DNA of 39,690 bases from an uncultured Alphaproteobacteria bacterium (lineage in GTDB: Bacteria > Pseudomonadota > Alphaproteobacteria > HIMB59 > GCA-002718135): contig CACHBB010000008.1 in assembly GCA_902577945.1 (NCBI GenBank), forward strand, positions 1 through 39,690. The letters run 5' to 3'. Position numbers and translations under genes: made by a program. This document shows, piece by piece, positions 1 to 39,690 of the stretch. Below the pieces are notes generated by a model. It made no database searches and was not told where the DNA came from. It saw only the letters and a list, made by a program, of their open reading frames with translations. The stretch's first letter is position 1. Each line of letters starts with the position of its first letter.

Positions 1-869
1 AATAATTTAATTATATCTTTTATATCAATCAATTCATTTTTATTTTTTGGAGACCATCCAAGTAATATTAGATTATTAATTAATGATTCTTTTAAGTAAC
101 CATTATTTTTAAAATCTAGTATATTCACTGCTCCATGTCTTTTAGAGAGTTTTGAACCGTCTTCACCATGTATTAGGGGAATATGTGCATAATTTGGTAA
201 AGCCCAATTCAAATATTTATAAATATAAAATTGCCTAAAGGCATTATTCAAATGATCATCGCCTCTAATTATTAGGTTTACCCCTATATCATTATCATCC
301 ACAACTACAGATAACATATATGTAGGAGATTGATCTTTTCTTAATATTATAAAATCATCTAATTCTTTATTTTGCACAAGAATTTCTCCCTGTATTATAT
401 CATTTATTTTTAGCTCTCCTTCATCTGGAAGCTTTATTCTAATTACATAATCCTTGGCAAGATTTTGAATTGTCTCATCATCTTTACATTCTGTACAAAT
501 TTTTTTTGAAATATTATTATTTTGTTTTATTTGCTCTCTTTTTTTTGAAAGTTTTTCTTCAGAACAAATACATTTATATGCATGTTTTTTTTCTAATAAG
601 ATTTTAGCAATATCACGGTGTCTATCAATTCTTTCTGATTGTATTTGAATATTTTCATCCCATTTGATACCCAGCCAATTCAATCCATCAAGAATATTTT
701 TTGTAAACTCTTTCTTTGATCTTTCTTTATCAGTATCTTCAATTCTTAAATGAAACTTAGAATTCTGATTTTGTTGACTAACAATAAAATTAATAAGTGC
801 TGTTCTTGCACTTCCTACATGAAGATTTCCAGTAGGTGAGGGGGCAAATCTGGTAATTATATTAGTCAT
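1..869 (-). CDS. gltX: Glutamyl-tRNA synthetase, 3' part cut by window edge
   Basis: Charges tRNA-Glu with glutamate in the cytoplasm. In organisms using GatCAB, such as this one, a GltX also supplies Glu-tRNA-Gln for amidation. About 289 N-terminal residues are visible, starting MTNIITRFAPSPTGNLHVGS, which holds the class I HIGH-type signature as HVGS. A CxC pair and a later CxxC fit the zinc-binding insertion. The second class I signature is present as KLSKRHG. The frame is open to base 1, so the missing C-terminal anticodon-binding part is a window effect, not a truncation. It lies 18 nt downstream of lexA on the same strand and is probably co-transcribed with it. Many alphaproteobacteria carry two gltX copies; which of the two this is cannot be told here. 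The family assignment is secure. Confidence 0.97.
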   Translation of the reverse strand, partial: MTNIITRFAPSPTGNLHVGSARTALINFIVSQQNQNSKFHLRIEDTDKERSKKEFTKNILDGLNWLGIKWDENIQIQSERIDRHRDIAKILLEKKHAYKCICSEEKLSKKREQIKQNNNISKKICTECKDDETIQNLAKDYVIRIKLPDEGELKINDIIQGEILVQNKELDDFIILRKDQSPTYMLSVVVDDNDIGVNLIIRGDDHLNNAFRQFYIYKYLNWALPNYAHIPLIHGEDGSKLSKRHGAVNILDFKNNGYLKESLINNLILLGWSPKNKNELIDIKDIIKL

Positions 870-887
870 CTTAAGTTAAGATAACTA

Positions 888-1514
888 TTAAATATATTTT
901 CTTATAATTCCAGATAAAGTACCTTGTACTTGAATTTCACCAATTTTATACTCTGTCTTTTGATATGATTCATTTGCTGGAATTAGAATAACTTTATCCT
1001 TATCAAATTTGATTGTTTTAAGAGTAACTTCATTATCATTTGTCAAAACTGCAGCTATTTTACCATTTTCTACATTATTTGTTTTTCGGATTACGGCTAT
1101 ATCGCCATCAAAAATTCCCTTATCTATCATTGAAAGACCTTTGACTTTTAATCCAAAATATTTTGAATTAGGTGAAGTCATCGAACTGGGAATTGAAATA
1201 AAATCACTAGATTGTTCTATTGCCTCTATTGCTTCACCAGCAGCAATTGTTCCAATTAAGGGTATACTAATTACATCTGAAAAATTATTATTATTATTGT
1301 TTGGATTTTTATCGATTATTTCCATGGCTCTAGCTTTATGCTTTAAGCGTTTAATAAACCCTCTTTCCTCAAGACTTGAAATTAACCTATGAATTCCAGA
1401 TTTAGATTTAAGATTTACTGCTTCTTTCATTTCTTCAAATGAAGGTGAGATTTGGTTATTTGACATATATTCTTTAAGATAATCAAATAATTCTTTTTGC
1501 TTTTTTGTTAACAT
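888..1514 (-). CDS. lexA: LexA repressor, SOS regulon master regulator
   Basis: Represses DNA-damage genes and cleaves itself when RecA is activated. The protein has 208 residues: an N-terminal winged helix beginning MLTKKQKELFDYLKEYM, then a peptidase S24 domain. The Ala-Gly cleavage site is in GTIAAGEAIEA. The catalytic serine is in GLSMIDKGIFDGD and the catalytic lysine in EVTLK. I chose the ATG at 1514 over an in-frame start 30 nt further out for two reasons: LexA proteins of this class begin with this motif, and two SOS operators lie at 1519-1553, across the longer version. It follows moaC by 68 nt and precedes gltX by 18 nt. Many alphaproteobacteria have moeA between moaC and lexA and comEC between lexA and gltX; both are missing here. 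Autoregulation is very likely. Confidence 0.97.
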   Translation of the reverse strand: MLTKKQKELFDYLKEYMSNNQISPSFEEMKEAVNLKSKSGIHRLISSLEERGFIKRLKHKARAMEIIDKNPNNNNNNFSDVISIPLIGTIAAGEAIEAIEQSSDFISIPSSMTSPNSKYFGLKVKGLSMIDKGIFDGDIAVIRKTNNVENGKIAAVLTNDNEVTLKTIKFDKDKVILIPANESYQKTEYKIGEIQVQGTLSGIIRKYI

Positions 1515-1518
1515 ATTT

Positions 1519-1533
1519 GTTCTATATACGTTC
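1519..1533 (+). promoter_or_regulatory. LexA (SOS) operator, perfect GTTC-N7-GTTC
   Basis: The sequence GTTCTATATACGTTC is an exact match to the alphaproteobacterial SOS box GTTC-N7-GTTC. It sits 4 nt ahead of the lexA start codon and covers a candidate minus-strand -10 hexamer (TATATA, 1523-1528). LexA bound here would block RNA polymerase at its own promoter. Confidence 0.85.
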
Positions 1534-1538
1534 CTAAA

Positions 1539-1553
1539 GATCAAAACAAGAAC
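1539..1553 (-). promoter_or_regulatory. Second LexA operator, one mismatch (GTTC-N7-GATC)
   Basis: On the minus strand this reads GTTCTTGTTTTGATC, one base off the consensus. It lies 5 bp from the perfect box and covers the candidate -35 region of lexA. Its centre is 20 bp from that of the perfect box, about two helical turns, so both dimers could bind the same face of the DNA. Confidence 0.7.
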
Positions 1554-1582
1554 AAAAAAAATAATATATATTTTTCAATTAG

Positions 1583-2038
1583 TTATATACTAGATTTACC
1601 ACCAATTTTTGAAACAAGATGCACATTTTGTATTTTAATCTTCTTATTTAAGTACTTGCACATATCATAAATTGTAAGACAGCTAATTGTAACGGCGGTT
1701 AAAGCTTCCATTTCTACTCCAGTATTTGCATTTGTTTTAACTGTACTTTCAATAATTAGGCTAAATTTATTATCATTTTTTTTAACATCAATATTAACAT
1801 GGTTAATAGGAATGTTATGACATAATGGAATTAGTCTTGAGGTTTCTTTTGCTCCAATTATTCCTGCAATAATGGCTGTTTTTTCAATATTCCCTTTTTT
1901 AGTCTTTAAATTTTTAATTTTTTTATAAGTTTCCTTATCAAATTTTATTTCACCAGATGCTATTGCTATTCTTTCCGTTATACCTTTTTTAGAAACATCA
2001 ACAATGTACGGATTGCCTTTTTTATTAATATGATTCAT
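1583..2038 (-). CDS. moaC: Cyclic pyranopterin monophosphate synthase MoaC
   Basis: Converts the MoaA product into cyclic pyranopterin monophosphate, the first stable intermediate of molybdenum cofactor synthesis. It has 151 residues, near the usual 155-160. Visible family motifs are VDVS near the start, PLCHNIPI mid-protein, and GVEMEALTAV, LTIYDMCKY and a terminal GGKS, which together build the active site. The start overlaps trpC by 14 nt, so translation is probably coupled. No other molybdenum cofactor gene is in the window, and moeA, its usual downstream neighbour in related genomes, is absent. The rest of the pathway must be elsewhere if the cofactor is made. Confidence 0.96.
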   Translation of the reverse strand: MNHINKKGNPYIVDVSKKGITERIAIASGEIKFDKETYKKIKNLKTKKGNIEKTAIIAGIIGAKETSRLIPLCHNIPINHVNIDVKKNDNKFSLIIESTVKTNANTGVEMEALTAVTISCLTIYDMCKYLNKKIKIQNVHLVSKIGGKSSI

Positions 2039-2825
2039 TTAAAAGTAATTCTCCAATTATTTTTTCTTTGTCATTAGATTTTAACAAACTTTCACCTATT
2101 AAAAAATTATAAATTCCTGATGAATTGAATTTTTTTATATCATCAGAAGTTTTGATCCCACTTTCAGCAATTAAAACGTAATCATTTGTTAAATTGTCGT
2201 TCAAATTAATTGAATTATTTAAATTTACTTCAAGACTTTTAAGGTTTCTATTATTAATCCCTATTATAGGATAATCTAGTTTAATTGCTCTTTTTAGCTC
2301 AACTTCATCGTGCACTTCTATAATACAGTCTAATTTTAGTTCATTTGCATAATTAATAAAATCTATTGCTTGCTCATCTGATAAAACAGATAAGATCAAT
2401 AATATACAATCAGCTTGATATATTTTACTTTCTAAAATTTGATATCTATCAATAATAAAATCTTTTCTTAATACAGGTAAATTAGTTTTCTTTTTAACAA
2501 GAGATAAATGGTCAATATTGCCTAAGAAATAGTTAGTTTCTGTTAAAATAGATATCGCTCCAATACCTGACCTTTCATAAATAATAGCAATATCTTCAGG
2601 GATATACTCTTTTATTATTTCACCTGCACTTGGGCTTTGTTTTTTTACTTCACCAATTATAAAATTTTTTTTATTCTTTTGAGCTGAAATTAATTTTTCT
2701 TTGAAATCACGTTTTTCTAATTTTGAAGAAATTAGTTTTTCTAATGTTTTAAATGAGCATCTTTTTTTTGTTTCTTCTAACTCTCTAGATTTAGCTTCAC
2801 AAATTTCTTGAAGAATATTACTCAT
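2025..2825 (-). CDS. trpC: Indole-3-glycerol phosphate synthase
   Basis: Closes the indole ring from CdRP in tryptophan synthesis. It is a single-domain TIM barrel of 266 residues, not fused to TrpF. Motifs in order are KKQSPSAGEI (catalytic lysine region), LRKDFIIDRYQI, IIEVHD (catalytic glutamate), GINNRNLKSLEVNL and IAESGI (phosphate-binding loop). It overlaps trpD by 8 nt and moaC by 14 nt, so it is an inner gene of the trp-moaC operon. trpF, trpB and trpA are not in the window. Confidence 0.97.
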   Translation of the reverse strand: MSNILQEICEAKSRELEETKKRCSFKTLEKLISSKLEKRDFKEKLISAQKNKKNFIIGEVKKQSPSAGEIIKEYIPEDIAIIYERSGIGAISILTETNYFLGNIDHLSLVKKKTNLPVLRKDFIIDRYQILESKIYQADCILLILSVLSDEQAIDFINYANELKLDCIIEVHDEVELKRAIKLDYPIIGINNRNLKSLEVNLNNSINLNDNLTNDYVLIAESGIKTSDDIKKFNSSGIYNFLIGESLLKSNDKEKIIGELLLNESY

Positions 2826-3819
2826 TAATTAATGAGTTTACAAATTTTTTTGTAATTCCTTCTTCAATAACTTTTTTTGCTAATTCAAAACTCTCTCTTA
2901 GATTCTTTCTTAAACTTGATAAATATATTGCTGCACCAGCATTAATTTCAATAATTTTTTGAAATTTTTTATAGTCACCATTTATCATTTTATTAAAACA
3001 ATTTGCATTATACTCTGGGTCACCACCTTTTATATCTTCTATTTTGATCAAATCATATCCGAATTCCCTTGGGTCAAAAGTATATTCTATAATTTTACTA
3101 TCTTTTAGTTCATTTATATAAGTACTATCTGATAAACTAATTTCATCCAGACCATCCAAACCGTGTACAACTAATGCTTTTTCTGATCCTAAATCTTTTA
3201 AGCAATTACAATGCAAAGAAACTAAATTTTTAGAATAAACACCTAAAAGTTGCTTACTGGCTTTAGCTGGATTAGTAAGCGGACCTAATAAATTAAAAAT
3301 TGTTCTTGTAGCTAAATTTTTACGGACGTTAATTACATTTTTCATTGCAGCATGGTGATTTTGAGCAAATAAAAAACAGAAATTTTTATTCAAAAGTGAT
3401 TTCTCTAATTCTTCTACATTATTTGAAATCTTGTAGCCTATTTTTTCGAGCATATCAGCTGAGCCTGATTTAGAACTAACTGAACGATTACCATGCTTTG
3501 CAATAGTTACACCAGCGCTAGCTGCAACTATAGCAGCAGTAGTTGATATGTTTAATGTATCTTTCATGTCTCCACCGGTCCCACATGTGTCAATCGTGTT
3601 ATTTGGAGAACTTATTTTTAATGACTTCTCTCTCATTACTTTAGCTGCGCCAATAATTTCCTGTTGCGTTTCACCTTTTATTTTTAATCCAACAAGAATA
3701 GATGTAATTTTTATATCATCTAATTCTCCACTCATAATTTTATTAAATATATATGTACTCTCTTCGACGTTTAGATCTTGTTTTTCAAGAATTTTATTTA
3801 AAATTGATACCTGATTCAT
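2818..3819 (-). CDS. trpD: Anthranilate phosphoribosyltransferase
   Basis: Transfers phosphoribose from PRPP to anthranilate, the second committed step of tryptophan synthesis. It has 333 residues, full length for the family. The PRPP-binding motif GTGGDMKDTLNIST and the anthranilate/PRPP loop KHGNRSVSSKSGSADMLE are clear, followed by NVRKNLATRTIFNLLGPLTN. The start codon shares one base with the trpG stop codon (TAATG) and the end overlaps trpC by 8 nt, both signs of coupled translation. Confidence 0.97.
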   Translation of the reverse strand: MNQVSILNKILEKQDLNVEESTYIFNKIMSGELDDIKITSILVGLKIKGETQQEIIGAAKVMREKSLKISSPNNTIDTCGTGGDMKDTLNISTTAAIVAASAGVTIAKHGNRSVSSKSGSADMLEKIGYKISNNVEELEKSLLNKNFCFLFAQNHHAAMKNVINVRKNLATRTIFNLLGPLTNPAKASKQLLGVYSKNLVSLHCNCLKDLGSEKALVVHGLDGLDEISLSDSTYINELKDSKIIEYTFDPREFGYDLIKIEDIKGGDPEYNANCFNKMINGDYKKFQKIIEINAGAAIYLSSLRKNLRESFELAKKVIEEGITKKFVNSLINE

Positions 3820-4388
3820 TATTTTGTTAATTTTAAAAAATTTTTTAAAATAATTTTTCCCATATCAGTACCTATGCTTTCAGGATGAAATTGTAGACCA
3901 AATATTGGTAATTTCTTATGAGCGATTCCCATAATGATTTTATTATTTGTTTCAGCAGTAATTTCAAAATCTTTTGGCATAGTTTTTCTTTCAATAACAA
4001 GAGAGTGATATCTAGTTGCTTGAAATTTTTTTTCTACATTTTGAAAGATGGAGTGACCAAAATGATTAATTGTATCAACTTTTCCATGCATGATCTCTTT
4101 GCATTTAATAATTTTTCCACCAAAAGCCTGACCAATTGTTTGATGTCCAAGACAAATCCCAAGAATTGGAAATTGTTTAGATAATTGTGATACTAGGTTA
4201 AGGCTTATTCCAGCTTCATTTGGGGTACATGGACCTGGAGAAATAACAATCGATTTTGGTTTTAATTTAAGTATTTTTTTAATTGAAATTTTATCATTTC
4301 TAAAAACAACAACCTTTTGATTTAAATCTAATAAGTAGTGTTTAACGTTGTAAGTAAAACTATCATAATTATCAATCAATAGTATCAT
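3819..4388 (-). CDS. trpG: Anthranilate synthase component II (glutamine amidotransferase)
   Basis: Hydrolyses glutamine and passes ammonia to TrpE. It is a class I amidotransferase of 189 residues. The nucleophile is Cys79 in PILGICLGHQ, the oxyanion region is SPGPCTPNEAG, and His168 and Glu170 in FHPES complete the triad. It is a stand-alone subunit, unlike the fused TrpE(G) of many Rhizobiales. Its start overlaps the trpE stop by 4 nt (ATGA), which suits an obligate partner made in equal amounts. A family member also serving folate synthesis (PabA) cannot be excluded, but the trp context favours TrpG. Confidence 0.95.
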   Translation of the reverse strand: MILLIDNYDSFTYNVKHYLLDLNQKVVVFRNDKISIKKILKLKPKSIVISPGPCTPNEAGISLNLVSQLSKQFPILGICLGHQTIGQAFGGKIIKCKEIMHGKVDTINHFGHSIFQNVEKKFQATRYHSLVIERKTMPKDFEITAETNNKIIMGIAHKKLPIFGLQFHPESIGTDMGKIILKNFLKLTK

Positions 4389-5863
4389 AAATCAAATTTA
4401 TATGAATCCTCTGCGGCAGCCATTAAAGCACCAGCTTTATTCAAAATTTCCTGATGTTCATTCTTTGGGATTGAGTCATAAACAATTCCAGCACCTGCTT
4501 GAATATATAATTTATTATCTTTTACAAGTCCTGTTCTTAAACTAATACAAGTATCCATATCTCCATTAGAATCAAAATAACCCATACAACCTGCATAAAA
4601 ACTTCTATTTAAATTTTCGAGCTCCTCGATAATTTCCATGGCTCTTATTTTTGGTGCACCTGAAACTGTTCCAGCTGGAAATCCGGCCATTAAAGCGTCA
4701 AGAGAATCTAATTTATCATCTATTCTTCCCTCAACATTTGAAACGATATGCATTACATGAGAATAATACTCAATTATCATCTTTTCTGTTACATTTACTG
4801 TCCCTTTTTTTGATACTCGGCCCACATCATTTCTACCTAAATCTAAAAGCATTAAATGTTCTGCGAGTTCTTTTTTATCATTCAGTAAATCACTAGACAA
4901 AAACATATCTTCAGATGCATTTTTACCTCTTTTTCTTGTACCTGCAATTGGTCTTATCGTAACTTTTTTATTTCTTAATTGAACCATTAATTCTGGACTA
5001 GAAGCCACAAGGCCAATTTTATCAAAGTTTAGATTAACTAGGTAAGGTGATGGATTTAGACGTCTTAATGATCTATAGAGATTTACAGCTTTCAAATTGT
5101 ATTTTGTTTCAAATCTTTGTGATGGAACGACTTGGAATATATCTCCATTTTTAATATATTCTTTTGCTTTATTTACAATTGCATAAAATTGTTCTTTTTT
5201 AAAATTAGATTTAAATTTTAATCTTGATTTCTTGTTTTTATTCTTTGCTTGTTTTATAATACTTTCTCCTAATTTTTTTATTGTTTTTTCAAGAAGTAAT
5301 TTGTTTTTTTTATAAGCATCTTCAGCTGAAATTTTTTTACTTGGATAAGTTACAGTCATTATGGAAACAATATCTTTAATATTATCAAAAACAGCCACAA
5401 TTTTAGGTCTAATTAATATTGCTTCTGGTATGTTAATATTATCTTTATTTTTCATTTTTATATTTTCGATGTATTGAATCATTGGATATCCAAGATAACC
5501 AACTAATGTTGGAAACGGAACTTCATTTTTGTTATGTTTAAATTTAGAAATCTTTACAAGTTTTTTAAGGCTATCAATTGGATGATAATTTAATTTATAA
5601 TCAAAATTATGATCGATATACTTTATTTTTGCTTTACCCTTTTCTACTTTCCAGATTAAATCAGGGTTACATCCAAGTAATGAATAGCGTCCTCTTTTAC
5701 TGCCACCTTCAACTGACTCTAATAGAAAAGAATATTTTTCTAATTTACTAATTTTTAAAAGTGTAGAAAATGGAGTTTCTATGTCTGCTATTAAGTTTTT
5801 TTTTAATACCTGGGCTTTTCCTTTTTTATAATTAGAAATAAAATTTTTTTTTTCTACGATCAT
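4385..5863 (-). CDS. trpE: Anthranilate synthase component I
   Basis: Makes anthranilate from chorismate with ammonia from TrpG. It has 492 residues. Core motifs are RPIAGTRKRGKN, LLDLGRNDVGRV and FPAGTVSGAPKIRAMEI, which bind chorismate and Mg. The N-terminal LLES motif, where tryptophan binds for feedback inhibition in studied TrpE proteins, is kept (FLLESVEGGSKRGRYS), so allosteric control is likely. The gene overlaps ppiD by 4 nt at its start, leaving no room for a trp leader peptide or attenuator. Transcriptional control by tryptophan, if any, must act further upstream. Confidence 0.97.
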   Translation of the reverse strand: MIVEKKNFISNYKKGKAQVLKKNLIADIETPFSTLLKISKLEKYSFLLESVEGGSKRGRYSLLGCNPDLIWKVEKGKAKIKYIDHNFDYKLNYHPIDSLKKLVKISKFKHNKNEVPFPTLVGYLGYPMIQYIENIKMKNKDNINIPEAILIRPKIVAVFDNIKDIVSIMTVTYPSKKISAEDAYKKNKLLLEKTIKKLGESIIKQAKNKNKKSRLKFKSNFKKEQFYAIVNKAKEYIKNGDIFQVVPSQRFETKYNLKAVNLYRSLRRLNPSPYLVNLNFDKIGLVASSPELMVQLRNKKVTIRPIAGTRKRGKNASEDMFLSSDLLNDKKELAEHLMLLDLGRNDVGRVSKKGTVNVTEKMIIEYYSHVMHIVSNVEGRIDDKLDSLDALMAGFPAGTVSGAPKIRAMEIIEELENLNRSFYAGCMGYFDSNGDMDTCISLRTGLVKDNKLYIQAGAGIVYDSIPKNEHQEILNKAGALMAAAEDSYKFDL

Positions 5864-7680
5864 TTATATTGAGATAATAGACCATTTATTAATTCATCAT
5901 TAATAGAAATATTTTTAGTTTTGATAATTTCATTACCGAAAGCATTTTTTATTTCTCCAACTAAATTAATTTCATTTGAAAATTCAATATCGTTAGGAAT
6001 TATAATATCATTAATTTTGGCGAAATATACATTAGACTCATCTTCAGAAAAAACGACATCATTTAATTCACTATTAAAGATATTGTTTATGAGTTTGTCA
6101 GGAAGATTTTTTGATTCAAAAGTTAGAGAGATTTTGTCACTATTAAGATCAAAAAGTTCTTTAACCTCATCAAAACTTTTAGTTTTGTTATCATTATATA
6201 TTTTTTTAACAAAATTTAATTTCTTATATTTAATAAAATCAATTAAAATATCTTCAAATTTTTCATCAATACTTAGAGGTTTTGATGGATAAATATTATT
6301 AACATTTAATATAAAAGATTTTTCTGTATCAAAATCTACAACGTCAGATACAAGCTCTTTATTTTGTGTGAAGGAATAATTTATTATATTATTCTCAAGA
6401 TCATTATTTTCTTCAGAGCTTTTTTCAACACTATATAAACTAATTACCTCAAGATCATTTTCTCTAGAAATGTCATTAATTGAAAAACCATTTAAAATTT
6501 GTTGATTGATTTGAGACTTTAGATCATTAAAAAAATTATCTAGTTGTACATTTGTAAGTGTACTTTTAATTTCTTCTTTTACATCATCAAAATTAGGCTC
6601 TCTTTTTGATTCAATTGCATCTAGTATAATTATGTGATCAGCAAGTGTAGTAGACACTACATTAGAAACATCATCTTTATTTAAATTAAAAATTACATTT
6701 GATAATTCATCTAATACTTGAGTTTTATTAACATTTTCAAATTCATTGAATAAAATATTATTATCAGAAGCATAATTAATAATTTCATCTTTTGATAAAC
6801 CGCCTATTTTAATTTTGAAGTTTTCAGCTTCTTCTTTAGATTTAAAGTTAAATTGTTTAAAACTTCTTTTTTCAGGAATTGTATACAATTCTTTATTTCC
6901 ATCAAAATAATTTATCATTTCATTTTCAGACGGCATAAATTTATCCAAGTAAGAATTTTTGTTGATGACGATATAAGATATATCTCTATTTTCTTTACTC
7001 ATATAATTTAGGTTATTATTGTCAAAAAATTCTTTTAATTCCTGATTATCTTTAGAAATTTTATTCTTATTTAAGTCTGGTATTAAAATAGTGTCAAAAG
7101 AAATTTTTAATAAATCTATATCTCTTATCTGGTTATTGAATAAGTCAATTTTTTTTGAAATTGCATCCGGGTAGTTTTGATTGAAAAATAAATCATCAAA
7201 TACATCTGCTCTAGTTTCATAATCAATGATGCTGACTAAATCATCTATTTTTAATCTTTGTTGTCTTAAGAAACTATTTAAAGCATCGTCATTAATTTTA
7301 TTATTTAAATAAAGATTAGGAAATCTTTTTTTTGTATTTTCAGCAATTATGGTATCATCAACAATAAAATTTAATTTATCGAATTCATTTTCAAAAATTG
7401 CATTATTTACTAAATTTTGAAGAACTAATTGATGAATTTGAAAAGCTCTTATTTGATCACCGGTTAATTCTTCACCAATCATTTGAGCAAATTGTCCTAT
7501 ATTTAATTCTAATGATCTAAGAAATTGTGTTGTTGATATTTGAGTGCCTGATACGTTAGCTACAAAATTATCAGAATTAAATAAATTTGAATATCTCGAT
7601 GATCCTCTAAAAAAGAATAAACTTGCTCCAAAAAGAATAACCAATGTAATTCCTATCCAACCTTTGTTTAGTGCTCTCAT
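5860..7680 (-). CDS. ppiD: Membrane-anchored periplasmic PPIase/chaperone (PpiD/SurA-like)
   Basis: Probably a periplasmic folding factor tethered to the inner membrane. It has 606 residues. One transmembrane segment lies near residues 10-25 (IGITLVILFGASLFFF) with a short basic N-terminus, so the body faces the periplasm. The next 160 residues resemble the SurA/PpiD N-terminal helical domain. Residues of about 235-360 resemble a parvulin-type PPIase domain, more diverged and very rich in Asn, Asp and Lys. Whether it keeps isomerase activity is unclear, as in several PpiD proteins. It heads the minus-strand operon, overlapping trpE by 4 nt, and is divergent from tpiA. That position next to tpiA and the trp genes is common in alphaproteobacteria. 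Confidence 0.85.
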   Translation of the reverse strand: MRALNKGWIGITLVILFGASLFFFRGSSRYSNLFNSDNFVANVSGTQISTTQFLRSLELNIGQFAQMIGEELTGDQIRAFQIHQLVLQNLVNNAIFENEFDKLNFIVDDTIIAENTKKRFPNLYLNNKINDDALNSFLRQQRLKIDDLVSIIDYETRADVFDDLFFNQNYPDAISKKIDLFNNQIRDIDLLKISFDTILIPDLNKNKISKDNQELKEFFDNNNLNYMSKENRDISYIVINKNSYLDKFMPSENEMINYFDGNKELYTIPEKRSFKQFNFKSKEEAENFKIKIGGLSKDEIINYASDNNILFNEFENVNKTQVLDELSNVIFNLNKDDVSNVVSTTLADHIIILDAIESKREPNFDDVKEEIKSTLTNVQLDNFFNDLKSQINQQILNGFSINDISRENDLEVISLYSVEKSSEENNDLENNIINYSFTQNKELVSDVVDFDTEKSFILNVNNIYPSKPLSIDEKFEDILIDFIKYKKLNFVKKIYNDNKTKSFDEVKELFDLNSDKISLTFESKNLPDKLINNIFNSELNDVVFSEDESNVYFAKINDIIIPNDIEFSNEINLVGEIKNAFGNEIIKTKNISINDELINGLLSQYK

Positions 7681-7689
7681 AAATTTTGG

Positions 7690-7717
7690 TTGCTTCTACA
7701 ATATAAGCTTCTATAAA
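7690..7717 (+). promoter_or_regulatory. Candidate tpiA promoter
   Basis: TTGCTT (7690-7695), a 16-bp spacer and TATAAA (7712-7717) fit a sigma-70 promoter. The -10 ends 11 nt before the tpiA ATG, so the mRNA would have a leader of only about 5 nt. The ppiD operon promoter must lie in the same 48-bp divergent gap; a minus-strand TATATT at 7700-7705 is a candidate. Confidence 0.5.
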
Positions 7718-7728
7718 TAAAAGTAATT

Positions 7729-8448
7729 ATGATAAATCTAGCTAATTTTTCATCAATTTTCATAGCAAATTGGAAATTAAACGGAAATATTGACTTTATA
7801 AAACATTATTATCAAAAATTAACAACTAACAATAAAAATTGTGTAGTTGTTTGTTCACCAAGTATTTATTTAAATGCTTTAAAAATAGACAGTAAAAATA
7901 TGTTTAGAGGAGCACAAGATGTTTCTGTTTATAGAGAAGGTGCGTACACAGGAGAGTTATCAGCTGAAATGTTAGAAGATAATAATATTAATTTTTGTTT
8001 GGTAGGTCATTCTGAAAGAAGACAATATTTTTCTGAAAACAATGAAACAGTGAAGTTAAAATCACTCAATCTAATTGAAACAAACATTATACCTGTAATT
8101 TGTATTGGGGAAACTTTAAAAGAAAAAGAAACAAATCAAACAAAGGAGGTCCTTATTAAACAAATTAATGAAAGCGTACCAAACATCTCAAATTCCAAAA
8201 ATACAATTATCGCATATGAGCCAATTTGGGCAATTGGCACAGGTTTGACTCCAACCCTAGAAGATATTGATGAAGTTCACGATTTTATTAAAAGGATAGA
8301 CAAAAGGTTTAATACATTCAAAGTACTATATGGAGGATCTGTAAAAACATCTAATTCTTCAGATATTGTTGCTTTAAAAAACGTTGACGGGTGCTTAATT
8401 GGAGGAGCATCTTTAAAAGTTGATGAATTCAACTCAATTATTTCTTGA
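7729..8448 (+). CDS. tpiA: Triosephosphate isomerase
   Basis: Interconverts dihydroxyacetone phosphate and glyceraldehyde 3-phosphate. It has 239 residues, slightly short for the family. Substrate lysine Lys16 is in IANWKLNG, the catalytic histidine in GHSERR, the catalytic glutamate in AYEPIWAIGTG, and the phosphate loop in YGGSVK. It opens the long plus-strand run tpiA-secG-pyrG-kdsA-eno, a conserved alphaproteobacterial order. Confidence 0.97.
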   Translation: MINLANFSSIFIANWKLNGNIDFIKHYYQKLTTNNKNCVVVCSPSIYLNALKIDSKNMFRGAQDVSVYREGAYTGELSAEMLEDNNINFCLVGHSERRQYFSENNETVKLKSLNLIETNIIPVICIGETLKEKETNQTKEVLIKQINESVPNISNSKNTIIAYEPIWAIGTGLTPTLEDIDEVHDFIKRIDKRFNTFKVLYGGSVKTSNSSDIVALKNVDGCLIGGASLKVDEFNSIIS

Positions 8449-8480
8449 TAATTATACTTTAATAAATATAAGCTCCAAAT

Positions 8481-8783
8481 ATGACGACATTAATAATAAT
8501 TCAGCTAATACTTGCAATACTTCTTGTTATATTAGTTTTATTACAAGGATCAGATAATGAAGGCTTGGGATTAGGTGGCGGAACATTTGGTGGAATGATG
8601 TCTGCACGCGGATCAGCAAATCTTCTTTCAAGACTTACAGCTATAACAGCAACATTATTTATGGTTATGAGTGTCGTACTTACTATAACTGCATCTGTTG
8701 GGTCAGATAGAAATGTGCTAGAGTCACTTCCATCTGTGAATAGTGAAGAATCTCCTCAAGAAGAACCGTCGATTCCTGAATAA
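8481..8783 (+). CDS. secG: Protein-export membrane protein SecG
   Basis: Accessory subunit of the SecYEG translocon in the inner membrane. It has 100 residues with two hydrophobic helices at about 3-21 and 52-71. A glycine-rich loop between them (GLGLGGGTFGGMMSARG) and the LLSRLT start of helix 2 are typical. The C-terminal tail is acidic and Ser/Pro-rich. It is 32 nt after tpiA. Confidence 0.93.
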   Translation: MTTLIIIQLILAILLVILVLLQGSDNEGLGLGGGTFGGMMSARGSANLLSRLTAITATLFMVMSVVLTITASVGSDRNVLESLPSVNSEESPQEEPSIPE

Positions 8784-8837
8784 AAATTAATATTTACTTG
8801 CTATAACTTACCCATTTATGTAACAGGGTATTCCGTA

Positions 8838-10457
8838 ATGCATTATGTTTTTATTACGGGAGGAGTAGCCTCATCACTTGGGAAAGGTATTGCCTCAGCT
8901 GCACTAGCAACTTTGCTTAAATCTAGAAAATTTAAAGTTAGAATCAGAAAACTTGACCCATATTTAAACGTTGATCCAGGGACAATGAGCCCCTATCAAC
9001 ATGGTGAGGTTTATGTTACTGATGATGGAGCTGAAACAGATTTGGATTTAGGACATTATGAAAGATTTACAAATCAATCAGCAAATAAAAGTGACAGTAT
9101 ATCTTCTGGTAAAATTTATTCTAATGTGTTGCATAAAGAAAGGCAGGGTGATTATCTTGGCGCTACTATTCAAGTTATTCCTCATGTAACAAATGAAATA
9201 AAGTCCTTTATTAATGGTGATCTTAACAAAGAAAATATTGTTATATATGAAATAGGTGGAACAGTTGGCGATATTGAGTCATTACCTTTTTTAGAGGCTA
9301 TAAGACAAATAAGAAATAATAGAAATATTTCATCAGCTTTAATACATATGACATATATTCCATACTTAAGTTCAGCAGGTGAGTTAAAAACAAAACCTAC
9401 ACAACATTCAGTTAAAGAACTTCTTAATGCTGGTATTCAACCAGATATAATAATGTGCAGATCAGAAAGGGGTATAGATGATGAATCCATTTCAAAAATA
9501 TCTCTTTTTTGTAATGTAAAAAAAGATTCAGTAATACCTGCATTAAATGCAAATTCAATTTATGAAGTTCCATCACTTTACTCAAAATATGGACTTGATA
9601 AAATATTATTAAAACATTTGAGTTATAATATTAAAAAATATCCATTAAATCTTAAACCTTGGCAAAATTTATTAAAAAAAATCAATAATCAAAAGTTTAA
9701 AACTACTATAGGAGTCGTAGGAAAATATACAAATCTTAAAGATAGTTATAAATCCTTAAATGAAGCCTTAATTCATGGTGGGATTGAAAATTCAACAAAA
9801 GTTGAAATAAAATGGATAAATGCTGAAAAATTAAACAAAAAAAATATTACTAAACAATTAGGAACTTGTGATGGAATATTAGTTCCTGGAGGTTTTGGTC
9901 ATAGAGGTATTGGCGGAAAAATTGAATCGATTAGATATGCAAGAGAAAATAACATACCATTTTTTGGTATTTGTCTTGGAATGCAATTAGCCGTAATTGA
10001 AATTGCAAGAAATGTTTTAAAAATTAAAAATGCAGATTCATCAGAATTTAAATCAAACTCAAGATCTGTTGTTGGATTAATGACTGAGTGGACTAAAGGT
10101 AACAAAATTGAAAAAAGAAATAAAGATAGTGCAAAAGGTGGCACAATGAGACTTGGGTCTTATAAAGCGAAGCTTATGAAAAATTCTAAAATATTTTCCA
10201 TATATAAAAAATCTACGATTGATGAAAGACATCGCCACAGATATGAAGTGAATGCTAAATTTATTTCTAAATTTAGACAAAAAGGGTATATTTTTTCTGG
10301 TATGTCGCCCGATGGATTACTACCTGAGGTTTTAGAAAGTGAATTGCATAAATGGTTTATCGGTGTGCAATTTCATCCAGAATTAAAATCTAGACCTTTG
10401 GACCCACATCCATTATTTGTCTCATTTATAAAGAATTGTAAAAATGATAAACATTAA
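8838..10457 (+). CDS. pyrG: CTP synthase
   Basis: Aminates UTP to CTP using glutamine and ATP. It has 539 residues in two domains. The N-terminal synthetase domain has the ITGGVASSLGKG P-loop, KLDPYLNVDPGTMSPYQHGE and the DLDLGHYERF region. The C-terminal class I glutaminase domain has its nucleophile at Cys379 (FFGICLGMQ) and the FHPE motif near the end. The 3' end overlaps kdsA by 14 nt. Confidence 0.98.
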   Translation: MHYVFITGGVASSLGKGIASAALATLLKSRKFKVRIRKLDPYLNVDPGTMSPYQHGEVYVTDDGAETDLDLGHYERFTNQSANKSDSISSGKIYSNVLHKERQGDYLGATIQVIPHVTNEIKSFINGDLNKENIVIYEIGGTVGDIESLPFLEAIRQIRNNRNISSALIHMTYIPYLSSAGELKTKPTQHSVKELLNAGIQPDIIMCRSERGIDDESISKISLFCNVKKDSVIPALNANSIYEVPSLYSKYGLDKILLKHLSYNIKKYPLNLKPWQNLLKKINNQKFKTTIGVVGKYTNLKDSYKSLNEALIHGGIENSTKVEIKWINAEKLNKKNITKQLGTCDGILVPGGFGHRGIGGKIESIRYARENNIPFFGICLGMQLAVIEIARNVLKIKNADSSEFKSNSRSVVGLMTEWTKGNKIEKRNKDSAKGGTMRLGSYKAKLMKNSKIFSIYKKSTIDERHRHRYEVNAKFISKFRQKGYIFSGMSPDGLLPEVLESELHKWFIGVQFHPELKSRPLDPHPLFVSFIKNCKNDKH

Positions 10458-11274
10458 TTTAAAAAATTTTTCTTTTTCAAATAACCTGCCATTTGTGCTT
10501 ATTGCAGGACCATGTGTAATAGAAAATGAAAGTCATTCACTTAAAATTGCAGAAGAAATTTATAATATATCTCAAAATGCTGGCATAAATTTTGTATTTA
10601 AATCAAGTTTTGATAAAGCAAATAGATCAAGTATTAAAAGCCAAAGAGGTGTGTCACTAAATGAGGGTCTAAAAATTTTTGAAAAAATTAAAAATGAATT
10701 TAATTGTCCGATAACTACTGATGTTCATACAGAAGAACAATGTAATTTATTGAGTGATAATAATATTGTTGACATAATTCAAATTCCAGCCTTTTTATGC
10801 AGACAAACTGATCTTTTGATTTCTGCTGGTAAAACCAGAAAAGTTGTAAATGTTAAAAAAGGCCAATTCTTAGCTCCGAACGATGTAAAAAATATTTTTG
10901 ATAAAATTTCATCAACAAATAATGATAATATAATGATTACAGAAAGAGGGACAAGTTTTGGTTATAATAACTTAATAAATGATTTTAAAAGTATAGATAT
11001 TATGAAAAAATTCAAATATCCAATAATATTTGATGGTACACATTCTGTTCAACAGCCTGGAGGATTGGGGGATAGAAGTGGCGGTAATAGAGAATTTGTT
11101 GTATCTCTATGTAAGGCAGCTGTAGCTATTGGAGTTGCGGGTGTATTTCTTGAAACACATGATGATCCTGATAATGCACCAAGTGATGGCCCTAATATGA
11201 TTAAATTAAATGATTTAAAAAATCTAATACTGGAATTAAAAGAGTTTGATAATTTAGCAAAAAAAAATGTCTAA
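10444..11274 (+). CDS. kdsA: 3-deoxy-8-phosphooctulonate (KDO-8-P) synthase
   Basis: Condenses phosphoenolpyruvate with arabinose 5-phosphate to KDO-8-P, the precursor of the inner-core sugar of lipopolysaccharide, so the cell should have a Kdo-bearing outer membrane. It has 276 residues. Motifs are [35 protein letters not shown] and [12 protein letters not shown]. The N-terminal AGPCVIE has a cysteine where the metal-independent E. coli enzyme has asparagine, so this looks like the metal-dependent class. It overlaps pyrG by 14 nt and eno by 8 nt. Confidence 0.97.
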
Positions 11275-12547
11275 AATAAAAAATATTAAAGCTAGAGAAA
11301 TAATAGATAGTAGGGGAAATCCTACAGTTGAATGTGATATAACTTTTGAAGATAATAGCTTTGGAAGAGCATCTGTACCAAGTGGGGCTTCTACAGGAAT
11401 ACATGAAGCTTTAGAGTTAAGAGATGAGGACAAATCAAGATATAATGGTAAAGGAGTCAAAAAGGCAGTTATTAATATTAATAAAACTATAAATGATCTA
11501 TCAAAAGATAAAGAATTTCCTGATTCAAACAGTTTTGATGAACACTTAATCAAAATAGATGGAACTGAGAACAAATCTAAACTTGGAGCCAACGCAACAT
11601 TGGCATCAAGTTTGGCATTTGCTAAATGTTTAGCTAATTTTAATAATAAACCGTTTTATGAGTTTTTATCAAACTCAAAACCAATGTCACTACCAGTTCC
11701 AATGATGAATATTATTAATGGTGGCTCTCATGCAGATAATAATGTTGATATTCAAGAATTCATGATTGCTCCAGTAGGTGCAGAAAAATTTTCTGAAGCT
11801 CTTAGGTGGGGCAGTGAAATATTTCACTCATTAAAGTCATTATTGAAATCTAAAAATTTAAATACAAATGTTGGTGATGAGGGAGGCTTTGCTCCTAATA
11901 TTAATAGTTCTGGTGAAGTAATCGAGACTATTTTAAAAGCAATTGATGACACAGGTTTTAAAGCTGGAAAAGATATATATTTATCTCTAGATGTAGCTTC
12001 TACTGAATTCTATAAAAATAATAAGTATGATTTAAAAGGTGAAAACTTAAAATTAAATTCAGATCAAATGATTCAATATTTAGAAAATTTAGTAAATTCT
12101 TATCCTATTTTTTCAATTGAGGATGGAATGTCTGAAGATGATTGGGAGGGTTGGGCAAATTTAACTAAAAATTTAGGACAAAAAATACAATTAGTTGGAG
12201 ATGATTTATTTGTAACAAATCCAAAAAGACTTCAAAGAGGGATTAATGAAAATGCAGGAAATTCTATTTTGGTAAAAGTAAATCAAATTGGTACTTTAAA
12301 AGAAACTCTTGATGCAATTCAGCTTGCTAAAGATAATAGTTTTACAACTGTAATTTCTCACCGTTCTGGAGAAACAGAAGATACAACAATTGCCGATTTA
12401 TCAGTTGCAGTTTCAGCAGGTCAAATCAAAACTGGTTCTCTATCTAGAACTGATAGAACTGCTAAATATAATCAATTATTAAGAATTGAAGAGGAATTAG
12501 GAGATACAGTTACTTATATGGGAAAGTCTATTTTAAAAAATATTTGA
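11267..12547 (+). CDS. eno: Enolase
   Basis: Interconverts 2-phosphoglycerate and phosphoenolpyruvate; its product feeds both the neighbouring KdsA and pyruvate metabolism. It has 426 residues, full length. Clear motifs are [14 protein letters not shown] at the N-terminus, [33 protein letters not shown] with the catalytic lysine, and [15 protein letters not shown]. The start overlaps kdsA by 8 nt. Confidence 0.98.
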
Positions 12548-12574
12548 CGGTGACGAATTAAAATATGTTAATAT
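12544..12574 (+). promoter_or_regulatory. Possible promoter for the ftsB-like gene
   Basis: TTGACG (12544-12549) overlaps the eno stop codon. An extended -10, TGTTAATAT (12566-12574), follows. The spacer of 19 bp is long. The -10 ends 6 nt before the ATG at 12581, so this promoter would give a leaderless mRNA. Confidence 0.35.
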
Positions 12575-12580
12575 TTATAT

Positions 12581-12892
12581 ATGAACAAATCTTTAGTATT
12601 AAAAAATAAGTTCTATTTTTATTTATCCTTTTTGTTTACTATATTTTTATTTTTATATCTTTTATATTTTTTAGTTAATGGTGATAGAGGTCTACTACAA
12701 TATTTTAATCACAAAAATAATTATCAAAAATTTAATAACGAATATTTAAGCTTAAAAGAACAAAATAGTTATTACCTGGATAGGACTAAAAGACTTCAAC
12801 CAAATACTATTGATTTAGACTATTTGGATGAAACTTTTAGGAATATTACTGGTTATTCTGCAGAAAATGAAGCAGTAATAGTTATGGAATAA
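12581..12892 (+). CDS. ftsB: FtsB/DivIC-family septum formation initiator
   Basis: Likely the small divisome linker that bridges FtsL and FtsQ at mid-cell. It has 103 residues: a short basic cytoplasmic start, one transmembrane helix at about 12-33, then NGDRGLLQYF and a periplasmic heptad-like coiled coil (about 45-70). The C-terminal part ending IDLDYLDETFRNITGY resembles the alphaproteobacterial family. Its place between eno and pdhA is the conserved position of this gene in alphaproteobacteria, which is a large part of the evidence because the sequence is short and diverged. Confidence 0.8.
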   Translation: MNKSLVLKNKFYFYLSFLFTIFLFLYLLYFLVNGDRGLLQYFNHKNNYQKFNNEYLSLKEQNSYYLDRTKRLQPNTIDLDYLDETFRNITGYSAENEAVIVME

Positions 12893-12921
12893 ATTCATTT
12901 TTTTGATAAAAAATCGTTCTA

Positions 12922-12927
12922 TATAAT
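12922..12927 (+). promoter_or_regulatory. -10 box of probable pdh operon promoter
   Basis: A perfect TATAAT lies in the 46-bp gap before pdhA. A weak T-rich -35 lies about 17 bp upstream. The hexamer ends 11 nt before the ATG and no Shine-Dalgarno sequence is visible in the remaining leader. Confidence 0.55.
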
Positions 12928-12938
12928 AATTATCGTAT

Positions 12939-13901
12939 ATGAAAAAATTAAACAAAAACGATTATATTAAGATGTACTCGTACATGCTAAAAATAAGAAG
13001 ATTTGAAGAACGAGCAGCTCAGTTATATGGCATGGGTCATATAGGTGGCTTCTGTCATCTTTATATTGGGCAAGAGGCTGTGGTTGTAGGTGTTTTAATG
13101 ACTATAGACAAAAATGATTCAGTAGTTACTACATATAGAGATCATGGACATATGATAGCAAGAGGACTTGATCCAAAAAGGATTATGGCTGAGCTTACAG
13201 GTAGAGAAGACGGTTACTCAGCAGGTAAGGGCGGATCTATGCATATGTTTTCAAAAGAAAACAATTTTTATGGCGGTCATGGAATTGTAGGTGCACAAGT
13301 TCCAATTGGCACTGGTATTGCTTTTACTCATAAATACAATAAAGAAAAAAACATTTGCAGGACTTATATTGGTGATGGAGCTATGAATAATGGTCAAGTT
13401 TTTGAAGCTTTCAATCTTGCTGCATTATGGAAGTTACCAGTTCTTTATATTATAGAAAATAATAAATATGGAATGGGAACATCTGTAGATAGAGCTGCCG
13501 CTGGTTCAGATCTATACAAAAGAGGTGAAGCTTTTGGTATTCCTGGCGAAAAAGTTAATGGCATGAACGTATTTAAAGTTATTGAAGCTGCTGATAAAGC
13601 AGGAAAATATGTAAGAGATGGTAATGGACCTTATATAATTGAGGTGCAAACATATAGATATAGAGGCCATTCAATGTCAGATCCTGCAAAGTACAGAACT
13701 AAAGAAGAATTAGAAAATTATAAAGATACAGATCCAATTGAAATAGTAAAAACAGAAATTTTGAAGAAAAATTTTGCTAGTGAAAAAGAAATTGAAAAAA
13801 TTAATAAAGATACGTTAGAAGAAATTAAAAGTGCTGCAGAATTTGCTATTAAAAGTAATTATCCTAAAGATAATGAATTATACACGGATGTTTATATTTA
13901 A
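12939..13901 (+). CDS. pdhA: Pyruvate dehydrogenase E1 component, alpha subunit
   Basis: With PdhB it forms the thiamine-diphosphate-dependent E1 that decarboxylates pyruvate and acetylates the lipoyl arm. It has 320 residues. The thiamine diphosphate motif starts at GDGAMNNGQVFEAFNLAALW and ends at the ENNKYGMGTS region. GGHGIVGAQVPIGTG and YRYRGHSMSDPAKYRTKEE, the latter in the region of the regulated serine loop of E1 alpha subunits, are also clear. It is followed after 3 nt by pdhB. Confidence 0.97.
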   Translation: MKKLNKNDYIKMYSYMLKIRRFEERAAQLYGMGHIGGFCHLYIGQEAVVVGVLMTIDKNDSVVTTYRDHGHMIARGLDPKRIMAELTGREDGYSAGKGGSMHMFSKENNFYGGHGIVGAQVPIGTGIAFTHKYNKEKNICRTYIGDGAMNNGQVFEAFNLAALWKLPVLYIIENNKYGMGTSVDRAAAGSDLYKRGEAFGIPGEKVNGMNVFKVIEAADKAGKYVRDGNGPYIIEVQTYRYRGHSMSDPAKYRTKEELENYKDTDPIEIVKTEILKKNFASEKEIEKINKDTLEEIKSAAEFAIKSNYPKDNELYTDVYI

Positions 13902-13904
13902 ATA

Positions 13905-15284
13905 ATGACTACTGAAATTTTAATGCCAGCTCTTTCTCCTACTATGACGGAAGGAAATCTTTCAAAATGGTTAATTAAAAAAGGCGATCAAGTTAAGGCA
14001 GGTGATTTAATTGCTGAAATTGAAACTGACAAAGCGACTATGGAAGTAGAGGCTGTAGATGAAGGTGTAGTTATAGATCTTTTATTTAAAGAAGGTGACG
14101 TAAATATTCCAGTAAATAAACCAATTGCGATAATTGGAAATCCAGATGAAAAAATAGAAGAAAAAAATGAAAAGCCATTGGAAAAATCTGGAGAAAATAA
14201 GAAAACTGAGAAAGTTATAGAAAAAAAATTTGAAATAGAAAAAAATGATATTTTACAAGAAAAGCCAAAACAAAATGAACAGGATAAAAACCTTAGCTCA
14301 GAAGAAATAACAATGCGTCAAGCTCTTCGTGATACTATGGCTGAAGAAATGAGAAAAGACAAAAAAATTTTTATTCTTGGAGAGGAAGTTGCAGAATACC
14401 AAGGAGCCTATAAGGTGACGCAAGATCTTTTGCAAGAATTTGGAAAGGATAGGGTATTAGATACTCCAATTTCAGAACATGGATTTACTGGTCTAGCAGT
14501 TGGAGCTGCATTCAAAGGTTTAAGACCAATACTTGAGTTTATGACATTTAATTTTTCAATGCAAGCTATCGATCAGATTATAAACTCTGCTGCAAAAACA
14601 CTATATATGTCTGGTGGTCAAATAAATTGCCCTATTGTTTTCAGAGGTCCTAATGGAGCTGCAGCTCAAGTAGCTGCACAGCATAGTCAAGATTTTTCTT
14701 CTTGGTACTCTCAAGTACCTGGATTGAAAGTTTTAGCACCATCTACACCTTATAATGCTAAAGGTTTACTAAGGTCAGCAATAACCGATCCAAATCCAGT
14801 AATTTTTTTAGAAAATGAAATTTTGTATGGTCTAAAAGGCCAAGTAAATAATGATATTAATTTCTCCATTCCAATTGGAAAAGCAAATATTGAAAAAGAG
14901 GGTAAAGATTTAACAATAGTTACTTATTCAATTATGCTACAGAAATCTAAAGAAGCAGCAAAAAGGTTAAAAGATCAATTTAATTTAGATGTTGAAATTA
15001 TTGATTTACAAACTTTACGACCTCTTGATTTTGAAACTGTCATCAATTCTGTTAAGAAAACAAATAGGCTAATAACAGTAGAAGAGTCATGGCCTTTTGG
15101 AAGTGTTGGTTCAGAAATAGCAAATGTTGTTCAGAGAGATGCATTTGATTATTTAGATTCTCCAATAATTAAAGTTAATAGTGCAGATGTTCCAATGCCA
15201 TATTCTTCAAGTTTAGAAAAATTATATCTACCACAAGTTGATGATATCATAGAAGCTGCTAAAAAAGTAACTTATATTAAGTAG
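13905..15284 (+). CDS. pdhB: Pyruvate dehydrogenase E1 beta subunit with N-terminal lipoyl domain
   Basis: It has 459 residues. Residues 1-80 are a lipoyl domain with the modified lysine in [15 protein letters not shown]. About 83-135 is a linker made almost wholly of Glu, Lys, Asn and Gln. The rest is the transketolase-like E1 beta, with [39 protein letters not shown] and the C-terminal [14 protein letters not shown]. An E1 beta with its own lipoyl domain is typical of alphaproteobacteria. The usual Ala/Pro-rich swinging-arm linker is replaced by a charged one, probably through AT pressure. It abuts pdhC with no gap. Confidence 0.97.
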
Positions 15285-16514
15285 ATGGCAATTAAAATTT
15301 TAATGCCTGCTCTATCACCCACTATGTCTGAGGGTGTAATCAATAAATGGCTGGTAAATATAGGTGATACTGTATCTGCTGGAGATATCATTGCAGAAAT
15401 TGAAACTGATAAAGCAACCATGGAAGTAGAAGCAGTTGACGAAGGTAAAATAACTCATTTAATTCAAACTACTCCAGATAAACAAATTCCAGTTAATTCA
15501 GTTATCGCTCTAATAGATGGTGATAAAGATGAAAAATTAGAAGATTATAATAATATTACTAAAAATAAAGAAACTGACAAGATCATTCAAATCACAGAAC
15601 AAAATAATACAAATATTAATGATGATGAAATAACAGTAATAGAAACAGTTGAAAATACTAATAAAGATCGAAATATAGTTTTTGCATCACCATATGTAAA
15701 AAAATTTTCTAAAGAAAATAATATTGACCTTAATTTAATAAAAGGATCAGGCCCAGATGGAAGAATAATTATTAAAGATATTCAAAATATGGAATTGAAA
15801 ATTAATAATGAGAATATCACTATAAAAGAACCTTCTAGTATTAGAAAAATAATTGCTGAAAGAACAACTAAAACAAAAAATGAGGTTCCTCATTTTTATC
15901 TTACGGTCGAAACAAGAATGGATAGGTTGATTAATTTAAGAAAAAAAATAAATCAGAATAGTGAATCAAAAATTTCATTTAATGATCTAATTGTTAAAGC
16001 ATGTTCAATAGCAATTCAAAAAAATCCTGAAACAAATATTTCATGGGTTGATAACAAAATTCATCAATATAAAGATATAAATATTGCAATTGCTGTAGCT
16101 TTAAAAGAAGGCTTAATTACACCAATAGTTAAAAATGTAGATAAAAAAGGATTACAAGAAATTTCATCAGAAATAAAATCTCTTATTATAAAAGCAAATC
16201 AAAATAAATTATTGCCAGAAGAATATAGCGGGGGATCTATTACTATTTCAAATTTAGGAATGTTTGGAATTACTGAGTTTAAGGCAATAATAAACCCACC
16301 GCAATCATCAATAATTGCCGTTGGTTCAATTTTAAAGAAACCAGTTGTAAATAAAGATAAGATTGAAATAGGTTTTACTATGAAATCTACTATTTCTGCT
16401 GACCACAGAGCTTTAGATGGTGCAGTTGCGGCAAAATTACTCAAAGATTTTAATGATATACTGGAAGATCCTTTCCAAATATGGTTGAATAGCCTTGATA
16501 TGGAAGTTATTTAG
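15285..16514 (+). CDS. pdhC: Pyruvate dehydrogenase E2, dihydrolipoamide acetyltransferase
   Basis: Core of the complex; moves the acetyl group from lipoyl lysine to CoA. It has 409 residues: one lipoyl domain (1-80, [15 protein letters not shown]), a charged linker, a peripheral subunit-binding domain at about 128-165 ([23 protein letters not shown]), and the catalytic domain from about 185 ending in the active-site DHRALDG. The binding domain implies an E3 partner, yet no lpd gene follows; lipA comes next after 5 nt. E3 must be encoded elsewhere. Confidence 0.97.
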
Positions 16515-16519
16515 TACTC

Positions 16520-17455
16520 ATGCATAAGCCAAGACATCCCGAAAAAGAAAATAGGAAAGTAAATCCTATGCCTAAAAAACCCTCTTGGATAAGGGTTAAG
16601 GCTCCAACCTCAAAATTTTTTAAATCTACTGATAAATTGTTGAAAGACAAAAAAGTAATTACTGTTTGTGAAGAAGCTGCCTGTCCTAACATAGCTGAAT
16701 GCTGGCAAAAAAAACACGCCACATTCATGATTTTGGGAGATACTTGTACGAGGGCATGTGCATTTTGTAATGTTAAAACTGGAAAACCAAACTTCATAGA
16801 CCACGGTGAAGCTATAAGAATAGCTGAATCAGTTAAACAGCTTGAATTAGAACATGTTGTAATTACAAGTGTTGATAGGGATGACTTAATTGATGGGGGT
16901 GCAATGCATTTTATTAATGTAATTGATTCAATAAAAAATTTAAATCCTAATTGCACTATAGAAATACTTACTCCAGATTTTAAAAACAAACCTGAGGCAA
17001 TTGATATACTCTCAAAAAGTTTACCTGATGTTTTTAATCATAACTTAGAAACAGTACCTAGATTATACTTAACAATTAGACCTGGCTCCAGATATTTTGT
17101 AAGTTTAAATTTACTACATGAAATCAAAATTAAAAATCCTAATATATTTACTAAATCTGGATTAATGGTTGGATTAGGGGAAACAAAAGAAGAAATATAT
17201 CAAGTTATGGATGATTTAAGATCTGCAGATGTTGACTTTATAACAATTGGACAATATCTTCCACCAAGTTCAAAGCATGCAAAACTAGAACGTTTTGTAA
17301 CTCCAAAAGAATTTGATGAATATAAACAAATGGCATACGCTAAAGGTTTTTTAATGGTTGCTTCATCGCCACTTACGCGATCAAGTTATCACGCATCTGA
17401 TGATTTTAAAATTATGCAAAATAAAAGAAAAGAAAAATTACATTCTATTCAATGA
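16520..17455 (+). CDS. lipA: Lipoyl synthase (radical SAM)
   Basis: Inserts two sulfurs into the octanoyl group on lipoyl domains, including those of the adjacent PdhB and PdhC. It has 311 residues. The auxiliary 4Fe-4S cluster ligands are in [12 protein letters not shown] and the radical SAM cluster in CTRACAFC. The C-terminal RSSYHA motif supplies the serine ligand. The N-terminus carries the family's RHPEK and [12 protein letters not shown]. It overlaps the next gene by 4 nt. lipB is not in the window. Confidence 0.98.
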
Positions 17456-17889
17456 AATCATCAAATCGTGAGGAAATTGTAAATCATAATGCAAGAGAAC
17501 TTTTTAATATTGTTCTTGATATTGAGAGTTATCCCTACTTCATTCCTTGGTGTTCAGCTATGAAGGTTCACTCTAAAAATGAAAAAGAAATTTATGCAGA
17601 TATGATTGTTTGGTACAAATATTTTATGCCTCAAAAGTTTGGATCACATGTAGAGTTTGATAAAAAAAATTTAAATATCAAAACAACATATATTGAGGGA
17701 CCATTAAAAAATTTAAAAACTAGTTGGTTATTTAAATCAATTAAAAAAAATCAAACTTTGATAAGTTTTAATGTTGAATTTGAATTTAAAAGATTCTTTC
17801 ATCAAAAAATTGCTGAAACATTCTTTCCTTTAATCGAAAATAAAATGATAGAATCTTTTAAAGATCGTGCAGATGAGATATTAAATTAA
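17452..17889 (+). CDS. Coq10/RatA-type START-domain protein
   Basis: A 145-residue single-domain protein of the SRPBCC fold. The opening [25 protein letters not shown] matches the polyketide-cyclase/Coq10 family, whose members bind ubiquinone-like lipids. Bacterial relatives are often named RatA after an E. coli ribosome-association protein. Position directly after lipA is the usual alphaproteobacterial one. A lipid-carrier role in the respiratory chain is the more likely one by family, but nothing in the sequence settles it. It ends 9 nt inside the convergent cinA/pncC gene. Confidence 0.88.
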
Positions 17890-18345
17890 TTCTTTTATTT
17901 TTTTAAATACAAAATTTTTCGTCTTTGTTTGGATTTCGTTTCTCGAACCTTTAAAATACTTTTTATAAATATAATTAGTCTTATTAAATTTAATTCCTAT
18001 AAAAACTAATCCAACTGGTTTCAATTTTGAACCACCACTAGGACCAGCTATTCCGGTAGTTGAAATACAAATTTTTGATTTTTCCTTTTTATATAGACCA
18101 TTGATCATTTCATTAGCAACTTCATGACTAACAGCACCATACTTTAGTAATTTGTTATAGGAAATTGAGAGGTACTTAGCTTTAGATTTATTTGAATAAC
18201 ATATAATACCATAATTAAATATTTTAGATACACCACTGTTTTTTGTAATTGTATTACAGATTAAACCACCAGTACAAGACTCAGCTACTGAAATAGAGAT
18301 TTTTTTCTTTATTAAATCTAGAACTATATTTTCAACTAAAGACAT
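17881..18345 (-). CDS. pncC: Nicotinamide-nucleotide amidase (CinA C-terminal domain only)
   Basis: Deamidates nicotinamide mononucleotide in pyridine nucleotide salvage. It has 154 residues and corresponds to the CinA C-terminal domain without the MoaB-like N-terminal domain. Family motifs are AESCTGGLICNTITKNSG near residue 21, the GAVSHEVA segment, and STTGIAGPSGGSKLKPVGLV. It overlaps pgpA by 14 nt upstream and converges on the Coq10-like gene. It is often annotated cinA in alphaproteobacteria. Confidence 0.93.
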   Translation of the reverse strand: MSLVENIVLDLIKKKISISVAESCTGGLICNTITKNSGVSKIFNYGIICYSNKSKAKYLSISYNKLLKYGAVSHEVANEMINGLYKKEKSKICISTTGIAGPSGGSKLKPVGLVFIGIKFNKTNYIYKKYFKGSRNEIQTKTKNFVFKKIKELI

Positions 18346-18805
18346 TTAAAACATACAATGTAATTATAGTATATATTGCAGCAATCAAATCATCAAGTAC
18401 TACGCCTAAAGCATTTTTCATTTTTTGATCAATCAAATTTGCAGGATAGATTTTTAAAATGTCAAAAAACCTAAAAATTATAAATATAAGAAATAGTGTT
18501 AAATAATCATTATATATAAAGATGATATCATAAAAAATTATGATTAGAAAAATTCCAAGAAATTCATCAATTACAATTTTTTTTGAGTCTTTACTATTAG
18601 TGTAAGCTGAAAACCTTTCAATAAAAAATAATGATAGAAAGAAAATAATTATAAATATAATTGTAAAGTATAGTAAAGAAAATATATTAAATTTTAATAA
18701 TGGGTATAAAATTATTATTGAAATCAAAGACCCAAATGTTCCAGGCCATACTTTGAAGTACCCAGAAAAAAATAATGAAACAAAAATATTAGTTAATATT
18801 TTCAT
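18332..18805 (-). CDS. pgpA: Phosphatidylglycerophosphatase A
   Basis: Dephosphorylates phosphatidylglycerol phosphate in the inner membrane, the last step to phosphatidylglycerol. It has 157 residues with about four hydrophobic helices. Family motifs are WPGTFGSL near the start, the VIDEFLG acidic motif after DSKK, and FRFFDILKIYPANLID followed by GVVLDDLIAA. It overlaps ispDF by 17 nt and pncC by 14 nt, so the three genes form one tight minus-strand operon. Confidence 0.95.
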   Translation of the reverse strand: MKILTNIFVSLFFSGYFKVWPGTFGSLISIIILYPLLKFNIFSLLYFTIIFIIIFFLSLFFIERFSAYTNSKDSKKIVIDEFLGIFLIIIFYDIIFIYNDYLTLFLIFIIFRFFDILKIYPANLIDQKMKNALGVVLDDLIAAIYTIITLYVLNVFS

Positions 18806-19928
18806 TTGAGATTTGTACTATTGCTTCTGCTGCTATTCCTTCGCCATTGCCTATAAAGCCAATTTTTTCATTTGTTGTTGCTTTTATTGAAATATTTGAA
18901 CTTTTAATATTAAGCAAGCTTGCTATATTTTTTTTCATCTGAGGAACATATTTATTTATTTTTGGTTTTTCAGCAATAATATTAATATCTAGATTAATGA
19001 TAAAAAATCCTTTTTCTAATAATTTTTTCTTACAGTATAAAATAAATTTTGATGAGTCAGCATTTTTCCATTTTTTTTCAGTATTAGGAAAGTGATAGCC
19101 TATATCTCTCATAGATAATGCACCAAAAATACTATCGCATACAGCATGCAACCCAACATCAGCATCTGAATGTCCTTTGAGTTTGGAAAATTTTAATTTA
19201 ATTCCACATAACTTTAAACCCGTGTTGGATGTCTTGTCTATTTGGTGAATATCATATCCAATTCCTGTTTTAAAAATTGGTTTATTTAAAATATTTAAGT
19301 AAGCAATATCTTCTGGATAAGTGATTTTAATATTAGTTTTTTCACCTTTTATAAAATATGTTTTAAGATTAAGTTTTTGGATCAAACTTGCATCATCTGG
19401 GAAATTTTTATTTTTAAATTTTCTATGAGCTTTAAAAATTAAATTATAATTAAACCCTTGAGGTGTTTGAATATTAATAGTCTTTGCGTCTGTTTTATTT
19501 TTTTTTAATACTTGTCTATCATTATACTGAACATAAGGAATACAATTGTTATTATTTTTGAGATTTTTTAATATCTTTTTAATAAGTTTATTTGTACAAA
19601 GTGGTCTAGCAGCATCATGAATTAAAACATTTGTCACCTTAAAAACTTTTAATTTAGTGAGAGCGTTATAAGAAGATTTTTGTCTTGTTTGTCCAGGATT
19701 TGAAAAAATAATTTTGTCTTTGAGTAAGCTATTTGTTATGTTATTTTTAATTAAATTCCTATATTTTTGATTTACTGACAAAATAATTATTTCAAAAAAA
19801 CTGCTATCCAAATTAGATAAAAATCTATTAATAATAGATTGGTCCCCAATTTTATAAAATTGTTTGGGTAATTTTTGACCAAATCTCTCCCCTTTTCCTC
19901 CTGCGAGAATTACGAGTGCATTTTTCAT
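18789..19928 (-). CDS. ispDF: Bifunctional IspD/IspF isoprenoid enzyme
   Basis: Two steps of the MEP pathway in one chain of 379 residues. Residues 1-215 are IspD (CDP-ME synthesis) with the nucleotide motif LAGGKGERFGQKLPKQ and the VLIHDAARP motif. Residues about 220-379 are IspF (MEcPP synthase), with metal ligands in GYDIHQ, the GHSDADVGLHAVCD stretch, and a C-terminal ATTNEKIGFIGNGEGIAAEA. The fusion is common in alphaproteobacteria. It is divergent from ntrY across 66 bp. dusB and ntrBC, which often follow ispDF in related genomes, are not here. Confidence 0.97.
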   Translation of the reverse strand: MKNALVILAGGKGERFGQKLPKQFYKIGDQSIINRFLSNLDSSFFEIIILSVNQKYRNLIKNNITNSLLKDKIIFSNPGQTRQKSSYNALTKLKVFKVTNVLIHDAARPLCTNKLIKKILKNLKNNNNCIPYVQYNDRQVLKKNKTDAKTINIQTPQGFNYNLIFKAHRKFKNKNFPDDASLIQKLNLKTYFIKGEKTNIKITYPEDIAYLNILNKPIFKTGIGYDIHQIDKTSNTGLKLCGIKLKFSKLKGHSDADVGLHAVCDSIFGALSMRDIGYHFPNTEKKWKNADSSKFILYCKKKLLEKGFFIINLDINIIAEKPKINKYVPQMKKNIASLLNIKSSNISIKATTNEKIGFIGNGEGIAAEAIVQISNENIN

Positions 19929-19994
19929 AAATTTAATTTATATAGCCTTTTTATAAATTTACATTAATTTTTAAGTAACAACTAAAGTCTACAA

Positions 19995-22139
19995 GTGTTT
20001 GATTTATCTAAATTTTTAAAATCTTTTCATTTAACCAAGATTTCTTTCTATTTTTTGATTTTTCTAATTCTTGTAAGTTTTTCAATAACATTTTATTTAA
20101 TGCTACCCAATAATGATTTAGTTAAAGATCCTCAGAGACTCCAATATTTTTTATTAGCAGATATAATTTTTGTAATCTTACTTATTTCTATAATCATAAG
20201 ACAAATTGTACTTATTTTAGTTAGAAGAAAAAAGAGTTACGATGAATCTAGACTGTATATAAAATTTGTTAATTTATTTGCAGCTATGGCATTAGGACCT
20301 GCAATAGGATTGGTAATTATTACATCATTATTTTTTAACTTAGAGTTACGTACTTGGTATGGTGATGCAGTTAGAGATGCAGTTGTAAATTCAAATATAG
20401 TTGCAAAAAATTATGAGAACGAAATTCAAGCAGAACTTATCTCTGATACTCAATTAATTATGAGAGAGATATTACAGTCTTCAAAAAATAATGAAGTAAA
20501 TATAAATAACATTCAAAAAGCATTAAGTGAATTTATTAATTTAAGAACAATTTCTAGCATATATATTTTTAGTAATGATGGTAATATTTACTTAAGTTTA
20601 AAAGATATAGATAACACTAATTTTTTGAATCCATCATCAAATACCTATAATCTTTTGGATCAAAATCAAGTCTACATTTTTCAGCTTAGCAAAAATACTA
20701 TTGTTGCTTATAAAAAAATAAATTTTTTAAATAATGTATACATGCAAGTTAATCGTGAATTGAATGTAAACATATGGGACCATATTAGTGCAACCAAAGA
20801 AGCATTTAGAATATATACTTCAAAAGAAGAAGAAAGTTCTGGAGTGCAGGTAACATATTCAATGATTTTTGTATTATTTTCAATTTGTTTTATTTTGGTA
20901 GCTATTTTAATTGGTTTTAATTTAGCCAGTAATTTAAGTAAACCAATAACAAATCTTATACAATCAGCAAATAAAATTTCTGATGGAAATTTTGATGCTA
21001 AAGTTAACGAAAGTGATCAGTTTGATGAAATTAGAGTATTACTTTCATCATACAATAAAATGATATCAGAAATTGAAAATAAGCAAAATGAATTAATATC
21101 TAAAAGTAATCAAGATGAAGAAAAAAGAATATTTATTGAAGCTATTTTAAGTCTTTTAACAATTGGTGTAGTATCGTTAGATAAAAACTATAACATTATT
21201 TTGCACAATAAAACTATTTCAAATTTATTTAAAAATACTAAGAGTTTTGAAATAAACGATAATTTTTTATCAATTTTTCCAGAATGGGAAAATATCTTTA
21301 ATAAGTTTAAATTATCAAATAAATTGTTATTAAATTTTCAATATGATTTTACAATCTTTGATGATCAAAGACATTTTAATATAAGAGTAATCAAAGAAAT
21401 TAGTGAAAATGAAATAGAAGGATATGTTGTAGCTCTTGATGATACAACTTCATTGATTCTGGCAGAAAAACATGCTGCATGGTCAGACATTGCTAGAAAA
21501 ATTGCGCATGAAGTTAAAAATCCTCTTACACCTATAAAGTTATCAGCTGAAAGAATTGAAAAAAAATTTCAAGATAGTAACTTTTCAAAAGATGAAATCC
21601 CTCTTCTTACAAAAACAATATCAAGGCAAGTAGATGATATAGGCAAGCTTGTAGATGAATTTTCATCATTTGCAAGGATGCCTGAAGCAGAAATCAAATT
21701 AGATAATCTATCTCAATGCTTAGAGGAATCTTATATGTTGTATTATAATTCTAGAAAAGATATTAAATTTAATTTTTCTCAACCTTCAGACAGCATATAT
21801 TTTCAATTTGACAAACTGCAATTATCAAGATGTTTTAACAATTTAATTAAAAATGCAATTGAGGCTGTTGAAAAAATACCTAATCCTTCTGTAGGTGTTA
21901 AAATTTATAGCAATGATAATAATATATTGATAGAATTTAAAGATAACGGTGTAGGCATAGATAGTAAAATGATCAGTAAAATTTTTGAACCATACTTCAC
22001 TACTAAAGCAAAGGGAACGGGCCTAGGTCTTTCAATAGTTAAAAGAATTATTGAAGATCACGGTGGTAAAATTAAAATTGAAAAAAATAAAAATATGGCT
22101 GGAACAACATCTTTAATTACACTTGAGAACAATGCATAA
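19995..22139 (+). CDS. ntrY: Sensor histidine kinase NtrY
   Basis: Membrane sensor that phosphorylates NtrX; in studied alphaproteobacteria the pair is tied to nitrogen, redox and envelope control. It has 714 residues and starts with GTG. Hydrophobic helices lie at about 14-36, 48-75 and 90-115, then an extracytoplasmic region to about 285, a fourth helix at 288-312 and a HAMP domain (NLSKPITNLIQSANKISDGN). A PAS-like region precedes the kinase. The phosphorylated His505 is in ARKIAHEVKNPLTP; ATP-binding boxes are NLIKNAIEAV, DNGVGID, FEPYFTTK and GTGLGLSI. All catalytic motifs are intact. It overlaps ntrX by 8 nt. Confidence 0.95.
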   Translation: MFDLSKFLKSFHLTKISFYFLIFLILVSFSITFYLMLPNNDLVKDPQRLQYFLLADIIFVILLISIIIRQIVLILVRRKKSYDESRLYIKFVNLFAAMALGPAIGLVIITSLFFNLELRTWYGDAVRDAVVNSNIVAKNYENEIQAELISDTQLIMREILQSSKNNEVNINNIQKALSEFINLRTISSIYIFSNDGNIYLSLKDIDNTNFLNPSSNTYNLLDQNQVYIFQLSKNTIVAYKKINFLNNVYMQVNRELNVNIWDHISATKEAFRIYTSKEEESSGVQVTYSMIFVLFSICFILVAILIGFNLASNLSKPITNLIQSANKISDGNFDAKVNESDQFDEIRVLLSSYNKMISEIENKQNELISKSNQDEEKRIFIEAILSLLTIGVVSLDKNYNIILHNKTISNLFKNTKSFEINDNFLSIFPEWENIFNKFKLSNKLLLNFQYDFTIFDDQRHFNIRVIKEISENEIEGYVVALDDTTSLILAEKHAAWSDIARKIAHEVKNPLTPIKLSAERIEKKFQDSNFSKDEIPLLTKTISRQVDDIGKLVDEFSSFARMPEAEIKLDNLSQCLEESYMLYYNSRKDIKFNFSQPSDSIYFQFDKLQLSRCFNNLIKNAIEAVEKIPNPSVGVKIYSNDNNILIEFKDNGVGIDSKMISKIFEPYFTTKAKGTGLGLSIVKRIIEDHGGKIKIEKNKNMAGTTSLITLENNA

Positions 22140-23466
22140 AGTATTAATTGTAGATGATGAAAAAGATATCTGTTTCCTTATTTCAGAAATTCTGAAAGAT
22201 GAAAAATATATTACATCAAGTGCATTGAATTCTGATGATGCAATCAAAAAATTTAAAGAAAATAAACCTGATTTGATTATTCTCGATGTCTGGTTGTCCA
22301 ATAGTAAATTAGACGGTATTGAATTATTACAAGAATTTAAAAGTTTAGATAACAAAATACCTATAATTATTATCAGCGGTCATGGTACTGTTGATCTTGC
22401 TGTAAAATCAATAAAAAATGGTGCATATGATTTTTTAGAAAAACCCTTTAATAGTGATAAATTGATTATTCTTGCAAAAAGAGCAATAGAAAGTTCTCAA
22501 CTAATTAGTGAAAATAAAGATTTAAAAAATATTGCTGTACCAAATATACCATTAATTGGAAATTCAAATTTTGTAAAAAAATTATCTAAATTTATTAAAG
22601 AACAATCTTTATCAAATTCAAGATTATTCATTGAGGGTGAATTTGGAACAGGAAAAAAACACATAGCAAACCTTATTCATCAAAACTCTTTGTACAAAGA
22701 CAAATTGCCTGTATCTATTGATTTTAAAAAATTATCTAATGATGCACTTGAAAGATTATTTACTGATTCTAAACAATTACTTAATGAAAATTTATTTATA
22801 AGATCTAACAATAATACTTTGATTTTATTAAATATTGATACACTAGCAATAAATTTTCAAAAAAAACTTTTATTTTTTTTAGAAAATAATAATTTTTTTC
22901 AAAATTTAGATATAATTTTAAATATTAAAATTATTAGTTTAACCGAAAAAAATATCAAAACAGAAATTGAAAAAGGCAATTTCTTAAAAAGACTTTTTGA
23001 GAGAATTTCAACTGAAACTTTACAAACTGAACCGTTGTCTAAAAGAAGAGATGATATATTACCAATATTAGATTACTACCTAGAACATATTACTGGAAAT
23101 TCAAAAAGTTTTAAATTTTCTAACTCAGCCTTAACTAAACTCCAAACTTATGATTGGCCTGGTAATATTTCTCAATTAATTAATTATTTAGAAAAAAGCT
23201 TAATTTTAAATCAGGATAAAGATATTACTTATGAACTTGAAGTTGATGACTTAGCACTTCAAATGGGAGATGATAGTGCGACGATTTCAACTAATCAATC
23301 TTTAGAACTATCACTTAAAGATGCTAGATTCGAATTTGAAAAGGAATATTTAGTATCGCAAATAAAGAGATTTAATGGTAATATATCAAAAGTCTCTGAA
23401 TTTACGGGTATGGAAAGAACTGCACTTTATAGAAAAATTAAATCTTTAGATATTAAGATTGACTAA
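22132..23466 (+). CDS. ntrX: Response regulator NtrX with degenerate AAA+ domain
   Basis: Partner of NtrY. It has 444 residues. The ATG at 22132 is preferred over an in-frame TTG 9 nt earlier because receiver domains of this family begin MHKVLIVDDE. The receiver domain has acidic pocket residues and the phospho-acceptor Asp52 (LIILDVWLS). The central AAA+ domain keeps a Walker A (GEFGTGKK, about 169-176) and part of the arginine-finger region. The GAFTGA loop that contacts sigma-54 is missing, and the Walker B position reads NTLILLNID instead of the usual TLFLDE. The C-terminal Fis-type helix-turn-helix (NGNISKVSEFTGMERTALYR) is intact. It probably acts as a DNA-binding regulator without sigma-54 activation. 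Confidence 0.94.
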   Translation: MHKVLIVDDEKDICFLISEILKDEKYITSSALNSDDAIKKFKENKPDLIILDVWLSNSKLDGIELLQEFKSLDNKIPIIIISGHGTVDLAVKSIKNGAYDFLEKPFNSDKLIILAKRAIESSQLISENKDLKNIAVPNIPLIGNSNFVKKLSKFIKEQSLSNSRLFIEGEFGTGKKHIANLIHQNSLYKDKLPVSIDFKKLSNDALERLFTDSKQLLNENLFIRSNNNTLILLNIDTLAINFQKKLLFFLENNNFFQNLDIILNIKIISLTEKNIKTEIEKGNFLKRLFERISTETLQTEPLSKRRDDILPILDYYLEHITGNSKSFKFSNSALTKLQTYDWPGNISQLINYLEKSLILNQDKDITYELEVDDLALQMGDDSATISTNQSLELSLKDARFEFEKEYLVSQIKRFNGNISKVSEFTGMERTALYRKIKSLDIKID

Positions 23467-23477
23467 TTGATATTAAA

Positions 23478-24842
23478 ATGAAAACAATAATATGTGGTGC
23501 AGGAGATGTTGGTTTTAGTATTGCTGACAAATTATCAAAGGAAAACTTTGAAGTTACAGTTATAGATGAATCCGAAGAAAAATTATCAAAAGTTTCAGAA
23601 AATCTAGATGTAAAAACTATAAAGGGCACACCTAGCCTACCTTCAGTTTTATTAGAAGCCGGTGCTAAAGATTGTGAAATTTTAATTGCTGTAACAAAAA
23701 GTGATGAAACAAATATGGTAACTTGCCAAATTGGACATTCATTATTTAATATTCAAAAAAAAATAGCAAGAATTAGACAACAAGATTATCTTCAAGATCA
23801 ATGGGAAAATTTATATAATAATAACAATTTTCCAATTGACGCCATTATATCCCCTGAACAAGAAGTTGCTAAATCTCTTTATAGGAGATTAATTTCTCCA
23901 GGAACAATTGATATGCTTGAATTATCAGAAAAAAAATTAAAATTAATTGGACTAAAATGTGAAGATAATTTTGCCCATGCAGGTTTAACCGTAAGAGAAT
24001 TATCACAAATGTTTCCTGACTATTTAGCTAACATAATGTTTATTTTTAGAGATGATAAAAAGTTTACTGTGAATTCCTCTACAAAAATTGAAAAAAACGA
24101 TTCAATTTTTTTAGTTGTGGAAACAGAAAATTTGACTGATGTTTTATCGGAGTTTGGGCATCAAGAACTTCAAGCAAAAAAAGCCGTCATCATTGGAGGA
24201 GGTAATATAGGTTTATCTCTTGCTCAATTAATAGAAAAATCAGATACATATATTAAAACTGAATTAATAGAATATGATAAAGAGAGAGCAGAATATTTAG
24301 CTTCAAACTTAGAGAATGTCACTGTCACAAATGGTGATGGGTTAGATAATCAAATATTAGAAGAAGTGAATATTGCAGAAGCTGGATATTGTATTTCTGT
24401 TACAGAGGATGACGAAGTTAATATATTATCTTCTTTATTAGCAAAAAGAGCAGGTGCATTAGTTTCTTTGACACTTATAAATAACAGTAATTATTCATCC
24501 TTGTTAACTAATATTGGAGTCGATATGACAATCGATCCAAAGATTATTACTATATCTAAAATTTTAGAAAAAGTTAGAGGTGTAAAAATTAGAAATGACT
24601 ATTCTATAGGTGATGGATTTGGTGAAGTTATTGAAGCTGATATACAACCAGATTCAACTCTTTGTAATAAAAATTTAAAAGAATTAAAATTACCTAAAGG
24701 AATTAGAATTGGATCTATATTAAGAGATAAAAAAGTTATTATTCCAAATAGTCAAACAGTATTTAAAGAGAATGATGATGTAGTTTTTTTTGCAGAAACG
24801 AATTGTATAAAAACTTTAGAAAAACTTTTATCTAAAGTTTAA
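23478..24842 (+). CDS. trkA: Trk potassium transport regulatory subunit TrkA
   Basis: Cytoplasmic gating subunit of the Trk K+ uptake system, which needs the TrkH/G membrane subunit not present here. It has 454 residues in two tandem RCK units. The first NAD-binding motif is CGAGDVG at the N-terminus and the second is IGGGNIG at about residue 238, each followed by an RCK_C domain. It lies 11 nt after ntrX. Linkage of ntrYX and trkA is the usual alphaproteobacterial arrangement. Confidence 0.96.
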   Translation: MKTIICGAGDVGFSIADKLSKENFEVTVIDESEEKLSKVSENLDVKTIKGTPSLPSVLLEAGAKDCEILIAVTKSDETNMVTCQIGHSLFNIQKKIARIRQQDYLQDQWENLYNNNNFPIDAIISPEQEVAKSLYRRLISPGTIDMLELSEKKLKLIGLKCEDNFAHAGLTVRELSQMFPDYLANIMFIFRDDKKFTVNSSTKIEKNDSIFLVVETENLTDVLSEFGHQELQAKKAVIIGGGNIGLSLAQLIEKSDTYIKTELIEYDKERAEYLASNLENVTVTNGDGLDNQILEEVNIAEAGYCISVTEDDEVNILSSLLAKRAGALVSLTLINNSNYSSLLTNIGVDMTIDPKIITISKILEKVRGVKIRNDYSIGDGFGEVIEADIQPDSTLCNKNLKELKLPKGIRIGSILRDKKVIIPNSQTVFKENDDVVFFAETNCIKTLEKLLSKV

Positions 24843-24847
24843 ATTAT

Positions 24848-25693
24848 ATGCCAAATTTTGCTTATATAAATAATAAATATATTAATTTTAAAAAAGCAAA
24901 AATTCATATTGAAGATAGAGGTTTACAGTTTGCAGATAGTGTTTATGAAGTTATTGCTATTCTTAATGGCAATTTAATTGATTTAGATTTTCATTTAAAA
25001 AGATTACGCTATTCTCTTGCAGAGCTTGATATAAAATATAAATTTAATCAAAAAGATTTAAAAAAAATATTTTTAAAATTATTAAATAAAAATAATACGT
25101 TAAACGGTATTATTTATTTGCAAGTAACTAGAGGAGTTCAATATAGAGAGCACAAATATGAGAACAAAATAACCCCAACTTTGATAATTTATACTCGAAA
25201 TAAAAAATTTAATCTTCCAGGTAAAAATTTTAAAGGTGTAAATGCAGTAACTCATGAAGATTTACGATGGAAAAGAAGAGATATAAAAACTGTAAATCTT
25301 CTTCCAAATATTATTGCTGCAAATAAAGCAAAAAAAATGAATGCCTATGAAGCAATTTTATTACAAAATGGTAAAGTTACTGAGGGAACATCTTCTAATA
25401 TATGGATAATCAAAAATAATAATTTGATAACTCATCCAGCAAATACCGATATTCTAAAAGGTGTAACAAGAACATCAATTTTAAAAATTATAAAAAAAAC
25501 TGCTCTTAAATTGGTAGAAAAAAGTTTTACTCATAAACAGCTATTAGATGCTGATGAGGTTTTTTTAACTAGTTCAGGAAGTTTTATTACTCCAATACTA
25601 AAAATCGATAAAAAGAAAATTAATAATGGAAAAATTGGAAATATTACTTTGAAACTTGCAGAAATGTACTCTAAATCATGTATGAATGGTTAA
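24848..25693 (+). CDS. PLP class IV aminotransferase, D-amino-acid transaminase-like
   Basis: It has 281 residues of the BCAT/DAAT/ADC-lyase fold. IHIEDRGLQFADSVYEVI opens the family signature. The Schiff-base lysine is in RRDIKTVNLLPN and the PLP-contacting glutamate in KVTEGTSSN. HLKRLRYSL is the usual substrate-side helix. The overall pattern and its position after trkA suggest D-amino-acid transaminase (dat), which makes D-glutamate or D-alanine. Branched-chain or aminodeoxychorismate activities are possible alternatives within the fold. It overlaps the next gene by 8 nt. Confidence 0.88.
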   Translation: MPNFAYINNKYINFKKAKIHIEDRGLQFADSVYEVIAILNGNLIDLDFHLKRLRYSLAELDIKYKFNQKDLKKIFLKLLNKNNTLNGIIYLQVTRGVQYREHKYENKITPTLIIYTRNKKFNLPGKNFKGVNAVTHEDLRWKRRDIKTVNLLPNIIAANKAKKMNAYEAILLQNGKVTEGTSSNIWIIKNNNLITHPANTDILKGVTRTSILKIIKKTALKLVEKSFTHKQLLDADEVFLTSSGSFITPILKIDKKKINNGKIGNITLKLAEMYSKSCMNG

Positions 25694-26486
25694 TATAAAA
25701 CAAGAAGATATTTATGATATTTGTTTCAATATCAGTAAAAAAATAATTTTACCAAAATATCAAAATCTTCAAGATGAAGATATAAAATATAAGAATGGAT
25801 CTGATCTAGTAACTTCTGCTGATATTGCTGCTGAAAAAGAATTAAAAAAAAATCTTTTAAAGATTATTCCATCTTCTGGTTTTATTGGTGAAGAAGAATA
25901 TTCAACTAATCATAATATACTAAAATCATATCAGGAAGATAATTATTGTTGGACTGTAGATCCAATAGATGGAACAACAAACTTTGTTAAAGGAAGAGAT
26001 AAATTTGCTATAATGATTGCTTTGAGTAAAAAAGAAAAAATATTATATTCTTGGATCTATAAACCTCTTGAAAATCTTATGTCTCATGCAATTTATAGTG
26101 AAGGATCATTTATTAATAATAAGAAAATAAAAACAAAAGGTGTAAATAGTTTAGGTGAAGCAATTGGATCAATCAGTACTAAATATTGGGATGAAAAATA
26201 TTGGGATAAAATAAAAAAATTAAAAAATGAATTTGCAGAAGTTAAATCCTATAGGTGCATAGGATATGAATATTTGGATATAGGATTAGGTCAAAGAAAC
26301 TTTGCTATTTTATCTAAGTTATCTCCATGGGATCATATTCCTGGGATATTATTTGCAAGAGAGGCAGGTTGCTCGGATATAGATTTTAATCATAAGCCAT
26401 ACAATTTCATAAAAAAAAATAACAATTTAATTGTTGGGAATTCAAAGGAATTTAATTTACAAATTTTAAATAAATTAGGAGTTTAA
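25686..26486 (+). CDS. Inositol-monophosphatase-family phosphatase
   Basis: A Mg-dependent, Li-sensitive type phosphatase of 266 residues. Metal ligands are in GEEEYS (the usual GEE glutamate), WTVDPIDGTTNFVKG (the family DPIDGT motif), and SPWDHIPG near the C-terminus, close to the usual WDxAAG. The substrate is not determined by sequence; histidinol phosphate (HisN), inositol phosphate (SuhB) and 3'-phosphoadenosine 5'-phosphate (CysQ) are all possible. It overlaps the aminotransferase by 8 nt and precedes the next gene by one base. In several alphaproteobacteria hfq and hflX follow trkA-dat; here this gene does. Confidence 0.88.
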   Translation: MVNIKQEDIYDICFNISKKIILPKYQNLQDEDIKYKNGSDLVTSADIAAEKELKKNLLKIIPSSGFIGEEEYSTNHNILKSYQEDNYCWTVDPIDGTTNFVKGRDKFAIMIALSKKEKILYSWIYKPLENLMSHAIYSEGSFINNKKIKTKGVNSLGEAIGSISTKYWDEKYWDKIKKLKNEFAEVKSYRCIGYEYLDIGLGQRNFAILSKLSPWDHIPGILFAREAGCSDIDFNHKPYNFIKKNNNLIVGNSKEFNLQILNKLGV

Positions 26487-26487
26487 T

Positions 26488-27360
26488 ATGAGTATTAAAA
26501 ACGTATCATTTGTTGGCCTAGGTGTAATGGGGTATCCGATGGCAGGTCATCTAAAAAAAAATGGATACAATGTTACTGTTTTCAATCGTACTGAGACTAA
26601 AGCAAAAAAATGGGTTGAAGAACATGGAGGAAATATGGAGAAAACTCCAAAGGAAGCTTGTTTAAATGCTGAAATTGTTTTTATGTGTGTTGGTCGTGAT
26701 GAAGATATTATTGAGGTAATGGAAGGAGAGAATGGTATTTTGTCTTCTGCGAAGAGTGGATTAACAATTGTTGATCATACAACAGCATCTGCAGAGATAG
26801 CCAGAACATATTTTTCAAAACTTCAAGAAATGAATATTTCTTTTTTAGATGCGCCAATCTCTGGGGGACAAGCTGGAGCTGAAAATGGTATTTTATCTAT
26901 TATGATTGGTGGTGAAGAAAAAGATTTTGAAGTTGTAAAACCAGTTTTAGAATCTTATGGAAAAGCAATTGAACTAATTGGACCCTCTGGCTCTGGACAA
27001 ATTGCTAAAATGATTAATCAAATTTGTATTGCTGGTTTGGTTCAAGGATTATCAGAAGGAATGGCATTTGGAAAAAAAGCAAATGTTGATATGGAAAAAG
27101 TTTTAAGCGTTATCTCCAAAGGAGCTGCTCAGTCATGGCAAATGGTAAATAGATATAGAACTATGCTAGATGGTAAATTTGATTATGGTTTTGCAGTTGA
27201 TTGGATGCGTAAAGATTTATCTATTTGTTTTAATGAAGCTAGAAAAAATGGAGCTTCACTACCCGTAACAGAAATTGTAGATAAATACTATGAAGAGGTC
27301 CAAAAAAATGGAGGTAATCGTCTCGATACTTCTTCACTTATGACATTAGTAGATAAATAA
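26488..27360 (+). CDS. 3-hydroxyisobutyrate dehydrogenase-family oxidoreductase
   Basis: A beta-hydroxyacid dehydrogenase of 290 residues. The N-terminal Rossmann motif GLGVMGYPMAGHL is followed by FNRTETKA, where Arg suggests NADP preference. The substrate-binding signature FLDAPISGGQAGAENG and the catalytic lysine in GSGQIAKMINQ are clear. Candidates are 3-hydroxyisobutyrate (valine breakdown), tartronate semialdehyde or succinic semialdehyde reduction; the sequence does not choose between them. It ends directly against the DMT transporter gene with no gap. Confidence 0.92.
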   Translation: MSIKNVSFVGLGVMGYPMAGHLKKNGYNVTVFNRTETKAKKWVEEHGGNMEKTPKEACLNAEIVFMCVGRDEDIIEVMEGENGILSSAKSGLTIVDHTTASAEIARTYFSKLQEMNISFLDAPISGGQAGAENGILSIMIGGEEKDFEVVKPVLESYGKAIELIGPSGSGQIAKMINQICIAGLVQGLSEGMAFGKKANVDMEKVLSVISKGAAQSWQMVNRYRTMLDGKFDYGFAVDWMRKDLSICFNEARKNGASLPVTEIVDKYYEEVQKNGGNRLDTSSLMTLVDK

Positions 27361-28260
27361 ATGTCAAGAAACTTAGTTTTAGCCATTATTCTTTTAATAG
27401 CTTCTTCATTTTTTTGGTCAGGAAATTTTTTTTCTGGAAAGATAGCGTTTTTATCTGATCTCTCTCCCTTTAAATTAAGTTTTTTCCGCTGGATCCTAGC
27501 TTTACTAATTTTGCTACCTTTCACTTATGCCCAAATCATTAGAGATATAGAATATTATAAAAAAAATATTTTATTAATGACTATAATTTCAATCTTAGGA
27601 GTCACAATATTTAATTCTTTTACTTATATTTCCCTCCAAACTACTATGGTTATAAATTCAACATTAATGGCATCTGTTGCACCTGTTATGATGATAGGAT
27701 TTTCTTGGTTAATATTTAGAACTAAAACAACAACCCTTCAATTTACAGGTATAGTTTTATCTTTGCTTGGTGCTTTTGCTATTATTCTAAAAGGTGACTT
27801 AAACAATTTATATAATTTATATTTCACAGCTGGCGACTTATGGATGTTAGGAGCAGTTGTTTCATGGTGCTTATATTCTGTTTTGCTTAAAAAAATTGAT
27901 AGTAAAACTTCACAATTAGCAAATTTAGAAGTGATGATAATTATAGGTGTTATATTTATAATACCATTTTATATTATGGAGTCATTTAATTCGACTTATC
28001 TTCCTTCAACTGGATTAGATTTAGTTCTAATTAGTTATGTTGCTGTCTTTGCTAGTATTGTAGCTTTTTTTTCATGGAACAAAGGTGTTTCAATAATTGG
28101 ACCAAATAGAGCTAGTCTTTTTTTACATTTAATACCCGTCTTTAGTGCAATATGGGCAATTTCTTTTTTAAATGAAAAATTTGCTTTTTTTCATGTTATC
28201 GGAGTACTTTTTATACTATCGGGAATTATATTATCCAATATAAAATTATCAAATGAGTAA
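27361..28260 (+). CDS. EamA/DMT-family permease
   Basis: An inner-membrane transporter of the drug/metabolite superfamily with 299 residues. It shows about ten hydrophobic helices in two repeats of an EamA domain, first at about 10-140 and second at about 155-295. The first repeat has the characteristic SSFFWSGNFFSGK opening and a conserved proline in helix 3-4. Such proteins usually export amino acids or metabolites; the substrate cannot be told. Its start abuts the previous stop codon and its end overlaps msrB by 8 nt. Confidence 0.93.
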   Translation: MSRNLVLAIILLIASSFFWSGNFFSGKIAFLSDLSPFKLSFFRWILALLILLPFTYAQIIRDIEYYKKNILLMTIISILGVTIFNSFTYISLQTTMVINSTLMASVAPVMMIGFSWLIFRTKTTTLQFTGIVLSLLGAFAIILKGDLNNLYNLYFTAGDLWMLGAVVSWCLYSVLLKKIDSKTSQLANLEVMIIIGVIFIIPFYIMESFNSTYLPSTGLDLVLISYVAVFASIVAFFSWNKGVSIIGPNRASLFLHLIPVFSAIWAISFLNEKFAFFHVIGVLFILSGIILSNIKLSNE

Positions 28261-28648
28261 AATTACAAAAACAGATGCAGAATGGAAATCTCTCTTAACA
28301 GAAGATGAATATTATGTAACAAGGCAAAAGGGGACAGAACCTCCTTTCTCCGGTAAAAATTTTGAAATTATTAATGGCGGTATTTTTAAGTGTAAATGCT
28401 GTGGAAATGAATTATTTAATAGTTCAACAAAATATGACTCTTATTGTGGATGGCCAAGTTTTTTTGAACAAATATCACCTGAAGCAATTAAAACAGAGAC
28501 TGATAAATCCCATGGAATGGTGCGTATTGAAATTATGTGTGCCAAGTGTGATGCACATTTAGGCCATGTCTTTGATGATGGTCCAGAGCCTACGGGCAAA
28601 CGATATTGTGTAAATTCTCTTTCTATTAATTACGAAGAGTTTGAATAA
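28253..28648 (+). CDS. msrB: Peptide-methionine (R)-S-oxide reductase MsrB
   Basis: Repairs oxidised methionine in proteins. It has 131 residues, a single MsrB domain. Structural zinc is held by CKCC and CAKC. The YCGWPSFF and GHVFDDGP motifs and the catalytic cysteine in RYCVNSLSINY are all present. No msrA is fused or adjacent. It sits between two transporter genes, overlapping each by 8 nt. Confidence 0.97.
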   Translation: MSKITKTDAEWKSLLTEDEYYVTRQKGTEPPFSGKNFEIINGGIFKCKCCGNELFNSSTKYDSYCGWPSFFEQISPEAIKTETDKSHGMVRIEIMCAKCDAHLGHVFDDGPEPTGKRYCVNSLSINYEEFE

Positions 28649-29822
28649 TACTTTTTATACAATCCTATTTTCTTCAATAGGTCATGCGCTCATGCATATG
28701 TTTGCAGCATTTTATTTTGTGATTGTTCTGACTATAGAAAAAGAATGGAATATTTCTTATGACCAATTAATTAGATTGTGGTCTCTTGGAGCTCTTCTAA
28801 TTGGTTTAGGGGCAATTCCTTTTGGTTGGTTAAGTGATAAATGGTCACGTTCAGGAACAATGACAATTATGTTTATTGGAATGGGATTAGCCTCCATTTT
28901 ATGTGGTTTAAGTACATCAGTTTCTTTTTTATTTTTTTCCTTATCACTTCTTGGATTTTTCTGTTCAATTTATCATCCTGTAGGCATTCCTTGGGTGATT
29001 CATGCAGCTAACAAACAGGGAAGAGCGCTTGGTGTAAATGGTATTTTTGGTGGGGTAGGGATAGGCTCTGGAGCATTTGTAGCTGGTACTCTAACAGAAT
29101 TACTAAATTGGCAACTAGCTTTTATATTACCTGGGTTAATATCAATAATTATTGGGTTTATTCTTATTTACTTAATCTTAATTGATAAAATATCTTACAA
29201 AAATTATTTTATTAAAAATGATGATCAAGATCATTCTCGTAATGAAATGATTTTAATTGCATTAATAATGCTATTATCAATGTTTGCTCTTGGATTATCT
29301 TTTCACAATACACAAACAGCCTTACCAAAAGTATTTGAAATACGAATTGGTAACACAAGCTCAATTCAAATTGGATTTATGATAGCAATTATCTATTTTA
29401 TTTCTGGCGCTACAACATTTGTGGGAGGTTTACTTGCTGATAGATTTAATTTAAAAACCATTTATTTAATTGGTATATTTTTTCAGTTTCCATGTTATCT
29501 TGGCATAGCTTACATATCTGGCTATTCTTTAGTTGTCTTATGTGTTTTAGCTGCCGTATTTAATGCAAGTATTCTGCCTACAGAAAATCTCCTACTTGGG
29601 AAATTTACACCCCAAAAGTATCATGGTGTTGTATATGGAATTAAGTTTATTCTTGCATTTGGATCAGGACCAATTTCGGTATTCTTAATTTCAGAAATAT
29701 ATTCCATAACTTTAGAGTTTACTTATTTGTTTTTAATTAATGCAATAATGATGGCTATAGTTTCAATCTTTATTATTTTCTTACCCATTCAAGGTAATCA
29801 AAGAACAGCTACTCAGGATTAG
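28641..29822 (+). CDS. Major facilitator superfamily transporter
   Basis: An inner-membrane secondary transporter with 393 residues and about 12 predicted helices split by a cytoplasmic loop near 185-200. The MFS loop motif between helices 2 and 3 is GWLSDKWSR, and a second copy in the C-terminal half is GGLLADRFN. SIYHPVGIP in the first half resembles the fosmidomycin-resistance/FSR branch, but the substrate is unknown. The TTG at 28641 is used as the start because helix 1 would be cut by the next Met. It overlaps msrB by 8 nt and converges on the next gene with a 14-nt overlap. Confidence 0.9.
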   Translation: MNNTFYTILFSSIGHALMHMFAAFYFVIVLTIEKEWNISYDQLIRLWSLGALLIGLGAIPFGWLSDKWSRSGTMTIMFIGMGLASILCGLSTSVSFLFFSLSLLGFFCSIYHPVGIPWVIHAANKQGRALGVNGIFGGVGIGSGAFVAGTLTELLNWQLAFILPGLISIIIGFILIYLILIDKISYKNYFIKNDDQDHSRNEMILIALIMLLSMFALGLSFHNTQTALPKVFEIRIGNTSSIQIGFMIAIIYFISGATTFVGGLLADRFNLKTIYLIGIFFQFPCYLGIAYISGYSLVVLCVLAAVFNASILPTENLLLGKFTPQKYHGVVYGIKFILAFGSGPISVFLISEIYSITLEFTYLFLINAIMMAIVSIFIIFLPIQGNQRTATQD

Positions 29823-30036
29823 ATTTTATTTCTTCAAGATAATTAATAACTTCATTAAATTTTTCATCAGGTATATCTTTATAGGTCATACCAAAATGAT
29901 TTTTTACCTCTAAAGCAACATGAGCATAAGGATTTCTGCCCTTAGGATGATTGGGGTGATCAGGTAATTTTCCTTTTAAAAAATCACCTGTTTCTTGAAT
30001 TAGCTTCCAAATTTTAGATGCGTTTTCTTTATTCAA
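29809..30036 (-). CDS. Small protein of unknown function (75 residues)
   Basis: Not recognised. It is soluble, mostly helical in appearance, with a charged N-terminal helix, a Pro/His-rich turn (KLPDHPNHPKGRNPYAH) and a C-terminal segment FGMTYKDIPDEKFNEVINYL. That last segment faintly recalls the ORF6C-type domain of phage regulators, which has a similar YKDI pattern. This is a visual impression only. It starts one base after the peptidase stop codon, so translation is probably coupled to it. The 3' end overlaps the convergent MFS gene by 14 nt. The well-defined motif and coupling argue for a real gene. Confidence 0.75.
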   Translation of the reverse strand: MNKENASKIWKLIQETGDFLKGKLPDHPNHPKGRNPYAHVALEVKNHFGMTYKDIPDEKFNEVINYLEEIKSNPE

Positions 30037-30037
30037 T

Positions 30038-31360
30038 CTATCTAGCTAAAGCACCCATTGGATCCCAAGGTGCTAGCGCTACTGGTTCCATATCTAAGTA
30101 TTTTAAAAGTCTTTTGTTTAGATATTTTTTATCAATGACAACTTCATAGGTATATTCATCGAACCATTCATCGGTCATCATCATATATCCTTGGTTACCA
30201 CTTTTTGTTCCCCAGCTATTTTCAATTTTCCATTTAGTTGAATTTCTTTTTTTAATATCGACTCCCGTTAAAAGCATAGCATGAGTCATTTCACTATCAC
30301 CATACTCTAAACGAGTTTGTTTATTCATCTTAAATGAAGTTTGAAAAACATTTTCATAGTCGTAAATACCCATATCAAGTACACCCATATCACGACTGAA
30401 ACGTTTCCCAACATCACAACCAAACCATACGGCTTCATTTTTTTTTATTGAGTCCATCGCAGATTTTTTTAATTCTTTAATATCTACATTTAAATATTTA
30501 ATAATTTGTCCCTCAACAACATTACCTAGATATTCAACTGTGTACATTGTGTTAAATTTTTTATTGCTCATTGGAGCATGAATTAAGCAAACTTTATCTT
30601 TAATATTGATATCAGCATATTTTTTACAGAAATCAATCGGTGTCATGTCTGAAATAACAATGTGTCTATTATCTTTATTTCTAGTAGACCAATTGATAAC
30701 ATCTGGGGGCTGACCAAGAAACATTGCCAGTAAATTATAGATTGTTTCCATCATATCTTTTTTAAGAGCTGAAGAATTTTTTGCTGGTTTTTTTCTTAGT
30801 ATAGAAGCAAACTCTCTTAATTTGTGAGTCAAGATATAATTCATAGCACCAGATTTACTGCTATGATTTGTTTCAGGCATTACATCTTTAGGTACTGCAC
30901 CATACTTATTAATTAAGTTTACAAACATATCCCACTGTCCGCCATCTTGCACAGGTGCTTTTAAAAGATGAGTTATTAACCTGCTCTCATATGCTTCATC
31001 TCTTGATTTGATAATATTCTCTAAAAAATAATTTGCTTTCTCTAACTTATCCCAAAACATGAAATAATTTTGTGAAAACTCAAATGTATTTAGTTCAAGG
31101 CTATCAACAACTTGTAATCGCATAAGATTTAATCCTGCAAATCCCCAACATCTACCTGATGCCATTTGGTTTGTTGCAGGTAGTTCTTTTTTTATTAGAT
31201 TAGAAAAATTATGATTGATTTGACTAAAGTTTTCCCAATTAAGAGCAACATTAGCTAAATCATTTTTAATTAATGCATTTCTTGATGCTGTATTTTTATT
31301 ATTTCTTAAAAATTTATTTTTGAAAGTTTTAATTGTTGAAAGAGATATATTTTTTGCCAT
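30038..31360 (-). CDS. pepC: Bleomycin hydrolase/aminopeptidase C family cysteine peptidase (C1B)
   Basis: A papain-fold, self-compartmentalising cysteine aminopeptidase, normally a cytoplasmic hexamer that trims peptides. It has 440 residues. The active site is Cys71 (NQMASGRCWGFAG), His360 (MTHAMLLTGVD) and Asn381 (IENSWG). The EFSQNYFMFWDKLE segment is family-specific. The C-terminus, APWDPMGALAR, is the arm that enters the active-site cleft and sets aminopeptidase specificity in Gal6 and PepC. No signal peptide is seen. The family is best known from Firmicutes, Bacteroidetes and eukaryotes, so its presence here suggests horizontal acquisition. It lies 30 nt downstream of topA. Confidence 0.95.
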   Translation of the reverse strand: MAKNISLSTIKTFKNKFLRNNKNTASRNALIKNDLANVALNWENFSQINHNFSNLIKKELPATNQMASGRCWGFAGLNLMRLQVVDSLELNTFEFSQNYFMFWDKLEKANYFLENIIKSRDEAYESRLITHLLKAPVQDGGQWDMFVNLINKYGAVPKDVMPETNHSSKSGAMNYILTHKLREFASILRKKPAKNSSALKKDMMETIYNLLAMFLGQPPDVINWSTRNKDNRHIVISDMTPIDFCKKYADINIKDKVCLIHAPMSNKKFNTMYTVEYLGNVVEGQIIKYLNVDIKELKKSAMDSIKKNEAVWFGCDVGKRFSRDMGVLDMGIYDYENVFQTSFKMNKQTRLEYGDSEMTHAMLLTGVDIKKRNSTKWKIENSWGTKSGNQGYMMMTDEWFDEYTYEVVIDKKYLNKRLLKYLDMEPVALAPWDPMGALAR

Positions 31361-31390
31361 ACTCTCTATTTAAAACTATTTCAGCTTAAT

Positions 31391-33916
31391 TCAATTCTTA
31401 ACTGTCTTTTTCTTTTTTTTGAGACCCATTTTAGCTTTTCTTTCATCAATTAACCTAATGGCATCTTCTAGTTTTAAGCTATCTATTGTTTGATCGCCTA
31501 GAATTGATGCATTTATTTTTCCACATTTTACATATGGTCCAAATTTACCGTCATGAGCAGTAATGTTTTTCTTTTCTGTTGGATGCTCTCCAAATGTTTT
31601 TAACGTCGCATTACCTCTCTGTGTAGGTTTAGCAATTAATTCAATGGCTCTTTCAAGTTCTATATCAAGAATATTATCTGTTTTTTCGAGAGCTTTATAT
31701 TTTTTATCATGCAGAATATATGGACCGTACATTCCTATACCTGCACTAACCGTTTTATTTGTTTCAGGATGAAATCCTAATTTACGTGGTAAGCCAAGTA
31801 ATTGGATAGCTGTATTTAATCCTATTTCATCTGGCTCAAAATTCTTAGGAATAGAAACTCTTTTTGGTTTTTTTTCTTTTGTCCCTTCACCAACTTGCAT
31901 ATAAAATCCATAAGGACCTTTTCGAAGAGTAATCATTTCACCTGTTTCTGGATAAATACCAATTTCTTTTGGTCCGCTAAGAGCAGCACCATCTTTATCA
32001 TTTAATTGATTAAACTGAACTGTATATTTGCAATCAGGATAATTAGAGCAGCCAATAAATCCTCCAAACTTTCCAACTTTAATTCCTAGTCTTCCATTAT
32101 CACAGGTTGGACATTTCCTTTTTTCATCTGCTCCATTTGGTGGAAAGAAATGCGGACCTAGTGCTTCATCTAACACATCTATGACCTCTCTATTTGATTT
32201 GCCTACAGTTTCATCGCAAAGTTGTTTGAATGTTTCCCAAAATTTTCTTAGAACTTCTTTCCAATCAAGCTTACCATCAGAAATTTCATCAAGTTGATTT
32301 TCAAGATCAGCGGTAAAATCATATTCGACATATTGATTGAAATATTTCTCTAAAAATATCGATACTATTCTTCCTCTATCATGAGGATTAAAACGTTTTT
32401 TATCTAAAATTACATAATCTCTATCTTGTAGAACTTTAATAATAGAAGCATAAGTAGATGGTCTACCAATACCAAGTTCTTCAAGTTTTTTAACTAAGCT
32501 TGCTTCGGTGTAACGAGGAGGAGGGGAGGTGAAATGTTGTGTCTTTTCAACTTCTTTGAGATTTAAACTCTCTCCTTCACTCATGCCAGGAAGAATTGTT
32601 TCTTTTTCTTCATCTTTATCATCATCTTTAGCTTCTTGATAAACTTTATACATCCCAGGAAACTTAATTGTTGATCCATTTGCTCGTAAAACAATTTTTT
32701 TATCTTCGTTTGTAATATCAACAGCTACTTGATCTAATACAGCACTCGCCATTTGTGAACTTACAGCTCTTTGCCAAATAATTTCATATAGCTTGTATTC
32801 TTCTAAAGTAATGTATTGCTTAATATCTTTTGGTGTTAGGTAAATATTTGTCGGTCTAATACATTCATGTGCTTCCTGAGCATTTTTAGCCTTCGATTTA
32901 TAAACTCTTGGTGCTTCTGGCAAATAGTTTGCACCATAATTATCAGTAACAAAACCTCGAACTTGGTTAATAGCTTCTTTTGACATCACTACACTGTCTG
33001 TTCGCATATAAGTTATTAAGCCAGTTGTTTCTCCTTTAATATCTGTTCCTTCATAAAGGCGTTGAGCTGTGCGCATTGTTTGGCTCGCGCTAAGACCAAG
33101 TTTACGACTAGACTCAATTTGCATTGTAGATGTTGTAAAGGCAGGGTAGGGATTTCTTCTAGCTTCTTTTTTAGTAATATTTCCAACAGTGAATGTAGAA
33201 TTTTTAATATCATTGAAAATTTTTGTAGCTTCACTCTCATCTTTAATATCAAGTTTATCTACTTTATTCCCATCATAAACTGTTAGTCTAGAATTAATAA
33301 TTTTGCCTTCTTTATTTCTAAACTCGCCTTGTAAAGACCAATATTCCTGTGGAATAAATTTTTCTATCTCAAGTTCTCTTTCGCTAATAATTCTTAGAGC
33401 AACAGATTGAACTCTGCCTGCAGATTTTGATCCTGGCAATTTCCTCCATAGGACTGGAGAAAGTGTAAAACCTACAAGAAAATCTAAAGCTCTTCTAGCA
33501 AGATAGGCATTTACTAAATTTTCATCTATTTCTCTTGGCTCCTTAAGACTATCAAGAACAGCATTTTTGGTAATTTCATTAAATGTAACTCGGTGAATAT
33601 TTAATTTTGACAGAGATGAATTATCTCTTAGTAGTTTTTCTACATGCCAAGCTATGGCTTCACCCTCACGGTCAGGATCAGTAGCTAGATATAAATTTTC
33701 AGATTTTTTTGCAGCATCTGTAATTTCTTTTATTACTTTTTTTCCACGATCACTAGTTTCCCATTTCATTTGGAAATTATTTTCAGTATCTATCGCATCA
33801 TTTTTTGCTGATAAATCTCGGACATGTCCTACACTTGCAAGAACTTTGAAGTCCGATCCTAAATATTTATTAATAGACTTTGCCTTCGACGGTGATTCAA
33901 CAATTAATACATTCAT
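31391..33916 (-). CDS. topA: DNA topoisomerase I
   Basis: Relaxes negative supercoils. It has 841 residues from the ATG at 33916; an upstream in-frame TTG would add five residues but lies inside the palindrome, and MNVLIVESPSKAKSI is the family start. The Toprim domain has ATDPDREGEAIAWH. The catalytic Tyr303 is in GLITYMRTDS. PPPRYTEASLVKKLEELGIG is typical of the core. The C-terminus has one four-cysteine zinc ribbon (CPTC, then CSNYPDC) followed by three topoisomerase C-terminal repeats and a lysine-rich tail. dprA, its usual neighbour in related genomes, is missing between it and plsY. Confidence 0.97.
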   Translation of the reverse strand: MNVLIVESPSKAKSINKYLGSDFKVLASVGHVRDLSAKNDAIDTENNFQMKWETSDRGKKVIKEITDAAKKSENLYLATDPDREGEAIAWHVEKLLRDNSSLSKLNIHRVTFNEITKNAVLDSLKEPREIDENLVNAYLARRALDFLVGFTLSPVLWRKLPGSKSAGRVQSVALRIISERELEIEKFIPQEYWSLQGEFRNKEGKIINSRLTVYDGNKVDKLDIKDESEATKIFNDIKNSTFTVGNITKKEARRNPYPAFTTSTMQIESSRKLGLSASQTMRTAQRLYEGTDIKGETTGLITYMRTDSVVMSKEAINQVRGFVTDNYGANYLPEAPRVYKSKAKNAQEAHECIRPTNIYLTPKDIKQYITLEEYKLYEIIWQRAVSSQMASAVLDQVAVDITNEDKKIVLRANGSTIKFPGMYKVYQEAKDDDKDEEKETILPGMSEGESLNLKEVEKTQHFTSPPPRYTEASLVKKLEELGIGRPSTYASIIKVLQDRDYVILDKKRFNPHDRGRIVSIFLEKYFNQYVEYDFTADLENQLDEISDGKLDWKEVLRKFWETFKQLCDETVGKSNREVIDVLDEALGPHFFPPNGADEKRKCPTCDNGRLGIKVGKFGGFIGCSNYPDCKYTVQFNQLNDKDGAALSGPKEIGIYPETGEMITLRKGPYGFYMQVGEGTKEKKPKRVSIPKNFEPDEIGLNTAIQLLGLPRKLGFHPETNKTVSAGIGMYGPYILHDKKYKALEKTDNILDIELERAIELIAKPTQRGNATLKTFGEHPTEKKNITAHDGKFGPYVKCGKINASILGDQTIDSLKLEDAIRLIDERKAKMGLKKKKKTVKN

Positions 33917-33935
33917 AAATTTGGGCCCCAAATTT
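33917..33935. repeat. Perfect 9-bp inverted repeat at the topA start
   Basis: On the topA strand this reads AAATTTGGGGCCCAAATTT: two perfect 9-bp arms around a single central base, with its last base touching the ATG. The GGGGCCC core stands out in such AT-rich DNA. It could be an operator, or an mRNA hairpin or dimer site that hides the GGGG stretch, the only Shine-Dalgarno-like sequence near the start. I infer a role in topA control; no known regulator is assigned. Confidence 0.7.
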
Positions 33936-33981
33936 CAGTTTAAATATAATTCGTCAAGAAAATTTGAAAAAACGTATGTTT

Positions 33982-34587
33982 TTACTTGAATAATTTAATT
34001 TTACTTTCAGTTTTGTTAATGAGTCTTTTAATGTTTTCTGCATGTTTGATATAAATAATCAAAGTTAAATAAATGAAGAAAACTAGAATATAAAAATTAA
34101 AATTAATAAAAATAAAATAAGCTGGAGTTACTAAAATTCCAATTAAAGATCCAAGAGAAGAGTATTTAGTCACATAAGCAGTAATCATCCATACCAATAA
34201 AAATAAAAGTGCAATGTAAGGATTAAGACCAAACAAGAAGCCAATGTATGTTGCCACACCTTTCCCACCTTTAAACTTTAGCCAAACAGGGAAGATATGA
34301 CCTAATATTGCAAAGTGACATAGAAGTATTTTATTCAATAAAGAAATATCTTGAAAATACATTTGTAAAATTAAGAATGGAAGAAAACCTTTAAAAATAT
34401 CAAAACAAAGAACAAAGAATGCTAAAAATTTATTTCCTGTTCTTAAAACATTTGTTGCACCTACATTTCCAGAGCCAATATTTCTAATATCTCCAAAGCC
34501 AAATAATTTTGTAAAAATTAATGCAAAGGGAAATGAACCTATAATATAAAAAATTACAATTAATGATAAATTAGCTACTAAAGTCAT
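33982..34587 (-). CDS. plsY: Glycerol-3-phosphate acyltransferase PlsY
   Basis: Uses acyl phosphate (from PlsX) to acylate glycerol 3-phosphate at the membrane, the first step of phospholipid synthesis. It has 201 residues with about five to six hydrophobic helices. The three family motifs are visible: GSFPFALIFTKLFG with SGNVGATNVLR (motif 1), GHIFPVWLKFKGGKGVAT (motif 2), and a third near residues 140-150. Its start overlaps pyrB by 17 nt. pyrC, often found between pyrB and plsY in alphaproteobacteria, is absent. Confidence 0.96.
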   Translation of the reverse strand: MTLVANLSLIVIFYIIGSFPFALIFTKLFGFGDIRNIGSGNVGATNVLRTGNKFLAFFVLCFDIFKGFLPFLILQMYFQDISLLNKILLCHFAILGHIFPVWLKFKGGKGVATYIGFLFGLNPYIALLFLLVWMITAYVTKYSSLGSLIGILVTPAYFIFINFNFYILVFFIYLTLIIYIKHAENIKRLINKTESKIKLFK

Positions 34588-35716
34588 CTCTATTTTTTAT
34601 AATTAAGTCTAAGCATGCCATTCGAACTGCAACGCCCATAGCAACTTGTTCTTGTATTAAGCTCCTTGTGACATCATCGGCAAGTTTTGAGTCTATTTCT
34701 ACACCTCGGTTCATTGGACCTGGATGCATAACGAAAGCATTTTTTTTTGCATATTTAAGTTTATTGTAATCTAATCCATACTTTTTAAAATAAGTCTTTT
34801 GATTTGGCATAATTTTCCCAACTATTCTCTCTTTTTGAATACGAAGCATCATAACAATATCACAATTTTGTAATCCTATTTTCATTTCCGTATAAATATT
34901 CACAGGAAGTTTTTTTAAACTTTTTGGTAACCACTCCTTAGGACCAATAACATTAATTTTCGCACCTAACTTTGAGAGTATGATAATGTTTGATCTAGCA
35001 ACACGACTATGTAAAATATCCCCGCATATAGCAATTTTTAATTTTGAAAAATTTTCAAATTTATTTTTTATAGTAAGTGCATCTAATAAAGCTTGTGTAG
35101 GGTGCTCATGACTTCCATCACCGGCATTGATTACAGAAGCATCAACTGATTCAGAAATTTTTTTACTAATTCCTTCCTCTGGATGTCTCACAATTAAAAC
35201 ATCAGGATTCATTGAATTAATAGTAGTCATAGTATCGAGTAATGTTTCACCTTTATTAATAGAACTATTTTTTACAACTACATTAATTAGATCTGCTCCT
35301 AACCTCTTAGCGGCAACTTCAAAGCTTGTTCTTGTTCTTGTTGAATCTTCAAAGAAAAGATTAAATATTGTTCTTCCCTCTAGCACGTTTATTTTTTTAA
35401 TTTTTCTTTTATTAAAAGATATATATTTTTTAGATTCGTCTAAGATGTGCTCAATTTCTTTCTTAGTTAAATCAGCTGTTTCTAATAAATGAATTTTTTT
35501 AAAAATATTTTTTGTTCGTTTTAATTTTATATTTGTTTTTGAAGAAATTGATGAATAATATTTTAAAGCTATATTTTCTGCATCTTTAAGAATCTTTGAA
35601 CCTGTAGATGATCTGATCGCTTTAATTTTTGGCAATTTTATTTTCATTTGCCAATATTTTGAATTTTCTCTTTTATATAATTTTATATGTCCCGATTTTA
35701 GGTATTTTGAATTCAT
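34571..35716 (-). CDS. pyrB: Aspartate carbamoyltransferase with recombinase-like N-terminal extension
   Basis: Catalyses the committed step of pyrimidine synthesis. It has 381 residues; the PyrB core, from about residue 68, has all active-site motifs: EDSTRTRTSFEVAAKRLGAD, GDGSHEHPTQALLD and HPGPMNRGVEI. Residues 1-67 are extra. They contain IKLYKRENSKYWQMKIKLPK, then IRSSTGSKILKDAENIA, a pattern typical of the arm-type DNA-binding segment at the start of phage-type tyrosine recombinases. Between Met24 and the core there is no ATG, GTG or TTG in frame, so the extension, or most of it, must be translated with PyrB. pyrI is not present. It overlaps plsY by 17 nt and follows ruvX by 38 nt. Confidence 0.93.
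   Translation of the reverse strand: MNSKYLKSGHIKLYKRENSKYWQMKIKLPKIKAIRSSTGSKILKDAENIALKYYSSISSKTNIKLKRTKNIFKKIHLLETADLTKKEIEHILDESKKYISFNKRKIKKINVLEGRTIFNLFFEDSTRTRTSFEVAAKRLGADLINVVVKNSSINKGETLLDTMTTINSMNPDVLIVRHPEEGISKKISESVDASVINAGDGSHEHPTQALLDALTIKNKFENFSKLKIAICGDILHSRVARSNIIILSKLGAKINVIGPKEWLPKSLKKLPVNIYTEMKIGLQNCDIVMMLRIQKERIVGKIMPNQKTYFKKYGLDYNKLKYAKKNAFVMHPGPMNRGVEIDSKLADDVTRSLIQEQVAMGVAVRMACLDLIIKNRDDFSS
35516..35716 (-). other. Integrase arm-domain-like segment fused to pyrB
   Basis: About 67 codons at the 5' end of pyrB. The layout YKR-x3-S-x-YWQ-x-KIKLP, then R-x-STG-x8-A-x3-A matches what I know of N-terminal segments of tyrosine recombinases, where YW binds and the STG strand is followed by a helix rich in Ala. 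No catalytic recombinase residues (R-H-R-Y) follow, so it would be a remnant or a captured domain. The call rests on pattern recognition, not a search. Confidence 0.6.
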
Positions 35717-35746
35717 ATGTGTTAATAATGTGTAAGTATGTGTAAA
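35717..35746 (+). repeat. Three ATGTGTWA direct repeats upstream of pyrB
   Basis: ATGTGTTA (35717), ATGTGTAA (35728) and ATGTGTAA (35738) occur at 11- and 10-bp steps, one helical turn apart. They fill the 38-bp gap between pyrB and ruvX, ending at the pyrB ATG. Helical phasing suggests a protein-binding site such as an operator or recombinase arm sites. Confidence 0.6.
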
Positions 35747-35754
35747 CTAATTTA

Positions 35755-36213
35755 TTAATAATTTCTATATCTATCCAAATATCCTTGTAAAATATAAGCA
35801 GCCGACTGTTGATCAAGTTTACTTTTTATCTTTGTTTTACTTAAATCTGCTTTTCTCATTTCTTTAAAAATTACATCTGATGAAAATCTTTCATCCCAAA
35901 GAACTGTGGGTTTTTTAAAAAAGGCTTGAAGATTAATATTAAAATCTCTTACTAACTGACTTTGTTTGTTTTCACTATTATCAAGGCTAATTGGTAGACC
36001 AAGAATAAATCCACCAATTTCATACTCATTCAAAATATCTTTCATGTTGATTAAATCTTTGTTAGTTCCTTTTCTTTGGATAATTGAAAGGGGTGTAGCG
36101 ATTATTTTTGATCTATCACTCACTGCAACACCAATCGTTTTAGTTCCTAGGTCTAGACCTACAAGTATTTGTGATGTATTAAGACCATCGATTAAATTAT
36201 TTTGGTCGTTCAT
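35755..36213 (-). CDS. ruvX: RuvX/YqgF-family Holliday-junction resolvase-like nuclease
   Basis: An RNase H-fold protein; the family is linked to processing of the 5' end of pre-16S rRNA and proposed to resolve Holliday junctions. It has 152 residues. Motifs are LVGLDLGTKTIGVAVSD with the first catalytic Asp, FILGLPISLDNSENKQ, LWDERFSS with a catalytic Glu, and DQQSAAYILQGYLD with the last Asp. It is divergent from gatC, with only 17 bp between their start codons. Confidence 0.95.
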   Translation of the reverse strand: MNDQNNLIDGLNTSQILVGLDLGTKTIGVAVSDRSKIIATPLSIIQRKGTNKDLINMKDILNEYEIGGFILGLPISLDNSENKQSQLVRDFNINLQAFFKKPTVLWDERFSSDVIFKEMRKADLSKTKIKSKLDQQSAAYILQGYLDRYRNY

Positions 36214-36218
36214 ATAAT
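36213..36218 (+). promoter_or_regulatory. -10 box of probable gatCAB promoter
   Basis: A perfect TATAAT begins on the last base of the ruvX start codon and ends 12 nt before the gatC TTG. A GGAG at 36219-36222 would be a good Shine-Dalgarno sequence for gatC, but if this -10 is used the transcript starts downstream of it. Only one of the two signals can apply to a given mRNA. Confidence 0.5.
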
Positions 36219-36230
36219 GGAGCTCATAAA

Positions 36231-36518
36231 TTGAAGATTGATAAAAATACTATAAATAAAATTGCCCGTCTATCTAGAATAAAGTTAGATGATAAAGAAT
36301 CTGAAGATTATATTAAGGATCTTAATTCAATTTTAGAATGGGTTGAGCAATTAAATGAAGTAAATACTGAAAATGTAGAACCATTAAGTAATATATCATC
36401 ATCTATTTTACCCAAAAGAGAAGATGTGTCTAAAGATTCTAATTCTAGTGATGAAATTCTTGAAAATGCCCCTGATAAGCTTGAAGGGTTTTTTGCAGTA
36501 CCAAAGGTTGTAGAATAA
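36231..36518 (+). CDS. gatC: Asp/Glu-tRNA amidotransferase subunit C
   Basis: Small subunit that holds GatA and GatB together in the enzyme converting Glu-tRNA-Gln (and often Asp-tRNA-Asn) to the amidated form. It has 95 residues, normal for the family, with KIARLSRIKLDDKE at the N-terminus and the hallmark NVEPLSNI. The start is TTG; a nearby ATG at 36217 meets a stop at once in its own frame. GGAG lies 8 nt ahead of the TTG. The last base of the stop codon is shared with the gatA start. Confidence 0.94.
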   Translation: MKIDKNTINKIARLSRIKLDDKESEDYIKDLNSILEWVEQLNEVNTENVEPLSNISSSILPKREDVSKDSNSSDEILENAPDKLEGFFAVPKVVE

Positions 36519-37942
36519 TGTCTAAGCCATCTTTAAAACAAACTTTAAATGATCTCGATACAAAAAAAATATCAATACGAGAATTAAATCAGGATTACTT
36601 AAAAAAAATTAAGAAAAAAGTAAATTTAAATATCTTTATCCATTTTAGTGAAGAGAATATTTTAAAGCAAATAGACAATTTAGAAAAAGATAATTCAACA
36701 AAAAAATTGAAAGGTATTCCGATTGCAATCAAGGATTTGTTTTGTACTAAAAGTATGCCTACAACTGCAGCTTCAAAGATTTTAGAAAATTTTAATCCAA
36801 CTTATGAATCATTTGTCACTCAAAAATTATTAGATGAAGGATCTATTTTTGTAGGTAAAACAAATCTAGACGAGTTTGCAATGGGTTCAGCTACCAATAC
36901 AAGTTTTTTTGGAAATACAATTAACCCTTTATCAAAGGAGAATGAGCCTTTAGCTCCTGGTGGATCCTCGGGAGGGTCTGCAGCTGCAGTTGCCGCAGAT
37001 TTATGTCTAGGCGCTACTGGAACAGATACAGGTGGATCAATAAGACAGCCAGCCAGCTTTTGTGGTGTTGTTGGTATTAAACCAACATATGGTTTATGTT
37101 CACGATGGGGTATAGCTGCATTTGCATCTAGTTTGGATCAAGCAGGAATTTTTTCTCATAATGTTGAAGATGCATCAATATTATTACAATCAATCGCTGG
37201 GTTTGATCAAAGAGATAGTACAAGTGCTAAAGTAGATATTCCAAATTATTTTGAAAATTTAGATGATGATCTAAATGGGAAAACTGTTGGTATACCAAAA
37301 GAGTATTCTATTGATGGTACACCAATGGAAATAAGTCAGATATGGGAAGATGCTATCAAAGTGTTAGAAAAAAAAGGTGTTAAAATTAAAAATATTTCAC
37401 TTCCTCATACTAAATATGCACTTCCTACTTATTATATAATTGCTCCTGCTGAAGCTTCCTCAAATTTAGCTCGTTATGATGGAGTAAAATATGGTTTTAG
37501 ATCTGATGAAATTAATTCTCTTGATGAAATGTATGAAAACACAAGAGCTCAAGGTTTTGGAAGAGAAGTAAAAAGAAGAATTTTAATAGGAACATACGTA
37601 TTATCTGCAGGCTATTATGATGCATATTATCTTAAGGCACAAAAAGTAAGAAAATTAATTGCTGATGATTTTAATATAGCTTTTAAAGAATGTGATTTTA
37701 TAGTTACTCCTACTGCACCAAGTGCTGCATTTCCCTTAAATGAAAAACAAAATGATCCTATCAAAATGTATTTAAATGATGTGTTTACGGTTCCTGCTTC
37801 TTTAGCTGGCCTACCAGGTATTTCCATTCCCTTTGGGAAAGATAAAAATAATTTACCACTAGGTATTCAAATATTAGGAAAACACTTTGATGAACAACAA
37901 GTTTTTAATGCTGCTGTATCTCTAGAAAGATCATATGAATAA
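36518..37942 (+). CDS. gatA: Asp/Glu-tRNA amidotransferase subunit A
   Basis: The glutaminase subunit of GatCAB, of the amidase-signature family. It has 474 residues. The catalytic lysine is in IAIKDLF, the cis-serine in GGSSGGSAAAVAA, and the nucleophilic serine in GTDTGGSIRQPASF. It is full length for the family. It follows gatC with a 1-nt overlap and precedes gatB with an 8-nt overlap, so the three subunits are translationally coupled. Confidence 0.98.
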   Translation: MSKPSLKQTLNDLDTKKISIRELNQDYLKKIKKKVNLNIFIHFSEENILKQIDNLEKDNSTKKLKGIPIAIKDLFCTKSMPTTAASKILENFNPTYESFVTQKLLDEGSIFVGKTNLDEFAMGSATNTSFFGNTINPLSKENEPLAPGGSSGGSAAAVAADLCLGATGTDTGGSIRQPASFCGVVGIKPTYGLCSRWGIAAFASSLDQAGIFSHNVEDASILLQSIAGFDQRDSTSAKVDIPNYFENLDDDLNGKTVGIPKEYSIDGTPMEISQIWEDAIKVLEKKGVKIKNISLPHTKYALPTYYIIAPAEASSNLARYDGVKYGFRSDEINSLDEMYENTRAQGFGREVKRRILIGTYVLSAGYYDAYYLKAQKVRKLIADDFNIAFKECDFIVTPTAPSAAFPLNEKQNDPIKMYLNDVFTVPASLAGLPGISIPFGKDKNNLPLGIQILGKHFDEQQVFNAAVSLERSYE

Positions 37943-39410
37943 TTTAATAAAAGGTGAAAAGCATGATTGGGAGATGGTAATCGGTCTTGAAATACATGCT
38001 CAAGTAAAATCAAATTCTAAATTATTTTCTTCATCATCAACAAAATTTGGCTCATCACCAAATAGTCAAGTGTCTTTAGTCGATGCTGCTATGCCAGGAA
38101 TGTTGCCTGTTATTAATAAGTATTGCGTGGAACAGGCAGTAAAAACTGGAGTCGGTTTAAATGCTAAAATTAATAATTATTCTGTCTTTGATAGAAAAAA
38201 TTACTTTTATGCTGATCTTCCACAAGGATATCAAATTAGTCAGTACAAATATCCAATTGTTGGAGAAGGAAAAGTTACAATTGATTTTAAAGATGGAACA
38301 TCGAAAGATATTAGAATTGTAAGATTACATTTAGAACAAGATGCTGGTAAAAGTTTACACGATCAAAATCCTTCAAAAACATATGTAGATCTTAATAGAT
38401 CTGGTGTTGCTTTAATGGAAATTGTTAGTGAGCCTGACATTAGAACGCCTGATGAAGCTGGAATGTACATATCCAAAATCAGATCAATTTTAATGTATTT
38501 AGATACATGTGATGGAAATATGCAAGAGGGTTCTTTAAGAGCAGATGTAAATATTTCAGTAAGAAAACCTGGAGATGAATATGGAACTCGATGTGAAATT
38601 AAAAACTTAAACTCAATAAAGTTTATCAAACAGGCTATTAATTATGAAGCAAAACGACAAATAGAAATATTGGAGTCTGGTGGATCAATTGAGCAAAATA
38701 CAATGCTGTTTAACACTTCAACAGGTAAAACTAGACCAATGAGAAATAAAGAAGAAGCTCATGATTATAGATATTTTCCAGATCCAGATTTGCTTCCACT
38801 TGAGATTTCAGATGAAGAAATAAAATCAATAAAATCTTCTATTCCGCAACTTCCTGATGAGCTGAAAAATAAATTTATAGAAACTTATAAATTATCAAAT
38901 TATGATGCCTCAGTCTTAACTGCAGAAAAACAAATTTCTGATTATTTTAATGAGGCAATCAATTCAGATAATACTCTAAAGAACTCAGCAAAGATTGTAG
39001 TTAATTGGATTACATCTGAATTGTTTTCTTTATTGAATAAAAATAACCTTGAATTAAATAATTCTCCTGTTTCACCAAAAAATTTAGGACAACTTGTGAA
39101 ATTAATTTCTTCTAATGAAATTTCTGGAAAAATTGCAAAGGATGTAATGGAGGATATGTTTACTTCCGGGAAGAGTGCAAGAGAAATTGTAGATGAGAAA
39201 GGTTTAAAACAAGTTACGGATCAAAGAGAGATAGAAAAAGTTATTGAAGAAGTAATAGAAGATAACCCCAAAATGGTCCAAGATTATTTAGGTGGTAAAA
39301 ATAAATTATTAGGTTTTTTTGTTGGTCAAGCTATGAAAAAAACAAAAGGTAAAGCTAATCCTAAAATGCTTAACGATATATTAATAAATAAATTAAATAA
39401 AAAAAATTAA
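37935..39410 (+). CDS. gatB: Asp/Glu-tRNA amidotransferase subunit B
   Basis: Binds the misacylated tRNA, activates its carboxylate with ATP and receives ammonia from GatA. It has 491 residues. The cradle domain begins WEMVIGLEIHAQVKS, with DRKNYFYADLPQGYQISQ, LEQDAGKS and DLNRSGVALMEIVSEPD. The GatB/YqeY tail (about 345-491) contains the GKSAREIVDEKGL region and a final lysine-rich helix. The 3' end overlaps the convergent membrane protein gene by 18 nt. With gltX at the other end of the window, this fits indirect Gln-tRNA synthesis. Confidence 0.98.
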   Translation: MNNLIKGEKHDWEMVIGLEIHAQVKSNSKLFSSSSTKFGSSPNSQVSLVDAAMPGMLPVINKYCVEQAVKTGVGLNAKINNYSVFDRKNYFYADLPQGYQISQYKYPIVGEGKVTIDFKDGTSKDIRIVRLHLEQDAGKSLHDQNPSKTYVDLNRSGVALMEIVSEPDIRTPDEAGMYISKIRSILMYLDTCDGNMQEGSLRADVNISVRKPGDEYGTRCEIKNLNSIKFIKQAINYEAKRQIEILESGGSIEQNTMLFNTSTGKTRPMRNKEEAHDYRYFPDPDLLPLEISDEEIKSIKSSIPQLPDELKNKFIETYKLSNYDASVLTAEKQISDYFNEAINSDNTLKNSAKIVVNWITSELFSLLNKNNLELNNSPVSPKNLGQLVKLISSNEISGKIAKDVMEDMFTSGKSAREIVDEKGLKQVTDQREIEKVIEEVIEDNPKMVQDYLGGKNKLLGFFVGQAMKKTKGKANPKMLNDILINKLNKKN

Positions 39411-39690
39411 ACGTAAAGAATAACATCTGTACGCAACAATTATAAAGGTTAATATAATCCAGATTATGCTACCTTTATAATTTTCTGCAGATCTCCAAAT
39501 TCCGATAGAAATAAAAACTGTCCATGAAAAGATTATTAATTTTGAAAGTATGGTTAAATTACTAAAGTCCAAAAAGGGAATTTGGGAAACTGAGCTATTT
39601 GTATTAAAAAAATAAATTTCTAAGTTAAATATTATTAGTAAAACTAAACCATTTAGCAATTCACCAACTAACCAATAGGATTTCCATAAT
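39393..39690 (-). CDS. Small membrane protein of unknown function, 5' end outside window
   Basis: The frame is open to the last base of the window (upstream codons read LWKSYWLVGELLNG), so the start lies outside and at least 98 residues are encoded. It has two or three hydrophobic segments and a central SIGIWRSAENYKGSIIWIIL, with IWRSA-x2-YKG the most distinctive part. Similar short motifs occur in uncharacterised proteobacterial membrane proteins, from memory. It converges on gatB with an 18-nt overlap. No function is proposed. Confidence 0.75.
   Translation of the reverse strand, partial: LWKSYWLVGELLNGLVLLIIFNLEIYFFNTNSSVSQIPFLDFSNLTILSKLIIFSWTVFISIGIWRSAENYKGSIIWIILTFIIVAYRCYSLRLIFFI

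Follow-up and report, generated by a model that had tools for sequence, protein, structure and literature searches.

Why should an aspartate carbamoyltransferase (ATCase), the product of pyrB, begin with a segment that resembles the arm-binding part of a tyrosine recombinase, and does that segment act on the gene that encodes it? The question is raised by the window, the whole stretch of 39,690 nucleotides analysed here, which lies in contig C8 of a source genome of 1.2 Mb that is 82% complete. The close relatives of this genome are genomes of uncultured marine Alphaproteobacteria, which, by inference, fits a place in the AEGEAN-169/HIMB59 clade (PMC10308909).

The pyrB reading frame and its conserved extension

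The open reading frame at 34571-35716 on the minus strand encodes a PyrB of 381 amino acids that starts at the ATG at 35716 and carries, in frame, about 70 residues ahead of the ATCase core; the Pfam carbamoyl-phosphate domain matches from residue 76. Residues 1-56 (35549..35716, minus strand) form an integrase-type arm-binding domain, assigned by homology and predicted to fold as four strands and one helix. In the alignment, residues 57-72 (35501..35548, minus strand) are a variable linker with codon insertions and deletions between species, and residues 73-381 together with the stop codon (34571..35500, minus strand) make up the ATCase core, recognised by Pfam and by its motifs. Behind the arm domain, Pfam found only carbamoyltransferase domains and no core-binding or catalytic domain of a recombinase. 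The enzyme domain is intact, in that its Pfam match lies above the cut-off and that the STRTR, HPTQ, HSRVARS and LRIQ motifs of the core, catalytic ones among them, are invariant in 25 sequences; enzymatic activity is inferred from this. The list of open reading frames places a ruvX/yqgF-like gene upstream on the same strand at 35755..36213, which we take to be ruvX/yqgF, and its stop codon lies 38 bp ahead of the pyrB ATG. On the other side of pyrB (33932-34587), a plsY-like gene alone separates it from topA, both names being what we take these genes to be. In alphaproteobacteria pyrC and dprA often sit between pyrB and topA, and both are missing there.

The preliminary description had held that the N-terminal 67 residues are foreign to the ATCase family, which is borne out by the in-frame extension of some 70 residues, and that no usual start codon stands between Met24 and the core, such that the fusion must be translated to make PyrB. 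The latter holds only in part, for most sequences of the family and not for all. The window has a single ATG, GTG or TTG between codon 24 and the core, namely the TTG of codon 28, and 69 of the 77 distinct coding sequences of the family have no start codon after codon 28. Later ones occur in the remaining 8, in 4 of which the codon is an ATG at position 76.

Searches of related genomes show that the extension is shared by members of one family, here called f1, and is not a local accident. Within the genus, the full-length fusion was found in 23 of 36 genomes, and the start of the extension is visible in four more, three of which are cut by contig ends (G007, G014, G029) and one of which is frameshifted (G027). 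Only the 3' part of pyrB was seen in 2/36 (G011, G012), pyrB was not seen in 7/36, and none of the 36 has a pyrB start without the extension. In G027 (loci L025 and L092) the pyrB frame is broken inside the linker, leaving extension and core in different frames. Across the order, 75 of 150 genomes carry the domain (E<=6.1e-25), all of them in f1 and under the genus labels g1, g3, g5, g6 and g7; no further convincing match was found in these 150 genomes, the next best being in the sister family f2 at E 0.0023.

The extension is under purifying selection in f1. Residues 11-56 had a pooled dN/dS of 0.110 and the linker one of 0.226; within the core the value was 0.094 over residues 73-110 and 0.031 over the remainder, as computed from 77 distinct full-length coding sequences and the 1335 of their 2926 pairs whose synonymous difference in the core was 0.05-0.5. 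Frameshifted L025 and L092, contig-cut L029 and loci whose match starts past residue 6 were excluded from this set. In addition, 15 of 62 domain columns are invariant among 25 sequences. The low dN/dS and invariant columns of the domain show that it is translated and retained as a protein segment, and the higher dN/dS of the linker shows that this part can vary freely.

Homology of the extension to integrase arm-binding domains

The preliminary description had also likened the extension to the arm-binding segment of a tyrosine recombinase. This holds by profile evidence, with which the predicted fold agrees. Scans of the extension as a single sequence against Pfam and PHROG named no integrase, so that a test resting on a single sequence would have rejected the likeness wrongly. 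Nothing useful was returned by a profile search of PDB sequences, by tblastn of the extension against phages, by a scan of viral contigs with the extension, or by searching the window for Rfam families and tRNA genes.

When a profile built from 18 family sequences was run against 385 genomes of the class, 16 rows in 15 genomes were returned at E<=0.01, namely two PyrBs of the genus and 14 other proteins in 13 genomes. The 14 come from alphaproteobacteria of other families, with per-genome E values of 2.5e-7 to 0.0044, and all 11 of their ORFs that were scanned match PHROG integrases; those not scanned were L238, a near copy of L236, and the short L242 (67 aa) and L243 (141 aa). The match lies at the integrase N-terminus, where KVHVYKRENSRYWQ in L235 aligns with HIKLYKRENSKYWQ in PyrB. 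Profile-profile comparison (hhalign) of the PyrB extension with the integrase arms gave a probability of 97.9 and an E value of 3.6e-13, with the caveat that the PyrB profile had itself retrieved most of those integrases. In the reverse direction, an HMM of the integrase arms alone matched only PyrB ORFs among 234 sequences that included all window ORFs of at least 40 aa. Two of the integrases were scanned against the Pfam integrase families and matched only below the cut-offs, while PHROGs matched them strongly; the related integrase L235 gave no match in the phage collection and 25 plasmid records. The PyrB extension is thus homologous to the N-terminal arm-binding domains of tyrosine integrases.

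AlphaFold2 predicts the domain as four strands and a helix, in keeping with the plan of arm-binding domains, a sheet of three or four strands and a C-terminal helix, with a pLDDT of 90.2 in the best of five models (the others ranged from 89.2 to 69.3); the full-length PyrB prediction was poor (pLDDT 50.6) and was not used. In structure comparison, the attP-recognition domain of a P4-like integrase (3rmp_C) scored Z 6.2 and an AP2 domain (6sy0) Z 5.7, with an unrelated protein at Z 6.4. In a viral structure library, integrases were matched with probability 0.99-1.00 at E 0.069 and 0.14, behind a differently named protein at E 0.004, and Foldseek against the PDB gave no match at E<=0.001. The fold predicted by the model agrees with an arm domain, yet the structural matches to integrases are weak and this evidence is weaker than that of sequence.

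Tandem repeats at pyrB and at integrase genes

Immediately 5' of the pyrB ATG lies TTTACACATACTTACACATTATTAACACAT, which holds three direct copies of the unit NACACAT that the preliminary description had missed. Reading towards the gene on the minus strand, ACACAT occurs at 35738..35743 (repeat 1), at 35728..35733 (repeat 2, 10 bp from repeat 1) and at 35717..35722 (repeat 3, 11 bp from repeat 2 and touching the ATG); all three were assigned by sequence and conservation. Close relatives provide 61 distinct upstream sequences; every one of them reads NCACAH at all three places, and the spacers vary. Among deeper loci, L202 and L203 have three copies with 11/11 spacing, and the first repeat is degenerate in L100 and L102. 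A search of 41 genus genomes with the triple pattern returned 30 rows from 28 genomes; 27 of these rows lie directly against the extension, two lie elsewhere and one (G011:C52) is unassigned. The paired pattern gave 50 rows in 26 of the 41 genomes, 46 at pyrB and four elsewhere. Since exact patterns miss variants such as ACACAC, genomes without a row need not lack the repeats. No wider pyrimidine regulon emerged from the two patterns in these 41 genomes. As for another protein that might use the sites, the one tyrosine recombinase found in the genome of the window lacks such an N-terminus (by eye).

The same tandems precede integrase genes that carry the same domain. Of 21 related integrase genes, 15 have [AG]CACA pairs spaced 10-12 bp apart on the coding strand within 250 bp upstream; shuffles predict 0.07, the reverse strand shows none, and the other six genes have no such tandem. 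Several features of this count should be borne in mind: the criterion was fixed after the first 14 loci had been viewed, L236, L238 and L242 are near copies and not independent, L271 was found via the repeat itself, and there is no control set of integrases lacking the arm domain. Six plasmid loci were retrieved once the pattern was known, and four of them have the tandem. At L235 the repeat is present in triplicate, with spacings of 11 and 10 bp, and in L235, L236, L238, L239 and L240 the copies have a tRNA gene on one side and the integrase on the other, the position in which arm-type sites belong.

A protein-blind scan of the 385 genomes for TTACACA-N3-4-TTACACA gave 28 rows in 20 genomes, compared with 11 rows in four genomes for the reversed control pattern. 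Two rows fall at pyrB and nine within about 120 bp upstream of eight arm-domain ORFs; four more fall inside other integrase-like ORFs or at their 3' end, one is an extra copy in G529 and 12 are unexplained. Capture of arm-type sites is the best reading of the pyrB repeats, one that rests on sequence only and has no binding data behind it.

Some further observations concern the sites themselves. The TTACACA tandems in or just past the 3' end of other integrase-like ORFs (L249, L251, L253, L275) are perhaps arm sites of the opposite side, and the second TTACACACCTCTTACACA tandem of G529 (G529:C1:2585780-2585797, L272) adjoins no recognisable integrase. On a viral contig (L283:1250-1500), found later and excluded from the 15/21 count, an arm-domain integrase is accompanied by CACA pairs 11 bp apart that flank a stretch resembling, by eye, the end of a tRNA; the layout resembles the two arms of an attachment site, and ARAGORN called no tRNA. 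Finally, the third strand of the domain reads RATT where the sites are GCACA (L247, L277, L281) and RTST, RIST, RKTT or RTTT where they are ACACA (L235, L237, L239, L240, L241, L271). That third-strand residues and the site base make up a recognition code is possible on these few cases.

Domain and repeats are present together and absent together. The carriers have both, and G067, a genome of genus g4 within f1, has neither, its PyrB lacking the extension and only six bases separating the ruvX stop from the pyrB ATG. Likewise, at 11 loci of the sister family f2 there is no extension, the PyrB frame begins near the core and emerges from the apparent end of ruvX, and no repeats were seen by eye at the junctions. 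The tree nests G067 with four deeper carriers (support 100/99), although a topology that holds all carriers together was not rejected (p-AU 0.138); L109 was included in the first tree and left out of the second owing to its long branch. The tree therefore favours a joint loss of domain and repeats in G067, a possibility that hangs on one genome, and does not exclude that G067 never had the module.

A proposed origin, its rivals and its meaning

We propose that an ancestor of f1 captured the 5' end of an integrase gene, arm-type sites and arm-binding domain together, in front of pyrB. The captured domain would now be the N-terminus of PyrB, and the sites would be the three repeats that reach up to the pyrB start codon at intervals of about one helical turn. 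We hold homology and site capture jointly to be very likely. The preliminary description had left a choice between the scar of a departed element and a captured DNA-binding domain through which PyrB could bind upstream of its own gene. The two are not exclusive, as the origin would be an integrase gene start, whereas the family-wide retention of the domain and the conservation of repeats at the gene start favour a captured module that acts on its own upstream region. The repeats lie inside 35700-35760, which had been named as the stretch that PyrB might bind; binding and control are inferred.

Integrases with sites overlapping their own promoter repress themselves (PMC2951348), and a fused PyrB would therefore inherit the loop: the PyrB arms would bind the repeats, and abundant PyrB would lower its own expression as integrases with such sites do. 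Autoregulation via the repeats is likely in our view, with binding and repression inferred in the absence of binding or expression data. Since the search for a promoter-like site across the repeats came back empty, the level of control, transcription or translation, is undecided. Because the enzyme motifs are intact, PyrB probably combines enzyme and regulator in one protein, as a putative 'trigger enzyme' whose activity and regulation are both inferred. ATCase catalytic chains form trimers, which makes it attractive to set three arms on flexible linkers against three sites one turn apart, though an integrase also has three. In a bolder reading, the trimer would be sensor and repressor of pyrimidine synthesis together, its three arms reading the three repeats, substrate or nucleotide binding to the enzyme would alter the grip of the arms, and the whole integrase circuit, reader domain and sites, would have been domesticated for a metabolic gene. 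We put this bolder reading forward tentatively, leaning slightly against it.

Other explanations must be weighed against autoregulation. The extension may be a translated scar, in which the integrase start replaced that of pyrB and is tolerated as a supply of a start codon, regulating nothing. Most species lack a usual start codon between codon 28 and the core (69/77), such that the extension cannot simply be dropped, and G067 shows that a PyrB free of it is viable. However, a mere start needs neither 15 invariant columns of 62, nor a dN/dS of 0.110, nor non-coding repeats in 61 of 61 sequences, and we consider the scar unlikely. Control at the messenger, with the arms or another factor binding ACACAU repeats by the start codon and governing translation, also seems improbable to us. 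In its favour, the repeats touch the ATG with no promoter-like site over them, and the end of ruvX lies only 38 bp upstream, making co-transcription of pyrB possible. Against it, the related domains belong to integrases with DNA arm sites (PMC8138268), and a spacing of nearly one DNA turn is kept at both pyrB and the integrase genes.

Least probable, and very unlikely in our judgement, is that the extension serves the enzyme through assembly, stability or allostery, for example by replacing PyrI, and that the repeats form a promoter or leader element with no relation to it. PyrI was found in none of 41 genus genomes, most of them incomplete, while a control search found it in seven of 14 named genomes. 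This absence speaks for such a role but may be general, as the search did not cover the sister family. Moreover, domain and repeats co-occur and co-vanish, and integrases that carry this domain have these repeats ahead of their genes as well.

The autoregulation that we favour has partial parallels in known systems. With the arm-binding domains of tyrosine recombinases (PMC8138268), the PyrB domain shares N-terminal sequence homology, a predicted sheet-plus-helix fold and tandem sites about 11 bp apart adjoining the gene; unlike in those proteins, it is fused to an ATCase, and no core-binding or catalytic domain follows. The self-repressed intS of KplE1 (PMC2951348) likewise pairs an arm-domain protein with arm-type sites at its own gene start. 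Its product is an integrase whose repression was measured, whereas PyrB is a metabolic enzyme whose repression is inferred. The trigger enzyme PutA (PMC8249747) similarly joins an enzyme to an added DNA-binding domain with a target at its own gene; PyrB differs in being another enzyme, with an integrase-derived domain and captured sites, and in that its regulation is inferred. In BzdR (PMC3602430), too, a linker connects a DNA-binding domain with an enzyme fold, that of a former shikimate kinase, which has lost its activity, while the PyrB core retains its motifs. AP2-type transcription factors have been proposed to originate from integrase-like domains and are alike in placing a DNA-binding domain of a mobile element in gene control, although the match to 6sy0 (Z 5.7) is not decisive. 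These regulators are eukaryotic, whereas PyrB is an enzyme of bacteria that has retained the original sites next to its gene.

Our non-exhaustive search of the open-licence literature turned up no ATCase fused to a DNA-binding domain, whether from an integrase or of another kind, and no account of pyrimidine control in this ocean lineage. If binding is shown, an aspartate carbamoyltransferase would act as its own regulator in an abundant ocean lineage. It would be a clear case of a single fusion turning an enzyme into a regulator because a mobile element supplied the sites along with the domain that reads them, and bacteria would thereby offer a counterpart to the origin proposed for AP2 transcription factors.
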